DNA of 64,000 bases, from positions 1-64,000 of the forward strand of contig NZ_FMHI01000008.1 in NCBI RefSeq assembly GCF_900090145.1, written 5' to 3'. Source of the stretch: Streptomyces sp. WMMB 322 (GTDB lineage Bacteria > Actinomycetota > Actinomycetes > Streptomycetales > Streptomycetaceae). Under the pieces are notes generated by a model that searched no databases, was not told where the DNA came from, and worked only from the letters and a program-made list of their open reading frames with translations. A program made the translations under genes and the position numbers. The number at the start of each line of letters is the position of its first letter. The stretch's first letter is position 1. This document shows, piece after piece, positions 1-64,000 of this stretch.

Positions 1-2
1 AG

Positions 3-377
3 GATGTGCTGGTGGGGCTGGAGGCTCTGGAGAGTTACAGCACGTTGTCGCTGGATGCGCAGTTGCCGGGGTCGGATGACGGGTATTCGCTGGCGGACAC
101 GCTGGGGCGCAGTGAGCCGGGGTTCGATCATGTGATCTACCGGGAGTCGGTCAAGCCGCGGTTGGAGCGGCTGCCGGAGCGGGAGCGCCGCATTCTGTAC
201 ATGCGGTTCTTCTGCGACATGACGCAGACGAGGATCGCTGATCAGCTGGGTATCTCGCAGATGCATGTCTCGCGTCTGATCAGCCGGACGTGTGAGCGGA
301 TCCAGCAGGAGGTCGACGCCGGCACGGACCGCGAAGACGACACCGGCGAACGCCGGCCCGAACTCACCGCCGCCTGA
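3..377 (+). CDS. SigB/SigF-family RNA polymerase sigma factor, C-terminal part (5' end outside window)
   Basis: The visible 124 or so residues cover the end of region 3 and all of region 4 of a sigma-70 family protein. Region 4 contains LPERERRILYMRFFCDMTQ followed by the helix-turn-helix TRIADQLGISQMHVSRLISR, which contacts the -35 element. The spacing and wording match the group 3 SigB/SigF/SigG sigma factors that are multiplied in Streptomyces and used in stress and sporulation responses. The reading frame is open at base 1, so the true start lies upstream; the GTG at position 6 is internal. The C-terminal tail is acidic and poorly conserved. A strong stem-loop follows directly. Which paralogue it is cannot be told without regions 1-2. 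Confidence 0.9.
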   Translation, partial: DVLVGLEALESYSTLSLDAQLPGSDDGYSLADTLGRSEPGFDHVIYRESVKPRLERLPERERRILYMRFFCDMTQTRIADQLGISQMHVSRLISRTCERIQQEVDAGTDREDDTGERRPELTAA

Positions 378-404
378 CCCCGGCAACGGCACCGTCGGGC
401 CCGG

Positions 405-446
405 CGGCCCGTCACATCCCCGGTTTCGGGGTGATGTGGCGGGCCG
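405..446 (+). terminator. Stem-loop terminator after the sigma factor gene
   Basis: CGGCCCGTCACATCCCC and its near-complement GGGGTGATGTGGCGGGCCG flank the loop GGTTTC; there is one G-U pair and one bulged base. It begins 28 bases after the stop codon. The run of T expected of a classical intrinsic terminator is absent, which is common in Streptomyces. Confidence 0.6.
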
Positions 447-635
447 CACGCACGGGAGACGCCCCTGCACAGCGGGAGAAGCGGGCGATGACACCCCGAC
501 AGCCCGCATGCGTCTCACGGGCCCGGCCAGATCTCCGGGCCGCCACCGCCAGGGCACCCCTGATGTTCACGAAGCCCTCCGGAACTGCACACATGCGGCC
601 GTTTCCGTTCTGCCCGCCCGGGCAGCCGACCGCAT

Positions 636-1238
636 GTGGAAGACCAGCAACCGCCCGGCGCCTACGACCGCCCCCCGGCCCCCCAGAGCCAGGCCCTCCG
701 CTCCGCGACGCCGCTCACGCCGCCGGACGAGCGGGGGACGGCTCAGGCGGCAGAGTCGGCAGAAGCGGCAGAGGGGTCCTTCTGCCGCGGGTTCACCGAA
801 CTCGCGGAGCACGCCGCCGTCTCCACCTCCGGCAGCTGCGCGGCCGCCGTCACGCTGACCGATCCCGCGGGCGGCCCTCTGGCGGAGGCCCCTGGCGGGC
901 GGGCCTCCGCCGTCACGCACCCCGAGGTCTCCGAACTGGTCGCCGTCCAGTGGGAGTCCGAGGAAGGACCGGTGCCCGCCGCGCTGGAGAGCGGCCGGCC
1001 CGTGCTCGTCCGCGACGTGCGGCACGAGACGCGGTGGCCCCGCTACCGGGCCATGGCACTGCAGCGGGGCCTGCGCGCGTGCGCGACGCTTCCCTTCCGC
1101 CACGAGGGCGCCGTGCTGACCGTGTCCGTCTACGCCTTCCACCCCGACGGGCTGACCGGGGTCGTCGAGGAGAAGCGCGCGGAGCTCGCCGGCCTGGCCG
1201 AGAAGGTCGTGCGCAGCCGCGGGCAGGGCGCGCAGTAG
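636..1238 (+). CDS. GAF-domain protein
   Basis: A 200-residue soluble protein with a low-complexity N-terminus of about 45 residues followed by a single GAF-like fold. VTLTDPAGGPLAEAPGG, the ESGRPVLVRDVRHETRWPRY stretch and the closing LRACATLPFRHEG segment are typical of actinobacterial GAF proteins that usually carry an ANTAR RNA-binding domain. Here the protein ends shortly after the GAF fold, so the output domain is absent. It may bind a small ligand and act through a partner. The start is a GTG without a convincing Shine-Dalgarno; a downstream start cannot be excluded. It stands alone between the sigma factor and the PLP-fold gene. Confidence 0.7.
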   Translation: MEDQQPPGAYDRPPAPQSQALRSATPLTPPDERGTAQAAESAEAAEGSFCRGFTELAEHAAVSTSGSCAAAVTLTDPAGGPLAEAPGGRASAVTHPEVSELVAVQWESEEGPVPAALESGRPVLVRDVRHETRWPRYRAMALQRGLRACATLPFRHEGAVLTVSVYAFHPDGLTGVVEEKRAELAGLAEKVVRSRGQGAQ

Positions 1239-1321
1239 CCACAGCCGGACGACCACACCCCTCCATCGAGCGCCTACGTGTCGTCACACGCCGCCCTCCG
1301 AACTCTGCGAAGGTGGACGCA

Positions 1322-1349
1322 CTGTGTATTTGTCCTATTTTATTCTCTG
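1322..1349 (+). promoter_or_regulatory. A+T-rich promoter-like island upstream of the PLP-fold gene
   Basis: CTGTGTATTTGTCCTATTTT and the bases that follow form an abrupt A+T-rich patch 40-65 bases before the ATG at 1388, in DNA otherwise above 70 % G+C. TATTTTATT could serve as a -10 region. No matching -35 box was assigned, so the sigma factor is unknown. Confidence 0.35.
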
Positions 1350-1387
1350 AGGGTGGCAGCGGCGGCACGACGGCGGAGGCGTGAGCG

Positions 1388-2497
1388 ATGGAGGGCAGCG
1401 ACGGCTACCGGCGAACACGGTCCGCCACCGCCGTCGCCGCCTGCGGCTACTGGCACCGCCGCGGCATGGAGACCCGTCCCGGCCAGGTCGTCGCCGCCCC
1501 CGGGGCCGAACTTCTGCTCCTCGCGGTGCTGGCCGCCACGGGCCCCGGCACCGTCCTGACGCCGAGGCCCTGCGAGACCTGGTACGCACGGCCCGCCCGG
1601 CTGCTCGGCCGTCCCGTGCGCACCGTGCCCGTGCCCGTCGAGTGCGGGGGAGTGCCCGACCCGGTGGCCCTGCGGGAGACGGCCGGCCGTGTGCGGGCCG
1701 AGGAACCCGAACCGCCCCGCGTGCTGGTGCTGTCCGTGGCGGACGACTGCACCGGCACCGCCGTGCCCCCCGAACTGCTGCACGAGGTGGTCGAAGCCGC
1801 GGGTGACGAGCGGCTGCTGGTCGTCAGCGACGAGACGTGGCGCGAGACGGCGCACGCGCCGCACAGCACGGTCGTCGTCAGCCCCGCCGAAATGGTCCAG
1901 GGCGGCCGGGAGACCGACGAGGTCGTCGTGCTCGCGGAACTGGGGGAGACGCTGCTGCCCCACGGCCCGGCCGCCGGGATCGCCCGCTTCCCCGACAGCG
2001 GACGCGGGCAGGGCCTCGCCGAGGCCGTACGAGGGGTGCTCACGTCGCTGCTGACGGGGCCGGCCGGTCCGGACGACACCGCCGTCGCCGACGCTCTCAC
2101 CGAACCCGAGTCGCTGCGGGCACGCCGGGTGAGCACCGCGCGCGCCCACGGCTCGGTCCTCGCCGGACTGCACCGCGTCCTCACCGGGGCCGGAGCGCTG
2201 TGCCGCCCGCCGCGGGTGGGGCGCCACCTCTATGCGGACTTCGAGCCGGTGCGGGCCTCTCTCGAAGCTCACGGCATCCGGGACTCGCCCGGTCTGGAGG
2301 CACAACTGGTGCGGATGTTCGGGCCGTTCGCGTGCGGCGGGCACCGCTTCGGCGACGATCCGAAAGCGCTGCGGGTGCGGCTGGCCGGCGGCCTCGTCGC
2401 AGATCCGGACCTGCCCGCACCGGCATCGGCCGCGGGCGGCCGGGCACTCGAGTCCGTGGAATCGGCCCTTACCGAACTGACGGCCCTGCGGGGGTGA
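1388..2497 (+). CDS. Aminotransferase-fold (PLP fold type I) protein without the catalytic lysine
   Basis: This 369-residue protein has the outline of a class I/II aminotransferase but a degraded active site. LVVSDETWRE (about 145-153) is the counterpart of the usual SDEvY motif, with Trp in place of the PLP-hydrogen-bonding Tyr. The NPxNPTG segment reads VADDCTGTAV. At the position of the Schiff-base lysine (SLSK) it reads ELGE (184-187), and the following GlRiG arginine is replaced (GIARF). LRVRLAGG near the C-terminus may keep the carboxylate-binding arginine. I infer that it cannot do normal transamination and may be a binding or scaffold pseudo-enzyme. Its stop overlaps the start of the next MBL gene (GTGA), so the two are very likely translated together. 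The ATG lies after GGAGGCGTGAGCG. Confidence 0.7.
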   Translation: MEGSDGYRRTRSATAVAACGYWHRRGMETRPGQVVAAPGAELLLLAVLAATGPGTVLTPRPCETWYARPARLLGRPVRTVPVPVECGGVPDPVALRETAGRVRAEEPEPPRVLVLSVADDCTGTAVPPELLHEVVEAAGDERLLVVSDETWRETAHAPHSTVVVSPAEMVQGGRETDEVVVLAELGETLLPHGPAAGIARFPDSGRGQGLAEAVRGVLTSLLTGPAGPDDTAVADALTEPESLRARRVSTARAHGSVLAGLHRVLTGAGALCRPPRVGRHLYADFEPVRASLEAHGIRDSPGLEAQLVRMFGPFACGGHRFGDDPKALRVRLAGGLVADPDLPAPASAAGGRALESVESALTELTALRG

Positions 2498-3609
2498 CTG
2501 TGGAAGCGGACCGGACGCTGAGCGAACAGGAGACGGAGACAGCCACGAAGGCGCCCCCGCATGCGCCGTCCGCGCCCGCCCCGCCGGCACCCGCGAAGGC
2601 TCCGGCGCTGGTTCCCGTCGGGGCCAGGAGGCTCTGGCCACGGACCTTCGCCAACCGGCTGACCGCACCGCTTCCCGGCGTGCAGGCCCTGCTCCGCGTC
2701 GCACGAGAAAGGTCGATGCGTCCGGCGCCCGAGACCCTCGGCGACGTCGCGCGGCTTCCGTACGCACCGGGCCCGCTGCCCGCGGCACGGCCCGGGACCC
2801 TCGCCGTGACGTGGGTGGGGCACGCGAGCTGGGTCGTGCGCATCGGCGGTCTGACGGTGCTGACCGACCCGGTGTGGTCACGCCGCATCCTCGGCACGCC
2901 CGCCAGGGTCACGCCTCCCGGCCTGCCGTGGGCGGACCTGCCGCGCGTCGACGCCGTGGTCATCTCGCACAACCACTACGACCACCTCGACGCCCCCACA
3001 CTGCGCCGGCTCCCGCGCCGCACCCACCTGTTCGTCCCCGCGGGGCTGGGCCGCTGGTGCCGCAGAAAGGGCTTCACCAGCGTGACGGAGCTGGACTGGT
3101 GGGAGGCGGCGGAGCTGCCCGCGAGCGACGGCGGCAGGGTCCGCTTCGAGTTCGTCCCCGCGCACCACTGGTCACGCAGGACGCTGACGGACACCTGCCG
3201 TTCCCTCTGGGGCGGCTGGGTGCTCACACGTCTGCGCGCCCGACGGGGGGAGCGCATGGGCAGGCGCGTCTACTTCGCGGGGGACACCGGCTACGGACCC
3301 TGGTTCACGCAGATCGGCCGCCGCTGCCCCGGGATCGACGTGGCGCTGCTCCCCGTCGGGGCGTACGAACCGCGGTGGATGCTCCGCCCGGTGCACACCT
3401 CGCCGGAGGAAGCGGTGCGGGCCTGCGCGGACGTGGGGGCGCGGGCGATGGCGCCGATGCACTACGGCGCGTTCCTGCTCTCGGCGGAGCCGCCGCTGCA
3501 GCCGCTGCAGCGCGTGCGTGCGGCGTGGGCCGCGGAGGGACGGGCGCGCGGCGATCTGTGGGACCTTCCCGTCGGGGCGTCGCGCGCCCTGGAGGAGCAG
3601 GAGGAGTAG
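2494..3609 (+). CDS. MBL-fold metallohydrolase, NAPE-PLD/RomA-like
   Basis: This 371-residue enzyme starts with GTG in a GTGA overlap with the PLP-fold gene; a second in-frame GTG lies at 2500. The first 100 residues are Pro/Ala-rich and then basic. The catalytic domain starts at VTWVGHASWVVRIGG (about 105-119) and has the metal-binding signature SHNHYDHLD (158-166), then FVPAHHWSR, YFAGDTGYGP and MAPMHYGAF. These match the N-acyl-phosphatidylethanolamine phospholipase D-like subgroup of MBL hydrolases (lipid phosphodiesterases, RomA, UlaG relatives). The substrate is unknown; a phospholipid-like phosphodiester is a reasonable guess. Coupling to a PLP-fold pseudo-enzyme is unusual. Confidence 0.8.
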   Translation: MTVEADRTLSEQETETATKAPPHAPSAPAPPAPAKAPALVPVGARRLWPRTFANRLTAPLPGVQALLRVARERSMRPAPETLGDVARLPYAPGPLPAARPGTLAVTWVGHASWVVRIGGLTVLTDPVWSRRILGTPARVTPPGLPWADLPRVDAVVISHNHYDHLDAPTLRRLPRRTHLFVPAGLGRWCRRKGFTSVTELDWWEAAELPASDGGRVRFEFVPAHHWSRRTLTDTCRSLWGGWVLTRLRARRGERMGRRVYFAGDTGYGPWFTQIGRRCPGIDVALLPVGAYEPRWMLRPVHTSPEEAVRACADVGARAMAPMHYGAFLLSAEPPLQPLQRVRAAWAAEGRARGDLWDLPVGASRALEEQEE

Positions 3610-3717
3610 ACGTCCACGGCGGAGGAGGGCCCGGCCGCCGGCCGCCGGGTGGCTGGCCGTCGTGCCGTTCTCGGGAGCCCCGGTCGGCAGCGCCCGGCGG
3701 TCCCTCGCGGACGGTGC

Positions 3718-4359
3718 TCAACTCGCCCGGAACCGCCGCCACACCGCCGGGGCGACGCTGATGATCACGGTGAGGGCGACCGCCGCCGCGATCCCCTCCC
3801 ACGGTTCGGGGAAGACGGAGCCGCTGAGGAGCCCGATGAGCTGGTAGACCACGGTCCAGGCGAGGCAGGCGGGGAAGTTGCCGTGCACGAATTCGCGCGT
3901 GGGCATCCGCGCGAGCAGACAGGCCACCATGACGGGTATGCGTCCCGCGGGTATCAGCCGGGAGACGATCAGCACGGGCACCTCGTGATCGCGGAGCTTG
4001 TCCTGGGCCTGGCCGAGCCGTTCCGGAGGCGCGTGCCGCCGCAGCCGCTCCAGCCAGCGCGATCCGCTCTGCGAATCCACGCCGCGCCGTCCGAGCGAGT
4101 ACAGGGTGAGATCCCCGAGGAACGCGGCGGCGGCACCCGTCACGAACACCAGCGCGAGGCCGGCAACCGGAACGCTCTGATGGAGGGCCAGGACCGCGGC
4201 GAGGCTGACGAGCGAGCCCGTCGGCACCACCGGCACCAGCGAGCCGAGCAGCACCAGCACGAACAGAGCGGGGTAGGTGACGGCCTGCTCCGCGGACTCC
4301 CCGGGTACGACGGTGCCCCCTGCGGAACCCGCCCCCGCGAGTATGTGCGGAAAGGACAT
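3718..4359 (-). CDS. DedA/VTT-domain integral membrane protein
   Basis: A 213-residue membrane protein with hydrophobic segments at about 29-50 (LFVLVLLGSLVPVVPTGSLV), 60-80, 150-175 and 185-205. GDLTLYSLGRR and VSRLIPAGRIPVMVACLLAR correspond to the conserved G-x-Y-x-GR and FxPgxR elements of the DedA family. Members of this family act in lipid flipping and membrane homeostasis. The ATG overlaps the stop of the upstream MBL gene by one base (TGATG), implying translational coupling. The proline-for-glycine pattern (IPAGRIP) is slightly divergent from textbook DedA. The transported substrate is not known. Confidence 0.8.
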   Translation of the reverse strand: MSFPHILAGAGSAGGTVVPGESAEQAVTYPALFVLVLLGSLVPVVPTGSLVSLAAVLALHQSVPVAGLALVFVTGAAAAFLGDLTLYSLGRRGVDSQSGSRWLERLRRHAPPERLGQAQDKLRDHEVPVLIVSRLIPAGRIPVMVACLLARMPTREFVHGNFPACLAWTVVYQLIGLLSGSVFPEPWEGIAAAVALTVIISVAPAVWRRFRAS

Positions 4360-5132
4360 CAGGCCGACTCCAGCGTCATGCTCTCACCGTGCCCGAGCCG
4401 GTGGACCGTGACGCCGGGTGCCAGCATGCCCGCCTTGCGTACGAACTCGTCGCCGGGCGCGTGGAATTCGTGCGGCCGCACCGCGTCCATGCCGATCGGC
4501 CAGTACGTGCCGTAGTGCACCGGCACCGCCGTGCGCGGGCGCAGACGCACCAGGGCCTCGGCGGCACGCCCGGCGTCCAGGTGCTCCGGGCCCAGCCGGG
4601 GGCCCCAGCCGCCGACGGGCAGCAGCGCCACGTCGACGGTGCCGACCGACCGGGCCATGCCGTCGAAGAGGCCGGTGTCGCCGGCGAAGTACGTGCGGGC
4701 GGCTCCCTCCACCACGTATCCGAGCGCGGGCGCGCGGTGCGGCCCGTACGGCAGGCGGCGCCCGTCGTGCGCAGCCGGGACCGCGCGCACCGTCACATCC
4801 CGCACGGCGACGCGTTCCCCGGGCCCCACCTCCTCCAGGCGCAGCACGGACGCCAGCCTTCGCAGCCGCGGCACGGCGCGAAGGGCCCCGCGGGGCACGA
4901 CGACGCGTGTGCCGGGCGTCAGCAGCGCCAGTGAGCCGAGGTGCAGATGGTCGGCGTGGAGATGTGAGACGAGCACCACGTCGGCGTGGGCGGCGGACCG
5001 CGGCGGCAGACTGCCGCGCCGTCTGCGCAGATGGGCCATGCGCCGCACCAGCAGCGGATCGGTGAGAACCGTCACCCCGGAGTCCCGCACCGTGGCGGTG
5101 GCGTGCCCCCACCATGTGACTTCCACCGGCAC
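4359..5132 (-). CDS. MBL-fold hydrolase, UlaG-like
   Basis: A compact 257-residue enzyme. VTWWGHATATVRDSGVTVLT opens the domain, VSHLHADHLHLG is the metal-binding HxHxDH motif, and AHDGR, YFAGDTGLF and VPVHYGTYWPIG follow as the remaining metal ligands. The start is chosen at GTG 5132 because GAGGAGG lies a few bases upstream and the conserved domain begins at the fourth residue; an upstream reading-frame extension is rich in Arg/Pro and looks non-coding. It is the first gene of a two-gene operon with the DedA protein. Co-occurrence with a membrane lipid-transport-type protein suggests a lipid-related phosphodiesterase, but the substrate is not determined. Confidence 0.82.
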   Translation of the reverse strand: MPVEVTWWGHATATVRDSGVTVLTDPLLVRRMAHLRRRRGSLPPRSAAHADVVLVSHLHADHLHLGSLALLTPGTRVVVPRGALRAVPRLRRLASVLRLEEVGPGERVAVRDVTVRAVPAAHDGRRLPYGPHRAPALGYVVEGAARTYFAGDTGLFDGMARSVGTVDVALLPVGGWGPRLGPEHLDAGRAAEALVRLRPRTAVPVHYGTYWPIGMDAVRPHEFHAPGDEFVRKAGMLAPGVTVHRLGHGESMTLESA

Positions 5133-5311
5133 CTGTGTTCCTCCTCGTTGCTGGCCGCGTACTCCGAGCCTATGCGCCGGCGCACAGGGACGGGTCGGGC
5201 GCTGTGTCACGAGCCGGGCGCAACGTGGAGAATCGGAGAATATCCCGCGCATCGGGTGGGTTTCTCGTGTCTGTGGATGTGCGAGCGGAGCCGGGAGAGT
5301 TGGGAGGCGGT

Positions 5312-7477
5312 ATGCGGGTGCGGATCTTTCCGCCCGCCCTGCTGGGGGGAACCCCTTGGCGCTGGCGGTCCTCCGGGGCCGCCGTGCTGCGGGTGCTGGC
5401 CGTGTGGCTGGTGAGCACTCTGACGCTGCTGGCGCTCGCCGGCATCCTGCCCGATTTCCGGCTGCAGTCACCCGGCGGCGACAGCGCCACGTTCATCGCC
5501 ACGACCGCCGCCATAGGAGCCGGGGTCTTCGGCCTGCTCTCCGTGCTGGTGTGGCCGGTGCTGGTGCGGGCCCTGCTGCTGGTGCCGGCCCTCGTCCTGG
5601 GCACGCTCGTCTTCTTCCTCAACGGCTCACTGCTGTGGCTCGCGCTCTCCCTCGTCCCGTACGGACGCGGCTCGGCCGAGCCGGGCACCGCGGTGGTCGT
5701 GGCCGCGGTGATGTCCGCCGCCTCCTCGGCCACCGGCACGGCCCTGGCCGTGCGCGACGACGGTGCCTACCGCCGCCGTCTGGCCCGCCTCGCCGGGCGC
5801 AGGCGCCGCCGGGAGGGCCTGGGCCCGGCGCCGCGCACACCCGGCACCGTCTTCCTGCAACTCGACGGCGTCGGACACGACTTGCTGCGCGAAGCCGTGA
5901 GCGGACCGCCGAGCGGGCCCCCGCTGATGCCGGCCGTCGCCGAGATGTACGCCTGCACTCACCGCCTGACGCGCTGGCGCACCGACTGGCCGTCCCAGAC
6001 CGGGGCCAGCCAGCTCGGCATCCTCCACGGCACCAACAAGGACGTGCCCGCCTTCCGCTGGTACGAGAAGGACTCCGGGGAGGTGCTGGTCAGCAACCGC
6101 CCGTCCGGAGCCGCCGAACTCCAGCGCCGCGCCGTCGAGGAGACCGGCGACCGCGGCCTGCTCGCCCTCGACGGCGCCAGCCGCGGCAACCTCTTCAGCG
6201 GCGGCGCCGGCCAGGTCGCGCTGGTGGTCTCGGTGGCCGCCCGCCGCGGCCGTGAGAACCGGTCCCGCGCGGGCTACTTCGCGTACTTCTCCGACCCGGC
6301 CAACGCCACCCGCACCGCCGTGTCCTTCGTCGCCGAGGTGGTGCGGGAGCTCGTCCAGGCGACGCGGTCGCGGCTGCGCGGCGACCGGCCGCGGGTGCCG
6401 CGGGGCGGCCTGTACCCGCTCATCCGGGCGTTCGCCACGGTCGTCCAGCGCGACGTGGTGGTCGCCGCCGTGCTCGGTGACGTCTTCAGCGGACGCACCG
6501 CCGTCTTCGCCGATCTGGTGGGCTACGACGAGGTCGCCCACCACTCCGGGCCGCGCGGCGGCGACGCCCGGCAGGTGCTGCGCCGGCTGGACAGGTCCGT
6601 GGCACTGATCGCCAAGGCGGCGCGCCGCGCGCCGCGCCCGTACCGCATCGTGCTGCTCTCCGACCACGGGCAGAGCGCCGGGGAGACCTTCCGTGCGACC
6701 TACGGCCTCACCCTGGAGGACCTCGTACGGGCGGGCTGCGGGCTGCCCGTCTCCCGCCGCGTGGGGCGTACACCCAGCGGGGCGGAGGCGCGCGCCGCCG
6801 CGCGCGCCGCGCTGCACAGACCGGAGGACGGGGCGCAGGACGAGGAGCGCAAACCGTCCAGGAACGAGGGCCCGGTGGTGCTGGCCTCCGGCAACCTGGG
6901 GCTCGTCTCCTTCCCCGACGTGCCCGGACGGATGTCGAGGGAGCAGGTGGACAAGCGGCACCCGGCGCTGCTGCGTACGCTCGCCGACCATCCCGGCATC
7001 GGCTTCCTGCTGGTGCACAGCGACCGGCACGGCCCGGTCGTGCTCGGCGGCGGCGGAGCCGAACACCGCCTGGAGACCGGTGAGATCACCGGCGGCGCGG
7101 ACCCGCTGGCCCCGTTCGGGCCGGGCGCCGCGGAGGCCGTGCGGCGCAGTGCGGGGTTCCGCAACGTGCCCGACATCGTGATCAATTCGGTGGTCGATCC
7201 GGGCACCGGCGCCGTCCACGCCTTCGAGCAGCAGATCGGCTCGCACGGCGGCCTCGGAGGGGAGCAGAACGAGGCGTTCCTGCTCTGGCCGCGCGAGCTG
7301 TCCGCGCCGACGGATGGAGAGGAACTGGCCGGTGCGGAGAGGGTCCACCTCGTCCTGCGCCGCTGGCTGAACGAGGCCGCGGGCCCCCCGGTGCCGGCGA
7401 CGCGCCCAGGGGGCGCGATCGAGGAGACCGGCCGGGAACTCCCGCACTCCCGCCCGCCGGCGGCCCGCCCCGCCTGA
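5312..7477 (+). CDS. Alkaline-phosphatase-superfamily enzyme with N-terminal holin-like membrane domain
   Basis: The 721-residue protein starts at an ATG preceded by GGGAGGCGG. Residues about 20-150 hold four hydrophobic segments resembling the 4TMS holin-like domain (AVLRVLAVWLVSTLTLLALA, VFGLLSVLVWPVLVRALLLV and others). From about 185 a phosphatase/phosphodiesterase domain follows: TVFLQLDGVGHDLL (metal Asp), WPSQTGASQLGILHG (nucleophile region), FADLVGYDEVAHHSG (Asp/His metal ligands) and VLLSDHGQSAG (Asp-His). This is the arrangement of AP-superfamily phosphodiesterases. The enzyme domain is probably outside the membrane and may act on lipid- or wall-linked phosphates. It is often labelled phage holin because of its N-terminus, but nothing phage-like surrounds it. 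It converges with the desaturase gene. Confidence 0.8.
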   Translation: MRVRIFPPALLGGTPWRWRSSGAAVLRVLAVWLVSTLTLLALAGILPDFRLQSPGGDSATFIATTAAIGAGVFGLLSVLVWPVLVRALLLVPALVLGTLVFFLNGSLLWLALSLVPYGRGSAEPGTAVVVAAVMSAASSATGTALAVRDDGAYRRRLARLAGRRRRREGLGPAPRTPGTVFLQLDGVGHDLLREAVSGPPSGPPLMPAVAEMYACTHRLTRWRTDWPSQTGASQLGILHGTNKDVPAFRWYEKDSGEVLVSNRPSGAAELQRRAVEETGDRGLLALDGASRGNLFSGGAGQVALVVSVAARRGRENRSRAGYFAYFSDPANATRTAVSFVAEVVRELVQATRSRLRGDRPRVPRGGLYPLIRAFATVVQRDVVVAAVLGDVFSGRTAVFADLVGYDEVAHHSGPRGGDARQVLRRLDRSVALIAKAARRAPRPYRIVLLSDHGQSAGETFRATYGLTLEDLVRAGCGLPVSRRVGRTPSGAEARAAARAALHRPEDGAQDEERKPSRNEGPVVLASGNLGLVSFPDVPGRMSREQVDKRHPALLRTLADHPGIGFLLVHSDRHGPVVLGGGGAEHRLETGEITGGADPLAPFGPGAAEAVRRSAGFRNVPDIVINSVVDPGTGAVHAFEQQIGSHGGLGGEQNEAFLLWPRELSAPTDGEELAGAERVHLVLRRWLNEAAGPPVPATRPGGAIEETGRELPHSRPPAARPA

Positions 7478-7515
7478 CCGCGAGCAGGCCCACGGCCGGG
7501 CAGGGGAGCGGCACT

Positions 7516-8613
7516 TCAGCCGCGCAGCGGCCTGCCCACGTCGTGCAGATGCCTCAGCGCCTCGCGCCACGACTCGATCAGGCCCGTCTCGTGGTAGTCG
7601 ATGCCCAGCTCGGCGCAGTGGTCGCGGACGATGACGCGGGCACGGCGCAGATGAGGTGAGGGCATGCTCGGGAAGAGGTGGTGCTCGATCTGGTGGTTGA
7701 GCCCGCCCAGCATCACGTCGGTCAGCGGGCCGCCCCGCACGTTGCGCGAGGTGAGGACCTGCCGCCGCAGGAAGTCCGGCCGGTCCGCCCCGGTTAGCAT
7801 CGGCATGCCCTTGTGGTTGGGGGCGAATATCGACCCGAGGTAGACGCCGAAGACGGCCTGGTGGAGGAAGAGGAAGGCGAACGCCGTGCTGGGCGGCAGG
7901 ACGAGGAAGAGCGCCGAGAGGTACGCCCCGAAGTGCGCGAAGAGCAGCGAACCCTCCAGCACGCGCCGCTTCATGTGCCTCTCGCGCAGCGCACGGACGC
8001 CGGCGACGTGCAGGTTGAACCCTTCGAGGGTGAGCAGCGGGAAGAACAGCCACGCCTGGTGGCGCCCGATGAGGCGGGGCAGTCCCTCGGCGCCGCGTGC
8101 CTGGCGCCGGGACCACACGAGGATGTCCGGACGGACGTCCGGGTCGAGCTCCTCGTGGTTGGGGTTGGCGTGGTGGCGCGTGTGCTTGTTCATCCACCAG
8201 CCGTAGGACATGCCGATGCCGAGGTTGCCGACGATACGACCGCCGATCTCGCTCGGCCGGCGCCGGCTGAAGACCTGACGGTGTGCGAGGTCGTGCGCGG
8301 CCAGGGCGAGCTGGCCGAAGACCAGCCCGAGGAAGCCGGCCACCGCGAGCTGCCACCAGCTCTCGCCCAGCGCGAAGAAGGCCGTCCAGCCGCCCGCGGC
8401 GGCCAGGCCGACCAGTGTCAGCCGGAGCGTGTAGTAGCCGGGGCGGCGCCGCATCAGTCCCGCCTCGTCGATCCGCGCGTACAGCCGCGCGAAGTCACTG
8501 CCGCGCGCGTGTGGTCCGTCCTCGTGCCCGCGCCGCGGAGCTGCCGTCCCTGTCGTCGTGCGTGCCGCGGTGTCCGTCGTGGTCCTCGTTCTGGGTGCTG
8601 CCGGTGTCGTCAT
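7516..8613 (-). CDS. Membrane fatty-acid (acyl-lipid) desaturase
   Basis: A 365-residue di-iron desaturase. The three histidine boxes are clear: AAHDLAHRQ, HTRHHANPNHEE and NHQIEHHLFPSMPSPHL, the last being the QxxHH type. Hydrophobic stretches lie near residues 68-110 and 195-245. Such enzymes insert double bonds in acyl chains of membrane lipids with ferredoxin or cytochrome electron donors. The ATG is preceded by GGGAGG nine bases upstream. The first 35 residues are Thr/Arg-rich and not conserved. It is transcribed alone, 158 bases from the next gene. Closest in style to the actinobacterial acyl-CoA desaturase/DesA-like group; regiospecificity is not predictable. Confidence 0.9.
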   Translation of the reverse strand: MTTPAAPRTRTTTDTAARTTTGTAAPRRGHEDGPHARGSDFARLYARIDEAGLMRRRPGYYTLRLTLVGLAAAGGWTAFFALGESWWQLAVAGFLGLVFGQLALAAHDLAHRQVFSRRRPSEIGGRIVGNLGIGMSYGWWMNKHTRHHANPNHEELDPDVRPDILVWSRRQARGAEGLPRLIGRHQAWLFFPLLTLEGFNLHVAGVRALRERHMKRRVLEGSLLFAHFGAYLSALFLVLPPSTAFAFLFLHQAVFGVYLGSIFAPNHKGMPMLTGADRPDFLRRQVLTSRNVRGGPLTDVMLGGLNHQIEHHLFPSMPSPHLRRARVIVRDHCAELGIDYHETGLIESWREALRHLHDVGRPLRG

Positions 8614-8771
8614 GCACCGAAGCCTCCCGGCGCGGGGGTGGGTGCCGACAGCCGCGCAGCCCGCCTCTCACCAGGGGTGTCCGCCGCAGCAGCGGGGTGT
8701 CGCCAGGTGCACCCCCGGCGCGGGGGCGGGCCCGTGGCGCAGCCGGAGCCGGCCGTGACGGAGCGGCGGTC

Positions 8772-9092
8772 TCAGAAGTCCTGAGAGGACTCGTGGGCGG
8801 CGTAGGTTCCGCCGCGAACCGACCGCAGGTGGAAGTGGCGGACCAGCCGGATGACGGGCCTCACCAGCAGCTCCACGCTGCCGAATACGAAACACCAGGT
8901 GCCCGTCCTCTCCCAGCGCTCGGAGAAGAACATGAAGCTGCCGACGAGGAACCACACCGCGATGAAGATGTCGTTGACGATGCTCGCCACTTCGTACCGC
9001 TGCCGCAGCATCACCTCCGCGCCTTTCAGGCGGATCGTCAGTGGCTCTTTGCTCTCGCCGCGATGAGACCGTCTAGGGCTCGGATCGGACAC
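8772..9092 (-). CDS. YrhK-domain small membrane protein
   Basis: A 106-residue protein with a GTG start and AGGAGG eight bases upstream. After a charged 25-residue N-terminus come two hydrophobic segments (VNDIFIAVWFLVGSFMFF and TWCFVFGSVELLVRPVIRLV) joined by SERWERTG, the arrangement of the YrhK-like domain found alone or in pairs in bacteria. Function of the family is unknown. It begins 18 bases after the stop of the PHP phosphoesterase gene, and its ribosome-binding site lies in that gap, so the two probably form an operon. Confidence 0.75.
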   Translation of the reverse strand: MSDPSPRRSHRGESKEPLTIRLKGAEVMLRQRYEVASIVNDIFIAVWFLVGSFMFFSERWERTGTWCFVFGSVELLVRPVIRLVRHFHLRSVRGGTYAAHESSQDF

Positions 9093-9110
9093 CCTGGTCC
9101 TCCTGTCACG

Positions 9111-10154
9111 TCACGCTTCCCGGGAACCGTGCGTCCAGCTCAGCAGCTTGGCGGCGGTCCAGGTGTTGATGACGCGCTCCGCGGGCACGCCGCACTCCGC
9201 CGCACGGACGCACCCGTTGATCTGCCAGTCGAGCTGGCCGGGCGCGTGGGCGTCGGTGTCGATGGAGAAGTGGACTCCCGCGTCGACGGCCTGACGCAGC
9301 AGACGGCGCGGCGGATCGAGCCTTTCCGGACGGCAGTTGATCTCGACGGCGGTGCCCGACTCGGCGCACGCCGCGAAGACGGCCTCCGCGTCGAACCGGG
9401 ACTCCGGGCGGCTGGAGCGCAGCCGGCCCGTGCAGTGGCCCAGCACGTCCACGAGCGGATGGCGCACGGCGGCGACCATGCGGCGCGTCATCTCCGCAGC
9501 GGGCATCCGCAGTTTCGAATGCACGGAAGCCACGACGACATCGAGCCGGGCCAGCAGATCCTCCTCCTGGTCGAGAGACCCGTCCAGGAGGATGTCGCAC
9601 TCGATGCCGGTCAGCAGCCTGAACGGGGCGATCTGCTCGTTGACTTCCGCCACCACGTCCAGCTGCTCCCGGAGACGGTCGGCGGACAGGCCCCGCGCCA
9701 CCGTCAGACGGGGCGAATGGTCCGTCAGCGCAGCCCATTCGTGGCCGAGCCCGGCGGCGGTACGGGCCATCGTCGCGATGGGGCTGCCGCCGTCGGACCA
9801 GTCGGAGTGCATGTGGCAGTCGCCCCGCAGAGCCGAACGCAGGCTCCGCGCCTCGTCGGTGACCGGGGCGTCGTCCACGGTCGTCGCCTCCGGCCGGGAC
9901 TCCTCCTCGCTCTCCAGCTTCGCCAGATAGCCCGGGACCTCGCCGCCCAGCGCCTCCCTGACGACCTGCGCGGTCTTGGGCCCCACCCCTTTGAGGGACT
10001 CGAGCTGCCCCGCGGCCGCTCGCCGCTGCACCTCCTGCGCTCCCAGGCCGGCCAGCACCTCGGACGCGTTGCGGAAGGCCCGCACCCGGTAGGTGGGGGC
10101 CAGCGCGCGTTCCAGCAGGAAAGCGATCCGGTCCAGTGCCGTGATGGGGTCCAC
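9111..10154 (-). CDS. PHP-domain phosphoesterase with N-terminal helix-hairpin-helix domain
   Basis: A 347-residue protein. Residues about 1-85 resemble the 8-kDa/HhH domain of family X DNA polymerases (YRVRAFRNASEVL, ESLKGVGPKTAQVVREAL). From about 115 a complete PHP domain follows with the expected metal ligands: GDCHMHSDWSDG, ALTDHSPR, GIECDILLDG, VVASVHSK, VLGHCTGR and IDTDAHAPG. The polymerase palm of true PolX is missing. PHP domains hydrolyse phosphoesters with a trinuclear metal site, and in PolX act as 3'-end cleaning nucleases. The start is GTG 10154, with AGGAGG upstream; the longer N-terminal extension is low complexity. It is likely involved in DNA end processing, though a non-nucleic substrate (histidinol-phosphatase type) cannot be excluded. 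Confidence 0.8.
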   Translation of the reverse strand: MDPITALDRIAFLLERALAPTYRVRAFRNASEVLAGLGAQEVQRRAAAGQLESLKGVGPKTAQVVREALGGEVPGYLAKLESEEESRPEATTVDDAPVTDEARSLRSALRGDCHMHSDWSDGGSPIATMARTAAGLGHEWAALTDHSPRLTVARGLSADRLREQLDVVAEVNEQIAPFRLLTGIECDILLDGSLDQEEDLLARLDVVVASVHSKLRMPAAEMTRRMVAAVRHPLVDVLGHCTGRLRSSRPESRFDAEAVFAACAESGTAVEINCRPERLDPPRRLLRQAVDAGVHFSIDTDAHAPGQLDWQINGCVRAAECGVPAERVINTWTAAKLLSWTHGSREA

Positions 10155-10365
10155 CGGGTGCCCTCCTGTGCGTGTCGTCCTGCCGGGCCCCGTCCGCGCC
10201 GTCGGCGTGTGCCCGCGGGGCCCCGCGTCGCCGTCCTCATCTTCCACGGTGCCGCACTTCGGCGGGCAGGGGCGCGCGCCCGGAGGGGGAACGAGAGCCG
10301 GACCGCTGACGACGGACCGGGAGCCGGTGCCGGGCCCGGGAGCGGACCCGGACCGGCCGCCGGGG

Positions 10366-11457
10366 TCAGCCCGTCCGCTCCAGCCGGGCGACGCCGATGT
10401 GCGCGTCGGCCATGCCGTAGAAGACGTAACGGACGCCGCCGATCTCCTCGACCGCCGTGGGGAAGACGACGTTGGGGACGGTGCCGGAGCGCTCCTCCTC
10501 CGTCTCGGGGGCCATCATCGGCTCGTCGGAACGGGCCAGCACCTTCGACGGGTCGGCGGGGTCGAGGATCATCGCCCCGGCCGCGTAACTGACGTGCTGC
10601 TGCTGGTCCATGAAGGCCTTGTCCAATTTCCCGGACACCCCGTGGTGGATGAGCAGCCAGCCTTCGTCGACGCGGAGCGGGGCGGGGCCGGCGCCGATCT
10701 TCAGCGCTTCCCAGGGGTGTTCGGACAGGGCGACCAGGCGGTGCTGCCGGGGGCGCACCAGGGCGCGGATGTCCTGTTCGGCCTCGGCGGCCGGGACGTA
10801 GGAGATCCAGATGCCGGGGCGTTCGTCGGTGACGCCGGCGGGCAGGTGGGTGCCCTCGCCGGGACGGAACCAGCCCAGGTCCCACATGGGGCGGTGCAGC
10901 ATCGCGTATGCGGGCTCGCCGTCCGGGCCGGGGACGGGTTCGGGGAAGTGGACGACGTCCTTGTTGGGGAAGAGGTTGAGGTCGGTGTCGAGGCCGGGCT
11001 GGTACTCGAACCGGAGCGGGCCGATGCGGTGCCACTCCCGCAGGTCCGTGGAGACCGCGAGGGCCGCCCTCGGGCCGAGCGGGCCGTATGCGACGTACGA
11101 CATCACGTGGTGCCCGAGGCTCGCTATCCACGTCACGCGCGGGTCCTCCACGCCCGCGTTGTTCATGCCGCGCTCCCAGCCCTCGTCGGGTGCCAGCACG
11201 ACGCCGCGACGGTCGACGCCGGTGGGCACGCCGTCCGTCAGCGTCACCTCGGCGAGACCGACGCGCGAGACGTTGCCCTCGGCGACGAGGCGGGGGAGCA
11301 GATACAGGGTGCCGTCCTCGGTACGTCCGGACGCGGGGTTGAGCACGCCCTCGGCCTCCATCGGGTCGCCCGGGGACGGCGACATCACAACGCCCTCGCG
11401 CACGAGGCGGTAAGGGATGTGGGAGGAGGAGGGGGCGGCGGTCGAGCAGTCGAGCAC
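10366..11457 (-). CDS. GH130-type beta-mannoside hydrolase/phosphorylase
   Basis: A 363-residue five-bladed beta-propeller enzyme. LNPASGRTEDGTLYLLPRLV, NNAGVEDPRVTWI, LNLFPNKDVVHFPE, GWLLIHHGV and FYGMADAHIGVARL match the GH130 family, where VEDPR is a hallmark of substrate and phosphate binding. Family members cleave beta-1,2- or beta-1,4-mannosidic linkages by hydrolysis or phosphorolysis. There is no signal peptide, so it acts in the cytoplasm on imported oligosaccharides. It starts 7 bases after the LacI stop with AAAGGG inside the end of that gene, indicating an operon under the LacI regulator. No transporter is adjacent. An internal ATG start at MSPSPG is a possible but less likely alternative. 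Confidence 0.8.
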   Translation of the reverse strand: MLDCSTAAPSSSHIPYRLVREGVVMSPSPGDPMEAEGVLNPASGRTEDGTLYLLPRLVAEGNVSRVGLAEVTLTDGVPTGVDRRGVVLAPDEGWERGMNNAGVEDPRVTWIASLGHHVMSYVAYGPLGPRAALAVSTDLREWHRIGPLRFEYQPGLDTDLNLFPNKDVVHFPEPVPGPDGEPAYAMLHRPMWDLGWFRPGEGTHLPAGVTDERPGIWISYVPAAEAEQDIRALVRPRQHRLVALSEHPWEALKIGAGPAPLRVDEGWLLIHHGVSGKLDKAFMDQQQHVSYAAGAMILDPADPSKVLARSDEPMMAPETEEERSGTVPNVVFPTAVEEIGGVRYVFYGMADAHIGVARLERTG

Positions 11458-11464
11458 GGTGGGA

Positions 11465-12568
11465 TCAGCCCTTTGTCGCGGAGTGGATGTGTGCGGTCTC
11501 GCGCCGGCCGGCGGTGCGGGCCGGAGGCGCGGCCGCACCGGCGGCCGGCCCCATCGAGGCACGCGGCAGCAACTCGGCCGGTGCCAGCTCGACGTCGTCG
11601 GCGCGGCCCGCCGCGATGACCTCGTCGAGCGCGCGGGCCGCCGCGGCACCCCAGCCCAGGGCGTCGGCGCGTGCGGAGGCCAGCGGGGGGTGGGTGTAGG
11701 CGGCGAGAGGAGTGTCGTCGTAGCCGACGACGGAGAGGTCCTCCGGTACGGCCAGGCCCAGTTGGTGCGCGACGGCGAGGCCCGCGGTCGCCGACAGATC
11801 GTTCGCGTAGACGATCGCCGTGGGCCGCTCGCCCTCGCCGAGAGCGATCAGTTCGCGGGTCGCGGCCGCCCCGCCGTCGGCGGTGAACCCGCCGGGCAGG
11901 ACGGGCCCCGGGGTGAGCCCTGCCGCCCGTACGGCCTGCTCCCACGACTCCCGCCGGCGCCGCGCGTGCCGGAACTCCTCGGGGCCCGCCACGTGTGCGA
12001 TGCGGCGGTGTCCCAGCTCGGCAAGGCGCTCGACCGCCGCGGCGAACGCGGGCCTGTCGTCGAGGCTCACCGAGCACAGCCCCTGTGCGCAGTCGGGGTC
12101 GCCCACCACCACGGCGGGAAGGCGGAGTCCGGTGACCAGGGCGGGGCGGGTGTCGTCGACACGCATGTCCGTCAGCAGTACGCCGTCGACGCGGCGGTCC
12201 GCCGCGAGGCGGTGGTACACGGCTGCCTCGTCGCCGGGGCTCGTCACGTGCAGTACGAGGGAGTCGCCGCGGGGTGAGAGCACCGACTCGACTCCCGCGA
12301 TGAAGGCGGGGAAGAAGGGGTCGGCGCCGATCGCGTCGGTGTCCCGCGTCAGTACGAGGCCCAGCGCGCCGGCCCTGCCCTTCGAGAGGGCCTGCGCGGG
12401 CCGGCTGGGGCGCCAGCCCAGTTCGGCGGCGGCCGCCAGGATGCGCGACTTGGTCGCCTTGGCCAGTCCGGGGCGGCCGTTGAGCGCGAAGGAGACGGCG
12501 CTGGGGGAGACCCCGGCGAGCCGCGCCACGTCCGCGATGGTGGGACGTCTCTCCCGTTCTGCTGCCAT
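11465..12568 (-). CDS. LacI-family transcriptional regulator
   Basis: A 367-residue repressor. The N-terminal helix-turn-helix and hinge (TIADVARLAGVSPSAVSFAL, then SRILAAAAELGWRPS) are typical of LacI. The periplasmic-binding-protein-like sensor domain follows (DPFFPAFIAGVES, VDGVLLTDMRVDD, AIVYANDLSATAGLAVAHQL, LSVVGYDDTPLAAYTHPPL). The C-terminal 40 residues are Ala/Pro-rich. It controls the downstream GH130 gene, inferred from the operon layout and from an operator-like palindrome about 75 bases before its ATG, so it probably also represses itself. The inducer is likely a mannose-containing sugar, inferred only from the enzyme. Confidence 0.92.
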   Translation of the reverse strand: MAAERERRPTIADVARLAGVSPSAVSFALNGRPGLAKATKSRILAAAAELGWRPSRPAQALSKGRAGALGLVLTRDTDAIGADPFFPAFIAGVESVLSPRGDSLVLHVTSPGDEAAVYHRLAADRRVDGVLLTDMRVDDTRPALVTGLRLPAVVVGDPDCAQGLCSVSLDDRPAFAAAVERLAELGHRRIAHVAGPEEFRHARRRRESWEQAVRAAGLTPGPVLPGGFTADGGAAATRELIALGEGERPTAIVYANDLSATAGLAVAHQLGLAVPEDLSVVGYDDTPLAAYTHPPLASARADALGWGAAAARALDEVIAAGRADDVELAPAELLPRASMGPAAGAAAPPARTAGRRETAHIHSATKG

Positions 12569-12640
12569 GCGTCAACCCTGTTCATCGAGGGGTGTGTTGG
12601 GGTTCGGCCGTGAATGCGGCGCATCGGATGCCATCGGATG

Positions 12641-12656
12641 GTTGAACCGCTTTAAC
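12641..12656 (-). promoter_or_regulatory. Candidate LacI-family operator
   Basis: GTTGAACCGCTTTAAC is an imperfect palindrome (12 of 16 positions symmetrical) centred on CG, as expected of LacI/GalR operators in actinobacteria. It lies about 73-88 bases before the LacI start and stands out as A+T-rich. Confidence 0.55.
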
Positions 12657-12825
12657 AACTGCGCGATGCGAGCACTCAACCGGAACCCTGCGCCGGGTGT
12701 CAACAAGTGCGCCGGTGACGAATCCCGCCCGCGGCCTGCGGCCTTACCCGGGAGGTAATCGACCGCCGCCCCGAAGCAGCCGAAGGTGGTCCCACCGAGG
12801 AAACACCGTCCTGGGAGGACATCGC

Positions 12826-13215
12826 ATGAACCGCTACGAGACCGCCGTGAAGCGCTACTTCGACGCGTGGAACGCCGGCGGGGCCGACAGCCGCAAGAGC
12901 GCCGTCGCCGCCGCGTGGACCGCGGACGGCTCCTACACCGACCCCCTCGCCGACGCACGGGGCCACGACGAGCTCGCCGGCGTGATCGCCGCCGTACGGG
13001 AGCAGTTCCCCGGATTCAGCTTCGTGCAGACCGGCACCGTCGACGGCCACCACGACACCGCCCGCTTCAGCTGGGAACTGCGGGCCGACGAGGCGCCGCC
13101 CGGCGCCGCAGCACCCGTGGCCGGGTCCGACGTGATCACGCTCGCCGAGGACGGCCGCATCCGCGCGGTGCTCGGCTTCCTCGACCGGATGCCCGAGGCC
13201 GCGGCTACGGCATGA
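12826..13215 (+). CDS. SnoaL-like/NTF2-fold protein
   Basis: A 129-residue protein: YETAVKRYFDAWNAGG, AAWTADGSYTDPLADARGHD and DVITLAEDGRIRAVLGFLDR follow the SnoaL-like alpha+beta barrel pattern (helix, DP-x-A segment, sheet). Proteins of this fold bind small hydrophobic molecules as isomerases, hydrolases or carriers. The ATG is preceded by GGGAGGAC. The gene is monocistronic, and its last 11 bases overlap the end of the convergent XRE regulator gene. No substrate can be deduced. Confidence 0.75.
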   Translation: MNRYETAVKRYFDAWNAGGADSRKSAVAAAWTADGSYTDPLADARGHDELAGVIAAVREQFPGFSFVQTGTVDGHHDTARFSWELRADEAPPGAAAPVAGSDVITLAEDGRIRAVLGFLDRMPEAAATA

Positions 13216-13999
13216 GCAGCTGAAGGTCCTTTGCCGTCTCCGGGCCGGCGGGCAGGAACGTTTCCACCGCCAGCTCGGAGACCGTCACGTCCACCGGTGT
13301 GTTGAACGTCGTGACGGCGGAGAGGAAGGCGAGTCTGCGCCCCGCGTGCTCGATGACCAGAGGAAGCGCGAACGGACTGGCCCCGCCGGCCGACTCCTCG
13401 CCGCCCGCCGGCAGCGGATAGGCCGACACCTCCTCGTACAGGGCACGCAGCGGCTCGGACCGCAGCAGCGCGAGCTGCCGCTCCATCTGGTGCAGCAGAT
13501 GGCTGCGCCACTCGCGGAAGTTGACGATCCGCCGGGCGAGCCCGTCCGGGTGCAGCGTGATGCGCATGGCGTTCAGCGGCGGCTCCAGCAGCCAGGAGGC
13601 GACACCGTCGAGCAGCATCGCGATGCCGCGGTTGGCGGCGAGGACCTGATAGGTGCCGTCCACCACGAGAGCCGGATAGGGCTCGTACGCGGTGACCATG
13701 CGCTCCAGGTCCGCCCGCAGGGACTCCAGGGCGGGGGAGTCGAGCGGCGTCTCCGGATAGTGCGGCGCGTGACCGGCGGACACCAGCAGGGCGTTGCGCT
13801 CCCGCACGGGCACGCCCAGCTCTTCCGCCAGCTTCAGCACCATCTCGCGACTGGGCCGGGAGCGGCCCGTCTCGATGAAGCTGATGTGCCGTGACGAGGA
13901 GCCGGCCCGCAGGGCGAGATCGAGCTGGCTCAGCCCGGCACGCTCGCGCCAGCTCCGCAGCATGGGCCCTGCCGTGTTGCCGGCCGCCGAGGTGGTCAT
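13205..13999 (-). CDS. XRE-family regulator with MmyB-like ligand-binding domain
   Basis: A 264-residue regulator. The N-terminal helix-turn-helix (LRSWRERAGLSQLDLALRAG, SSRHISFIETGRSRPSREMV) is followed by an MmyB-like PAS-type domain (AYEPYPALVVDGTYQVLAAN, NAMRITLHPDGLARRIVNF) that binds fatty-acid-like ligands in the structurally known member. No clear Shine-Dalgarno precedes the ATG, so a leaderless or weakly initiated mRNA is possible. Such regulators usually control an adjacent divergent oxidoreductase gene; here the only divergent neighbour is the pterin dehydratase gene, so the target is uncertain. Confidence 0.85.
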   Translation of the reverse strand: MTTSAAGNTAGPMLRSWRERAGLSQLDLALRAGSSSRHISFIETGRSRPSREMVLKLAEELGVPVRERNALLVSAGHAPHYPETPLDSPALESLRADLERMVTAYEPYPALVVDGTYQVLAANRGIAMLLDGVASWLLEPPLNAMRITLHPDGLARRIVNFREWRSHLLHQMERQLALLRSEPLRALYEEVSAYPLPAGGEESAGGASPFALPLVIEHAGRRLAFLSAVTTFNTPVDVTVSELAVETFLPAGPETAKDLQLLMP

Positions 14000-14149
14000 G
14001 GGCCAAGAGTAGGCCGCCCGCCGGGACCGGCGGCCCGCCGCAGGGGAGGGCCCGGGGGTCCGTCCGCGGCGCGGGGCTGCGCCTAGGCTGGTGGGACCCC
14101 GTCAAGCACGCCGTCGAGCACGCCGCAACAGAAAGCGAGAGAGACCCTC

Positions 14150-14455
14150 ATGGCTCCCGAACCCCTGACCCGGCAGCAGACCGACGAAGCCCTCGCCGCG
14201 CTTCCCGGCTGGAGCACCGACGGCGACAGCATCACTCGCACGTACTCCTTCGCCAAGCACCTCCCGGCCGCCGCGATGGTGGTCCATGTCGCCACCATCC
14301 AGGAGGAGCTGAACCACCATTCGGAGATGTCGCTGGGCTACAACAAGCTGTCCGTCACGGTGAACACGCACAGCGTCGGCGGGCAGGTCACCGCGAAGGA
14401 CATCGAACTGGCCCGCCGCGTCGAGGAGATCGCGGCGGGACACGGCGCGAGCTAG
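14150..14455 (+). CDS. Pterin-4a-carbinolamine dehydratase
   Basis: A 101-residue enzyme that dehydrates 4a-hydroxytetrahydrobiopterin during recycling of the pterin cofactor. The family signature is present: E-x3-H-H-S-E in EELNHHSEMSLGYNKLSVTV, followed by NTHSVGGQVTAKDIELA with the conserved His and Asp. Length is normal for the family. A TAGGCT hexamer at 14084-14089 could be its -10 element, placing the transcript start about 55 bases before the ATG. No aromatic amino-acid hydroxylase is adjacent, so the partner reaction is elsewhere or it serves molybdopterin-type chemistry. Confidence 0.92.
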   Translation: MAPEPLTRQQTDEALAALPGWSTDGDSITRTYSFAKHLPAAAMVVHVATIQEELNHHSEMSLGYNKLSVTVNTHSVGGQVTAKDIELARRVEEIAAGHGAS

Positions 14456-14518
14456 GTTCCGGTTCCTTCACAGCGCGACCAGAGCGCGACGGCGCCGGGT
14501 GGTGACCTGACTGGTGAC

Positions 14519-15712
14519 CTAACTGGTGCTCAGTTTCAGGCCGTACGCGGAGAGCGGGGCGGCGACCGGCTGGTAGTAGGTCGTGCCGCCGGTCGAGCAG
14601 TCGCCCGAGCCGCCCGACGTCGTTCCCTGCGCCTGGTCGCCGGAGACGAACGGCCCGCCGGAGTCGCCCGGTTCGGCGCACACGGACGTGCGCCCCAGGC
14701 CCCGCACCGTGCCCTGCTCGTAGGCGACGGTGGCGTCGTGCTGCTCGATGGTGCCGCAGCGCCAGCCGCTGGTCGACCCGGAGCGGCAGACCGACGAACC
14801 GGACGGCACCCGCTTGGCGCCGGCGACCGACAGATTCACCGAGCCGGGGCCCTTCACATACGGCTTCGCCCGCCAGCCGCTGTTCACCGCGACCCAGCCG
14901 TAGTCGTGACCCGGGAAGGACCGTGCCTGGACGGTGCCCTGCGCGGCCCTGTTGTGGCCCGTCGTCTTCGCCCCCTCCTTCCCGCAGTGCCCGGCGGTGA
15001 GGAACCCGTCGGTGCTGCCCTTGGTGACGGAGAAGCCGATGGAGCAGCGGGTGGAGCCGTTGGTGTAGTAGGCGTCGCCACCGCGCAGGTCCTCCGCGTA
15101 CGGGCGGGGTTTCTCGGTGGACTGCGTCACCCGGACCAGTGAGGCGGACGCACCGCTGCGGGTGAGGAAGTCCTTCGCGCCCGCTGGTTCGTTCGCGCGC
15201 ACGACGACGCTGTTGCTCGGGACGTCCACCGCCCACACCGAGGTACCGCGCGGTGCGCGCCTGAGCGCCGAGGTGTCGAGGGCGGCCTTCGCCGTCTCCA
15301 GGGCGTCGAGGCTGTGCTCGACCACCTTCGGCTCGGCGCCTGCGGCCTTGATGGCGGCGGTGTCCTCCCGGTCGGTGGTCGCCACGACGAGCTTCGAAGT
15401 CGCTCCCGTGACCCAGGCGCCGCCGTAGCGCCGCCCCAGCTTCGTGCGCATCTGCTGTTCGACGGTGACGGCCCGCTGCTCGTTCGCGATCCTCTTGACG
15501 GCTTCGGCGGTGGTGATGCCGAGGTCCTTGCTGATGCTCTTGAGCATCCCCGGCGCGATCTCCGGGGCGGGCGTCGCGTCACCGGTGGCGGCGGGGTCGG
15601 CGCCGGCGCGGCCGGGAGGGGAGGGCTCGTCCGCGGTCGCGGGCATCACGGCGATGCCGAGGGCGCCGACGGCCATGACCGTGGCGGCGAGGACCGGGAG
15701 CTTTCGGGGCAT
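14519..15712 (-). CDS. Secreted S1-family serine protease (streptogrisin type)
   Basis: A 397-residue pre-pro-enzyme. A signal peptide (LPVLAATVMAVGALGIAVMPATA) is followed by an alpha-lytic-protease-type propeptide (MLKSISKDLGITTAEAVKRI, and a second repeat unit) and the mature chymotrypsin-fold domain from about residue 205. The triad is visible as FLTAGHCG (His), FPGHDYGWVAV (Asp) and EPGDSGGPF (Ser), with three cysteine pairs expected. The ATG at 15712 is chosen because AGGAG lies 8-12 bases upstream and the signal peptide starts there. It degrades extracellular protein after self-cleavage of the propeptide. Closely resembles streptogrisin-like proteases; the exact specificity pocket was not assigned. 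Confidence 0.93.
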   Translation of the reverse strand: MPRKLPVLAATVMAVGALGIAVMPATADEPSPPGRAGADPAATGDATPAPEIAPGMLKSISKDLGITTAEAVKRIANEQRAVTVEQQMRTKLGRRYGGAWVTGATSKLVVATTDREDTAAIKAAGAEPKVVEHSLDALETAKAALDTSALRRAPRGTSVWAVDVPSNSVVVRANEPAGAKDFLTRSGASASLVRVTQSTEKPRPYAEDLRGGDAYYTNGSTRCSIGFSVTKGSTDGFLTAGHCGKEGAKTTGHNRAAQGTVQARSFPGHDYGWVAVNSGWRAKPYVKGPGSVNLSVAGAKRVPSGSSVCRSGSTSGWRCGTIEQHDATVAYEQGTVRGLGRTSVCAEPGDSGGPFVSGDQAQGTTSGGSGDCSTGGTTYYQPVAAPLSAYGLKLSTS

Positions 15713-15943
15713 TGGCGCTCTCCTCGTGTCGCTGGTGGACGGGCGTACTCGGGCCATGCCTCAGCGTCCGGCCGCCGACGGGGGCGCACCACCCGTGGCG
15801 CGACCAGATGGACGTACGCTCCCTCAGGCTCCGCCACCCCCGGGTCCGCGGATGCGTCACCCGGCGGCCCGTGCCGCACGGACCCCGTGAATCCGCGCGG
15901 CACGGGCCTGTCTCCGCGGCGCCGCCCGGCGCCTGCCGTGCCC

Positions 15944-16603
15944 CTACTTCGGAGGCATCAGGACCGAGTCGATGATGTGCACCGTGGCATTGGCGGTCCT
16001 GACGTTGCCGCAGCCCACCGCGGCCTCGTCGTTGACCTTGTAGGAGTCACCGGAGCCGGCCGTGGTGAGGTCTTCCTTCGCCAGGGTCGGGAAGGAGCCG
16101 CCGGCCAGCTTCTCCTTCGGCAGCTTCTCGCCCACCACGTGGTAGGTGAGGACCTTCGTGAGCATCTTCTTGTCGCTGATGACCTTCTTCAGGTCGGCTT
16201 CCGGGATCTTCTCGAACGCCTCGTTCGTCGGGGCGAACACCGTGATGTCCTGCGAGCTGTTGAGGGTGTCGGCCAGGCCGGCCTTCTTCACCGCGCCGAC
16301 CAGCGTGGACAGTTCGGGGTTGTTGCTTGCGGCGGTGGCGACGGGGTCCTGCGCCATGCCCTCGAAGCTGCCCTTGCCGGTCTCGGGCACGGCCTTGCAG
16401 GCCGGTCCGAACTCGCCGCTCGCCGCCTCCGGCTTCTGCCCCTTCTCCTCCTTCTCCTTGTTCCGGGACTCGGAGGGCTTGCTGTCCGAGCTCTTGCTGC
16501 CGCTGCCGCTGCCGCTGTCGCTGGAGCAGGCGGAGACGCCCAGCGGCAGCAGTGCCACTGCGGTGACGGCGACGGCGGTCCTGCGGATGCGTGAGGTGTT
16601 CAT
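15944..16603 (-). CDS. Fasciclin-domain lipoprotein
   Basis: A 219-residue exported lipoprotein. Signal peptide VAVTAVALLPLGVSAC ends in a lipobox (LGVSAC), followed by a Ser/Gly- and Glu/Lys-rich linker to about residue 65. One FAS1 domain fills the rest: LSTLVGAVKKAGLADTL, ITVFAPTNEAFEKI, LTYHVVGEKL and a closing NATVHIIDSVLMPP. FAS1 domains mediate surface adhesion. In mycobacteria the fasciclin proteins Mpt70/Mpt83 are the main SigK targets, and this gene sits 64 bases downstream of a molybdoenzyme gene with a SigK-like promoter, so I infer co-transcription in that regulon. No separate promoter of that type is seen in the 64-base gap. Confidence 0.9.
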   Translation of the reverse strand: MNTSRIRRTAVAVTAVALLPLGVSACSSDSGSGSGSKSSDSKPSESRNKEKEEKGQKPEAASGEFGPACKAVPETGKGSFEGMAQDPVATAASNNPELSTLVGAVKKAGLADTLNSSQDITVFAPTNEAFEKIPEADLKKVISDKKMLTKVLTYHVVGEKLPKEKLAGGSFPTLAKEDLTTAGSGDSYKVNDEAAVGCGNVRTANATVHIIDSVLMPPK

Positions 16604-16667
16604 CGTTGTCTCTCTTCTGTGTTCGGAGGCCTGAAGTCCGGTCGGGAATGCGGGAGCCGGGGTCGCG

Positions 16668-18353
16668 TCACGTCACGTCGACCACCACCGAATGCCGTCC
16701 CGTGGCGCCGTCGGGCACGGTCCCGACGCGCTCGGCGGTCTGTGTCCGCCCGTCCTTGCCGGTGGCCCGCACCTGAAGCCGGTGGCTTCCCGGTGCGGCG
16801 GGCCACTCCCACACCCACTGGCGCCAGGTGTCGGGGCTGTCCTCCTCGGCCAGCCGCGCCCGCTTCCAGGGGCCGTCGTCGACCCGTACCTCGACGCGGC
16901 CGATGCCCCGGTGCTGGGCCCAGGCCACGCCGGCGACGCGCACCGTGCCCGCCTTGAGGGAGGAGAGCGGCCGGGGGGTGTCGATGCGGGACTGGGTCTT
17001 GACCGGTGCCTCGCGCGCCCAGTCCCGCCGCACCCAGTAGACGTCGTAGTCGTCGAAGGTGGTCAGCTCCAGATCCCGCAGCCACTTGCACGCCGAGACG
17101 TAGCCGTAGAGGCCGGGAACGACCATGCGGACCGGGAAACCGTGGGCGAAGGGCAGGGGTTCGCCGTTCATGCCGACGGCGAGCAGGGCGTCCCGCCCGT
17201 CCATGACCGTCTCCACCGGGCTGCCCAGCGTCATGCCGTCCACGGAACGGGCCACGAGCTGGTCGGCGCCGCCGCCCTGCGAGGGCGGGCGCACCCCGGC
17301 GTCGCGGAGCAGCGCCGCCAGCGGCACACCCAGCCAGGACGCGTTGCCCGTGTATGAGCCGCCGACCTGGTTCGAGACGCAGGTGAGCGTGATGTGCCGC
17401 TCGACGAGGCCGCGCTCCAGCAGGTCCGCGAAGCCGAGCGTCAACGGCTCGCGTACGCCCCTGCCGTGGATGCGCAGCGTCCAGTCGTCCACGTCGACGC
17501 GGGGGACGGTCAGGGCGGTGTCCACGCGGTAGAAGTCCTTGCTGGGCGTCAGGAACGGGGGCACCCCGTCGATCCCGAGGTCGGCACCCCGGGGGACGGG
17601 CGCGGCCCGGGAGCGGGGAGCGGGCAGAAGGACGGCGGCGCGGGAGGCGGCGGCCCGCGCACCGCGTGAGGCGCCCAGCCGGTGGCCGAGCAGTGCCGCA
17701 CCGGCCGAGCCCGCTGCCACGGCAGCCGCAGCCAGGGTGAAGCCGCGCCGGCGCAGGGCCTCCGGCGCGGCGGGCCGCGCGGCAGTTCCGGGAGGTGTCT
17801 CCCCGTCGGCCGGTGCCGCGTTCCGCCGTGCGGGCGGCGGCAGTTGAGCGAGCCGGCCCGCCAGCAGGTACAGCACGACGGCCCCGGCGAGGGCGCTCAC
17901 GATGGAGGGGACGGCGTCCAGCGGGCCCCCGCCGGGACGCTCCACCGCCGCCGACGCTCCGACGAGGCCGAAGACGACGACCCCGGCCGATCCCGTACGC
18001 CGACGGCGCAGGGCGAGCAGCCCGAGTGCGAGGGCGAAGAGCACCAGCAGCGCCCCGATGCCCAGTTGGAGGACGAGCTTGTCCTGGCTGCCGAAGGTGC
18101 GGACGGCGAAGTCCTTCACCGCTGCCGGGGTCCGGTCGATCACCGCACCGCCGACGGCCGTGACCGGACTCGCCTCGGGGCGCACTGCCACCGACACCGG
18201 TTCGGCGAGCGCGAGCGCCGCGACACCGGCGAGCAGACCGCTGAGCATGCCTGCCCCGGCGAGCAGCAGGCGTCGTCCCCTCCGGACGGTCCCCGCATCC
18301 GCGAGGGGTGTCCGGCGCTTCGTCCCCGGGATCGCTTCTCGGTCCGTGTTCAC
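16668..18353 (-). CDS. Membrane-anchored sulfite-oxidase-type molybdopterin oxidoreductase
   Basis: A 561-residue protein. An N-terminal membrane part (about 25-50, 85-110, 115-175) with four or five hydrophobic helices precedes the catalytic domain from about 250. LTLGFADLL, ITLTCVSNQVGGSYTGNASW (Cys that ligates molybdenum), GEPLPFAHGFPVRMVVPGLY and the C-terminal dimerisation domain RVEVRVDDGPWKRARL are those of the sulfite oxidase/YedY family. It probably reduces or oxidises a sulfur or nitrogen centre outside the membrane; the substrate is unknown. The GTG start is used because the promoter -10 element CGAATC ends six bases before it, which leaves no room for a ribosome-binding site and suggests a leaderless mRNA. 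Confidence 0.88.
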   Translation of the reverse strand: MNTDREAIPGTKRRTPLADAGTVRRGRRLLLAGAGMLSGLLAGVAALALAEPVSVAVRPEASPVTAVGGAVIDRTPAAVKDFAVRTFGSQDKLVLQLGIGALLVLFALALGLLALRRRRTGSAGVVVFGLVGASAAVERPGGGPLDAVPSIVSALAGAVVLYLLAGRLAQLPPPARRNAAPADGETPPGTAARPAAPEALRRRGFTLAAAAVAAGSAGAALLGHRLGASRGARAAASRAAVLLPAPRSRAAPVPRGADLGIDGVPPFLTPSKDFYRVDTALTVPRVDVDDWTLRIHGRGVREPLTLGFADLLERGLVERHITLTCVSNQVGGSYTGNASWLGVPLAALLRDAGVRPPSQGGGADQLVARSVDGMTLGSPVETVMDGRDALLAVGMNGEPLPFAHGFPVRMVVPGLYGYVSACKWLRDLELTTFDDYDVYWVRRDWAREAPVKTQSRIDTPRPLSSLKAGTVRVAGVAWAQHRGIGRVEVRVDDGPWKRARLAEEDSPDTWRQWVWEWPAAPGSHRLQVRATGKDGRTQTAERVGTVPDGATGRHSVVVDVT

Positions 18354-18359
18354 ATCCCG

Positions 18360-18391
18360 GATTCGGCGTACCGGTGCCGCGGGATTGGTCC
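18360..18391 (-). promoter_or_regulatory. SigK-type promoter of the molybdoenzyme-fasciclin unit
   Basis: On the minus strand GGACCAATCC is followed after 16 bases by CGAATC, then CGGGAT and the GTG start. The same -35 decamer with the same spacing occurs before the sigK-like gene. The pattern recalls the CCATCC/CGAATA type of element that I remember for mycobacterial SigK. Confidence 0.7.
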
Positions 18392-18442
18392 GGTGGAGAA
18401 AAAAACCGCAGCTCAGAAAGGATCGAAGAAAGTCAGCTCCCC

Positions 18443-18473
18443 GACCAAGCCACCCCCCTTCCGGCTCCGAATG
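18443..18473 (+). promoter_or_regulatory. SigK-type promoter of the lipid-modification operon
   Basis: GACCAAGCC is followed after exactly 16 bases by CGAATG. Transcription would start near 18480, about 37 bases before the ATG at 18517, leaving a normal leader with GGAAGGAG. It diverges from the molybdoenzyme promoter 50 bases away. Confidence 0.65.
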
Positions 18474-18516
18474 CGGTCCAAGAGGGCAGTGTTCGCCCCC
18501 GTACGGAAGGAGCGGC

Positions 18517-19830
18517 ATGGCAGAGCGCAGTGGCAGTGGCAGGCGGCGCCGGGTGGCCGTTGTCGGCAGTGGTGTGGCAGGCCTGACAGCCGCCTACGTG
18601 CTCCAGCAGTCGGACTCGGTGTCCCTGTACGAGGCGGACGCCCGGCTCGGCGGCCACGCCCACACCCACGACGTCCCGTCGGCGAACGGCCGGCTTCAGC
18701 GGATCGACTCCGGCTTCATCGTGCACAACGAGCGCACGTACCCGATGCTGCTGCGCCTCTTCCGTGAACTCGGCGTGCGGACGCAGCCGTCCGAGATGAG
18801 CATGTCCGTGCGGTGCGAGGGCTGCGGCCTGGAGTACGCGGGCGCGCGGGGTGCACGCGGCGTGTTCGCCCAGCCCCGCAGCCTCGCGCGGCCCCGCTTC
18901 CTGCGCATGGTCGCCGAGGTCCCGCGCTTCCACCGGCAGGCGCAGAACCTGCTGGACGAGACCGACGGAAGCAGCGGTGGGGGCGACGGGCGTGGCCAAG
19001 GCGCCCTCACGGTCGGGGAGTTCCTCGCCCGCGGCCGCTACTCGGCCTATTTCGTCACGCACTTCATGACGCCGCTCGTCTCCGCCGTGTGGTCCTGCGA
19101 CGCGACGACGGCGCTGCGCTACCCGGCCGCCTACCTGTTCCGCTTCCTTGGGCATCACGGGATGCTCAGCGTCCGGGGATCGCCTCAGTGGCGGACGGTC
19201 GCGGGCGGCTCGCGCGAATACGTCGAGCGGATCGCCAAGCAGCTGGCGGCAGTTCACACCGCGACGCCCGTACGCACGGTGCGGCGCCCCGGCGACCGCG
19301 CGGAGATCGTCACCGAGGACGGGACGACTCACGAGTACGACGCCGTCGTCCTGGCCACGCACGCCGACACGGCCCTGAAGCTGCTGGAGGAACCCACGCG
19401 GGCGGAACGCGAAGTCCTCGGAGCCTTCCGCTACTCGCGCAACCCCACGCAGATGCACACCGACAGCTCGGTGCTGCCGCGTGCGGGGGCGGCCCGCGCA
19501 TCCTGGAACTACCTGATGCCTTCCTGCCGCACCGACGCCGCGTCCGTGCGCATCACCTACGACATGAACCGGCTGCAACGGCTCGACGCGCCGGAGGACT
19601 TCCTCGTCACCCTCGGGGCCGGGGACCGGGTGGAGGCCAATTCCGTGCTGGCCAGGATGGTCTACGAACACCCCGTCTACACGGCGGAGTCGGTCGCCGC
19701 CCAGCAGCGGCTGCCCGAACTCGCCTCCGCAACAACGGCGTTCGCGGGCGCATACCACGGCTGGGGCTTCCACGAGGACGGCTGCCGTTCGGGCGTCGAC
19801 GCGGCCGCCGCACTGGGGGTGCGATGGTGA
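18517..19830 (+). CDS. FAD-dependent amine-oxidase-type oxidoreductase (Rv0449c-like)
   Basis: A 437-residue flavoprotein. VAVVGSGVAGLTAAYVLQ is the FAD-binding dinucleotide fold, and YEADARLGGHAHTH is the usual second motif. IDSGFIVHNERTYPMLLRLF, ITYDMNRLQRL and FAGAYHGWGFHEDGCRSGV at the C-terminus are characteristic of the NAD(P)-binding/FAD proteins found next to DUF1365 and cyclopropane-synthase genes (Rv0449c in M. tuberculosis). It may reduce or oxidise the methylene/cyclopropane intermediate on acyl chains made by its neighbours, an inference from synteny. The ATG follows GGAAGGAG. First gene of a five-gene operon with overlapping stops and starts. Confidence 0.85.
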   Translation: MAERSGSGRRRRVAVVGSGVAGLTAAYVLQQSDSVSLYEADARLGGHAHTHDVPSANGRLQRIDSGFIVHNERTYPMLLRLFRELGVRTQPSEMSMSVRCEGCGLEYAGARGARGVFAQPRSLARPRFLRMVAEVPRFHRQAQNLLDETDGSSGGGDGRGQGALTVGEFLARGRYSAYFVTHFMTPLVSAVWSCDATTALRYPAAYLFRFLGHHGMLSVRGSPQWRTVAGGSREYVERIAKQLAAVHTATPVRTVRRPGDRAEIVTEDGTTHEYDAVVLATHADTALKLLEEPTRAEREVLGAFRYSRNPTQMHTDSSVLPRAGAARASWNYLMPSCRTDAASVRITYDMNRLQRLDAPEDFLVTLGAGDRVEANSVLARMVYEHPVYTAESVAAQQRLPELASATTAFAGAYHGWGFHEDGCRSGVDAAAALGVRW

Positions 19831-20597
19831 CCGCCGAGCCACGGGAGGCGCACGGGCACCGGGGAGGCACCGGCGAACCGGCCCTGTACGAGTGCCTGGT
19901 GACGCATGTGCGGACCCGGCCGCTGCGCCACACCGTCCGGCACCGCACGTACATGTGGCTCGTCGACGTGGACCGTCTGCCGCGGCTGCCCCGCATGCTG
20001 CGTCCCCTCGCCCGCTTCGAGAGCCGCGACCACTTCGGCGGCACCGCGCCGACGATCCGCGCCGGTCTGGAACGGTTCCTCGCCGCCAGAGGCTTCGGCC
20101 CGCCCGCCGGGCAGGTGCTGATGCTCGCCAACGCCCGAGTCCTCGGGCACGTCTTCAACCCCCTCACCCTCTACTGGTGCCACGACCGCGGGGGCGAAGA
20201 GACCTGCGTGGTCGCCGAGGTGCACAACACCTACGGCGAGCGGCACTGCTACCTCCTGCACCCCGACGAGAGCGGATCGGCCACCACAGGCAAGGAGTTC
20301 TACGTCTCGCCGTTCTTCCCCGTCGACGGCGCCTACCGGATGCGGCTGCCCCGCCCCGGCACCGCGCTGAGCCTGTCCGTCCGGCTGGTGCGCGCCGGAG
20401 GCAGTCCCTTCATCGCGACCCTGCGCGGACGGCGCCGCCCCGCGACCACCGCGGGCTTGCTGCGGGCCGCGCTCCGCCACCCCTGGCCCACGGCCGCCGT
20501 GACCGCCGCCGTCCGGCTGCACGGCGTCCGCCTGTATCTGCGCGGTCTGCCCGTGCGTCCCCGTCCCCGCCACCGGGTCCAGGAGGGTCTGGAGTGA
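19824..20597 (+). CDS. DUF1365 protein (Rv0448c-like)
   Basis: A 257-residue protein. YECLVTHVRTRPLRHTVRHR and TYMWLVDVDRLPRLPRML are the defining start of DUF1365, followed by ARVLGHVFNPLTLYWCHD, VVAEVHNTYGERHCYLL and KEFYVSPFFPVDGAYRMRL. The biochemical role is not known; the family travels with an FAD oxidoreductase and a cyclopropane-type synthase in actinobacteria and proteobacteria. The ATG lies 7 bases before the end of the upstream gene, so translation is coupled. A GTG two codons later is possible. Confidence 0.88.
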   Translation: MVTAEPREAHGHRGGTGEPALYECLVTHVRTRPLRHTVRHRTYMWLVDVDRLPRLPRMLRPLARFESRDHFGGTAPTIRAGLERFLAARGFGPPAGQVLMLANARVLGHVFNPLTLYWCHDRGGEETCVVAEVHNTYGERHCYLLHPDESGSATTGKEFYVSPFFPVDGAYRMRLPRPGTALSLSVRLVRAGGSPFIATLRGRRRPATTAGLLRAALRHPWPTAAVTAAVRLHGVRLYLRGLPVRPRPRHRVQEGLE

Positions 20598-21898
20598 GCC
20601 TGCACATGCCGTCCGAGTCCGCACGCCGCACCGCGGTCGACGCCGCCCGCTGGCCCGACGTGGCCCGTGCTCCACAGCGCGCGCCCCTGCGCACAGCCCT
20701 CGCCGCGCGCCTGGTGCGGCGCACCCTGGAACGTCTGCCCCTGCGGGTACGCACCGCCGGCGGAGAGGACCTCGGCCGGGGCGGGCCGCTGCTCGAACTC
20801 CACGACCCCGAGGCGTTCTTCGCAAGGATCGGACGGTCGGGCCTGATCGGCTTCGGCGAGTCGTACATGGCGGGGGAGTGGGACGCGCCCGATCTGGCGG
20901 GGGTGCTCACCGTCCTCGCCGAGAACGTCACCGCGCTCGTGCCGGAGCCTCTGCAGCGGCTGCGCACCCTGTGGGCGGCACGGCAGCCGGAGAGCGGACG
21001 CAACACCGAGGACCACTCGCGCGAGAACATCCACCATCACTACGACCTGTCCAACGAGCTGTTCGCCCTCTTCCTCGACGACACCCTCACCTACTCCTCC
21101 GCGCTCTTCGACGGGCTTCCGGCGCAGTGGCCCGACCTCGCGGCCGCGCAGCGACGCAAGATCGACCGGCTGCTCGACATGGCCGGAGTGGGCCCCGGCA
21201 CCCGCCTGCTGGAGATAGGAACCGGCTGGGGAGAGCTGGCGCTGCGCGCCGCCGGCCGCGGCGCCCGGGTCGTCACGGCCACCCTCTCCGAGGAGCAGCT
21301 GAAGCTGGCCCGCGAGCGCGTGCGCACAGCCGGGCACGAGGAGCGCGTGACGCTGCTGCTGCGGGACTACCGGCAGCTGACCGGCACCTACGACGCCGTC
21401 GTCAGCGTCGAGATGATCGAAGCGGTCGGAGCGGAGTTCTGGGCGGGCTACTTCCGCTGCATCGACCGGCTGCTGGCGCCCGGCGGCCGCGCGGCCCTCC
21501 AGGCCATCACCATGCCGCACGAACGGATGCTGGCCACCAGGAAGACCTACACGTGGATCCAGAAGTACATCTTCCCCGGCGGGCTGCTGCCCTCTCTCGA
21601 AGCCGTCGACCGCACCACCCGCGAGGCCACCGCGCTGCGGGTGACCCACCGGGAGCTGTTCGGGCCCCACTACGCGGAGACGCTGCGCCTGTGGCGCGAA
21701 CGCTTCACCGAAAGGGCCCCCGAGACCGTCGCCCTCGGTTTCGACGCGACGTTCCGGCGGATGTGGACGTTCTATCTGGCCTACTCCGAGGCGGGATTCC
21801 GCGCCGGATACCTGGACGTCGGGCAGCTGCTGCTGACCCGGCCGGGAGACCCCGCCCGTCCCGGCGGGCCCGAGAGGAACAAGGAGAACCACGCATGA
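20594..21898 (+). CDS. Cyclopropane-fatty-acyl-phospholipid synthase family methyltransferase (first copy)
   Basis: A 434-residue SAM-dependent enzyme that methylates or cyclopropanates the double bond of acyl chains in phospholipids. The N-terminal lipid-binding domain includes RIGRSGLIGFGESYMAGEWD; the catalytic domain has ENIHHHYDLSNELFALFLDD, the SAM motif LLEIGTGWGELAL, VVSVEMIEAVGAEFWAGYF and YIFPGGLLPSL. The segment after the first box reads TYSSALF, lacking the cysteine of the YSCGYW box found in the next gene. GTGA overlap with DUF1365 upstream and ATGA overlap with the second copy downstream. Product could be a cyclopropane or a methyl-branched chain. Confidence 0.9.
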   Translation: MSLHMPSESARRTAVDAARWPDVARAPQRAPLRTALAARLVRRTLERLPLRVRTAGGEDLGRGGPLLELHDPEAFFARIGRSGLIGFGESYMAGEWDAPDLAGVLTVLAENVTALVPEPLQRLRTLWAARQPESGRNTEDHSRENIHHHYDLSNELFALFLDDTLTYSSALFDGLPAQWPDLAAAQRRKIDRLLDMAGVGPGTRLLEIGTGWGELALRAAGRGARVVTATLSEEQLKLARERVRTAGHEERVTLLLRDYRQLTGTYDAVVSVEMIEAVGAEFWAGYFRCIDRLLAPGGRAALQAITMPHERMLATRKTYTWIQKYIFPGGLLPSLEAVDRTTREATALRVTHRELFGPHYAETLRLWRERFTERAPETVALGFDATFRRMWTFYLAYSEAGFRAGYLDVGQLLLTRPGDPARPGGPERNKENHA

Positions 21899-23178
21899 AG
21901 CCAGACGGCGCGGCACAGCGACTCACCCCACTGCTCGAGGAGTTCGCCGGAAGTCCGCTCCCCGTGCGGCTGCGCGCCTGGGACGGCAGCGAGACGGCCC
22001 CCGGCGACTCCGCCGAGGACGCGCCCCTGCTGGTGCTGCGCTCCCGCCGTGCGCTGCGCCGGCTGCTGTGGCAGCCCGGCGAACTCGGCCTGGCCGAGGC
22101 GTACATCACCGGTGACCTCGACGTCGAGGGCGATCTCGCCGAAGCGCTGCGCACCGTGTGGCGCACCGCCCGCGCCGGCGGTCTGCGCCCGCCGCGGCCC
22201 ACTCCGCGCGCCGCGGCCCGCGCGTTCCGGGTGCTGCTGGGGCTGGGCGCGGTCGGGCCGCGTCCGCCGGCGCCCGCACTGCGGTCCCGTCCCAAGGGGC
22301 GGCTGCACAGCCGTGACCGCGACCGGGAGGCCGTCAGCCACCACTACGACTTCTCCAACGACTTCTACGCCCTGCTCCTGGACGAGTCGATGGCGTACTC
22401 GTGCGGCTACTGGCGCCGACCCGGGGACCGGGCCTACTCGCTGGCCGACGCCCAGCACGACAAGCTCGAACTCGTGTGCCGCAAGCTGGATCTGCACCCC
22501 GGTGCCCGCTTCCTCGACGTCGGCTGCGGCTGGGGGTCGCTCACCCTGCACGCCGCACGGCACTACAAGGCCCGCGTCACGGCCGTCACCCTGGCGCGTG
22601 AGCAGGCGGCGGCCGTCACGCGCCGCGTCCGGGAGGAGGGGCTGGAGGACCTCGTCGACGTGCAGCTGCGGGACTACCGCGACATCGAGCCGGGCACCTA
22701 CGACGCCGTCAGCTCCATCGAAATGGGTGAGCACGTCGGCGACGCCGGATACCCGGCGTTCGCGGCCTCGCTGCACCAGCGGCTGCGGCCCCGCGGACGG
22801 CTGCTCGTCCAGCAGATGTCCCGCGGCCGGAACGCGCCGGGAGGCGGCGCCTTCATCGAGACCTACATCGCCCCGGACATGCACATGCGTCCCCTCGGCG
22901 AGACCGTCTCGCTGCTGGAAGGCGCGTCGCTGGAGGTGCGTGGCGTGGAATCGCTCCGGGAGGACTACGTCCGTACGATCGCAGCCTGGCGCCGCACCCT
23001 CGAGGAGCGCTGGAGCGAGGTGACGGCGCTGATCGGTACGGAGGCGGCGCGCGTGTGGCGCCTGTATCTGGTGGGCGGAATGCTCGCCTTCGAGGAGGGA
23101 CGCATGGGCGTGGACCAGATCCTGGCCGTCCGTCCCGACGCGGAGGGCCGCAGCGGAATGTCCGGCGGCGGCCGGTGA
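21895..23178 (+). CDS. Cyclopropane-fatty-acyl-phospholipid synthase family methyltransferase (second copy, UfaA1-like)
   Basis: A 427-residue paralogue of the preceding gene. Recognisable boxes are AVSHHYDFSNDFYALLLDES, AYSCGYWRRPG, the SAM-binding FLDVGCGWGSLTLHA, AVSSIEMGEHVG and IETYIAPDMHMRPLGET. The YSCGYW cysteine corresponds to the one in the E. coli cyclopropane synthase active site. Of the two copies it most resembles mycobacterial UfaA1 (Rv0447c), which has been linked to tuberculostearic acid formation. The start ATG overlaps the upstream stop (ATGA). Two different synthases in one operon suggest two lipid products or a heterodimer; this is inference. Confidence 0.9.
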   Translation: MKPDGAAQRLTPLLEEFAGSPLPVRLRAWDGSETAPGDSAEDAPLLVLRSRRALRRLLWQPGELGLAEAYITGDLDVEGDLAEALRTVWRTARAGGLRPPRPTPRAAARAFRVLLGLGAVGPRPPAPALRSRPKGRLHSRDRDREAVSHHYDFSNDFYALLLDESMAYSCGYWRRPGDRAYSLADAQHDKLELVCRKLDLHPGARFLDVGCGWGSLTLHAARHYKARVTAVTLAREQAAAVTRRVREEGLEDLVDVQLRDYRDIEPGTYDAVSSIEMGEHVGDAGYPAFAASLHQRLRPRGRLLVQQMSRGRNAPGGGAFIETYIAPDMHMRPLGETVSLLEGASLEVRGVESLREDYVRTIAAWRRTLEERWSEVTALIGTEAARVWRLYLVGGMLAFEEGRMGVDQILAVRPDAEGRSGMSGGGR

Positions 23179-24026
23179 ACGGCTACCCCTGGGGCGCCTT
23201 CGGGACCGGCCTCGCCGCGTGTGCCGGTGCCGCCCTCGCGGTGATGCTCGTGACCTTCGCCGTCGCCCTGGTCAAGGGCGTGCACCGCATCGTCGACGTG
23301 GCCTGGGGGCTGGGCTTCACCGCCGTCGCCGCTGTCTCCTTCGCGCTCTCCTCCGGCCACGGCGACGAGGGGCGGCGACTGCTGGTCACGCTGCTGACCG
23401 CCGTGTGGGGCCTGCGGCTCTCCGGGCACATCGCGCTGCGCGGACGGGGACACGGCGAGGACCCGCGCTACGAGCGCCTGTTGGCGCGGGCCCCCGGCAA
23501 CCCGCGGCTGTACGCGCTGCGTACCGTGTATCTGCTGCAGGGCGCACTGGTGTGGCTCGTCTCCCTGCCCGTGCAGGCGGCCCAGTACGCGCCCGGACCG
23601 GTGTCCGCCGCCGAGGCTGCGCTGCTGGCGGCCGCGGTGGCGGTGTGGCTGACCGGTTTCCTCTTCGAGACCGTCGGGGACGCCCAGCTCGCCCGCTTCA
23701 AGGCCGATCCGGACCTCCGCGACCGCACGGGCGCCCGGATCATGGACCGCGGGCTGTGGCGCTACACGCGGCACCCCAACTACTTCGGCGACTTCCTCGT
23801 GTGGTGGGGCCTGTATCTGACGGCGTGCGCGGACCCCGCCGTCGCGGCGGCGACACTGGTCTCACCCGTGGTGATGAGTCTGCTGCTGACGAAGGGCAGC
23901 GGAAAGAGGCTGCTGGAGCAGCAGATGGCGCAGCGCCCCGGATACGCGGAGTACACGGCACGCACCAGCGGCTTCTTCCCCCTGCCGCCCAAGCCAGGCG
24001 GGGACGACCGGGCCGGGGCCGGCTGA
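23175..24026 (+). CDS. DUF1295 integral membrane protein (Rv0446c-like, steroid 5-alpha-reductase fold)
   Basis: A 283-residue membrane protein with about seven hydrophobic segments (10-35, 40-60, 70-88, 115-135, 150-170, 210-235 and 235-250). VDVAWGLGFTAVAA, FLFETVGDAQLARFKADPD, RGLWRYTRHPNYFGDFLVWW and PGYAEYTARTSGFFPLPPK define DUF1295, related to the C-terminal domain of steroid 5-alpha-reductases and isoprenylcysteine methyltransferases. It may reduce lipid double bonds at the membrane. The GTG start overlaps the stop of the preceding gene (GTGA). Last gene of the operon; a hairpin element follows 56 bases downstream. Confidence 0.88.
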   Translation: MNGYPWGAFGTGLAACAGAALAVMLVTFAVALVKGVHRIVDVAWGLGFTAVAAVSFALSSGHGDEGRRLLVTLLTAVWGLRLSGHIALRGRGHGEDPRYERLLARAPGNPRLYALRTVYLLQGALVWLVSLPVQAAQYAPGPVSAAEAALLAAAVAVWLTGFLFETVGDAQLARFKADPDLRDRTGARIMDRGLWRYTRHPNYFGDFLVWWGLYLTACADPAVAAATLVSPVVMSLLLTKGSGKRLLEQQMAQRPGYAEYTARTSGFFPLPPKPGGDDRAGAG

Positions 24027-24081
24027 GCCGGACGGGGCCGCACCTCCGGGCCCGGGCCGCCCCGCGGACTGACAACGCAGC

Positions 24082-24113
24082 GTGGGGGCACCCCCGGCCG
24101 AAGGCTGGGGGAG
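24082..24113. repeat. Streptomyces-type intergenic stem-loop element
   Basis: CCCCCGGCC and GGCTGGGGG pair around GAA, preceded by GTGGGGGCA which can pair alternatively with the CCCCC run. Elements of this kind (GGGGGCAC...GCCGAAGGC...GGGGGAG) recur in intergenic gaps of many Streptomyces genomes. Here it separates the convergent lipid operon and anti-sigma gene and may act as a two-way terminator. Confidence 0.6.
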
Positions 24114-24151
24114 TGCGTGCCGGCCACCGGGGAGGGATTCGTCAGACACCC

Positions 24152-24982
24152 CTACGCCCGCGGCAGCTTCATCAGGGCCAGCGGCTCGGTCGTCGGCTGC
24201 GGCGAGCCGCCCGCCGGCTCGACGGTGACGCCCATCGCGGACGCCCCGCCCACCCTGCCCTCCATCAGGACGGCCTTGCTGTCACCGGGGGAGTCCACCA
24301 GCCCCGCCGAGCGCATCTTCTGCCCGTCGGCGAACCACAGTTGGTACACCTTGCCGGCGGGGGGCTCGGCCAGCCCGGAGGCGAGGAAGGCGGCACGGTC
24401 GCGGTCGCGGGAGACGACGACGCTGCCCGACGCCCCGCCCGGCAGCTCGCTGCGCCCGGTCGTCCTCGCGTCCGGCGCCGCCAGCACCCGCGCCAGCTCC
24501 GCCTCACGCTGACGTGACTGCTGTGCCTGCTCGCGTGCTTCCTGTGCCTCCCCGTACTGCCACACCGCGGCACCGCCGGAGACGGCCGTAACCGCCGCCA
24601 GGCACGCCGCGAGCGCGAAGCGCGGCAGGGAGCGCAGCCTGCGGCTCCCGCCCGGGCGCCTCCGCCCGCGCGCCTCCCGGACCGGGGCGGGCTCCCCCGT
24701 GACCCTCGGAGGCTCCTGGCGCACACCGGCGATCTGCCGCAGCACTCTCTCCCGCATCTGCGGCGAGGTGGCCTCGGAGACGGCCAGGCCCAACCGGCCG
24801 GCGGTGGCCCGCAGTTCGGCGACCTCCTGTTCGCAGGAGGGGCAGGCGGCCAGGTGGCGCTCGAACGTCTCGCGCTCCGCGGCGGGCAGCGCGTGCACGG
24901 CGTACGCGCCGGTCAGCGTGTGCAGTTCGGCCCCGGCCCCGCCGCCGGTCATGGCGCCGTCCGGCACGCCGTCGTCCGTCAC
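24152..24982 (-). CDS. rskA: Zinc-containing anti-sigma factor, RskA type
   Basis: A 276-residue membrane protein. The cytoplasmic anti-sigma domain has ERHLAACPSCEQEVAEL with the H-x3-C-x2-C zinc signature at about 42-50. A single membrane helix (FALAACLAAVTAVSGGAAVW, about 123-142) is followed by an extracytoplasmic RskA-type domain with AEPPAGKVYQLWFADGQ and AMGVTVEPAGGSPQPT, the usual sandwich. In mycobacteria RskA holds SigK inactive and is degraded by regulated proteolysis. The GTG start overlaps the sigK-like stop by four bases, ensuring balanced expression. The symbol is by homology of arrangement. Confidence 0.85.
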   Translation of the reverse strand: MTDDGVPDGAMTGGGAGAELHTLTGAYAVHALPAAERETFERHLAACPSCEQEVAELRATAGRLGLAVSEATSPQMRERVLRQIAGVRQEPPRVTGEPAPVREARGRRRPGGSRRLRSLPRFALAACLAAVTAVSGGAAVWQYGEAQEAREQAQQSRQREAELARVLAAPDARTTGRSELPGGASGSVVVSRDRDRAAFLASGLAEPPAGKVYQLWFADGQKMRSAGLVDSPGDSKAVLMEGRVGGASAMGVTVEPAGGSPQPTTEPLALMKLPRA

Positions 24983-25566
24983 GCCGTCACCCCCAGGCAG
25001 TCGCGCAGCCGGATCAGACCGTCGCGCAGCCGGGTCTTCACGGTTCCGAGGGGCTGGGCGAGGAGCTCGGCGACCTCCCTGTACGTCAGCCCCCGGTAGT
25101 AGGCCAGGGTCACCGACTGGCGCTGGAGCTCGGTCAGGGTGCGCATGCAGCGGCGTACCTGCTCACGCTCCAGCCGGGCCTCCACCGCCTCGGTGACCTC
25201 GTCGAACGCGGGCGTGCGGTTCAGCAGGGCCGCACGGTGCTCACGGTCCGCCGAGGCCTGCACCGAGCGCACCCGGTCCACGGCGCGACGGTGCGCGAAC
25301 GTGAGCACCCACGACATGGCACTGCCCTTCTCGGGACGGAAGTGCGCCGCGGTGCGCCACACCTCCACCAGCACTTCCTGCGCGACCTCTTCGGACTGCG
25401 CGGGGTCGCGCAGCACGCTCCGGACGAGGCCCAGGACGGGGCCTGCGATGCGGTCGTAGACGTCGGCGAAGGCGTCCTGGTCCCCGCGTGCCACCTGGGA
25501 GAGAAGCTGGGCCAGATCGGGCGGAGCCGTGCCGCCCGGGTCCGCGATCTGCACGGTCTCGTTCAC
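24979..25566 (-). CDS. sigK: ECF sigma factor, SigK type
   Basis: A 195-residue ECF sigma factor. Region 2 (DVYDRIAGPVLGLVRSVLRD, QSEEVAQEVLVEVWRTA, SWVLTFAHRRAVDRVRS) and region 4 (LTELQRQSVTLAYYRGLTYR, EVAELLAQPLGTVKTRLRDG) are complete. Sequence and the downstream RskA-like anti-sigma gene place it in the SigK (ECF19) group. Start is GTG 25566 with GGGGGGAGG nine bases upstream. The gene is preceded by a promoter matching the two other SigK-type promoters of the window, so it is probably autoregulated. Its predicted regulon here is the molybdoenzyme-fasciclin unit, the lipid operon and itself. Confidence 0.85.
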   Translation of the reverse strand: MNETVQIADPGGTAPPDLAQLLSQVARGDQDAFADVYDRIAGPVLGLVRSVLRDPAQSEEVAQEVLVEVWRTAAHFRPEKGSAMSWVLTFAHRRAVDRVRSVQASADREHRAALLNRTPAFDEVTEAVEARLEREQVRRCMRTLTELQRQSVTLAYYRGLTYREVAELLAQPLGTVKTRLRDGLIRLRDCLGVTA

Positions 25567-25682
25567 GCCACGGCACCTCCCCCCGATTCGCGTACGCATG
25601 CGGGCGGCGCGGGTCGCGCCCCGCCGCCCCGCGGTGCCCGCCGCGAGATCCGGTGTGCGGGACGCCGTGCGGTCGTGCCCAT
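25563..25682 (-). CDS. Possible 39-residue leader ORF overlapping sigK
   Basis: An ATG with an excellent ribosome-binding site (GGGAGGAAAC directly before it) opens a 39-codon frame, starting MGTTARRPAHRISRRAPRG and ending in GGGAVA, whose stop overlaps the sigK GTG as GTGA. It lies about 23 bases after the transcription start predicted from the SigK-type promoter. It is Arg/Pro/Gly-rich, with no recognised domain. It may serve only for translational coupling, or the frame may be fortuitous. Confidence 0.4.
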   Translation of the reverse strand: MGTTARRPAHRISRRAPRGGGARPAPPACVRESGGGAVA

Positions 25683-25711
25683 GTTTCCTCCCGGGAGATC
25701 TGCTCACAGAG

Positions 25712-25743
25712 CCTTCGTGGCGGACCGCCCGGCGGATTGGTCC
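25712..25743 (-). promoter_or_regulatory. SigK-type autoregulatory promoter of sigK-rskA
   Basis: On the minus strand GGACCAATCC is followed after 16 bases by CGAAGG. The decamer is identical to that of the molybdoenzyme promoter. Transcript start would fall near 25705, giving a leader of about 140 bases that contains the small ORF. Confidence 0.6.
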
Positions 25744-25928
25744 ACTCTCCGCCGCGTGCACGGGATCACGCACGACCACGTGCCCGTGTACGTACACGCA
25801 CGACCGCGCGACCGTGTACGAACACGAACGACTGCGCGCGGCCGGGAGGTCCGGCCGCGCGCGGCGCGGAAGCCGGGCGCCGGACGGGCGGGAGACAAGC
25901 CCGGGCCCGCCGCGCGCCGTGCCGTCGC

Positions 25929-26765
25929 TCAGCCCAGGAAGTTCATGGTGTCGGGGTCGGGGCCGAGACGGGAGTCCGAGTTGAGCCCGGCGATCTCCTC
26001 CATCTCGGAGGTGTCGAGCTCGAAGTCGAAGACGTCGATGTTCTCCCTGATGCGGGACGGCGTCACCGACTTGGGGATCACCACGTTCCCCGTCTGCAGA
26101 TGCCACCGCAGCACGACCTGCGCGGGCGACTTGCCGTACTTGCCGGCCAGCGACGTCAGCGCGGGCTCCGCCAGCAGGTCCTTGCCCTGCCCGAGCGGCG
26201 ACCACGCCTCCGTCGCGATGCCGTGCTCGGCGTGGAAGGCGCGCGACTCGCCCTGCTGGAGGTGCGGGTGCAGCTCGATCTGGTTGAGGGCGGGCACCGT
26301 GCCGGTCTCGTCCAGCAGCCGCCGCAGGTGGGAGGGCTTGAAGTTCGAGACGCCGACGGCCCTGGCGCGGCCCTCAGCGTTGATCTTCTCGAAGGCCTTC
26401 CAGGTGTCGACGTACTTGTCGGCCTCCGGCACGGGCCAGTGGATGAGGTAGAGGTCCACGTACTCCAGGCCGAGCCTGTCCAGGGACGCGTCGAAGGCGC
26501 GCAGCGTGGAGTCGTAGCCCTGCTCGGAGTTCCACAGCTTGGTGGTGACGAAGAGTTCTTCGCGCGGCACGCCCGAAGAGGCAAGGCCGCTGCCCGTTCC
26601 CCGCTCGTTCTCGTAGATGGCGGCCGTGTCGATGCTGCGGTAGCCCGCCTCGATGGCGGTGCCCACGGCGCGGGCCGCCTCGTCGTCCGGCACCTGCCAG
26701 ACGCCGAAGCCCAGCTGGGGCATGACGCTGCCGTTGTTGAGGGTGATGGTGGGAACGCTGCTCAC
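25929..26765 (-). CDS. Aldo/keto reductase
   Basis: A 278-residue NADPH-dependent reductase of the 2,5-diketo-D-gluconate reductase/AKR5 type. The catalytic tetrad is visible: Asp and Tyr in SIDTAAIYENE, Lys in FVTTKLWNSEQG, and His in DLYLIHWPVPE. AVGVSNFKPSHL, ALNQIELHPHLQQ and VVIPKSVTPSRIRENIDVF form the substrate and cofactor loops. Start is GTG 26765 with GAGGA upstream. It stands alone, 200 bases from the acyl-CoA ligase gene. Substrate may be a sugar ketone or a small aldehyde. Confidence 0.93.
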   Translation of the reverse strand: MSSVPTITLNNGSVMPQLGFGVWQVPDDEAARAVGTAIEAGYRSIDTAAIYENERGTGSGLASSGVPREELFVTTKLWNSEQGYDSTLRAFDASLDRLGLEYVDLYLIHWPVPEADKYVDTWKAFEKINAEGRARAVGVSNFKPSHLRRLLDETGTVPALNQIELHPHLQQGESRAFHAEHGIATEAWSPLGQGKDLLAEPALTSLAGKYGKSPAQVVLRWHLQTGNVVIPKSVTPSRIRENIDVFDFELDTSEMEEIAGLNSDSRLGPDPDTMNFLG

Positions 26766-26936
26766 GAACGATCGGTCCTCACATGTCGACGAACTGTTCC
26801 ACTTCGGTACCCCTCAACGATCAGGGGAATCGCGGCATTCCTCGGCCCGGACCGGGCACCGGCCGGGGCGCAGGCGCGGCGAGGGTCTGCCCGTCGCACG
26901 GTGTTCCGCGGCACACCGCTGCGAGGAGCGCGGCAC

Positions 26937-26970
26937 GACGGCTGCGCTCACGTGACGGCTGTGCTCACGT
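26937..26970. repeat. Tandem 17-base repeat at the acyl-CoA ligase stop codon
   Basis: GACGGCTGCGCTCACGT and GACGGCTGTGCTCACGT lie head to tail with one mismatch; the second copy ends on the first base of the minus-strand stop codon of the ligase gene. Confidence 0.7.
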
Positions 26971-28796
26971 CACTGGTGGTACAGCGCCTCGATCTCCACG
27001 GCGTAGGCCGACTCGATCGCCTTCCGCTTCAGCTTCAGTGAGGGGGTCACGTAGCCCGCCTCCTCGGTGAACTGCGCCGCGAGTATGCGGAACGTACGTA
27101 TCGACTCGGCCTGTGAGACCTGGGTGTTGGCGGCCACGACGGCCCGCCGCACCTCCGTCTCCAGGTCCGGGTCGCGCACCAGTTCCGTCGGCTTCAGCTC
27201 GGGCTTCTCGCGCATCTGGAGCCAGTGGGAGACGGCGTCCGGATCGAGGGTGACCAGCGCCGAGACGTACGGACGGTCGTTGCCGACCACGATGCACTGC
27301 GCCACCAGCGGGTGCGCGCGCACCCGCTCCTCCAGGACACCGGGCGAGACGCTCTTGCCGCCGGAGGTGACGAGGATCTCCTTCTTCCGCCCGGTGATGG
27401 TGAGATAGCCGTCCTCGTCCAGCGCGCCGAGGTCGCCCGTCGCCAGCCAGCCGTCGTGCAGCGCCTCGTCGGTGCCCTTGGGGTTGTTGAGATAGCCCTG
27501 GAAAATCTGGGGTCCGCGCAGCCAGATCTCGCCGTCGTCGGCGATGTGCACCGTCGTGCCGGGCACGGGGTGCCCGACGGTGCCGAAGCGGATGCGCTCC
27601 GGCGGGTTGCAGGTGGCGCCCGCGCTCGTCTCGGTCAGCCCGTAGCCCTCGTAGATGCGCATGCCGACGCCCTCGAAGAAGAGCCCGAGGCGCCGCTCCA
27701 TGGCGCTGCCGCCGGAGATGGCGCCGCGGCACAGGCCGCCCATGGCCTCCCGCATCTTGCTGTAGACGAGGCTGTCGAAGACCTGGTGCTTCAGGCGCAG
27801 CGATGCGCTCGGGCCGGGGCCGCTGCGGAACGCCTTGTTCTCCATCGCCTCGGCGTAGCGCACCGCCACATCCACGGCCTTCTCGAACGGGCCGAGCTTT
27901 CCTTCCAGTTCGGCCTTGCGGCGGGCGGACTGGAAGATCTTCTCGAAGAGGTACGGCACCGCCAGCATGAACGTCGGCCTGAACGTCCTCAGGTCCGGCA
28001 GCAGCGACTCGGCGGCCATGACCGGCTGGTGGCCAAGCCGCACCTTGGACCGTATGCACACCAGTTGCACCATGCGCCCGAAGACGTGCGCGAGCGGCAG
28101 GAAGAGGAGCAGGGACGGCGGTTCGCTCGGCTTGTGGCTGAAGACGTGCTCGTACCTGCCCTGCATGGCGGTGGCGTCCGCGATGAAGTTGGCGTGTGTG
28201 AGCACGCAGCCCTTGGGGCGGCCCGTCGTGCCCGAGGTGTAGATGATGGTGGCCGTGGAGTCCGGCGTGACCGCGAGCCGGTGCCGGTGGACGATGTCGT
28301 CCTCCAAGTGGGCGCCGGCGGCCATGAGTTCCTTCTCGGCCTGGGCGTCGAGCTGCCACAGCCGCTTGAGCTGCGGCAGACGGTCGATGACGGAGCCGAC
28401 CGTCATCGCGTGGTCCTCGTGCTCGACGATGGCCGCCGTGACCTCGGAGTCGTGCATCATCCAGCAGACCTGCTCGGCGGAGGAGGTCGGGTAGATGGGC
28501 ACCACATGTGCGCCGATGGTCCACAGTGCGAAGTCGAGCAGCGTCCACTCGTAGCGCGTGCGCGACATGATGGCGACCCGGTCACCGAAGCGGATGCCTT
28601 CCGCCAGCAGCCCCTTGGCCATGGCCATGACCTGGTCACGGAATTCGGCGGCGGTCACGTCCTGCCACTCGCCCGCGGCGTCCTTGCGGGACAGCGCGAC
28701 CCTGTCCGGGTCTTCCGTGGCATGGTCGAAAACAGTGTCAGCCAGCCCGCCAACCTGCGGTGTGGGCGCCAGAGCCGGGACCGTGAACTCGCGCAA
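26970..28796 (-). CDS. Long-chain fatty-acid-CoA ligase
   Basis: A 608-residue AMP-forming ligase that activates long-chain fatty acids to acyl-CoA. The P-loop TATIIYTSGTTGRPKGCVLT (about 188-207), FLPLAHVFGRM, ISGGSAMERRL, YEGYGLTETSAGATCN, GWLATGDLGALDEDGYLTIT and GRKKEILVTSGGKSVSPGVL are the family motifs; LKLKRKAIE carries the catalytic lysine region. The start is a TTG with GAGGAG eight bases upstream, a weak start that would dampen expression. It is probably membrane-associated and feeds beta-oxidation or lipid remodelling. No operon partner is adjacent. Confidence 0.93.
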   Translation of the reverse strand: MREFTVPALAPTPQVGGLADTVFDHATEDPDRVALSRKDAAGEWQDVTAAEFRDQVMAMAKGLLAEGIRFGDRVAIMSRTRYEWTLLDFALWTIGAHVVPIYPTSSAEQVCWMMHDSEVTAAIVEHEDHAMTVGSVIDRLPQLKRLWQLDAQAEKELMAAGAHLEDDIVHRHRLAVTPDSTATIIYTSGTTGRPKGCVLTHANFIADATAMQGRYEHVFSHKPSEPPSLLLFLPLAHVFGRMVQLVCIRSKVRLGHQPVMAAESLLPDLRTFRPTFMLAVPYLFEKIFQSARRKAELEGKLGPFEKAVDVAVRYAEAMENKAFRSGPGPSASLRLKHQVFDSLVYSKMREAMGGLCRGAISGGSAMERRLGLFFEGVGMRIYEGYGLTETSAGATCNPPERIRFGTVGHPVPGTTVHIADDGEIWLRGPQIFQGYLNNPKGTDEALHDGWLATGDLGALDEDGYLTITGRKKEILVTSGGKSVSPGVLEERVRAHPLVAQCIVVGNDRPYVSALVTLDPDAVSHWLQMREKPELKPTELVRDPDLETEVRRAVVAANTQVSQAESIRTFRILAAQFTEEAGYVTPSLKLKRKAIESAYAVEIEALYHQ

Positions 28797-29100
28797 TGGG
28801 AATGCTCCTCGACGTGCAGTGCACAGCTGTGAAAAAAAGCACAGCGCGCGGCGACGGTATCCGATGTAAAAGCTGGTGGGGAGAGTCCCCGAATCCGGTC
28901 AGTCCGTCATATCGGGGCACATCGGAAGGGCGTCGTGGGGTTGTTGCAGATCGTACGGGTTTTCGGCACCGAACCTCCCCGAGTAAAGCAGCTGCAGGCC
29001 CCGCGAGAGAATGGCCCGGAGGACATTCAACGGCACCGTTCGTGGAATCCGGCCCCTGCCCGTGTTCCACGGGAGTCAACAGCACCGCACCGAGGGAGAC
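28797..29100. promoter_or_regulatory. Divergent promoter region between ligase and transporter genes
   Basis: No gene was found in this stretch. GCTGTG (28826-28831) and CACAGC (28840-28845) form an inverted repeat around an A-run, close to the ligase ribosome-binding site. GGGGAGAGTCCCC is a second short palindrome near 28877. Either could be an operator for a fatty-acid-responsive regulator, but no assignment is made. Confidence 0.4.
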
Positions 29101-30162
29101 ATGCGCCGACTGGCACAACTGGCCGACCCGTACATCGCTCTGCTACTGGGCACCGTCCTGCTCGCCGTGTTCCTCCCGGCGAGCGGGGAAGCGGCCGCCG
29201 GTCTCGGGTGGGGCACCAAGGCGGCCGTCGGACTGATCTTCTTCCTCTACGGCGCCCGCCTCTCCACGCGGGAAGCCTTCGAGGGCCTGCGGCACTGGCG
29301 GCTCCAAGTGCTCGTCCTGTTGTGTACGTTCGCTGTCTTCCCACTGATCGGGCTGGCCACACGGGCACTCGTCCCGTACGTGCTCACACCTGGGCTCCAG
29401 GCCGGGCTGCTCTTCCTGTGCCTGGTCCCCTCGACCGTCCAGTCGTCGATCGCCTTCACCTCCGTGGCGCGGGGCAACGTGCCCGCAGCGATCTGCGCGG
29501 GCACCTACTCCAGCCTGCTCGGGATGGTGGCCACGCCGCTGCTCGCGGCCTGGCTCATCGGCGGGCACGCGGCGCTCGGCGCGGAAGGGATCGTCGGGAT
29601 CGTCTGCCAGCTGCTCGCGCCGTTCGTGGCCGGGCAGCTGCTGCGCCGGTGGATCGGAGGCTTCATCACACGGCATCACCGTGTCCTCGGTCACGTCGAC
29701 AGGGGAGCGGTGCTGCTCGTCGTCTACACGGCCTTCAGCCAGGGCATGACCGAGGGAATCTGGGGCCGGGTCACGCCTCTGCGGCTGGTGGCGCTGCTCG
29801 GGGTGGAGGCCGCGCTGCTCGCACTGATGCTGACGCTGACGTGGTACGGGGCGTCCCGGCTCGGCTTCACGCGTGCCGACCGCGTCGTCACCGTCTTCGC
29901 CGGGTCCAACAAGTCGCTCGCGGCCGGACTGCCCATGGCCAGCGTGCTGTTCGGAGCGCAGGCGAGTCTCGCGGTGCTGCCGCTGATGCTCTTCCACCAG
30001 ATGCAGCTCATCGTCTGCGCGTTCCTCTCCCGGCGCTGGGCCGCGAAGGCACCGGAGGCGAGCACCACCGAGGGCAGCACCCGCGCCGTGGCGGCGGGAG
30101 GGTCGTCGCCCGGCCGGAAGCCGGGCCGGAAGGTGACTGCGGGGACCGCTCGGCGAAGGTGA
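29101..30162 (+). CDS. Bile acid:sodium symporter family (BASS/YfeH-like) transporter
   Basis: A 353-residue membrane protein with about ten hydrophobic helices. VGLIFFLYGARLSTREAFEG, LFLCLVPSTVQSSIAFTSVA, RGNVPAAICAGTYSSLLGMV and FAGSNKSLAAGLPMASVLFG are the crossover and sodium-site motifs of the SBF-like group. The ATG follows GAGGGAGAC. The C-terminal 45 residues are a charged tail rich in Gly/Arg. The family carries organic anions; the substrate here is unknown. Monocistronic and divergent from the ligase gene. A 19-base tandem repeat follows the stop codon. Confidence 0.88.
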   Translation: MRRLAQLADPYIALLLGTVLLAVFLPASGEAAAGLGWGTKAAVGLIFFLYGARLSTREAFEGLRHWRLQVLVLLCTFAVFPLIGLATRALVPYVLTPGLQAGLLFLCLVPSTVQSSIAFTSVARGNVPAAICAGTYSSLLGMVATPLLAAWLIGGHAALGAEGIVGIVCQLLAPFVAGQLLRRWIGGFITRHHRVLGHVDRGAVLLVVYTAFSQGMTEGIWGRVTPLRLVALLGVEAALLALMLTLTWYGASRLGFTRADRVVTVFAGSNKSLAAGLPMASVLFGAQASLAVLPLMLFHQMQLIVCAFLSRRWAAKAPEASTTEGSTRAVAAGGSSPGRKPGRKVTAGTARRR

Positions 30163-30219
30163 CCGCAACGGTGACGGTGAACCGCAACGGTGACGGTCAA
30201 CCGCGCGGTGACGGGGAAC
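30163..30219. repeat. Tandem 19-base repeat
   Basis: CCGCAACGGTGACGGTGAA is followed by CCGCAACGGTGACGGTCAA and by a degenerate third unit starting CCGCGCGGTGACGG. It directly follows the transporter stop codon, in the convergent gap before the sialidase gene. Confidence 0.7.
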
Positions 30220-30291
30220 CTCGGCGAGGGTGAACGGCCCTGCGCACGGGTGCGGCCCGGGGGTCGGCCCGGCGAACGGGTGCGGCCGTCG

Positions 30292-32145
30292 TCACCGAGC
30301 CGGGCCGGCCCTCTCCAGCGGCAGGTCCAGCACCGAGCGGCCCCCGGCGCTGACGCGCACCTCGTCCAGAGCGCCGGTGAGGTGCGCCCGGCTGTCCACC
30401 CTCTGACCCAGGTGCACGCCGAACGGTGAGGTGACGCTCACCGAACCCGGCACGTCCGGCGCGGTCACGCTCTCGCCGTCCACCTCCAGCCGCAACTGAC
30501 CGTCCCCGCGGCGCAGTTCGGCACGATGCCACCGCCCGTCGTTGTACGCGCCCGCGGTGGACACCTGTGCCGTGGCGGCCGGCGCCGGAACCCGCCGTGC
30601 GGTCACCGCCGCCGTGACGCGGCCGCCCGCCCCGTCGGCCGTGAGCCGCACCTGCGGCTGCGCCTCGCCGACGCCGCCCATCCACAGCAGCGGCTGCTCA
30701 CCCGCGCCGCCGGTGCAGCGGAACCACAGGCCGGCCGTGAAGTCCGCTTCGCCCAGAGGAAGTCCGCGCCGGAAGGGCAGCCGCACGGCGTCGTCACGCC
30801 CGTCGAAGGCCAGGGCCTGCCCATGGTGACCGGTCACCTGCCGCGCGCCGCCCAGCACCGCGGCGTCACCGGCGCCGGGGGCGCGGTCGGCCGTCACCGG
30901 GTCCGGACCCCTGCGGGGACCGAGCCAGTCCTGCGTGAAGGCGGCGAAGCGGATCTCGTCGCGGGCGTCGGCCGCGCCGCCCTCGTAGAGCAGGCCGACG
31001 CGGTCGCCACTCGCCCGGACCATGTCGGAGTAGCCGGACCAGTCGGTGGTCACCGTGCGGCCGCGGTCCACGCCCTCCCAGGTCGCACCCTCGTCGTAGG
31101 AGGAGCGGACCGTCATCGTGCGGCGCCGGTCGGGGTCGGCGGGCGCGGACAGCAGCAGCCTGTCCGTGCCGCCGCCCAGCGGCAGCACGGAACCCTGGAC
31201 CTGCGGCGTGTAGAGGCCGGGCATCGCGCGGAAGGAGGAGGTGAAGAACTCGCCGCCGCCGCGGGCGACCGCCGTCGACCTGTGCCCGAGGTCGGTGCCC
31301 TGGGTCTCCCTGGCACTCGCGAGGACCGAGCCGTCGCGGCGTTCGTGGAGGGTCAGCTCCTGCGGCTTCTGCCGGAAGGTCCCTTCGGGCGAGTGCGCAC
31401 GGCTGTCCCTGGCCCCGAGCCGCCAGTTGCGTCCGCCGTCGTCGCTGATGGCCAGCGCCGCGTGGTTCCTGACGGTCCTCCCGCCGCGCCACGTCTCACC
31501 GTTGACGCCGAGGACGAGGCGGCCGGCGTGGCGTCCGTGGCGCAGCTGCAGACCGTGCCCCGGGCCTGTCGCGTACCAGGAGTTCCAGTCCGGGGGCCGC
31601 AGTTGCGCGCTCAGGTCCCGCGGCGGGGACCATGTGGCGCCGTCGTCGTCGCTGTACTGCAGGTGGGGGGTGCGGTCGCAGGGGGACTCGCAGCTCTTCC
31701 CGTCCGCACGGCCGGAGTTGAACGTCTGCGCGAGCAGAATGCGCCCGGTTCGGCTGTCCACGACGGGCTGCGGGTTGCCGTGGGTGTCGCCGCCGCCGCT
31801 GCTGACCACCTTCAGCGGCCCCCAGGTGCGGCCTCCGTCGGACGACCGCCTGAGAACGATGTCGATGTCGCCCGCGTCGCCGCAGTCGTTCACCCGTCCC
31901 TCGGCGAAGGCCAGAAGCGTGCCCTTCACCGTCCGTACGACGGCGGGGATGCGGAAGCACGCGTAGCCCTGGTCCGGCGTCCCCCTGAAGAGCACCTGCT
32001 GGGTGAAGGGCGGTTCGGTGCTGCCGGCGGACTGCCCCGCGCCCACGGCGGGCTGCGGAACGGCCAGCAAGGAGGCGCACAGGGCGACGAGCAGTCCGGT
32101 TCTGAGGGTTGCTCCGTGACGTAAGGCTGAGAGACGAGGACTCAT
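30292..32145 (-). CDS. Secreted exo-alpha-sialidase with C-terminal LamG-like domain
   Basis: A 617-residue secreted enzyme. The signal peptide (LLVALCASLLAVPQPAVGAG) ends near residue 37. A six-bladed sialidase propeller follows: the F/YRIP motif is CFRIPAVVRT, and Asp-boxes are SSDGGRTWGP, SDDDGATWSP, SDDGGRNWRL and SYDEGATWEG. From about 425 a concanavalin-like LamG domain is seen (LAFDGRDDAVRLPF, FTAGLWFRCTGG, RLEVDGESV, GALDEVRVSAGG). It releases terminal sialic acid from glycoconjugates. ATG start with GGAAGGGG upstream. It is isolated: no sialic-acid transporter or lyase gene is in the window, so its use may be scavenging by other loci. Confidence 0.92.
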   Translation of the reverse strand: MSPRLSALRHGATLRTGLLVALCASLLAVPQPAVGAGQSAGSTEPPFTQQVLFRGTPDQGYACFRIPAVVRTVKGTLLAFAEGRVNDCGDAGDIDIVLRRSSDGGRTWGPLKVVSSGGGDTHGNPQPVVDSRTGRILLAQTFNSGRADGKSCESPCDRTPHLQYSDDDGATWSPPRDLSAQLRPPDWNSWYATGPGHGLQLRHGRHAGRLVLGVNGETWRGGRTVRNHAALAISDDGGRNWRLGARDSRAHSPEGTFRQKPQELTLHERRDGSVLASARETQGTDLGHRSTAVARGGGEFFTSSFRAMPGLYTPQVQGSVLPLGGGTDRLLLSAPADPDRRRTMTVRSSYDEGATWEGVDRGRTVTTDWSGYSDMVRASGDRVGLLYEGGAADARDEIRFAAFTQDWLGPRRGPDPVTADRAPGAGDAAVLGGARQVTGHHGQALAFDGRDDAVRLPFRRGLPLGEADFTAGLWFRCTGGAGEQPLLWMGGVGEAQPQVRLTADGAGGRVTAAVTARRVPAPAATAQVSTAGAYNDGRWHRAELRRGDGQLRLEVDGESVTAPDVPGSVSVTSPFGVHLGQRVDSRAHLTGALDEVRVSAGGRSVLDLPLERAGPAR

Positions 32146-32477
32146 GTACGCCCCTTCCGCGGCCCGCGCGGCACGGGCCCGTGATCGCGGTTCACGGGAT
32201 GTCCGGATGCACTGGGGGTAACCCTGCCCCGCTCTGCCCCGGGCTACGTCGGGGCGAAAGTGAACAATGCGCGTACGGGCGCGCCGAGGAGCGCACACGG
32301 ACTCGCAGGCGCGGCACCGGAGATAGGGACGCGGACGCGCAGGAGCGCCCGCGGGAAGGCCCGGGCATGGGGAAGGCCCGGGCAGGGGGAAGCCCCCGGG
32401 ACACGGGGAAGGGCCCGGCCGGCGCAGGGGGCGCCTCCCGCCGACCGAGCCCCTATCCCGTGCAGCAGGCGAGGCCG
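32146..32477. repeat. Non-coding gap with imperfect GGGAAGGCCCGGGCA repeats
   Basis: No convincing gene lies in this stretch. Between 32353 and about 32419 four imperfect copies of a 15-17 base unit (twice exactly GGGAAGGCCCGGGCA, then two variants) occur. The units contain CCCGGG palindromes and can form alternative hairpins; they lie downstream of fdhD and may end that operon. The bases near the sialidase start carry its ribosome-binding site. Confidence 0.55.
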
Positions 32478-33350
32478 TCAGGCCCGGCCGGCCGTGGTGC
32501 GCAGGGCGAGCCGGTGCTCACCTGCGTACACGTTCATCGAGGTACCGCGGAGGAAGCCGACCAGGGTCAGCCCCGTCTCCGCGGCCAGATCCACCGCCAG
32601 TGACGAGGGCGCCGAGACGGCGGCGAGCACGGGAATGCCCGCCATCACCGCCTTCTGCGCCAGCTCGAACGACGCACGTCCCGAGACCATCAGCACCGCC
32701 TCCCGCAGGGGGAGCCCGCCCTGCTGGAGTGCCCGTCCCACGAGCTTGTCGACGGCGTTGTGGCGGCCCACGTCCTCCCGTACGTCCAGGAGTTCGCCCT
32801 CGGAGGTGAAGAGGGCCGCGGCGTGGAGGCCGCCGGTGCGTTCGAAGACCCGCTGGGACGCGCGCAACGTGTCGGGCAGCGAGGAGAGCACGGACGGTTC
32901 GAGGCGGACGCGCGGCCCGGCGGGGTCGTCCGGGTCCTGCGGGTTCTCGATGCTCCAGCGGGCGGTCGTACGGACCGCGTCGAGGCTCGCCTTGCCGCAC
33001 AGGCCGCACGAGGACGTGGTGTAGACGTTCCGTTCCAGGGCGATGTCCGGGACGGGGACGCCGGGCGCGAGACGGACGTCGACCACGTTGTAGGTGTTCG
33101 AACCCTCCTCCGTCGCTCCCGCGCAGTAGACGATGTTCGCCAGTTCCTCCGCCTCGCCCAGCACGCCCTCGCTGACGAGGAACCCCGCGGCCAGCGCGAA
33201 GTCGTCACCCGGGGTGCGCATGGTGATGGCGAGCGGCTTGCCGTTCAGCCGGATCTCCAGCGGTTCCTCGGCGACGAGGGTGTCCGGGCGGGTGCTCACC
33301 GCACCGTCGCGGATGCGCAGCACACGCCGTCGCTCAGTGACCCGTCCCAT
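32478..33350 (-). CDS. fdhD: Formate dehydrogenase accessory sulfurtransferase FdhD
   Basis: A 290-residue FdhD protein, which passes sulfur from a cysteine desulfurase to the molybdenum cofactor of formate dehydrogenase. EEPLEIRLNGKPLAITMRTP, DDFALAAGFLVSEGVL, VYTTSSCGLCGKASLDAV (the CxxC sulfur carrier), EDVGRHNAVDKLVG and MVSGRASFELAQKAVMAGIP are family motifs. It is the last gene of the formate dehydrogenase operon, 84 bases after the Fe-S subunit. The ATG is preceded by AGGA. Confidence is very high because every conserved block is present. Confidence 0.97.
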   Translation of the reverse strand: MGRVTERRRVLRIRDGAVSTRPDTLVAEEPLEIRLNGKPLAITMRTPGDDFALAAGFLVSEGVLGEAEELANIVYCAGATEEGSNTYNVVDVRLAPGVPVPDIALERNVYTTSSCGLCGKASLDAVRTTARWSIENPQDPDDPAGPRVRLEPSVLSSLPDTLRASQRVFERTGGLHAAALFTSEGELLDVREDVGRHNAVDKLVGRALQQGGLPLREAVLMVSGRASFELAQKAVMAGIPVLAAVSAPSSLAVDLAAETGLTLVGFLRGTSMNVYAGEHRLALRTTAGRA

Positions 33351-33434
33351 TCGGTCCGTCCTGTCGGTGAGTTGTGTGGGCGGTGGCCCCGGACGGCCCC
33401 CACGCGGGGAGCCGCCGGGACGCGCCGTCGTCCG

Positions 33435-34307
33435 TCAAGCGCCTGCCGTGTTGCCTCCGCCGACGTGCTGATAGCCGAAGCGGCCCTTGATGCAGAGGTT
33501 TCCGTGCGTCACCGGGTTGTCGAGCGGTGAGCTGACCTTGACGATTTCATTGTCCTGCACGTGGAGCGTCAGGTTGCAGCCCACACCGCAGTACGCGCAC
33601 ACCGTGGTCGTCTGCGTCTGCCGCTCCTCGTCCCAGGTGCCCGCTTCCCGCATGTCGAATTCCGACTTGAAGGACAGCGCGCCCGTGGGGCACACCTCGA
33701 TGCAGTTGCCGCAGTAGACACAGGCGGAGTCGGTGAGCGGCGCGTCGTGCTCGGTGGAGATGCGCGAGTCGAAACCCCTGCCCGCCATGGAGATCGCGAA
33801 GCTGTTCTGCCACTGCTCACCGCAGGCGTCGACGCACTTGTAGCACAGGATGCACTTGTCGTAGTCGCGGACGTACAGGTCGTTGTCGATCTTCGGCTGT
33901 TCGTTCATCGTCGCCGCGTCCGCGCCGAAGCGGTCCGGCTTGGCACCGTATTCCTTGATCCACTCGGCCGCGCGCGGGGTCGTGGACAAGTCCGTCGCGG
34001 AGGCGAGCAGTTCCAGGACGATCTTGCGGCTGTGCCGGGCCCGTTCGGTGTCCGTGCGCACCGTCATGCCCGCCTCGGCCTTGCGGGAGCAGGCGGGGGC
34101 GAGAGTGCGGGAGCCCTCGACCTCGACGACGCAGACGCGGCAGGCGTTCTTCGGTTCGAGCGTCTCGCCCTGGCAGAGCGTCGGTATGTCCTTGCCCGCC
34201 GAACGGCAGGCGTCCAGGATCGTGGACCCGTCGGGGACCCGGGTCGGCTCGCCGTCGAGCTCGAACTCGACGAGGCGGCGCGGGGGATCCAGCGGTACGG
34301 AGGTCAT
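33435..34307 (-). CDS. Formate dehydrogenase iron-sulfur part (N-terminal half of a split alpha subunit)
   Basis: A 290-residue electron-transfer protein matching the N-terminal third of NAD-dependent FdhA/FdsA. An N-terminal [2Fe-2S] ferredoxin domain (TLCQ, NACRVCVVEVEG, PACSRK) is followed by two [4Fe-4S] clusters (CILCYKCVDACGEQW, CVYCGNCIEVCPTGAL) and the domain I cluster of the molybdoenzyme (CAYCGVGCNLTL ... GNLCIKGRFGYQHV). It ends right after that cluster, precisely where the catalytic subunit encoded upstream would continue. Thus one polypeptide is here two genes separated by the diaphorase gene. ATGA overlap with the diaphorase gene. Confidence 0.9.
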   Translation of the reverse strand: MTSVPLDPPRRLVEFELDGEPTRVPDGSTILDACRSAGKDIPTLCQGETLEPKNACRVCVVEVEGSRTLAPACSRKAEAGMTVRTDTERARHSRKIVLELLASATDLSTTPRAAEWIKEYGAKPDRFGADAATMNEQPKIDNDLYVRDYDKCILCYKCVDACGEQWQNSFAISMAGRGFDSRISTEHDAPLTDSACVYCGNCIEVCPTGALSFKSEFDMREAGTWDEERQTQTTTVCAYCGVGCNLTLHVQDNEIVKVSSPLDNPVTHGNLCIKGRFGYQHVGGGNTAGA

Positions 34308-36262
34308 GCGTAGGCTCCCAGTCGGTCGATGGCGGACTCCACGGCGTTCCAGGCGGTCTGTCCCAGACCGCAGATCGAGGCGTCGCGCATCGCCTCTCCC
34401 ACCTCGCGGAGCAGCGCGATGTCATCGGCGGTGCCCTCGGCCCCGCCGGAGGTGCCCACGCGCCCGGCGAGGCGGTGAAGGGCCTCCTCCTGGCGCACGG
34501 TGCCGATGCGGCACGGCACGCACTGGCCGCAGGACTCGTCGCGGAAGAACTCGGCGATGCGAAGCAGGATCCGCGGCAGCGGCACCGACGAGTCCAGCGC
34601 CAGCACCACGCCGGAGCCGAGCGTCGTCCCGGCTTCTCTCGTTCCCTCGAAGGTGAGCGGGATGTCCAGCTCGTCCCCTCGTACGAAACCGCCCGCGGCG
34701 CCGCCCAGCAGCACCGCCCGCAGGTCCTCGGTCACGCCCGCGAGTTCGAGCAGGTCACCGAGGGTGGCACCGAAGGGCAGTTCGTAGATGCCGGGACGCT
34801 CCACGCTGCCGGAGACGCAGAAGAGCTTCGGCCCCGTCGACTTCCCGGTGCCGATCGCGGCGTACGCCTCGGCGCCCATCTCCAGCACCGGCAGGACGTT
34901 CACGAGCGTCTCGACGTTGTTGGCGGCGGTCGGCTTGCCGAACAGGCCCTTCTCCACCGGGAAGGGCGGTTTGGAGCGGGGCTCTCCCCGGTTGCCCTCC
35001 AGGGAGTTGAACAGAGCCGTCTCCTCGCCGCAGATGTAGGCGCCGGCGCCGCGCCGGATCTCGATGTCGAAGGCGTAGCCCATGCCGAGCACGTCGTCGC
35101 CGAGCAGGCCGCGGGCGCGTGCCTGCGTGATGGCGTTCGTCAGCACCCGCAGCGCGCGCGGGTATTCGCCGCGCAGATACAGGTAGCCCTTGTGCGCGCC
35201 GGTGGCGTAGCCGGCGATGGTCATGGACTCGATCAGCGCGAACGGGTCGCCCTCCATCAGGACCCGGTCCTTGAAGGTGCCCGGTTCGCTCTCGTCGGCG
35301 TTGCACACGACGTAGTGCGGCTGGTCCGGCTGCGACGCCGTGGCCTGCCACTTGCGGCCCGTGGGGAAGGCGGCGCCGCCGCGTCCCACCAGCCCGGAGT
35401 CGGTGACCTCGCGCAGCACCCCGGCCGGTCCGAGGGCGAAGGCGCGGCGCAGCGCCCGGTAGCCGCCGTGGGCGCGGTAGTCGTCGAGGGACTCGGGGTC
35501 GGCGACGCCGATGCGGGAGAGCAGCTTCAGCCCCGGCTCGCCGGCCTGCGGCACGGCGAGAGCGGGAGCGGGCTCCTCGGGTGCGTCCTCGGGGGCGCGT
35601 GCGGCCGCCTCCACGTCCTGTGCCGTGGCGGGTGCGACGACGGCGGTCGCGTACGCCGCCACACCGGGGGCGGGAGCGCCCGGCGCCGGTGAACTCCCGT
35701 TGGACGACGCTCCCTCGGCAGCGGCTCCCGCTCCCGGCCCGGCCGCCGAGGGGCAGCCCTGCCCGGCACGTATCGACAGGACGGCCGGGGCGCGTTCGCA
35801 CAGGCCCAGGCAGGGGCTGGGCTGCCAGACCGCGCCGTCGCGGGCCTCGCCCGCGGGGCCGAGGCGGCGCTCCACCTCGGCCTGGAAGGCGTCCGCGCCC
35901 GGCGCCGCCGCGCATGCGATGTCCGTGCAGACATGCACGACGGTGGCCGGACGCGGACGCATGGAGAACATCGAGTAGAACGTCGCCACGCCGTAGGCCT
36001 CGGCCGGCGGCACCGTCAGCCTCCGGCACAGGTAGGTGAGCGCTCCCTCGCTGATCCATCCCACGCGGTCGTTGACCGCGTGGAGCCCCGGCAACAGCAG
36101 GTCACGCCGCTCCCGTGCGTCCCGGCCGCCGACTGCCCAGCGCAGGTCGCCCGTGGTGCGGTCGTCCGCCCCTTCCCAGGCGCTGGGCGGAGGCCCGAGC
36201 AGGTCGTCGACGGCCGCCTTCTCCTCGTCCGTCGGCTTGCTGTCACCGAAGCGCAGATCCAT
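34304..36262 (-). CDS. Formate dehydrogenase diaphorase subunit (NuoE-NuoF fusion)
   Basis: A 652-residue fusion that transfers electrons between FeS clusters and NAD through FMN. The NuoE-like half (1-150) has VCTDIAC and SPCLGLCER ligating a [2Fe-2S] cluster. A Pro/Ala/Glu-rich linker (about 165-235) joins the NuoF-like half with SGLVGRGGAAFPTGRKW (FMN/NADH), CNADESEPGTFKDR, GAGAYICGEETALFNSLEG, and ESCGQCVPCRIGT plus SICGLGQ for the [4Fe-4S] cluster. Start ATG 36262 lies 8 bases after the catalytic subunit, with GAGGAG in that gene's end. Comparable to FdsB plus FdsG of soluble formate dehydrogenases. Confidence 0.93.
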   Translation of the reverse strand: MDLRFGDSKPTDEEKAAVDDLLGPPPSAWEGADDRTTGDLRWAVGGRDARERRDLLLPGLHAVNDRVGWISEGALTYLCRRLTVPPAEAYGVATFYSMFSMRPRPATVVHVCTDIACAAAPGADAFQAEVERRLGPAGEARDGAVWQPSPCLGLCERAPAVLSIRAGQGCPSAAGPGAGAAAEGASSNGSSPAPGAPAPGVAAYATAVVAPATAQDVEAAARAPEDAPEEPAPALAVPQAGEPGLKLLSRIGVADPESLDDYRAHGGYRALRRAFALGPAGVLREVTDSGLVGRGGAAFPTGRKWQATASQPDQPHYVVCNADESEPGTFKDRVLMEGDPFALIESMTIAGYATGAHKGYLYLRGEYPRALRVLTNAITQARARGLLGDDVLGMGYAFDIEIRRGAGAYICGEETALFNSLEGNRGEPRSKPPFPVEKGLFGKPTAANNVETLVNVLPVLEMGAEAYAAIGTGKSTGPKLFCVSGSVERPGIYELPFGATLGDLLELAGVTEDLRAVLLGGAAGGFVRGDELDIPLTFEGTREAGTTLGSGVVLALDSSVPLPRILLRIAEFFRDESCGQCVPCRIGTVRQEEALHRLAGRVGTSGGAEGTADDIALLREVGEAMRDASICGLGQTAWNAVESAIDRLGAYA

Positions 36263-36270
36263 TGCAGGTC

Positions 36271-38220
36271 TCAGCTCCTCACGGCTGCCGCGACAGGCAG
36301 CTTCTCGATCCGTATCGCGGATGCCTTGAACTCGGCGGTACCTGCGATGGGGCAGTTGGACTCGATGGTCAGCTGGTTGGTGTCCACCTCGTCCGGGAAG
36401 TGCATGGTCATGAACGCGAGGCCCGGGCGCAGACCCGGGTCGATCCACACCGGAGCGACCACGGAGCCGCGCCGCGAGGTCACCCGCACCTCTTCGCCGA
36501 CGCCGACCCCGTACGTCTCTGCGTCCTCCGGGCACAGCTCCACGTACTCACCGCGCCGCAGCGGCGAGGCGAAACTGCCGCTCTGCACACCGGTGTTGTA
36601 CGAGTCCAGGCGGCGGCCGGTGGTCAGCCTCAGCGGGTACTCCTCGTCGGTGAGGTCCACCGGAGGGTCGTGCTTGACGATGCCGAACGGCGCGAGCGGT
36701 CCGCGCTTGGCCGGGTCCGCCTCCCACAGCCGCCCGTGCATGTACGTCGGTTCGAGCTTCTCCGTGCTGGGGCAGGGCCACTGGATGCCCTGGTGCTCGG
36801 TGAGCCTGTCGTACGTCATGCCGTAGTGGTTGGGCGAGACGGAGCGCAGTTCGTTCCAGACCGCCTCCGAGTCCGCGAACTTCCACTCGTGGCCGAGGCG
36901 TCCGGCGATGTCGCAGATGATGTCGATGTCCTCGCGGGCCTCACCCGGCGGGTCGACCGCCTTGCGCACGCGCTGCACGCGCCGTTCGCTGTTGGTGGTG
37001 GTGCCGTCGGTCTCGCACCATGCGGCGGTCGCGGGCAGCACCACGTCGGCCAGTTCGGCCGTCTTCGTCAGGAAGATGTCCTGCACCACGAGGTGTTCGA
37101 GCTTCTGCATCCGCTCGACGGCCTGGCCGGAGTCGGCCTCGGACTGCGCCGGGTTCTCGCCGATGCAGTAGACGGCCTTCAACTCGCCCGTCTCCATGGC
37201 CTCGAACATCATCGTGAGGTTGCGTCCGTGCCGCGGCTCCAGCTCGACGCCCCAGGCGGCCTCGAACTTCTCCCGGGTCTCGGGGTCGAGGACGTTCTGG
37301 AACCCGGGCAGCCGGTCCGGGATGGCACCCATGTCGCCGCCGCCCTGCACGTTGTTCTGGCCGCGCAGCGGCTGGAGGCCGGCGCCGTAGCGGCCCACGT
37401 GCCCGGTCAGCAGGGACAGGTTGATCAGCGCCCGCACGTTGTCGGTGCCGTTGTGGTGCTCGGTGATGCCCAGCGTCCAGCACAGCTGGGCGCGTTCGGC
37501 GGTGGCGTAGGCGTGCGCGAGGTCGCGGATGGCGTCGGCGGGTACGCCGGTCACCTTCTCCGCGGCGCTCAGCGTCCACGGCTCGACCTCGGCCTTGTAC
37601 TCCTCGAAGCCGGTGGTGGCCCGCTCGATGAAGGCGTGGTTGGCCAGCCCCGAGTGGATGATCTCCCGGCCGATCGCGTGCGCCAGCGGGATGTCCGTGC
37701 CGACGTTCAGCCCGAGCCAGCTCTCCGCCCACTCGGCCGTGGACGTACGGCGCGGGTCGACGGCGTACATCCTCGCGCCGTTGCGGATGCCGCGCAGCAC
37801 GTGCTGGAAGAAGATCGGGTGCGCGAAGCGGGCGTTGGAGCCCCACATCACGATCAGGTCGGTCGACTCGACCTCCTCGTAGGAGGAGGTGCCGCCGCCC
37901 GACCCGAACGCGGCGGAGAGCCCGGCCACGCTGGGCGCGTGACAGGTGCGGTTGCACGAGTCGACGTTGTGCGTGCCCATGATGACGCGGGTGAACTTCT
38001 GCGCCACGTAGTTCATCTCGTTCGTCGCGCGGGCGCAGGAGAACATGCCGAAGGCGTCCGGACCGTGCTCCGCCTTGATCCGGCGGAACCCCTCGGTCGC
38101 CTTCTCCAGCGCCTCCTCCCACGTCGCCCTGCGCAGCGGGCCGCCCTTCTCGTCCCGCACCAGGGGATGGGTGAGGCGGGTGTACTCCTTCGACGACGGT
38201 TTCCCGCGGTCGCGTTTCAT
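36271..38220 (-). CDS. Formate dehydrogenase catalytic molybdopterin subunit (C-terminal half of split alpha)
   Basis: A 649-residue molybdopterin oxidoreductase that oxidises formate to CO2. DSCNRTCHAPSVAGLSAAFG holds the active-site cysteine in the position of the selenocysteine of E. coli FdhF, followed by the conserved His. LIVMWGSNARFAHP, GLQPLRGQNNVQGGGDMG, CIGENPAQSEADSG, DVVLPATAAWCETDGTTTNS and RLTTGRRLDSYNTG are domain II-IV motifs. The N-terminal [4Fe-4S] domain of FdhA is missing and is encoded as a separate protein two genes downstream. The ATG overlaps the PanE-like stop (ATGA). Confidence 0.93.
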   Translation of the reverse strand: MKRDRGKPSSKEYTRLTHPLVRDEKGGPLRRATWEEALEKATEGFRRIKAEHGPDAFGMFSCARATNEMNYVAQKFTRVIMGTHNVDSCNRTCHAPSVAGLSAAFGSGGGTSSYEEVESTDLIVMWGSNARFAHPIFFQHVLRGIRNGARMYAVDPRRTSTAEWAESWLGLNVGTDIPLAHAIGREIIHSGLANHAFIERATTGFEEYKAEVEPWTLSAAEKVTGVPADAIRDLAHAYATAERAQLCWTLGITEHHNGTDNVRALINLSLLTGHVGRYGAGLQPLRGQNNVQGGGDMGAIPDRLPGFQNVLDPETREKFEAAWGVELEPRHGRNLTMMFEAMETGELKAVYCIGENPAQSEADSGQAVERMQKLEHLVVQDIFLTKTAELADVVLPATAAWCETDGTTTNSERRVQRVRKAVDPPGEAREDIDIICDIAGRLGHEWKFADSEAVWNELRSVSPNHYGMTYDRLTEHQGIQWPCPSTEKLEPTYMHGRLWEADPAKRGPLAPFGIVKHDPPVDLTDEEYPLRLTTGRRLDSYNTGVQSGSFASPLRRGEYVELCPEDAETYGVGVGEEVRVTSRRGSVVAPVWIDPGLRPGLAFMTMHFPDEVDTNQLTIESNCPIAGTAEFKASAIRIEKLPVAAAVRS

Positions 38221-39194
38221 GCTGCGCTCCTTACGGTCTGTGCCAGCAGGTCGGTGACGGCGTGGATGGCGCAGAGCTTCGGAACGCGCGTGCCGGTCAG
38301 CGCGGCGAGTTCGACCACGGCTGCCAGGAGCACATCCAGCTCCATGGGCTTGCCGCTCTCCAGGTCCTGGAGGGTGGAGGTCTTGTGCTCGCCGACGCGT
38401 TCGGCTCCGGCCAGTCGCTTCTCGACGGAGATCTCGGGACGGCAGCCGACGGCCTCGGCCACCGCGAGCGTCTCGCGCATCATCGTCGCCACCAGGGCCC
38501 GTGTGTCCTGGTGGCGGCAGATCTGCGCCATGGTCGCCCGGGAGAGCGCGCTGAGCGGATTGAACGCGATGTTCCCGAGCAGCTTGATCCAGATGTCGTT
38601 CCGGATGTCCGCCTCGACGGGGCACTTGAGGCCCCCGGCCTTCATGGCTTCGCTGAACTCCTCGCAGCGCGCGGAGTCGGTGGTGTCCGGCTCGCCGATG
38701 GAGAAGCGGGTGCCTTCCATGTGCTGTACGACGCCGGGGCCCTTGAGCTGGGTCGCGGCGTAGACGACGCAGCCGATGGCTCGTTCGGGCGGCAGCACGG
38801 CACTGACGGCGCCGTCGGGGTCGACGCTCTCGATGCGCCTGCCCTTGTAGGGGCCTTCCAGACCGTGGAAGTACCACCAGGGAATGCCGTTCTGCGCGGC
38901 CACGACGGCCGTCTTCTCGCCCAGCAGGGGGTGGACCAGCGGCCCGCACGCCGCGTAGGAGTTGGCCTTCAGCCCCAGGAAGACGTAGTCGACCGGCCCG
39001 ATGGCGGACGGGTCGTCCGTGGCGTGCACCCGTGCGGTGAAGTCACCGCGCGGGCTGAGGACCTGGACGCCGTTGTCCTTCATGGCGGCCAGGTGAGGTC
39101 CACGGGCTATGAGGTGTACCTCGGCGCCCGCCCTGTGCAGCGCTGCTCCGACATAGGCGCCGATTGCTCCGGCGCCGACGACTGCAACTTTCAT
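38217..39194 (-). CDS. Ketopantoate-reductase-family (PanE/ApbA) oxidoreductase
   Basis: A 325-residue NADP-dependent reductase. KVAVVGAGAIGAYVGAALHR is the Rossmann motif; GLKANSYAACGPLV, AAQNGIPWW, NDIWIKLLGNIAFNPLSALS (catalytic Lys and structural Asn) and the C-terminal GKPMELDVLL segment match PanE. It is the first gene of the formate dehydrogenase operon and overlaps the catalytic subunit start by four bases. Tight coupling to formate metabolism suggests a reductase for a different 2-keto acid than ketopantoate, perhaps one arising from oxalate or glyoxylate; this is inference. GGAGAG precedes the ATG. Confidence 0.85.
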   Translation of the reverse strand: MKVAVVGAGAIGAYVGAALHRAGAEVHLIARGPHLAAMKDNGVQVLSPRGDFTARVHATDDPSAIGPVDYVFLGLKANSYAACGPLVHPLLGEKTAVVAAQNGIPWWYFHGLEGPYKGRRIESVDPDGAVSAVLPPERAIGCVVYAATQLKGPGVVQHMEGTRFSIGEPDTTDSARCEEFSEAMKAGGLKCPVEADIRNDIWIKLLGNIAFNPLSALSRATMAQICRHQDTRALVATMMRETLAVAEAVGCRPEISVEKRLAGAERVGEHKTSTLQDLESGKPMELDVLLAAVVELAALTGTRVPKLCAIHAVTDLLAQTVRSAA

Positions 39195-39257
39195 ATCCGC
39201 TCTCCGTTCGGTTGAGGGGACCGAGCGTGGGATGGAACCTGAGATAGTCGACAGAAT

Positions 39258-39269
39258 ATTGTATACACT
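39258..39269 (-). promoter_or_regulatory. Candidate GntR/FCD operator upstream of the formate dehydrogenase operon
   Basis: ATTGTATACACT contains the palindrome TGTATACA and differs at two positions from ATTGAATACAGT found upstream of the GntR gene. It lies about 65 bases before the PanE-like start. A second palindrome, ACAATACTTGT, follows at 39279-39289. Confidence 0.55.
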
Positions 39270-39354
39270 CGCGAACGGACAATACTTGTGCGGCGATTGC
39301 GCCGCACAGGACTGCGTCCGAATTATCCCCTCGCGGTGGCCCCGAAGGAACCCG

Positions 39355-39513
39355 TCAGCCGCCGGTGAAGAGCTGCACGGCCTTGAGGAGCAGTTCGTAG
39401 AGTCCGTACGCCATCGGCGCGCCCACCCAGAGCCAGGCGAGCGCGAACAGTGCCGCCGGGGGTCCGCCGGCGGCCGCCGGTGCGTCGGGTGTGCTGTTCT
39501 CGCCGGTGCTCAT
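39355..39513 (-). CDS. MFS transporter small subunit
   Basis: A 52-residue protein starting MSTGENSTPDAPAAAGGPPA with one hydrophobic helix (LFALAWLWVGAPMAYGLYEL) and the C-terminal LLLKAVQLFTGG. Short proteins of exactly this kind follow OFA-type transporter genes in actinobacteria and are annotated as small subunits. Its ATG overlaps the transporter stop (ATGA), so both are made from one message, probably one-to-one. Role may be stability or targeting of the transporter. Confidence 0.8.
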   Translation of the reverse strand: MSTGENSTPDAPAAAGGPPAALFALAWLWVGAPMAYGLYELLLKAVQLFTGG

Positions 39514-40901
39514 CGCCCCGTCGCCTCCTCGTGCTCTTCGTCGCCGGCGGGACCGGCGGCGGCCGCCGGTGCGGGCTCGTGGAACTTCGAACTCACCGGC
39601 CGGATCAGCTCGTTCGCGATGAACCCGACGGCCAGCAGTCCGATCATGATGGACAGCGCCAGCCCGTAGAGGCCCGGGCCGGAGCGGCCCGCCGCCTCCT
39701 GCGAGTCGGCGACCCAGTTGACGATGAGCGGGCCGAGTACGCCCGCCGTGGACCACGCGGTCAGCAGCCGCCCGTGGATGGCGCCCACCTGGTAGGTGCC
39801 GAACAGGTCCTTCAGATAGGCCGGCACGGTTGCGAAACCGCCGCCGTAGAAGGAGATGATCACCAGCGCGCACCCGATGAACAGCGGCTTGGAGGAGTCG
39901 CCGAGCAGCACGATCCCCAGGTACATCAGCGCGCCCACGCCGAGATAGCACCGGTACATGTTCTTGCGGCCGATCACGTCCGACGTGGACGACCACAGAA
40001 AGCGCCCGCCCATGTTGGCCAGCGAGAGCAGGGCGACGAAGCCCGCCGCGGCGGAGGCGGAGACGGGAGTGGAGGTGTCGGCGAAGAAGTCGCCGATCAT
40101 CGGCGCGGCCTTCTCCAGGATGCCGATCCCGGCTGTCACGTTCATCGTCAGAACGACCCACAGGCACCAGAACTGCGGCGTGCGCACTGCGTTGCGCGCG
40201 GAGACGTTCGCTGTGGTCACCAGCGGCTTGCTCGCCAACTGCTCCTGCGGCGGCTTCCCGCCCGGCGGCTGCCAGCCCTCGGCCGGCACGCGGACCAGCA
40301 GCACCCCCAGCGACATGAAGACCGCGTAGACCAGTCCGTGTACGAGGAAGGCCGAGGCGACTCCGCCCTTGTCGCTGCCGAAGCTCTCCAGCATCTGAGC
40401 GGACCACGGCGAGGCGATGAGCGCCCCGCCGCCGAACCCCATGATCGCGATGCCGGTCGCCATGCCGGGACGGTCGGGAAACCACTTGATGAGCGTGGAG
40501 ACGGGGGAGATGTAACCGATGCCGAGGCCGATGCCGCCGACGAACCCGTAGCCGAAGACCACCAGCCAGTACTGCCCGGCGGCGGCGCCCAGCGCGGAGA
40601 TCAGGAAGCCCGAGCAGAAGCACAGCAGCGAGACCGTCATCGCCCAGCGCGGCCCGTTGCGCTCCACGAGGGTGCCGCCGAAGGCCGCGGAGAGACCGAG
40701 CATGACGATGCCCAGCTGGAAGGGGAGGGCGCTGGCCGTCCCGGACAGGCCCATGGACGACTCGAGCGCGGGTTTGAAGACGCTCCACGCATAGGCCTGG
40801 CCGATCGAGAGGTGGACCGACAGTGCGGCCGGGGGGATCAGCCAGCGGCTCCAGCCGGGCGGTGCCACGGTGCGGGAGCGATCAAGGAACCCGAGTGCCA
40901 T
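39510..40901 (-). CDS. OFA-family (oxalate/formate antiporter type) MFS transporter
   Basis: A 463-residue, 12-helix major facilitator. IPPAALSVHLSIGQAYAWSV, FVGGIGLGIGYISPVSTLIK, WFPDRPGMATGIAIMGFGGG and FLWSSTSDVIGRKNMYRCYL are hallmark segments of the OFA group, named for oxalate:formate exchange in Oxalobacter. Context with formate dehydrogenase favours formate (or oxalate) as a substrate. Start ATG 40901 is where the conserved region begins; no strong Shine-Dalgarno is seen. An operator-like site lies about 60-70 bases upstream. It is coupled to the 52-residue small subunit. Confidence 0.88.
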   Translation of the reverse strand: MALGFLDRSRTVAPPGWSRWLIPPAALSVHLSIGQAYAWSVFKPALESSMGLSGTASALPFQLGIVMLGLSAAFGGTLVERNGPRWAMTVSLLCFCSGFLISALGAAAGQYWLVVFGYGFVGGIGLGIGYISPVSTLIKWFPDRPGMATGIAIMGFGGGALIASPWSAQMLESFGSDKGGVASAFLVHGLVYAVFMSLGVLLVRVPAEGWQPPGGKPPQEQLASKPLVTTANVSARNAVRTPQFWCLWVVLTMNVTAGIGILEKAAPMIGDFFADTSTPVSASAAAGFVALLSLANMGGRFLWSSTSDVIGRKNMYRCYLGVGALMYLGIVLLGDSSKPLFIGCALVIISFYGGGFATVPAYLKDLFGTYQVGAIHGRLLTAWSTAGVLGPLIVNWVADSQEAAGRSGPGLYGLALSIMIGLLAVGFIANELIRPVSSKFHEPAPAAAAGPAGDEEHEEATGR

Positions 40902-40956
40902 GGCGACGAACTGTAGGTAGTTGAAAGGGAGATGACCAGAGCGGCGGCAGATTTTG

Positions 40957-40971
40957 TCGACTGTATGTGGC
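40957..40971 (-). promoter_or_regulatory. Possible GntR/FCD half-site upstream of the OFA transporter gene
   Basis: TCGACTGTATGTGGC shares ACTGTAT with the site before the GntR gene and GTCGAC with sequence beside the site before the formate dehydrogenase operon. Only one half is well conserved. Confidence 0.35.
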
Positions 40972-40984
40972 CCGGCCGCTGCCA

Positions 40985-41743
40985 CTACGTGACCTCTGCA
41001 CCGACCTCCAGTACCTGACCGGGAGCGGCGACGGCGAGTGGCCCCCGGAACGTTGCGCGCGCCGCACGCAACGCCTCTTCGGGCGGAGTGCCGGGCCACA
41101 GATGGGTCAGCAGGAGCCCGGCGGCGCCCGCCTGCTGCGCGTACCGGCCCGCCAGACGGGCGCTGAGCAGATGCTCCGCGTCCTCGCGCGGGACGGTTTC
41201 GGGGTATGTGGCCTCGCAGAGGAAGATGTCGGCCCCCTGGGCGAGGAGTGGCACCTGAGGGCTCGGACCGGTGTCACCGGTGTAGGCGAGCACGGTGCCC
41301 CGCGGACTGGTGAGGCGGATACCGGCGTTCGGCACGAAGTGCGGAAGCAGCACGGTGTCGACCGTGAAGGGGCCGATCTCGAAGCGTGCTCCGGCGGTGA
41401 ACTCGTGCAGGGTCCAGGCATCGGCGAGCATGCCGTGCCGGTCGAGGGCGAGCACCGCGTCCAGCGCTCCCGGCAGCGCGTACAAGGGGAGGCGTGCAGG
41501 ACCGGCGCCGCCGAGGGCCCGTGCGCGCAGCAGCGGGTTGAGGTCCGCGCAGTGGTCCGGATGTCCGTGGCTGACGAGGACCGCGTCGATCTGCTCCGCT
41601 CCGGCGTGCCCCAGGAGCGCCGGCAGCGTGGCGTACCCCGGGTCGATCAGCAGCCGGAATCCTTCACAGGTGACCAGGTAGCCGCTGCATCCCTGGGTGC
41701 TCGTCGGCCACGCTCCGCAGCCCCCGAGCACGGTCAGCTCCAT
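40985..41743 (-). CDS. MBL-fold hydrolase, RNase Z-like
   Basis: A 252-residue enzyme of the ribonuclease Z/phosphodiesterase subgroup. MELTVLGGCGAWPTSTQGCS, LLIDPGYATL, LVSHGHPDHCADLNPLL (metal motif HxHxDH), VLAYTGDTGPSPQVPLLAQG, DIFLCEATYPE and GLLLTHLWPGTPPEEALRAA are clear. The flexible exosite arm of tRNA-processing RNase Z is not evident, so a cyclic-nucleotide or other phosphodiesterase role is likelier. GAAGAAGGG precedes the ATG. A 9-base tandem repeat lies 23-49 bases upstream. It is probably co-transcribed with the methyltransferase gene. Confidence 0.88.
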   Translation of the reverse strand: MELTVLGGCGAWPTSTQGCSGYLVTCEGFRLLIDPGYATLPALLGHAGAEQIDAVLVSHGHPDHCADLNPLLRARALGGAGPARLPLYALPGALDAVLALDRHGMLADAWTLHEFTAGARFEIGPFTVDTVLLPHFVPNAGIRLTSPRGTVLAYTGDTGPSPQVPLLAQGADIFLCEATYPETVPREDAEHLLSARLAGRYAQQAGAAGLLLTHLWPGTPPEEALRAARATFRGPLAVAAPGQVLEVGAEVT

Positions 41744-41765
41744 CCGGAGACCCTTCTTCTCATCC

Positions 41766-41792
41766 GCGGGTTCTGCGGGTTCTGCGGGTTGT
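41766..41792. repeat. Three tandem copies of a 9-base unit
   Basis: GCGGGTTCT, GCGGGTTCT and GCGGGTTGT lie head to tail in the gap between the methyltransferase and MBL genes, just upstream of the MBL ribosome-binding site. Confidence 0.8.
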
Positions 41793-41834
41793 GCCGGACT
41801 CCGGCTGTGCCCCTTGCCGGGGGCCCGGTTCCCG

Positions 41835-42533
41835 TCATCGTCGTACGCAGGTGTACGAGGCGTACACGGAGCCGCGGAACGAGGCGTCGGCGATCTCGAA
41901 ACCCGTGGCCGTCAGCATCGGCTCCAGCAGCCACCGGAACGTGCTGTGTTCGGTGCGGATGTGTTCCGCGAGGTCCTCGCGGGTGTACCCCGTGGCCGGG
42001 TCCTCCGGGGCGTCCTCCAGCCAGCTCTCCACGAACTCCTCGATCCGCTGTGCGGGGACGTCGTAGACCAGGTCGTGGATGCGGAGGATGCCGCCGGGTC
42101 TCAGCATGCCCGCGATGCGGTGCAGAGCCAGCACTTTCCAGAAGTCGGGCAGCTGATGCAGCGCGTGCCGGGTGAAGACCGCGTCGGCCGGCGGACCGGA
42201 GTGCTCGTAGGTCAGGAAGCCGCCCCGCACGCATTCCAGGGTGGCCAGTCCTTCCGCGGCGGCACGCTCACGCAGTACGTCGCGCATCGCGGGGGAGACC
42301 TCCACGGCGACGACGCGCCCGAAGGCCCGTGCCGCGGGGACGGCGAACTGGCCGGTGCCCGCGCCGAGATCGACGACGACGGAGTCGGCCGAGAGCCCGT
42401 GCGAGCGGAGCAGGTCAAGGTCTCCGGCGGGGTCGGGATGCCCCTGCTTGCGGTCGAATCGGCTGACGAAGCCGGGGTCGAGGTGCTCGGGGCCCGCGTG
42501 GGCCAGTTCGTCGGGTGTCCAGTCGCGCTCCAT
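41835..42533 (-). CDS. Class I SAM-dependent methyltransferase
   Basis: A 232-residue methyltransferase. VVVDLGAGTGQFAVPAARAF is the SAM-binding motif I, VVAVEVSPAMRDVLRER motif II, and GPPADAVFTRHALHQLPDFW and GMLRPGGILRIHDLVYDVP the later motifs. The N-terminal YxxRFDRKQGHPDP-type region resembles small-molecule methyltransferases. The ATG at 42533 begins the conserved region; a TTG start 14 codons upstream is possible. No strong ribosome-binding site is visible. Substrate unknown. Confidence 0.82.
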   Translation of the reverse strand: MERDWTPDELAHAGPEHLDPGFVSRFDRKQGHPDPAGDLDLLRSHGLSADSVVVDLGAGTGQFAVPAARAFGRVVAVEVSPAMRDVLRERAAAEGLATLECVRGGFLTYEHSGPPADAVFTRHALHQLPDFWKVLALHRIAGMLRPGGILRIHDLVYDVPAQRIEEFVESWLEDAPEDPATGYTREDLAEHIRTEHSTFRWLLEPMLTATGFEIADASFRGSVYASYTCVRR

Positions 42534-42694
42534 GGGAGCAGAGACTGGCACGGCAAGGGGCGGGACGCGCGCCAATATCCGGTTGGGGCAGGGGAGTTCG
42601 GGATCCGGGCCCGTGTCCGGAATGCGGGGTGTGACGTGTCACAGTGAGCAGAAGATGGCCCCTGTGCGCGCCGCGGAGCCAGTGCACTCCGTAG

Positions 42695-42706
42695 ACTGTA
42701 TTCAAT
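42695..42706 (-). promoter_or_regulatory. Candidate GntR/FCD operator upstream of the regulator gene
   Basis: Read on the minus strand this is ATTGAATACAGT, matching ATTGTATACACT before the formate dehydrogenase operon at 10 of 12 positions. It lies about 83-94 bases before the regulator ATG and would fit autoregulation. Confidence 0.5.
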
Positions 42707-42788
42707 AGCCAAGAGTTTCAGGGTTCCCGTCGCTGACGGTTCTCTCATCTTTCAGGGTCCAGGGCCCCCGAAGGTCAGGAGTCGCCGA

Positions 42789-43466
42789 ATGTTGTCCGCC
42801 GGACTGCCGGAAGGCACCATGCCCAAGCTGGAGCGTCCGGGCCCGCTCCGCGAGCGGGTCTACGAAGCGCTGCTGGAGCTCATCACCACCCGCTCGCTCA
42901 GGCCCGGGCAGCATCTTGTCGAGAGCGAGCTCGCCCAGCATCTCGGAGTCTCCCGGCAGCCCGTGCGGGAGGCGCTGCAGCGGCTGAACACCGACGGATG
43001 GGTGGACCTGCGCCCCGCACAGGGCGCGTTCGTGCACGAGCCGACGGAGGAGGAGGCCGACCAGCTGCTGACCGTGCGCACGCTGCTGGAGGCCGAGGCC
43101 GCCCGGCTCGCCGCCGCGAACGCGGACGCCGGCGGCGTCGCGGAGCTGGAGGACCTGTGCGCCCGCGGTGAGGCGGCCGTCGGCGGTGCTGAGGTGGAGA
43201 CGGTCGTGGAGGCGAACGCGGCCTTCCACGCCCGCGTGATGGCACTGGCCGGCAACTCCGTCCTCGCCGAACTCGCCCGGCAGGTCGACCGCCGGGTGCG
43301 CTGGTACTACACGCCGGTCGCGCGGCAGCGCGGTGCGCAGTCCTGGATCGAGCACCGCGAGCTGATCAGCGCCATCGCCGACGGGGACGGGCAGCGCGCC
43401 GCCGACGTCATGCGGCAGCACACCGAGCACACACGCCGCTCCTACCACGAGCGCGAACGCGGCTGA
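42789..43466 (+). CDS. GntR-family regulator with FCD domain
   Basis: A 225-residue FadR-type regulator. The winged helix (VYEALLELITTRSLRPGQHL, VESELAQHLGVSRQPVREAL, QRLNTDGWVDLRPAQGAFVH) is followed by an all-helical FCD ligand domain with metal-ligand histidines in NAAFHARVMAL, WIEHRELISAI and MRQHTEHTRRSYHE. Such proteins sense carboxylic acids. Location beside the oxalate/formate transporter and shared operator-like sites suggest it controls the formate module. AGGAG lies 7-11 bases before the ATG. Confidence 0.92.
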   Translation: MLSAGLPEGTMPKLERPGPLRERVYEALLELITTRSLRPGQHLVESELAQHLGVSRQPVREALQRLNTDGWVDLRPAQGAFVHEPTEEEADQLLTVRTLLEAEAARLAAANADAGGVAELEDLCARGEAAVGGAEVETVVEANAAFHARVMALAGNSVLAELARQVDRRVRWYYTPVARQRGAQSWIEHRELISAIADGDGQRAADVMRQHTEHTRRSYHERERG

Positions 43467-43699
43467 CGCCTCCGCTTCCCGGCGGGCGCCGCGGCTTTTC
43501 CCGCCCTGGCTCCGCGATTCCCCCCGGGGAGCCGGGCGTCCCGTGCGCCCTTGCAGGCCACCGTGCACTCCGGTCCCGCGGGCCCGCCCCGGCCCGGGGG
43601 CCGGCCGTTGTTCCTGCGGCCACGAGGGCGGTGAACCCGCAGCACGACCACCGTGGGACGCGGTGCCTCACAGGCGGCCGCCCGTGAAACGCGGGCGCA

Positions 43700-44662
43700 T
43701 CACCACCGGGCGATGAGCGGCGGGGCCGGTTCGTGCTGCCGCCAGGCCTCGACGAGGCGGGCGAGGCGTGCGGGGGCTGCGATGCCGCGCACGGCCGCGA
43801 TCCCGCCGTCGGTGATGTCGAACGTCACGGCGCCGATGACCTGGTCGCCGACCACGAAGAGGACGGCGGGCGCGCCGTTGACGAGCGCGTAGTGGATGGC
43901 GGGCGTGCCGCCGGCCAGTCGCCGTTTCGCGGGTGTGGGTTTGAAGCCGGCCCGTACGAAGGTGGCGACGCGCTGCGGAGTTTCGTACCGCAGCAGCTTC
44001 CCGGCCTGACCGGCACCGTCGGAGATCGCTGTCGCGTCGTCGGTGAGCAGCGCCACCAGCCGTTCGGTGCGGCCCGAGGAGGCGGCGGCGAGGAACTCCT
44101 CGACGATCCTGCGTGCGGCGGCGGGGTCGACTCCTCCGCCGCCGCGGCGTGCGGCGGTGATGCGGCGTCGGGCCCGGTGGAGGTGCTGCTGGCTCGCGGA
44201 CTCGGTGATGTCCAGGATCTCGGCGATCTCGGCGTGGCTGTTGGAGAAGGCCTCGCGCAGGACGTAGACGGCCCGCTCGTGGGGTGAGAGGCGCTCCATG
44301 AGAGTGAGCACGGCCAGGGAGACCGATTCGCGCTGCTCGAACGTATCGGCAGGGCCGAGCATCGGGTCCCCGTCGAGAAGCGGTTCGGGCAGCCAGGCGC
44401 CGACGGCGCGTTCGCGGCGGGCCTGTGCGGAGCGCAGCCGGTCGAGGCACAGGTTGGTGACGACCTTTGTCAGCCATGCCTCCGGCACCTCGATCCGCTG
44501 CCGGTCGGCGGACTGCCACTGCAGGAACGCGTCCTGCACGGCGTCTTCGGCGTCGGCGGCGGAGCCCAGCAGCCGGTACGCCAGCGAGGCCAGCCGGTTA
44601 CGGCCGGCCTCGAACCGGCTGGTGTCGAAGCGATCGGGGACGCTGCTGTCCACGCGGATCAC
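43700..44662 (-). CDS. ECF41-type sigma factor with C-terminal SnoaL-like domain
   Basis: A 320-residue sigma factor. Region 2 (FEAGRNRLASLAYRLLGSAA, DAEDAVQDAFLQWQ, AWLTKVVTNLCLDRLRSAQA) and region 4 (LSPHERAVYVLREAFSNSHA, EIAEILDITESASQQHLHRA) flank the linker GAWLPEPLLDG, a hallmark of the ECF41/SigJ group. From about 180 a SnoaL-like NTF2 domain replaces a separate anti-sigma factor and tunes activity in cis. It starts one base after the stop of the NDH-like gene, so the two are an operon, matching the usual oxidoreductase partner of ECF41. GTG 44653 is an alternative start. Confidence 0.9.
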   Translation of the reverse strand: MIRVDSSVPDRFDTSRFEAGRNRLASLAYRLLGSAADAEDAVQDAFLQWQSADRQRIEVPEAWLTKVVTNLCLDRLRSAQARRERAVGAWLPEPLLDGDPMLGPADTFEQRESVSLAVLTLMERLSPHERAVYVLREAFSNSHAEIAEILDITESASQQHLHRARRRITAARRGGGGVDPAAARRIVEEFLAAASSGRTERLVALLTDDATAISDGAGQAGKLLRYETPQRVATFVRAGFKPTPAKRRLAGGTPAIHYALVNGAPAVLFVVGDQVIGAVTFDITDGGIAAVRGIAAPARLARLVEAWRQHEPAPPLIARW

Positions 44663-44663
44663 C

Positions 44664-45881
44664 CTACGGCCACGCAATCGCCTTCTCGGCGGACGGATTC
44701 GCGGAGGTGTCCGGGGCGGCGGCCAGGCGGCGCCTGCGCCTGGGCAGGCCGAAGGTCGGGTGGGAGGTGGCCCACAGCGAGCCCTTGAGGATGCCCGCCT
44801 TGATCCGGGCGGCCTTCCGGCCGGCCACGTACTTCGGCTTCGCCCGTGCTTCGTCGTCGACCATCTGCAGGAGCCCGTCCCGCCGCCCGAGGCTGATGTG
44901 GTTGCCCACGTACCCGAGCCTGGTGCGGGCGATCTTGCGGCCGGTGAGGTGTCCCGTGATCGCGGCGATCGCCTGCATGCTGGTGCAGCCGGCCGAAGCG
45001 CAGGACATCGGCAGCGGCCGGCCGTTGTCGCCGATGGCGTGGACGCTGTCGCCGGCGGCGTAGACGTTCGGGTGCGAGACGGACCGCATGGTGCGGTCGA
45101 CGACGATGCGACCGTCCTCGGTGACCTCCAGCCCGCCGGCGGCGGCGACGGGGCTGACCGCGAACCCGGCTGCCCACACCGTCGCGTCGGACGCCAAGGT
45201 GGAACCGTCGGCGCACAGCACCCGCGTCGCTTCGACCGTCTCGACGCCGGTGTGCTCCAGGACCGTGATGCCCAGCCGGTCGCAGGCCCGGCGCAGGTGG
45301 CTGCGGGCTCCGCCGGAGAGCCGAGCGCCGAGCTCGCCGCGGGCGACCAGCGTCACCGACAGGCCGGGCCGGGATTCGGCGAGCTCGGTGGCGGTCTCGA
45401 TGCCGGTCAGCCCGTCGCCGACGACCAGCACCCTGCGGCCTTCGCCCCGCGCCTCCAGGCTGTCCAGGCGCTCGCGCAGGCGCAGCGCCGAGGACCGGCC
45501 GGTGACGTCGAAGGCGTGCTCGGTCACGCCCGGGACGCCGCTGGTGTCGACGTGGCTGCCGAGCGCGTAGACAAGCGTGTCGTAGCCGAGTTCGCCGGCG
45601 CCCTCGGCGTCCGCCACGGCGACGACCTGACGCTCGGGGTCGACGGCGGTGACACGGGCCAGGCGCAGCCGTATCCCCGTGCCTGCGAAGACGTCGGCGA
45701 GTCTCGGAGCCTCGATCTCCTGGCCGGCCGCGAGCTGGTGCAGCCGCAGCCGCTGGACGAAGTCCGGCTCAGCGCTGACCACGGTGATCTCGGTGTCCGC
45801 CGGGGACAGCCGGCGGGCCAGGTTCCCGGCCGTGTGGGCCCCGGCATAGCCGGCGCCGAGCACGAGGATGCGGTGCTTCAT
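44664..45881 (-). CDS. NDH-2-like FAD-dependent pyridine nucleotide oxidoreductase
   Basis: A 405-residue flavoprotein. ILVLGAGYAGAHTAGNLARR binds FAD, RRVLVVGDGLTGIETATELA binds NAD(P)H, and VYAAGDSVHAIGDN is the second FAD motif. LPMSCASAGCTSMQAIAAIT and the C-terminal FGLPRRRRRLAAAP complete the NDH-2-like pattern. It probably transfers electrons to quinone or another small acceptor. CAGGAG precedes the ATG. First gene of an operon with the ECF41 sigma factor, which likely controls it. Confidence 0.88.
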   Translation of the reverse strand: MKHRILVLGAGYAGAHTAGNLARRLSPADTEITVVSAEPDFVQRLRLHQLAAGQEIEAPRLADVFAGTGIRLRLARVTAVDPERQVVAVADAEGAGELGYDTLVYALGSHVDTSGVPGVTEHAFDVTGRSSALRLRERLDSLEARGEGRRVLVVGDGLTGIETATELAESRPGLSVTLVARGELGARLSGGARSHLRRACDRLGITVLEHTGVETVEATRVLCADGSTLASDATVWAAGFAVSPVAAAGGLEVTEDGRIVVDRTMRSVSHPNVYAAGDSVHAIGDNGRPLPMSCASAGCTSMQAIAAITGHLTGRKIARTRLGYVGNHISLGRRDGLLQMVDDEARAKPKYVAGRKAARIKAGILKGSLWATSHPTFGLPRRRRRLAAAPDTSANPSAEKAIAWP

Positions 45882-46316
45882 GGGGCGCTCCTGTCTGTTC
45901 GCTTGCTCCCTCGTGGGTTGAGCGGGACAGCGGGCCGATTGCTGACAGGAACTGAATGTGACGTGTGTCACGTAGTGTTGGAATCCGTGCGCGACCTGCT
46001 CGGGGCCGCCCCCTGCTCTGGTCCGCCGCCAGGTCGCGGTCCCCGTCCGCCGGTGCGCGAGCGGGGCCGGCGGCGGGACGCGGAAAGGCTTTGTCCAGTC
46101 CATGGAAAAAGTCGAAGGGGTTTCTGCAGAACTTCTTCCCCAGGGCGCAGAGCGCTGGTACGTTCCCAGTCAATCCCCGGGGAGCGACCCACGCTTCCGC
46201 GGGAGAGGTCGACGAGAAGTCCGGCCGCATGCAGGGGAGTTGAGCATTGCACCCTGCCCGCCGGCCGGGTGGCTTCCCAGAGCCGGCTGACGGTTGTCAG
46301 GGGAGGGAGGGTGACG
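45882..46316. promoter_or_regulatory. Divergent regulatory region between NDH-like and ROK genes
   Basis: No gene was found in this stretch. GTGAC (45958-45962) and GTCAC (45967-45971) form an inverted repeat about 85 bases before the NDH-like start; the minus strand there reads CGTCACA, close to the TGTCACA -35 element described for ECF41 sigma factors, though a clean CGTC -10 box at the right distance was not found. Nearer the ROK gene TTCTGCAGAA (46122-46131) is a perfect 10-base palindrome in an A+T-richer patch and could be a ROK operator. Confidence 0.45.
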
Positions 46317-47507
46317 GTGAGGCGCATGACAGCTCGGCCCGCGAACGCGCACCAGGCGCGACTGCTCCGCCTGCTGCGTGACGGTGGTCCGAACTCCCGC
46401 GCCGAGCTGGGCGACCGCGTCGACCTCTCCCGTTCCAAGCTCGCCGTGGAGATCGACCGGCTGCTGGAGACGGGGCTCGTCGTCGCCGACGGGCTCGCCG
46501 CCTCCCGCGGCGGCCGCCGCTCGCACAACGTCCGGCTCGCCCCCGAACTCCGCTTCCTCGGCGTCGACATCGGCGCCACGTCCGTCGATGTGGCTGTGAC
46601 CAACCCCGAGTTGGAGATTCTGGGGCACGTCAATCAGCCGATGGACGTGCGTGAGGGCCCCGTCGCAGTCTTCGACGAGGTGCTCGCGCTCGTCGGCAAG
46701 CTCCGTGACTCCGGCGTCGCCGACGGCTTCGCCGGCGCGGGAATCGGCGTCCCCGGGCCGGTGCGCTTCCCGGAGGGTGTCCCGGTGGCTCCGCCGATCA
46801 TGCCCGGCTGGGACGGCTTCCCCGTACGGGAGGCACTCAGCCAGGAACTCGGCTGCCCCGTCATGGTCGACAACGACGTGAACCTGATGGCCATGGGCGA
46901 GATGCAGGCCGGAGTCGCCCGCTCCGTACGGGACTTCTTCTGCGTGAAGATCGGCACCGGCATCGGTTGCGGTGTCGTCGCCGGCGGTGAGGTGCACCGC
47001 GGGACCACGGGAAGCGCCGGAGACATCGGGCACATACAGGTCGAGCTGGAGGGCCGCCCCTGCCCGTGCGGCAACCGCGGCTGTCTGGAGGCCTACTTCG
47101 GAGGAGCCGCCCTCGCACGAGACGCGGAGGCCGCCGCGCGCGACGGGGTGTCGCCCGAACTGTCGGCCCGGCTGGAGGCCGCGGGGCGGCTGAGCGCCGA
47201 GGACGTCGCCAACGCGGCCGCCGCCGGCGACGGCACATCCCTGGACCTCATCCGCGAGGGCGGCGCCCGGGTCGGCCAGGTCATCGCCGGTCTCGTCAGC
47301 TTCTTCAACCCCGGACTCGTCGTCATCGGCGGCGGCGTGACCGGACTCGGGCACACGCTGCTCGCAAGCATCCGCACACAGGTCTACCGCCAGTCGCTGC
47401 CCCTGGCGACCGGCAATCTCCCCATCGTCCTGGGCGAGTTGGGCCCCGTCGCCGGCGTGACCGGAGCCGCCCGCCTCATCAGCGACCACCTCTTCTCACC
47501 GGCCTGA
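46317..47507 (+). CDS. ROK-family transcriptional regulator
   Basis: A 396-residue protein. An N-terminal winged helix-turn-helix (LLRLLRDGGPNSRAELGDRV, LSRSKLAVEIDRLLETGLV) precedes a ROK sugar-kinase-like domain: GVDIGATSVDVAVT (ATP), GIGVPGPVRFPEG, MVDNDVNLMAMGE, and the zinc motif CPCGNRGCLEAYFGG. It is likely a repressor of the sugar transporter operon downstream, relieved by the sugar or its phosphate. GTG 46317 is chosen because GGAGGGAGG lies 6 bases upstream; GTG 46311 and ATG 46326 are in-frame alternatives. Confidence 0.88.
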   Translation: MRRMTARPANAHQARLLRLLRDGGPNSRAELGDRVDLSRSKLAVEIDRLLETGLVVADGLAASRGGRRSHNVRLAPELRFLGVDIGATSVDVAVTNPELEILGHVNQPMDVREGPVAVFDEVLALVGKLRDSGVADGFAGAGIGVPGPVRFPEGVPVAPPIMPGWDGFPVREALSQELGCPVMVDNDVNLMAMGEMQAGVARSVRDFFCVKIGTGIGCGVVAGGEVHRGTTGSAGDIGHIQVELEGRPCPCGNRGCLEAYFGGAALARDAEAAARDGVSPELSARLEAAGRLSAEDVANAAAAGDGTSLDLIREGGARVGQVIAGLVSFFNPGLVVIGGGVTGLGHTLLASIRTQVYRQSLPLATGNLPIVLGELGPVAGVTGAARLISDHLFSPA

Positions 47508-47722
47508 CCCGGCTCCCGGGGCCCGGCTCGCGCCGGGCTCCCGGTCCGCCCGCAAGGCCCCGTCGTACAGCGCGCGCACCGCCCCGCACCAACGGCACCC
47601 GCTCCACCGCACAGGCACCACACCGCACTGCACCGCACACAGCACGGCCGGCACCACAGCCCCGCAAGACGGCACCGAGCACGGTCCCGCCTGCCCGTAC
47701 GCAGTACGCACGGAGGCCCGCC
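47508..47722 (+). other. Leader region before the sugar ABC operon with strong A/C bias
   Basis: The plus strand from about 47575 to 47690 is nearly free of T and built from CAC, GCAC and CCGCAC words. No gene is seen. CGGAGG near the end is the ribosome-binding site of the ATPase gene. Confidence 0.5.
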
Positions 47723-49276
47723 ATGGCTCCAGACGATCCACAGGCTCCACTGCTGACGATGTCCCGCATCACCAAGACCTTCCCCGGCGTGAGGGCGCTG
47801 GACGGCGTCGACCTGGACGTTCAGGCCGGCGAAGTGCACTGCCTGCTCGGGCAGAACGGCGCGGGCAAATCCACCCTGATCAAGATCCTGGCAGGCGCCC
47901 ACCAGCCGGACGAGGGAGACATCCACTGGCAGGGCGAGCCCGTACGGCTGCCCACGCCGATGGCCGCCATGCGGCTCGGCATCGCCACCATCTACCAGGA
48001 ACTCGACCTGGTGGAGCACCTGTCGGTCACCGAGAACATCTTCCTCGGCAACGAGGTGTCCGCCCGCGGCTTCATCCGCGCACGCGACGCCCGCACCCGC
48101 GCAGCCTCGCTCCTGCGCCGCCTCGGGCATCCCGAGATCGACCCGGACGTGACCGTCGGCGCGCTCCCCGCCGCCGCGCAGCAGATTGTCTCCATGGCCC
48201 GCGCCCTCTCGCACGACGTGCGCCTCATCGTCATGGACGAGCCCTCCGCCGCACTCGACCCGGACGAGGTCTCCAACCTGTTCCGCATCGTCGCCGCGCT
48301 GACGGCGGACGGCGTCGCCGTCGTCTACATCTCCCACCGGCTGGAAGAGATACGCCGCATCGGTGACCGCGTCTGCGTGCTCAAGGACGGGCGCGTCGCC
48401 GCCCGCGGACTGCCGGCCCGCACCACCGGGACACGGGAGTTCGTCGCCCTGATGACCGGCCGCGAGGTGCAGTACGCCTTCCCCGAACGCCCGGCTGTCA
48501 TCGAACCGTTGGAGGACCGCGTCCTCCACGCCGCGCCCCCGCCGCCGGTGCTGCGCGCCGAAGGCCTCACGCGCAAGGGGGAGTTCGCGCCGCTCGACCT
48601 CGAACTGCGCGCCGGTGAGATCACCGGCCTCGCCGGGCTCGTCGGCTCCGGGCGCTCGGAGATCCTGGAGACCCTCGCCGGAGCCCGCAGGCCCACCGCA
48701 GGACGCGTCCTCGTCGACGGCAGGCCGCTGCGTCCCGGCGACGTCACCGCGGCGGTACGGGCGGGCATCGGTCTGGCGCCCGAAGAGCGCAAGTCCCAGG
48801 CGCTGTTGATGCTGGAGCCCGTCTCCAGCAACGTCTCCGTCTCGGCGCTGCCCCGCTTCTCCACCGGCGGCTGGCTCGACCGTTCCCGCGAGCGGGCCGA
48901 GACCCGCGCCCGCACCCGCGATCTCGCCCTGCACCCCGATGATCCCGACAGGGCCGTTCGCACCCTCTCCGGCGGCAACCAGCAGAAAGTCGTCCTCGCC
49001 CGCTGGCTGCTGCGCGAGTGCCGCGTTCTGCTGCTGGACGAGCCCACCCGCGGCGTCGACGTGGGGGCACGCGCCGAGCTCTACACCGTCATCCGCCGGC
49101 TCGCCGACTCCGGCGTCGCCGTCCTTCTCGTCTCCAGCGAACTGCCCGAAGTGCTCGGCCTGGCCGACCGGGTGCTGGTGCTCAGGGAGGGCCGCGTCGT
49201 GCACACCGCACCCGCCCGGGAGCTCGACGAGCACCGGGTGCTCGACCTCGTCATGGAAGGGAGCCCGTCGTGCTGA
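47723..49276 (+). CDS. Sugar ABC transporter ATPase (two-domain, RbsA/MglA type)
   Basis: A 517-residue tandem ATPase. The first domain has Walker A GQNGAGKSTLIKIL, signature-like GALPAAAQQIVSMARAL, Walker B VRLIVMDEPSAALD; the second has a degenerate Walker A (GLVGSGRSEILETL), ABC signature LSGGNQQKVVLARWL and Walker B LLLDEPTRGVDVG. This asymmetry is typical of ribose/galactose/xylose-type importers. It energises the permease and binding protein encoded next. GTG of the permease overlaps its end by 7 bases. Confidence 0.94.
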   Translation: MAPDDPQAPLLTMSRITKTFPGVRALDGVDLDVQAGEVHCLLGQNGAGKSTLIKILAGAHQPDEGDIHWQGEPVRLPTPMAAMRLGIATIYQELDLVEHLSVTENIFLGNEVSARGFIRARDARTRAASLLRRLGHPEIDPDVTVGALPAAAQQIVSMARALSHDVRLIVMDEPSAALDPDEVSNLFRIVAALTADGVAVVYISHRLEEIRRIGDRVCVLKDGRVAARGLPARTTGTREFVALMTGREVQYAFPERPAVIEPLEDRVLHAAPPPPVLRAEGLTRKGEFAPLDLELRAGEITGLAGLVGSGRSEILETLAGARRPTAGRVLVDGRPLRPGDVTAAVRAGIGLAPEERKSQALLMLEPVSSNVSVSALPRFSTGGWLDRSRERAETRARTRDLALHPDDPDRAVRTLSGGNQQKVVLARWLLRECRVLLLDEPTRGVDVGARAELYTVIRRLADSGVAVLLVSSELPEVLGLADRVLVLREGRVVHTAPARELDEHRVLDLVMEGSPSC

Positions 49277-50286
49277 GCCCAACCGGTGCCGAGACGGTCA
49301 AGGAGCCCGCGTCGCAGCCGTCCGCTCCGCCGTCCCGGCGCGGCATCAGCGCACCCCGTTCCGGGCTGCGTCACCTCTCACTCGCCGGGGTGCTTCTCGC
49401 GCTGGTCGTCGTCGGCGCGTTCACCAAGCCGGAGCAGTTCCTGACCGGCGACAACCTTCAGCTGATCCTCACCCAGTCCTCGGTCATCGGGGTCGTCACC
49501 GTGGGCGTCACGTTCGTGATCATCGGCGGCGGCATCGACCTGTCCGTCGGAGCGATCGTGGCGCTCGCGTCCGTGTGGGCGACGACCGTGGCCACGCAGG
49601 AGTTCGGGCTGGGCGGCGTGCTGCTGTGCGCGCTGTGCGTGGGGCTGGGCTGCGGACTCGTCAACGGCGTGCTCATCGCCTACGGGCCGATGGTGCCCTT
49701 CATCGCGACCCTGGCCATGCTCGCCTCGGCGCGGGGGCTGGCGCTGCTGATCAGCGACGGCAAGACGCAGGTGGTGACGGTGGAGTCCGTTCTCGACCTC
49801 GGCGTCTCCGACAGCTACGTGCTGGGCGTGCCGCCGCTCGTCCTGGTCTTCGCCGCCGTCGCAGTGCTCGGCTGGCTCGTCCTGGGGCGCACCACGTTCG
49901 GACGGCGCACCGTCGCCGTCGGCGGCAACGCCGAGGCCTCGCGTCTGGCCGGCATCGCCGTGCGGCGGCAGCGGCTGCTGCTGTACCTGCTCTCCGGCCT
50001 GTGCTGCGGCATCGCCGCGTTCATGCTCATCGTCCTGACCGGCTCGGGCCAGAACACCAACGGCAACCTCTACGAACTCGACGCCATCGCCGCCGCGATC
50101 ATCGGCGGCACCCTGCTGAGCGGAGGCCGCGGCACCATCACCGGCTCCGTGCTCGGAGTGCTCGTCTTCACCACGATCACCAACCTGTTCGCTCTCAACA
50201 ACCTCCAGACGGACGTCCAGCAGATCGCCAAGGGAGCGATCATCGTCGCCGCAGTCCTGGTCCAGAAGGGTCGGAAGACGTCATGA
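49270..50286 (+). CDS. Sugar ABC transporter permease (RbsC type)
   Basis: A 338-residue membrane protein with eight to ten hydrophobic helices. VTFVIIGGGIDLSVGAIVAL is the conserved RbsC/XylH-type motif, followed by FIATLAMLASARGLALLISD, RTVAVGGNAEASRLAGIAV (contact loop to the ATPase) and GNLYELDAIAAAIIGGTLLS. The GTG start overlaps the ATPase gene and its stop overlaps the binding-protein start (ATGA). Substrate class is a monosaccharide or a polyol such as inositol. Confidence 0.93.
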   Translation: MLSPTGAETVKEPASQPSAPPSRRGISAPRSGLRHLSLAGVLLALVVVGAFTKPEQFLTGDNLQLILTQSSVIGVVTVGVTFVIIGGGIDLSVGAIVALASVWATTVATQEFGLGGVLLCALCVGLGCGLVNGVLIAYGPMVPFIATLAMLASARGLALLISDGKTQVVTVESVLDLGVSDSYVLGVPPLVLVFAAVAVLGWLVLGRTTFGRRTVAVGGNAEASRLAGIAVRRQRLLLYLLSGLCCGIAAFMLIVLTGSGQNTNGNLYELDAIAAAIIGGTLLSGGRGTITGSVLGVLVFTTITNLFALNNLQTDVQQIAKGAIIVAAVLVQKGRKTS

Positions 50287-51416
50287 CCGAATCGCCCGAG
50301 AACCCGAATCCGAACAACCCCGTACCCGGCTCGCCCCGTTCCGAGGCCTCTTCGCGCTCGTCCTCGTCCTCGCCCCGTGCGTTCGGCGCCTCGCGCAGGA
50401 ACATCCTCTTCGGCGCCGCCGCCGGTGCCGCCTTTCTCTCCGCCGGATGCACCAGCAACAAGAGCAACGACGACAAGGACGCCGAGGCCGGGCAGGCCAA
50501 CGTCGCCGACGACAAGCCCGGCAAGCAGGTCACCATCGGCTTCGCCGGGCCGCAGGCCGACCACGGCTGGCTCAACGCCATCAACGAGCAGGCCAAGAAG
50601 CGGGCGAAGCAGTACAAGGACGTCACCCTGGAGGCCACCGAGGGGTCCAACGACAACGCCCAGCAGGTGGGGCAGATCGAGACGCTGATCAACAAGAAGG
50701 TCGACGTCCTCGTCATCCTTCCCGCCGACGGGAAGGCGCTCACGCAGGTCGGTCTCAAGGCGATGCGTGCGGGCATCCCCGTCGTCAACCTCGACCGGGT
50801 CTTCGCCTCGCAGCAGGCCTACCGGTGCTGGATCGGCGGCGACAACTACGGCATGGGGCTCAACGCCGGCCGCTACATCGGGGAGAAGCTCAAGGACAAG
50901 AAGAACGCGAAAGTCGTGGAACTCGCGGGCATCGACAACCTCGAGCTGACCCGGGAGCGCACGAAGGGCTTCGACGACGCCCTGAAGAACTACCCGGGCA
51001 TCGACAAGGTCGCGCGGCAGGCCGCCGAGTTCACCGTGGAGTCCGGTCAGTCGAAGATGGCCCAACTGCTGCGTGCTGAACCGAAGTTCGACGCGCTGTG
51101 GAACCACGACGACGATCAGGGCGTCGGCGCCGAGCGGGCCATCAAGCAGGCCGGCCGCGACGACTTCCTCATGGTCGGCGGCGCCGGATCACGGCGCGTG
51201 ATGGAGACCATCAAGGCCGACGACAGCGTCATCAAGGCCACCGTTCTCTATCCGCCGACGATGGCGGCCTCGGCGATCGACCTCGCACGCGCACTGGGGC
51301 AGGGCAAGGGGGTCGGCGGTCTCGCCGAATTCGAGATCCCCGCGTCCATCACGCTCTACTCGGCCGTCGTCACGAAGTCCAACGTCGACGAATACCTGCC
51401 GACGGGCTTCAAGTAG
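50283..51416 (+). CDS. Sugar-binding lipoprotein of the ABC transporter
   Basis: A 377-residue exported protein of the RbsB-type periplasmic-binding family. The N-terminus is long and Ser/Pro-rich, then SRRNILFGAAAGAAFLSAGC, which combines a twin-arginine-like start and a lipobox (LSAGC). The mature part has VTIGFAGPQADHGWLNAINE, VDVLVILPADGKALTQVGLK, IPVVNLDRVF, LWNHDDDQGVGAERAIKQAG and LYPPTMAASAIDLARALGQG. It captures the sugar outside the membrane for the ATPase/permease pair. The pocket residues do not allow the ligand to be named. Confidence 0.93.
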   Translation: MTESPENPNPNNPVPGSPRSEASSRSSSSSPRAFGASRRNILFGAAAGAAFLSAGCTSNKSNDDKDAEAGQANVADDKPGKQVTIGFAGPQADHGWLNAINEQAKKRAKQYKDVTLEATEGSNDNAQQVGQIETLINKKVDVLVILPADGKALTQVGLKAMRAGIPVVNLDRVFASQQAYRCWIGGDNYGMGLNAGRYIGEKLKDKKNAKVVELAGIDNLELTRERTKGFDDALKNYPGIDKVARQAAEFTVESGQSKMAQLLRAEPKFDALWNHDDDQGVGAERAIKQAGRDDFLMVGGAGSRRVMETIKADDSVIKATVLYPPTMAASAIDLARALGQGKGVGGLAEFEIPASITLYSAVVTKSNVDEYLPTGFK

Positions 51417-51584
51417 GCCCGCCCCGGGCCCCGTCACCGGGCTCTCCGGTCCGCTCCGGCCCGACCCGGACGACCCGGACGGCCCGGACCCGCGACGGGA
51501 CCCGCTTCGGGCCGAGCACCGCGCCGCGCACCACGCCAGGGCCGTGCCCGCCCCCCACTCGTATCCCCGACAGGGAGGAGCCCC

Positions 51585-52793
51585 ATGTCCGACGACACAG
51601 CGCCCGCACCCGCACCCGCCCACTCCCGACAGGGCGGATCGGCGCCACCGCTCGGCGTGGGCATGGTCGGTTACGCCTTCATGGGAGCCGCCCACTCCCA
51701 GGGGTGGCGCACCGTCGGCCGGGTCTTCGACCTGCCGCTCGCGCCCGCCATGACCGCCGTGTGCGGACGGGACCCGGAGGCCGTGCGCGCGGCGGCCGGC
51801 AAGCTCGGCTGGGCGGCGGCCGAAACCGACTGGCGGGCGCTGATCGCGCGCAGCGACATCCAGCTCGTCGACATCTGCACACCGGGCGAGAGCCATGCCG
51901 AGATCGCCGTCGCCGCACTGGAGGCGGGCAAGCACGTGCTGTGCGAGAAGCCCCTCGCCAACTCGGTGGCCGAGGCCGAAGCGATGGCCACCGCGGCGCA
52001 AGCAGCCCGCGAGCGGGGCCAGTTGACGATGGTCGGCTTCAACTACCGCCGCACGCCCGCCCTCGCCCTCGCCCGGCGCATGGTCGCCGAGGGCCGGCTG
52101 GGCGAACTGCGCCACGTGCGCGTGCACTACCTGCAGGACTGGCTCGTCGACCCGGCCTTCCCGCTGGCGTGGCGGCTGCGCAGGGAAGCCGCCGGCTCCG
52201 GGGCACTGGGGGACCTCGGCGCGCACGCCGTCGACATCGCACAGCACCTGGCGGGTTCACCCGTCGCCGGGATCTCCGCCCAGACGGAGACCTTCGTGAC
52301 GGAGCGTCCGCTGCCCGGCGAGGCACCCGGCGGCGCGCTCGGCGCCGTCACCGTCGACGACGCGGCCATCTTCAACGGGCGCCTGCAATCGGGGGCGTTG
52401 GCGTCCTTCGAGGTCAGCCGCGTGGCCTCCGGACGCAAGAACGCACTGCGCGTCGAGCTCAACGGGACACTCGGATCACTCGAGTTCGACCTGGAACGCC
52501 TCAACGAACTCCATTTCCACGACCACACCGACACCGCATCCGAATCGGGGTTCCGGCGCATCCTCGTCACCGAGGGCGAGCACCCCTACCTGGAGGCGTG
52601 GTGGCCGCCCGGGCACGGCCTGGGCTACGAGCACACCTTCGTGCACCAGGCGCGCGACCTGCTGCACGCGATCGCCACCGGCACCGACGCAGAACCGTCC
52701 TTCGCCGACGGGCTCCAGGTCCAGCGGGTCCTGGCCGCCGTCGAGGAGAGCGCGGCGAAGCAGAGCACCTGCGTCACCGTCGACGCCGGCTGA
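51585..52793 (+). CDS. Gfo/Idh/MocA-family oxidoreductase
   Basis: A 402-residue NAD(P)-dependent dehydrogenase. [18 protein letters not shown] is the nucleotide-binding loop, [20 protein letters not shown] and [14 protein letters not shown] hold the family's EKP motif, and [20 protein letters not shown] the catalytic DxGxHxxD helix. It oxidises or reduces a sugar or inositol hydroxyl group. It follows the sugar transporter by 168 bases and precedes the isomerase gene, so it likely acts on the imported sugar. GACAGGGAGGAGC lies before the ATG. Confidence 0.92.
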
Positions 52794-52860
52794 CGAGCCG
52801 GCCACTGCCGCCGGACCGGACCCGGACACCCAGCCCAGCACGGATCAGGAGGCTGCGCCA

Positions 52861-53859
52861 ATGCCCCGACAGTTCACCCTCTTCACCGGCCAGTGGGCGG
52901 ACCTGCCGCTGGAGGAAGTCTGCCGCCACGCCCGCGACTTCGGCTACGACGGTCTCGAACTCGCCTGCTGGGGCGACCACTTCGAAGTCGACCGCGCCCT
53001 CGCCGAACCCGGCTACGTCGAGGGACGGCATGCCCTGCTGGAGAAGTACGGCCTGAAGTGCTGGGCGATCTCCAACCACCTTGTGGGGCAGGCCGTCTGC
53101 GACGATCCCGTCGACGAGCGGCACCAGGCCATCCTGCCCGCCCGCATCTGGGGCGACGGCGACCCGGAGGGCGTGCGGCAGCGCGCCGCGGCGGCGATGA
53201 AGGACACCGCGCGAGCCGCGGCTGCGTTCGGCGTGCGCACCGTCGTCGGCTTCACCGGGTCCTCCATCTGGCATCTGGTCGCCATGTTCCCGCCGGTCCC
53301 GCCGCACATGGTCGAACGCGGCTACGAGGACTTCGCGCAGCGGTGGCACCCGATCCTGGACGTCTTCGACGCCGAGGGCGTGCGTTTCGCGCACGAGGTG
53401 CACCCGAGCGAGATCGCCTACGACTACTGGACGACGCACCGTGCGCTGGAAGCCATCGGCCACCGCCCGGCATTCGGACTCAACTTCGACCCCAGCCACT
53501 TCGTCTGGCAGGACCTGGACCCCACCGGGTTCCTCTACGACTACCGGGAGCGGATCTACCACGTCGACTGCAAGGAGGCCCGCAAGCGGCTCGACGGGCG
53601 CAACGGGCGGCTCGGCTCCCACCTGCCGTGGGGCGACCCGCGGCGCGGCTGGGACTTCGTCTCCGCCGGGCACGGCGACGTGGCCTGGGAGGACGTGTTC
53701 AGGATGCTGCACTCCATCGGCTACGACGGGCCCGTCTCCGTCGAGTGGGAGGACGCCGGCATGGACCGGCTGGCGGGAGCGCCGGAGGCCCTGCGCCGGC
53801 TCAAGGCCTACGACTACGACCCCCCGTCCTCCTCCTTCGACGCGGCGTTCAGCAGCTGA
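52861..53859 (+). CDS. Sugar phosphate isomerase/epimerase-type TIM-barrel protein
   Basis: A 332-residue AP-endonuclease-2 (xylose-isomerase-like) barrel. [70 protein letters not shown] (metal Glu), [16 protein letters not shown] (metal Asp/His), [12 protein letters not shown], and [15 protein letters not shown] (metal Glu) are the strands carrying the metal ligands. It probably isomerises or dehydrates a keto-sugar made by the neighbouring dehydrogenase. AGGAGG precedes the ATG. A perfect terminator hairpin follows. Confidence 0.9.
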
Positions 53860-53908
53860 ACGGGGCGCCGGGCCGGGCCGGTTGCCGCCGGACCACCACC
53901 CCCCACCG

Positions 53909-53948
53909 CCGCGCCCCCGGGCAACCCGCCTGCCCGGGGGCGCGGTTT
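53909..53948 (+). terminator. Intrinsic terminator of the sugar operon
   Basis: CCGCGCCCCCGGGCA pairs perfectly over 15 bases with TGCCCGGGGGCGCGG across a seven-base loop, followed by TTT. Confidence 0.85.
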
Positions 53949-54355
53949 CCCCCGGGCGTCAGCCCTGCGCGCGTCAGCCCTGCGCCGCGTACGGGACGAC
54001 GGACCGGGCGACGGGGGGAAGAGGGTGAGTTGGGGTTCGGCGTCCGGTCCTCGTCCGTCCGCGCCGCCGTGACGTCCGTCATCTCCTGCCGCTCCCGGCT
54101 CATTTCGCCTCGCCGCACGCTCAGAACCCGGTCACGGTCACGGAACGTCATAACCGCTGTCCACCGCTCCGAGTCGTACGCCTCGTCCGCGTACGGGCGG
54201 CGCCGAGGGCGGAAGCGCAGCCGCGCAAATGACTGCCTTCAGCAGGAACTTCAGGAAATCTGCCGAATATTTGCCTGTTCTTGACGCGAACGGCGATCGG
54301 CGGGACTGTCAGCCTCTCCAGCCCGGCAACCCAACCCAGGAAGGCAACGTCTCCC
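53949..54355 (+). promoter_or_regulatory. Upstream region of the M15 peptidase gene
   Basis: No gene was found. The last 130 bases are A+T-richer. TTGACG near 54281 followed after 17 bases by GACTGT is a possible promoter, and AGGAAGG before the ATG is the ribosome-binding site. The c-di-AMP (ydaO) riboswitch often found before wall hydrolases was looked for and not recognised. Confidence 0.35.
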
Positions 54356-55126
54356 ATGACTTCACGTTCTGTCAGAGCGCTGGTCTCGGTTCTGACCGGT
54401 GCGGGCCTGGCGCTGGCCGCCCCCGCGGCCGTGCCCGCGGTGGCAAGCCCGGCGCCGGCCGCCGCAGCGACGGCCACAGCCGCCGACGCGTGCTACAGCT
54501 GGAGCGGAACGCTCAGCGAGGGCGCGTCCGGCGAAGCCGTGCGGCAGCTGCAGATCCGCGTCGCCGGATATCCGGGCTCCGGCAGCCAGTTGGCCATCGA
54601 CGGCCAGTTCGGCCCCGCCACCAAGGCCGCGGTGCAGCGCTTCCAGTCGGCCTACGGCCTCTCCGCCGACGGAGTCGCGGGCCCCCAGACCTTCAACAAG
54701 ATCTACGAGCTGCAGGACGACGACTGCACACCGGCCAACTTCAGCTACGACGAGCTGAACAACTGCAACTCCGACTGGTCCGGCGGCAAGGTCGGCGCGG
54801 CCACCGCCCGCGCCAACGCCCTGGTCACCATGTGGAAACTCCAGGCCATGCGGCACGCCATGGGCGACCGGCCGATCACCGTCAACGGCGGCTTCCGCAG
54901 CGTCTCCTGCAACAGCGCCGTCGGCGGCGCGGCCAACAGCCGCCACATGTACGGCCACGCGGCCGACCTGGGCGCGGGTTCCCAGGGCTTCTGCGCCCTG
55001 GCCCGGGCGGCACGCGACCACGGCTTCACCGAGATCCTCGGCCCCGGCTACCCGGGCCACGACGACCACACTCACGTCGCGGGCGGTGACGGACGCTTCT
55101 GGTCGGCCCCCAGCTGCGGGATCTGA
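54356..55126 (+). CDS. Secreted peptidoglycan-binding M15-type D-Ala-D-Ala carboxypeptidase
   Basis: A 256-residue secreted protein. Signal peptide LVSVLTGAGLALAAPAAVPA ends near residue 42. A peptidoglycan-binding repeat (EAVRQLQIRVAGY, LAIDGQFGPATKAAVQRFQS) spans about 55-115. The catalytic zinc domain follows with GGFRSVSCNSAVGG, NSRHMYGHAADLGAG (zinc His and Asp) and PGHDDHTHVAGG (second zinc His pair). It trims or hydrolyses wall peptides, as in VanY/zinc D-Ala-D-Ala carboxypeptidases. Cysteine-rich, so disulfides are likely. It is monocistronic with a very strong terminator after it. Confidence 0.92.
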   Translation: MTSRSVRALVSVLTGAGLALAAPAAVPAVASPAPAAAATATAADACYSWSGTLSEGASGEAVRQLQIRVAGYPGSGSQLAIDGQFGPATKAAVQRFQSAYGLSADGVAGPQTFNKIYELQDDDCTPANFSYDELNNCNSDWSGGKVGAATARANALVTMWKLQAMRHAMGDRPITVNGGFRSVSCNSAVGGAANSRHMYGHAADLGAGSQGFCALARAARDHGFTEILGPGYPGHDDHTHVAGGDGRFWSAPSCGI

Positions 55127-55146
55127 CACTCCACTTCGCCTTCGGC

Positions 55147-55196
55147 AGCACGACGCCCGCCCCGGATCGCCGATGACCCGGGGCGGGCGTCGTGCT
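55147..55196 (+). terminator. Strong intrinsic terminator
   Basis: AGCACGACGCCCGCCCCGG and CCGGGGCGGGCGTCGTGCT form a perfect 19-base-pair stem with a 12-base loop, 20 bases after the M15 peptidase stop. Confidence 0.9.
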
Positions 55197-55551
55197 CCGG
55201 CGCGGCTCCGCCCGGCGACCGCAAAACGCGGATGTGATCACGGCCTCTTCCCCTCGCCCTCACCGGCGGCGCAACGCCCGCGCTGTGTACGGTGACGGGA
55301 CTGCCCGCGGGACGTGCGCGGGCAGCCGTTCGGACGTCGGGGGAGGCGCGGGCAGCGCCGCACGGGGGCCGGGTCGCAGCGCCGAAGTGGCCGCCGCCGT
55401 GGGGGAGTTCTGCGCGCGGTCCGCGGCCGGCCGGTCCGCGTACCGTTGCACGGCCGGAGCCGGTGCAGTGCCGCGGTCGGTGCCGGTGGAGGATCTGTCG
55501 CGGGTCCGCTTTCTCCCCTAGGGTCGGAATGCCTGAGCGAGCGGGGGTGTG
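55197..55551 (+). other. Non-coding region before the RHS toxin module
   Basis: No gene was supported here; short open frames have no ribosome-binding sites and a composition like random G+C-rich DNA. The promoter of the toxin module should lie here, but no clear -35/-10 pair was found. Confidence 0.45.
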
Positions 55552-55944
55552 ATGCCTACGGAGGAGTCCGAGGACGGCGGGAACCTTGACGAGGTACAAG
55601 AGCAAGTGCGGGCCATGCTGGGGGAGTTCCGCAGATCGCTGGTGCTCGTCCCGATCCGGGACGGCGGGATCCTCGCCGGGGACCAGGGGGGCCTGCGATG
55701 GATCTACGCGTTCACCGACACCGACACGCTGACGGCGTTCGCGCGGGGGCGGGGCGAGGGCGGGGAGTGGGAGTTCCGGCGGGTCTACGGGGCCCGGCTG
55801 CTGGACGAGACCCTGGCCGAGGTCGGCGTCCCCTGCGGTATTGCGGTCGATGTGGGCAGTGAGGGCGCGTTCCTGCTGCCGCCGGCGAAGGGGATCGTGC
55901 CCGACGAGGTGGCCGTGACCGAGGAGTCGGAGGGGGCGGCGTGA
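55552..55944 (+). CDS. SseB-domain protein of the RHS module
   Basis: A 130-residue soluble protein. RRSLVLVPIRDGGILAGDQG, RWIYAFTDTDTLTAFARG and a C-terminal GIAVDVGSEGAFLLPPAKG match the SseB N-terminal-like domain, common next to ESX-type and polymorphic toxin genes in actinobacteria. It may act as a chaperone or adaptor for the toxin. Start is ATG 55552 (GTG 55549 in frame just before). The stop overlaps the next gene's GTG (GTGA). Confidence 0.75.
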   Translation: MPTEESEDGGNLDEVQEQVRAMLGEFRRSLVLVPIRDGGILAGDQGGLRWIYAFTDTDTLTAFARGRGEGGEWEFRRVYGARLLDETLAEVGVPCGIAVDVGSEGAFLLPPAKGIVPDEVAVTEESEGAA

Positions 55945-56564
55945 GCGGCGGTTACAAGTTCGATCCCGCGGCGGCGAAGCAGGTAGAGCAGGGCCTGAAG
56001 GCTGCGACGGCGGAACTGGAGGAGACCGGCTTCTTCTCCATCACCGCGCAGCAGGGCCAGGGCTTCCAGTTCCTGATGATGTCCGGCATGGAGATGGGCA
56101 ACGGTGAACTGGCCGACGTGTTCGGCCAGTTCTGCGGCCTGTGGGGAATGGCGATCCACGAGAAGATGCAGCACCTGAACGACATCGCGGAGAAGCTGGA
56201 CCTGTCCGCCGGTCTGTACCACGAGCAGGAGCAGTACGTGAACGACACCCTCAAGGAGGTCGTCGTCACCGCAGGCTCGTACAACCCGCAACAGGGCGTC
56301 GCCGAGGGGGACAAGGCGGGCGAGAAGTCCTGGGGCGAGGTGTGGGACGGCGTGAAGCCGCGCGTGCCGGAGGTGGACACCTCCGTGCCGGACCTGGGCG
56401 AGATGGGCGACCAGTGGGAGCAGGTCGGGGACGACTTCGAGACCTCCCCGTGGCAGGACGTGGCCGGCCCGGACCGGTGGGACGAGTCGGACTGGCAGTG
56501 GCACGGGCCGCCGGAGCAGGAGCAGGGCGGCCAGGGCGACGGCAGGGGCAACGGGGGGAATTGA
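55941..56564 (+). CDS. Helical WXG100-like partner protein of the RHS module
   Basis: A 207-residue protein, probably helical for its first 115 residues (AAAKQVEQGLKAATAELEET, LADVFGQFCGLWGMAIHEKM, LNDIAEKLDLSAGLYHEQEQ), then a flexible acidic tail rich in Trp, Asp and Gly. This resembles ESX/type VII secretion-associated proteins that accompany large toxins in Streptomyces. No canonical WxG is present. It is coupled to the SseB-like gene by GTGA overlap and lies three bases before the toxin gene, so the three are likely made together. Confidence 0.6.
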   Translation: MSGGYKFDPAAAKQVEQGLKAATAELEETGFFSITAQQGQGFQFLMMSGMEMGNGELADVFGQFCGLWGMAIHEKMQHLNDIAEKLDLSAGLYHEQEQYVNDTLKEVVVTAGSYNPQQGVAEGDKAGEKSWGEVWDGVKPRVPEVDTSVPDLGEMGDQWEQVGDDFETSPWQDVAGPDRWDESDWQWHGPPEQEQGGQGDGRGNGGN

Positions 56565-56567
56565 CCT

Positions 56568-59500
56568 GTGGGTCTGGGGGACGCGTTCGAAGCGGTCGGC
56601 GACGGAGTCGAGTGGGCCGGCGGCAAGGCCGCCGACGGCCTGGAGAGCGTAGGGCTGGAAGGCGCAGCCGAGGGCGTACGGGACGCCGGCGAGTGGACGG
56701 CGGACAAGCTCGGTGCCGACGTCTCCGAACGGCAGCTGGGGGAGACGGAGGACCCGAAGGAGATCATCCACGGCGACGTGGAGAAGCTGACCGACCGGGC
56801 CGAGCATCTGCGGGACTTCTACAAGGCGTTCGACAAGCTCGGCTCCGGCCTGAAGCGCCTGGACGTGCACGGCTGGGAAGGCGAGGCCGGGGAGGCGTTC
56901 CGCTCCGAGTTCCAGCCGCAGCCGAAGTTCTGGCTGCAGGCAGCCGACGCGTGCGAGGCCGCCGCGAAGCAGATGGTCCAGTACGCCTCCACCGTGCAGT
57001 GGGCGCAGGGCGAGGCCAAGGAGGCCATCGCCCTGTACAAGAAGTCGAAGGCCGCCTCCGACAAGGCAGTTGACGACTACAACGCCAAGGCCGACGAGTG
57101 GAACCGCAAGAACGACTCCGGTCAGGACGCCGGCCCGAAGCCGCCGCCGTTCCAGGACCCGGGCAAGGCCGGACTGGACCGGGCCCAGCACATGGTCGGC
57201 GAGGCCAGGCATCAGCGCGACGACGCCGCGCGCCGCGCGAAGGACGCCATGAAGGGGCTCGTCGAGCAGGCCCCGAAGCTGCCCGGCGCCTGGGACATGG
57301 CCAAGCTGGCCTTCAAGTCCATGGGCGAGGGCATGGCGCTCAACAGCGTGCACCTGGTCGGCGGGGCACTGAAGGGCCTGGGTGAGACGGTCGGCCTGGT
57401 GCGGATGCTCAACCCCCAGGATCCGTACAACCTGACCCACCCGGCCCAGTACATGCAGAACGTCAACGGCGTCGCCACCGGCCTGGCCTCCACCGTCGCC
57501 CACCCCGAACGCCTCGTCGGCATCGTCAAGAACCAGAACTGGCGCGACCCGGCCGAGGCCATCGGGAAAGTCGCCGTCGACCTCATCGGCGGCAAGGGCG
57601 CCGGCGGCGCCGCCAAGGGAGGCCTCAAGGGCGCCCTGAAGGCCGGCGGCAAGGAAGCCGCCGAGCAGGGCGCGAAGCAGGCTGCCCGGAAGTCGGTCAA
57701 GGAGCGCATCAGCGACCTCGCGCGGGACCTGAAGTGCAAGGTGCTGCGCAACGAGCCCGTGGACATGGCCACCGGGCGGATGGTGCTGCCGCAGACCGAC
57801 GTCAGCCTGCCGGGCACCTTCCCGCTCGACTTCAGCCGCACCTTCGAGTCCGCGTACCGCAACGGCGGCTGGTTCGGGCCCGCTTGGGCCTCCACCATCG
57901 ACGAGCGTCTGGAGGCCGACGCCGAAGGTGTCGTGCACGTCGCCGCCGACGGCAGCGTGCGCGCCTATCCCCATCCGGCGCCGGACCTGTCCGTCACCCC
58001 GGTCAAGGGAGTGCCGTGGACGCTGGAGCGTCACCCGGACGGCTCGTACGTCCTCCACGACCCGGTCGAGCGGATCACCCGCACCTTCGAAGCGCCCGCC
58101 GGTGTGGAACCGGGCGGGGACGGCATCGCCAGGCTCGCTTCCGTCTCCGACGCGCAGGGCAACTGGATCTCCGTCGAGTGGGATCTGGGACAGCCGCACT
58201 CCATGTCCCACTCCGGCGGCTACGAGCTGCTGTTCACCTGCGACGCGGGACGCATCACGGCGCTGTCGCTGAGCACCCCCGAGGGTCCGGTGCGGCTGCG
58301 TTCCTACGCCTACGGCGAGCGCGGCTTCCTCACCTCCGTGGCCGACTTCGAGGACCGTGCCACCCGCTACGAGGTGGACGAACGCGGCCGCATCGTCAAG
58401 TGGACCGACAGCAACGACAGTTCGTTCTCGTACGTCTACGACGACGAGGACCGCTGCATCCACCACGAGGGCGAAGCCGGACACCTCAAGTCCCGCTTCG
58501 AGTACGGCCTGGACAGCAGCGAACCCGGATGCACCACGACCCGGGTCACCGACTCCCTGGGACACATCTCCCTGTTCACGGTCGACGCCCAGCTGCGGAT
58601 CGTGGCCGAGACCGACCGCGCCGGCCGCACCACCCGCACCACGTACGACGACGAGCACCGGCCGCTGACGGTGACGGACCCTTTCCCGGCCTCCGGCCGG
58701 GGAGACCCCAAGGGTGCGACGGTCTCGTACACCTACGACGAGGTCGGGCGTCCGCTGCGCGTCGTGCTGCCCGACGGCGGCGAGGTCTCCGTCGAGTACG
58801 ACGAGCACGGCCGTCCGGTTCGCAGGACCGACGCCGACGGCGCGGAGTGGCACTACGCCCGCGACGAGCGAGGACTGCTCACCGCAGTCACCGACCCGGC
58901 CGGTTCGACCACCACCTACGGCTACGACGCCCGCGGCCATCTCGCGTCCGTCACCGACGTGTTGGGCGCCACCACCGCGGTCCGCTGCGACGCGGCAGGC
59001 CTGCCGGTGTGGATCACCGACCCCCTGGGAGGGACGACCGCGTACGTGCGCGACGCGTTCGGGCGGCCCGTCACCGTCACCGAACCGTCGGGCGCCGTCA
59101 CCAGCTTGGAGTGGACGACGGAGGGCCACCTCCTGAGCCGTACCGACCCCGGCGGCGAGGTGCAGAGCTGGACGTACGACGGGGAGGGCAACTGCCTCAC
59201 CCACACCGACGCCGTCGGCGGCGAAACCCACTACGAATACACGCACTTCGACCTGCGCACCGCCCGGACCGGCCCCGACGGCGTGCGGCACACCTTCGCC
59301 TACGACACCGAACTGCGCCTCGTCCAGGTCGCCAACCCGCAGGGACTGACCTGGAGTTACACCTACGACCCCGCGGGCCGCCTGATATCGGAGACCGACT
59401 TCGACGGCCGCACCGTGCAGTACGGCCAGGACGACGCCGGGCGCCTGGCCTTCCGCACCAACCCGGCGGGCGAGACGGTCAGCTTCACCCGCGACGCCAT

Positions 59501-61169
59501 GGGCCGCGTCACGAGGAAGAACGCCGACGGCGACGCCACCGACTTCACCTACGACGCGGCCGGGCGTCTCATATCCGCCTCGGGCCCCGACGCGGAGCTG
59601 GTCTGCCGCCGCGACAAGCTCGGACGCGTCAAGGACGAGGTCGTCAACGGCCGTGTCCTCACCCACGATTACGACGCTCTCGGCCGCCGCACCCGCCGGG
59701 TCACCCCCGCCGGCACCGTCACCACCTACACCTACGACGCGGTCGGCAACCGCACGTCACTCACCACCAACGGGCACACGCTCACCTTCGACCACGACGA
59801 GTCGGGTCGCGAGACCAGTCGCAGCGTCGGCGACGCCCTGACGTTCACCAGCCTGTGGGACCCGGCGGGGCGTCTGGCGTCCCAGACGATCGCCGGCCCC
59901 TCGGCAGGCACGGTGCAGCAGCGCACGTACCGCTACCGCGCCGACAGTCATCTCGTGGGCGTCGACGACCGGTTGAACGGCTCGCAGCTCTTCGACCTCG
60001 ACCCGGCCGGGCGCGTGACGGCAGTGCGTGCGGAGAACTGGTCGGAGGCGTACGCGTACGACGAGGCGGGCAACCAGACCAGTGCCGACTGGCCCGCGCA
60101 GCACGCGGGTTCGGACGCGCGGGGTGAGCGCAGCTACAGCGGCACGAAGCTGCTGACCGCGGGGTCGATCCGCTACGAGTACGACGAGGCGGGCCGTGCG
60201 GTGCTGCGGCAGAAGTCGCGGCTGTCGAAGAAGCCGGACACCTGGCGCTACTCCTGGGACGGGGAGGACCGTCTGACGTCGGTGACGACGCCGGACGGGA
60301 CGCGCTGGCGGTACTTGTACGACCCGCTGGGCCGGCGCATCGCCAAGCAGCGGCTCGGCGGCGACGACGGCCAGGGCGACGGTGAACAGGTGCTGGAGCA
60401 GGTCGACTTCACCTGGGACGGTACGACGCTGGTGGAGCAGACGAGCACTGCTCCGAATCTGCCGGATCCGGTGACGCTCACGTGGGATCACGACGGTCTG
60501 CGGCCGTTGACGCAGACCGAGCGCATCACGAACGAGACGACGCAGGCCGAGATCGACTCGCGGTTCTTCGCGATCGCCACGGACCTGGTGGGTGCTCCGT
60601 CCGAACTGCTCGATGAGAGCGGCGGCATCGCCTGGCGCACGCGCAGCACCCTGTGGGGCACGACGACGTGGAACGCGGACGCCACGGCCTACACGCCGCT
60701 GCGTTTCCCCGGCCAGTACGCCGACCCGGAGACGGGCCTGCACTACAACTTCCACCGCCACTACGACCCCACCACGGCCCGCTACATCTCCCAGGACCCC
60801 CTGGGCCTCGACCCTGCCCCTAACCCGGTCACGTACGTGCACAACCCGCACACGTGGGCGGACCCGCTCGGCTTGGCCGCATGTCCCGCAGCTATGCGGC
60901 GGGATTTCGACGGCCTACCTGACGGAAAGCAGAAAGGGAAAGTCAAAGTAGTTGAAAGCGTGGGGGAATTGCGCGCCAAGTTCGACTCGTGGACACAGGG
61001 TGCAGAGCGTCTTCCTGCACGAGGACCAAAGATCCCTGAGGTGTACAAGCTGGAAGACGGAACTGTGGTGCAATGGCGAACGACGTCCGCTTCTGGTGGC
61101 GAGACGATCGATATCATTGAGCCAGGGAAGTCCACCCCTAAGAAGGTGCACATTGACAGCGGTTCGTGA
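56568..61169 (+). CDS. RHS-repeat polymorphic toxin
   Basis: A 1533-residue protein. Residues 1-190 are helical (WXG/LXG-like, with VHGWEGEAGEAFRSEFQPQP) and look like a type VII export region; about 250-270 is Gly/Ala-rich and hydrophobic. A DUF6531-type start NEPVDMATGRMVLPQTDVSL (about 395) opens the RHS shell, with more than a dozen YD repeats (YDEVGRPLRVVLPDGG, YDAAGRLISASGPDAE and so on) to about 1430. The RHS core ends RFPGQYADPETGLHYNFHRH and DPLGLA, after which about 97 residues form the toxin tip (YKLEDGTVVQWRTTSASGGE, KVHIDSGS). The tip fold is not recognised; a nuclease is a guess. GTG start. Confidence 0.92.
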   Translation: MGLGDAFEAVGDGVEWAGGKAADGLESVGLEGAAEGVRDAGEWTADKLGADVSERQLGETEDPKEIIHGDVEKLTDRAEHLRDFYKAFDKLGSGLKRLDVHGWEGEAGEAFRSEFQPQPKFWLQAADACEAAAKQMVQYASTVQWAQGEAKEAIALYKKSKAASDKAVDDYNAKADEWNRKNDSGQDAGPKPPPFQDPGKAGLDRAQHMVGEARHQRDDAARRAKDAMKGLVEQAPKLPGAWDMAKLAFKSMGEGMALNSVHLVGGALKGLGETVGLVRMLNPQDPYNLTHPAQYMQNVNGVATGLASTVAHPERLVGIVKNQNWRDPAEAIGKVAVDLIGGKGAGGAAKGGLKGALKAGGKEAAEQGAKQAARKSVKERISDLARDLKCKVLRNEPVDMATGRMVLPQTDVSLPGTFPLDFSRTFESAYRNGGWFGPAWASTIDERLEADAEGVVHVAADGSVRAYPHPAPDLSVTPVKGVPWTLERHPDGSYVLHDPVERITRTFEAPAGVEPGGDGIARLASVSDAQGNWISVEWDLGQPHSMSHSGGYELLFTCDAGRITALSLSTPEGPVRLRSYAYGERGFLTSVADFEDRATRYEVDERGRIVKWTDSNDSSFSYVYDDEDRCIHHEGEAGHLKSRFEYGLDSSEPGCTTTRVTDSLGHISLFTVDAQLRIVAETDRAGRTTRTTYDDEHRPLTVTDPFPASGRGDPKGATVSYTYDEVGRPLRVVLPDGGEVSVEYDEHGRPVRRTDADGAEWHYARDERGLLTAVTDPAGSTTTYGYDARGHLASVTDVLGATTAVRCDAAGLPVWITDPLGGTTAYVRDAFGRPVTVTEPSGAVTSLEWTTEGHLLSRTDPGGEVQSWTYDGEGNCLTHTDAVGGETHYEYTHFDLRTARTGPDGVRHTFAYDTELRLVQVANPQGLTWSYTYDPAGRLISETDFDGRTVQYGQDDAGRLAFRTNPAGETVSFTRDAMGRVTRKNADGDATDFTYDAAGRLISASGPDAELVCRRDKLGRVKDEVVNGRVLTHDYDALGRRTRRVTPAGTVTTYTYDAVGNRTSLTTNGHTLTFDHDESGRETSRSVGDALTFTSLWDPAGRLASQTIAGPSAGTVQQRTYRYRADSHLVGVDDRLNGSQLFDLDPAGRVTAVRAENWSEAYAYDEAGNQTSADWPAQHAGSDARGERSYSGTKLLTAGSIRYEYDEAGRAVLRQKSRLSKKPDTWRYSWDGEDRLTSVTTPDGTRWRYLYDPLGRRIAKQRLGGDDGQGDGEQVLEQVDFTWDGTTLVEQTSTAPNLPDPVTLTWDHDGLRPLTQTERITNETTQAEIDSRFFAIATDLVGAPSELLDESGGIAWRTRSTLWGTTTWNADATAYTPLRFPGQYADPETGLHYNFHRHYDPTTARYISQDPLGLDPAPNPVTYVHNPHTWADPLGLAACPAAMRRDFDGLPDGKQKGKVKVVESVGELRAKFDSWTQGAERLPARGPKIPEVYKLEDGTVVQWRTTSASGGETIDIIEPGKSTPKKVHIDSGS

Positions 61170-61178
61170 AGGAGGCCG

Positions 61179-61523
61179 ATGAGGGATCGGTTGCAGGCCT
61201 TCGTTACTGAGATCCTTCGTGATGCAGAAGACGACTGGATTATGGTAGATAGTGTCATCGCGTATGGATGGGAAGCAGGTGGTCAGGAAGGTGATGACCC
61301 TCGTGAGGTTACAGTCGAGCTGATCCGTTTCCTCCTGGAGGAGGGTTTGATGCGGGTCGGTGATCTCGGCGAAAGTGGGTTCGAGGCTTGGACATGTTCT
61401 GTGGACGAATCGGTCAGGAAATTCGTCGACGGTTGTGAGGCCTACGACTGGGAACCGCAGGGGGCACTTTGGTGGCTTGAAATCACCAACAAGGGCAGAG
61501 AACGGATTGATCGATCGGCGTGA
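61179..61523 (+). CDS. Putative immunity protein for the RHS toxin
   Basis: A 114-residue acidic protein (FVTEILRDAEDDWIMVDSVI, VELIRFLLEEGLMRVGDLGE, ALWWLEITNKGRERID), predicted mixed alpha/beta, with no membrane segment. It starts 10 bases after the toxin stop with AGGAGG in the gap. Position, small acidic size and reduced G+C compared with neighbours are what is expected of a cognate immunity gene that moves with the toxin tip. No family was recognised. Confidence 0.7.
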   Translation: MRDRLQAFVTEILRDAEDDWIMVDSVIAYGWEAGGQEGDDPREVTVELIRFLLEEGLMRVGDLGESGFEAWTCSVDESVRKFVDGCEAYDWEPQGALWWLEITNKGRERIDRSA

Positions 61524-62359
61524 TTCTTCTGGCGTTGTTGCAGTGCTGACCACGTCGCATAGTGGTTCATGAAGGAACCTCAATCCCGCCTCCGCACTAA
61601 GGGAAATATGGACCAAGCGGCCTTGAGGTCATGAGCGGTAGGATCTGCTTCTTCGTTGACTCACTAACGTGGCGGGGTTGGGGGCGGCGATGGCAACGAA
61701 TTCGATGCTGCTGGAACTCTGTGAACCCGGGCAGCTTCCTGGTGTGCGTTGTCCTTTCTGTATTCGCTCTGCGGGAGCTTCTTTGAGGCCTCGATGGCTC
61801 CTGGAAGCGCCAGGTCTGGTGTGCCCTGTTGCGGTGTACTGAGTTGCTTTCAGGCTGGATGCATGGGAGTCCTGCCTTGCGCACCGGCTCCCTGAACTCC
61901 TCTCCGGTCACGCAGCGTTACGCCCGCCGATCGCCATCCGCGCCCCTGCGCCGATCGCCGGGGCGGCCTGTGGCCGTGACTCGGCCCCTGGTCCGAGCGG
62001 GCGCCGGGCCCCGTGTCAGCCCGACCCCGGAGCCTTGCCGCAGCCGCCACCCGCCCGCCCGCCCCCAGTCGCTCACACTTTGTCCACATCGTGGATGAAG
62101 CCAACTTATCCGTTGCCAAAGGGGTTTCCGAATGGGACGAAGATGGCTACCGTCCTGTGGTGCAACGGACATGAGCCGCGTTCCCCCTCGTAGTTCGTAC
62201 GGCTCCCGCACCTTCCCGTAAGCCCCGACTCCCGACGCACCACCGCACCACGGTCCTGCCAGGACAACCACCATGCGGCGCGACGGCGCGCGCCTGTGCC
62301 AGCTCAAGCGGTCAACGACACCCACGTCACCAACCGTTCTCCCTCTCAGGAGTAGTCGC
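61524..62359 (+). other. Long non-coding stretch after the toxin-immunity pair
   Basis: From 61524 to about 61880 the DNA is markedly lower in G+C than the rest and may be a remnant of exchanged toxin-tip DNA. A small frame with CPFC (listed separately) is the only gene-like element. From about 61900 the composition returns to normal. The last 260 bases must hold the promoter of the sugar dehydrogenase gene. Confidence 0.5.
61690..61842 (+). CDS. Possible 50-residue ORF with a CPFC motif
   Basis: ATG 61690 opens a 50-codon frame starting MATNSMLLELCEPGQLPGVR and containing CPFC and a second cysteine further on, which might bind zinc. GGGGGCGGCG precedes the ATG, a poor ribosome-binding site. 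It is in low-G+C DNA and could be a relict of a displaced gene. Confidence 0.25.
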   Translation: MATNSMLLELCEPGQLPGVRCPFCIRSAGASLRPRWLLEAPGLVCPVAVY

Positions 62360-64000
62360 GTGCACAGGATCACCCGTTCTTCATTCCTGCCCTCCGGACC
62401 AAACAGACACCCACGGCAGCGCCACTCGCCGCCCCGCCCCCGGCGGCGGCGCAGCGCGTTCCGCTCCCGCATCGCCGTTCTTCTCTCGGGCGTGCTGGTC
62501 GCCGGCGGCCTCACACTCGGCGCCGCACCGGCCTCGGCGGCACCGCCCCGCGGTGCGGACGCCAAGCCCGAGGCCGCCGACTTCCAACAGGTCACTCTCG
62601 CGAAGGGAGTTGCCGAGACCGGTGAGCCGATGACGTTCACGGTGCTGCCGGACCGGTCCGTGCTGCACACCTCGCGCGACGGCACGCTGCGCCTCACCGA
62701 CGCGGGGGGCTCCACGAAGGTGGCCGGGCAGATCCCCGTCTACAGCCACGACGAGGAAGGGCTCCAAGGCATAGGCGCCGACCCGGACTTCGCCGACAAC
62801 CGCTTCGTCTACCTCTACTACGCGCCGCCCCTGAACACCCCCGAGGGCGACGTTCCCGAGACGGGCAACCCGGACGACTTCAAGCCCTTCGAAGGTGTCA
62901 ACCGGCTCTCCCGCTACGTGCTGTCCGAGGACGGCACCCTCGACATGGACAGCGAGAAGACGATCCTCGAGGTCCCCGCCAGCCGTGGCCTGTGCTGCCA
63001 CGTCGGCGGCGACATCGCCTTCGACAACGACGGCAACCTGCTGCTGTCCACCGGCGACGACACCAACCCGTTCCAGTCCGACGGCTACACCCCGATCGAC
63101 GAACGGGCCGACCGAAACCCGGCGTTCGACGCGCAGCGCAGCTCCGGCAACACCAACGACCTGCGCGGCAAGATCCTCCGCATCAAGGTGAAGGACGACG
63201 GCTCCTACGACATCCCGGAGGGCAACCTCTTCGAGCCGGGCACCGGGAAGACACGCCCCGAGATCTACGCGATGGGCTTCCGCAACCCGTTCCGCATGAG
63301 CGTCGACAAGCCCACGGGCATCGTCTACGTCGGCGACTACGGTCCCGACGCCGGCACCGCCGACCCGGCCCGTGGTCCCGCAGGGCAGGTGGAGTTCGCG
63401 CGCGTCACCGAGGCGGGGAACTACGGCTGGCCGTACTGCACCGGCGACAACGACGCCTTCACCGACTACGACTTCGGCACCGGCGAGTCCGGCGAGAAGT
63501 TCGACTGCGACGCCCCGAAGAACGACTCGCCCAACAACACCGGCCTCACCGAGCTGCCGCCGGCGCAGGCGGCCTGGATTCCCTACGACGGCGCGTCCGT
63601 GCCGGAGTTCGGTGACGGTTCCGAGTCGCCCATGGGCGGCCCCGTCTACCGCTACGACAAGAACCTCGACTCGGATGTGAAGTTCCCGAAGGAGTACGAC
63701 GGTGACTTCTTCGCCGGCGAGTTCGGGCGGCAGTGGCTCAAGCGGATCGAGCAGAAGAAGGACGGCACCGTCACCTCCATCAACGACTTCCCCTGGGCGG
63801 GGACGCAGGTGATGGACATGGAGTTCGGTCCGGACGGAGCGCTGTACGTGCTCGACTACGGCACCGGCTTCTTCAACGGCGACGAGAACTCGGCGGTGTA
63901 CCGCATCGAGAACGCCACCGACGGCCACAGTCCCGTCGCGGAGGCCACGTCGGACAGGACCAGCGGACAGGCGCCGCTGGAGGTCGCGTTCTCCTCCGAG
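62360..64000 (+). CDS. Secreted PQQ-type sugar dehydrogenase (3' end outside window)
   Basis: The first 547 residues of a secreted protein. A basic N-terminus precedes a signal peptide (IAVLLSGVLVAGGLTLGAAP, cleavage after ASA near residue 57). A six-bladed glucose/sorbosone dehydrogenase propeller follows: YSHDEEGLQGIGADPDFADN, LCCHVGGDIAFDNDGNLLLS, LRGKILRIKVKDDGSYDIPE, YAMGFRNPFRMSVDKPTG, GNYGWPYCTGDN and VMDMEFGPDGALYVLDYGTG. The last visible residues (SPVAEATSDRTSGQAPLEVA) begin a PKD domain, as in larger Streptomyces carbohydrate-binding dehydrogenases. GTG start with CAGGAG upstream. It probably oxidises extracellular sugars. Confidence 0.88.
   Translation, partial: MHRITRSSFLPSGPNRHPRQRHSPPRPRRRRSAFRSRIAVLLSGVLVAGGLTLGAAPASAAPPRGADAKPEAADFQQVTLAKGVAETGEPMTFTVLPDRSVLHTSRDGTLRLTDAGGSTKVAGQIPVYSHDEEGLQGIGADPDFADNRFVYLYYAPPLNTPEGDVPETGNPDDFKPFEGVNRLSRYVLSEDGTLDMDSEKTILEVPASRGLCCHVGGDIAFDNDGNLLLSTGDDTNPFQSDGYTPIDERADRNPAFDAQRSSGNTNDLRGKILRIKVKDDGSYDIPEGNLFEPGTGKTRPEIYAMGFRNPFRMSVDKPTGIVYVGDYGPDAGTADPARGPAGQVEFARVTEAGNYGWPYCTGDNDAFTDYDFGTGESGEKFDCDAPKNDSPNNTGLTELPPAQAAWIPYDGASVPEFGDGSESPMGGPVYRYDKNLDSDVKFPKEYDGDFFAGEFGRQWLKRIEQKKDGTVTSINDFPWAGTQVMDMEFGPDGALYVLDYGTGFFNGDENSAVYRIENATDGHSPVAEATSDRTSGQAPLEVAFSSE

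Follow-up and report, generated by a model that had tools for sequence, protein, structure and literature searches.

Organization of the locus

The window, meaning the whole stretch of 64,000 nucleotides that was analysed, carries a gene coding a protein with the fold of class I aminotransferases that lacks the catalytic lysine and is termed here the pseudoenzyme. Its frame ends with a TGA codon (2495–2497) and its only Pfam match is Aminotran_1_2 (4.9e-6). The stop codon overlaps the start of MBL1, a gene for a metallo-beta-lactamase-fold hydrolase, and both are followed by a set of genes whose synteny is maintained (Table 1).

Table 1. Features of the pseudoenzyme/MBL1 locus (window coordinates)
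Feature	Coordinates	Strand	Basis
Class I aminotransferase-fold pseudoenzyme, 369 aa	1388..2497	+	Pfam Aminotran_1_2; AlphaFold/VIA; residue table; genus conservation
Degenerate Schiff-base segment around VVVLAELGETLLPHGPAAGIARFP	1914..2000	+	Alignments with lysine-bearing sisters and T. thermophilus aspartate aminotransferase
GTGA stop/start overlap of pseudoenzyme and MBL1, 4 nt	2494..2497	+	Mostly ATGA in relatives
MBL1, NAPE-PLD-like metallo-beta-lactamase-fold hydrolase, 371 aa from GTG	2494..3609	+	Lactamase_B_2 (1.8e-44); 4QN9 (2.3e-57)
DedA/VTT-family membrane protein	3718..4359	-	Pfam PF09335 (1.1e-16); synteny
MBL2, second and more distant MBL-fold hydrolase, putative start	4359..5171	-	Pfam PF12706 (3.6e-34); synteny
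Holin-like membrane domain fused to type I phosphodiesterase, putative start	5312..7477	+	Pfam PF04020, PF01663; synteny

The conserved gene order has the pseudoenzyme and MBL1 in forward orientation, DedA and MBL2 in reverse and the holin-like phosphodiesterase forward again; the wider conserved block often includes genes for OsmC, CBS and sigma factor proteins. The region 3718–7477 is kept alongside the pair across Streptomyces and suggests an envelope-lipid locus. The DedA family includes undecaprenyl-phosphate flippases (PMC12893004), and the DedA neighbour hints at such a setting. The space between MBL2 and the phosphodiesterase gene holds a conserved ORF of ~100 aa that matches no Pfam family (L062:11966-12271), with a counterpart at the same place in most of the loci L031–L137.

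Ahead of the pair the window has the final part of a SigB-type sigma factor gene at the contig start (6–377) and a gene for a GAF-domain protein (636–1238). Genes like these two are found upstream of the pair in many relatives. The SigB-type promoter pattern GTTT-N14-17-GGGnA occurs in none of the 114 upstream regions and a link to the stress regulon is thus not claimed. Loosely similar upstream motifs picked out by eye were inconsistent (4/114) and were set aside, as was a location of the S. coelicolor orthologue near SCO0666-0680, a guess that had no support in the literature.

An aminotransferase fold devoid of its PLP-binding residues

Residues are numbered (K258, R266, N194, Y225, D222, R386, etc.) as in pig aspartate aminotransferase. 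The original prediction reported a protein with ELGE where the Schiff-base lysine is expected, Trp in the SDEvY position and loss of the GlRiG arginine. All three features are borne out by comparison with lysine-bearing homologues of about 40% identity from Streptomyces and other Actinomycetia (the sisters hereafter). The sequence AELGETLLP occupies the lysine segment of the window protein, which reads VVVLAELGETLLP versus TVVTTGLTKNLALGGWR in the sisters. Glutamate stands at the K258 position and alanine at the R266 position, the arginine after the lysine site being absent, and SDETW is found instead of SDEIY. Further changes are N194 to Asp, W140 to Glu and the GSK loop to GAE, while the amino-terminal segment bearing Tyr70 is missing. 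All that is kept of the PLP site is the ring Asp and the Arg that binds the carboxylate.

These replacements are a family trait. None of 114 orthologues has Lys at position 258, which is occupied by Gly (110), Ala (3) or, in the window protein, Glu. Position 266 is Pro in 113 sequences and Ala in the remaining one, position 194 is Asp in 114/114 and position 225 is Trp in 112/114. Asp222 and the carboxylate-binding Arg386 are invariant (114/114). The residues that would contact the phosphate and ring of PLP (Ser107, Asn194, Tyr225, Arg266 and Tyr70) are not kept in the orthologue alignment, the Tyr70 position drifting with an entropy at the 99th percentile. When the family profile is aligned to T. 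thermophilus aspartate aminotransferase, the lysine column likewise pairs with Gly and the next arginine with Pro. A rescue lysine elsewhere in the chain was also looked for. Lysine is totally absent from 50 of the 114 orthologues and occurs once in 57, and only at position 398, near the carboxyl terminus, does its frequency exceed 3% (48%). A substitute lysine is excluded for the family since 50 members have no lysine at all. At the level of sequence, the loss of Tyr70 and of the Lys, Arg, Asn, Tyr, Trp and Ser of the site speaks against PLP-dependent activity and supports the reading of the protein as a PLP-fold pseudoenzyme.

Structure prediction agrees with this assignment. The AlphaFold2 model of the window protein, obtained with a 50-row alignment including orthologues, has a pLDDT of 83.8 and a pTM of 0.85 (88.6 and 0.87 for a typical orthologue of 415 aa). 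Superposition on solved class I aminotransferases (Foldseek, VIA-align) gives Z about 32 and an rmsd of 2.4–4 Å over about 313–330 residues, almost the whole chain, and the predicted models feature both the large and the small domains of fold type I. A search with the family profile recovers T. thermophilus aspartate aminotransferase at E 3.6e-17. The window protein is thus, by its predicted fold, a class I aminotransferase. The claim that overall fold length is kept needs correction: an amino-terminal arm of ~45 residues (GLPVLPEL...), present in other orthologues, is missing from the window protein and from its relatives in the same clade (L147, L148, L150, L151, L159, L163). This clade also evolves faster than the rest of the family.

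Origin, distribution and selection

The pseudoenzymes form one clade that is sister to lysine-bearing actinobacterial aminotransferases. A single change separates the two groups in the maximum-likelihood tree (support 100/100), and the comparison of their profiles yields 39% identity over 395 columns (E 1e-85). All 26 sisters keep K258, R266, N194, Y225, W140, Tyr70 and the Ser, with single exceptions at D222 and R386. In loci L051 and L052 (about 6.4–15 kb) the products of genes near the sister gene, judged by eye from their sequences, resemble a dehydrogenase of the Leu/Glu type, an AMP-ligase and a fumarylacetoacetase, which may make up an amino-acid pathway.

The pseudoenzyme has been seen only in Streptomyces and close genera and is nearly universal there. 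Among the 276 genomes of the genus within a sample of the order, 272 have a match at E up to 1e-15; for about 250 of these 272 the match is below 1e-120, a score attained by no lysine-bearing sequence. Two further genera of the same family also match. There was no match in 3 sampled genomes from other genera of this family or in 13 genomes from other families, and the loci examined from outside the family have lysine-bearing forms only. Genomes G079 and G285 carry a lysine-bearing paralogue and no pseudoenzyme.

The gene is under purifying selection and retained genus-wide. Pairwise dN/dS, estimated by a simple counting method with no codon-bias correction, has a median of 0.29 and is always below 0.57. 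The family has 89 near-invariant columns, among them D154, D155, S182–T185, R187, H191, H310, Y312, H349, R350 and R361, and the replaced pocket positions are themselves fixed. As judged from the alignment, the residues named probably fall in segments that line the cleft of active aminotransferases. A few finished genomes have a disrupted frame (L153/L167 in G233, L146/L166 in G151 and L048 in G005), owing either to decay or to errors in the sequencing of high-GC DNA.

Coupling to a NAPE-PLD-like hydrolase

MBL1 had been recognized as a NAPE-PLD-like gene whose start overlaps the pseudoenzyme stop, and both points are confirmed. Its match to human NAPE-PLD (4QN9) extends over 279 residues (phmmer, E 2.3e-57), the next solved structure scoring 1.9e-10. 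The metal-ligand motifs SHNHYDHLD, AHHW, FAGDTG and PMHYG are intact, and the ligands (HxHxDH plus further His, Asp and His) are kept in 94/94 orthologues. NAPE-PLD is a di-zinc enzyme (PMC4819959). MBL1 may be, as its homology suggests, a lipid phosphodiesterase, although this homology does not establish its substrate.

The survey of gene neighbourhoods proposed along with the original prediction reveals a conserved pairing. MBL1 lies downstream on the same strand in 102 of the 104 loci with enough sequence, at an estimated distance of -64 to 413 nt, and in 94 of the 114 orthologues its frame opens with an ATG or GTG that overlaps the pseudoenzyme stop. Given the lysine loss in 114/114 sequences and the pair in 102/104 loci, the observation is not due to chance. 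No MBL1 is found beside the sister genes in loci with enough flanking sequence.

The dependence between the two genes appears to run in one direction. MBL1 occurs without the pseudoenzyme at the same locus in G079, G285 and G271 and elsewhere in the genome in G152, so the pseudoenzyme is dispensable in some Streptomyces. Two losses of MBL1 were seen. In G005 the pseudoenzyme frame is broken, which could be a sequencing or assembly error. In L098 the near-invariant YW at residues 58–59 of the pseudoenzyme is replaced by HG. These few cases suggest a one-way dependence of the pseudoenzyme on MBL1.

Proposed function and alternatives

The reading favoured here, to which we give about an even chance, is that the pseudoenzyme is a PLP-free aminotransferase fold, kept by selection as an accessory or regulatory partner of the co-translated MBL1. 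A class I aminotransferase would have given up PLP binding and catalysis in a single event, close to or at the root of the Streptomyces lineage, the PLP-free fold being then retained for another job. Sequence and prediction show the fold, the missing cofactor residues, their single origin, the purifying selection and the gene coupling. Pseudoenzyme and MBL1 would be translated from one message through stop/start coupling, and the former would most likely serve the latter as a non-catalytic accessory protein. Its old cleft, with the invariant Asp222 and Arg386 and the new invariant residues, may sense or present a carboxylate-bearing ligand and tune the activity or location of MBL1, whose own substrate may be of phospholipid type. 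The one-way pattern of loss, though it comes from two cases, suits such an accessory role. Regulation of this kind could involve a physical complex; note that the operon pairing is evidence of co-expression and not of contact. A more specific scheme, in which the cleft, reshaped about the invariant, carboxylate-binding Arg, senses amino acids or keto acids and exerts allosteric control over a NAPE-PLD-type lipid phosphodiesterase throughout the genus, and so connects nitrogen status to membrane lipid signalling, is rather improbable.

The old cleft could instead have acquired a new, PLP-free catalytic activity, the two proteins being successive enzymes of one pathway. The near-invariant polar residues listed above, which seem to lie in cleft-lining segments, supply candidate catalytic groups (the Asp-Asp, Asp-Glu-Thr-Trp-Arg-x3-His and His-Arg motifs). 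They would, however, equally mark ligand-binding or interface sites, the window clade tolerates Gly at D155 and variable residues at K258 and R266, and MBL1 persists without the pseudoenzyme in some genomes. This possibility is considered unlikely, if a serious one.

Pseudoenzyme and MBL1 may also have independent functions and be neighbours for operon convenience only, within a stress- or envelope-related block. The conservation of the wider block (DedA, MBL2 and the phosphodiesterase, often with OsmC, CBS and a sigma factor) and the occurrence of MBL1 alone are in line with this view, which is nevertheless quite unlikely in face of the pairing in 102 of 104 loci, of codons that mostly overlap and of the pseudoenzyme damage that accompanies both observed losses of MBL1.

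Still less probable is that PLP or PMP is bound non-covalently by a cofactor carrier or a lysine-independent enzyme. Asp222 contacts the pyridine nitrogen of PLP, and its invariance speaks for this idea; some fold type I enzymes function with His replacing Lys. In the pseudoenzymes, however, the lysine site holds Gly, Ala, Glu or Val and never His, and nothing is left of the Ser and Arg of the phosphate cup, of Tyr70, of the Trp that stacks on the ring, or of Asn194 and Tyr225. Finally, a decaying pseudogene without function, to which the broken frames in G005, G151 and G233 and the fast-evolving, armless window clade might point, is rejected as hardly credible, the gene being intact across most of the genus with a median dN/dS of 0.29 and 89 near-invariant columns.

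Relation to known systems

No description of the family was found in the main texts of the open papers searched on Streptomyces, which covered lysine-less aminotransferases, NAPE-PLD and signature proteins of the genus. A gene that is near-universal in one of the best-studied bacterial genera codes for a protein unable to form the internal aldimine, which automated annotation would most likely call an aminotransferase because of its sole Pfam match. If the favoured role as a partner of MBL1 is true, it would be a clean case for how an aminotransferase turns into a partner or regulator of an unrelated hydrolase. The pair is also a starting point for work on bacterial NAPE-PLD-like enzymes.

The pseudoenzyme shares with class I aminotransferases (T. 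thermophilus 1GC3/1BJW and Arabidopsis prephenate aminotransferase 5WMH) the whole-chain fold, as predicted, together with Asp222 at the ring and the carboxylate-binding Arg386. It differs from them by the absence of the catalytic Lys, the phosphate Arg and Ser, Asn194, Tyr225, Trp140 and Tyr70. The lysine-bearing actinobacterial sisters (L051, L052, L160 and others), which often coexist with pseudoenzymes in one genus, show the opposite combination: nearly all PLP residues are retained and, in the flanked loci, there is no MBL1 neighbour. MBL1 has the metal ligands of human NAPE-PLD in aligned positions and is distinguished from it by its bacterial origin and by an amino-terminal extension of its own; their likeness is one of sequence. 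The nearest precedent for the pseudoenzyme is the SPT1/LCB1 subunit of serine palmitoyltransferase, a lysine-less fold type I protein that is a required partner of the active subunit (PMC6148460). The partner of LCB1 is LCB2, an active paralogue of LCB1 itself, whereas the Streptomyces pseudoenzyme is paired with an unrelated metallo-hydrolase.
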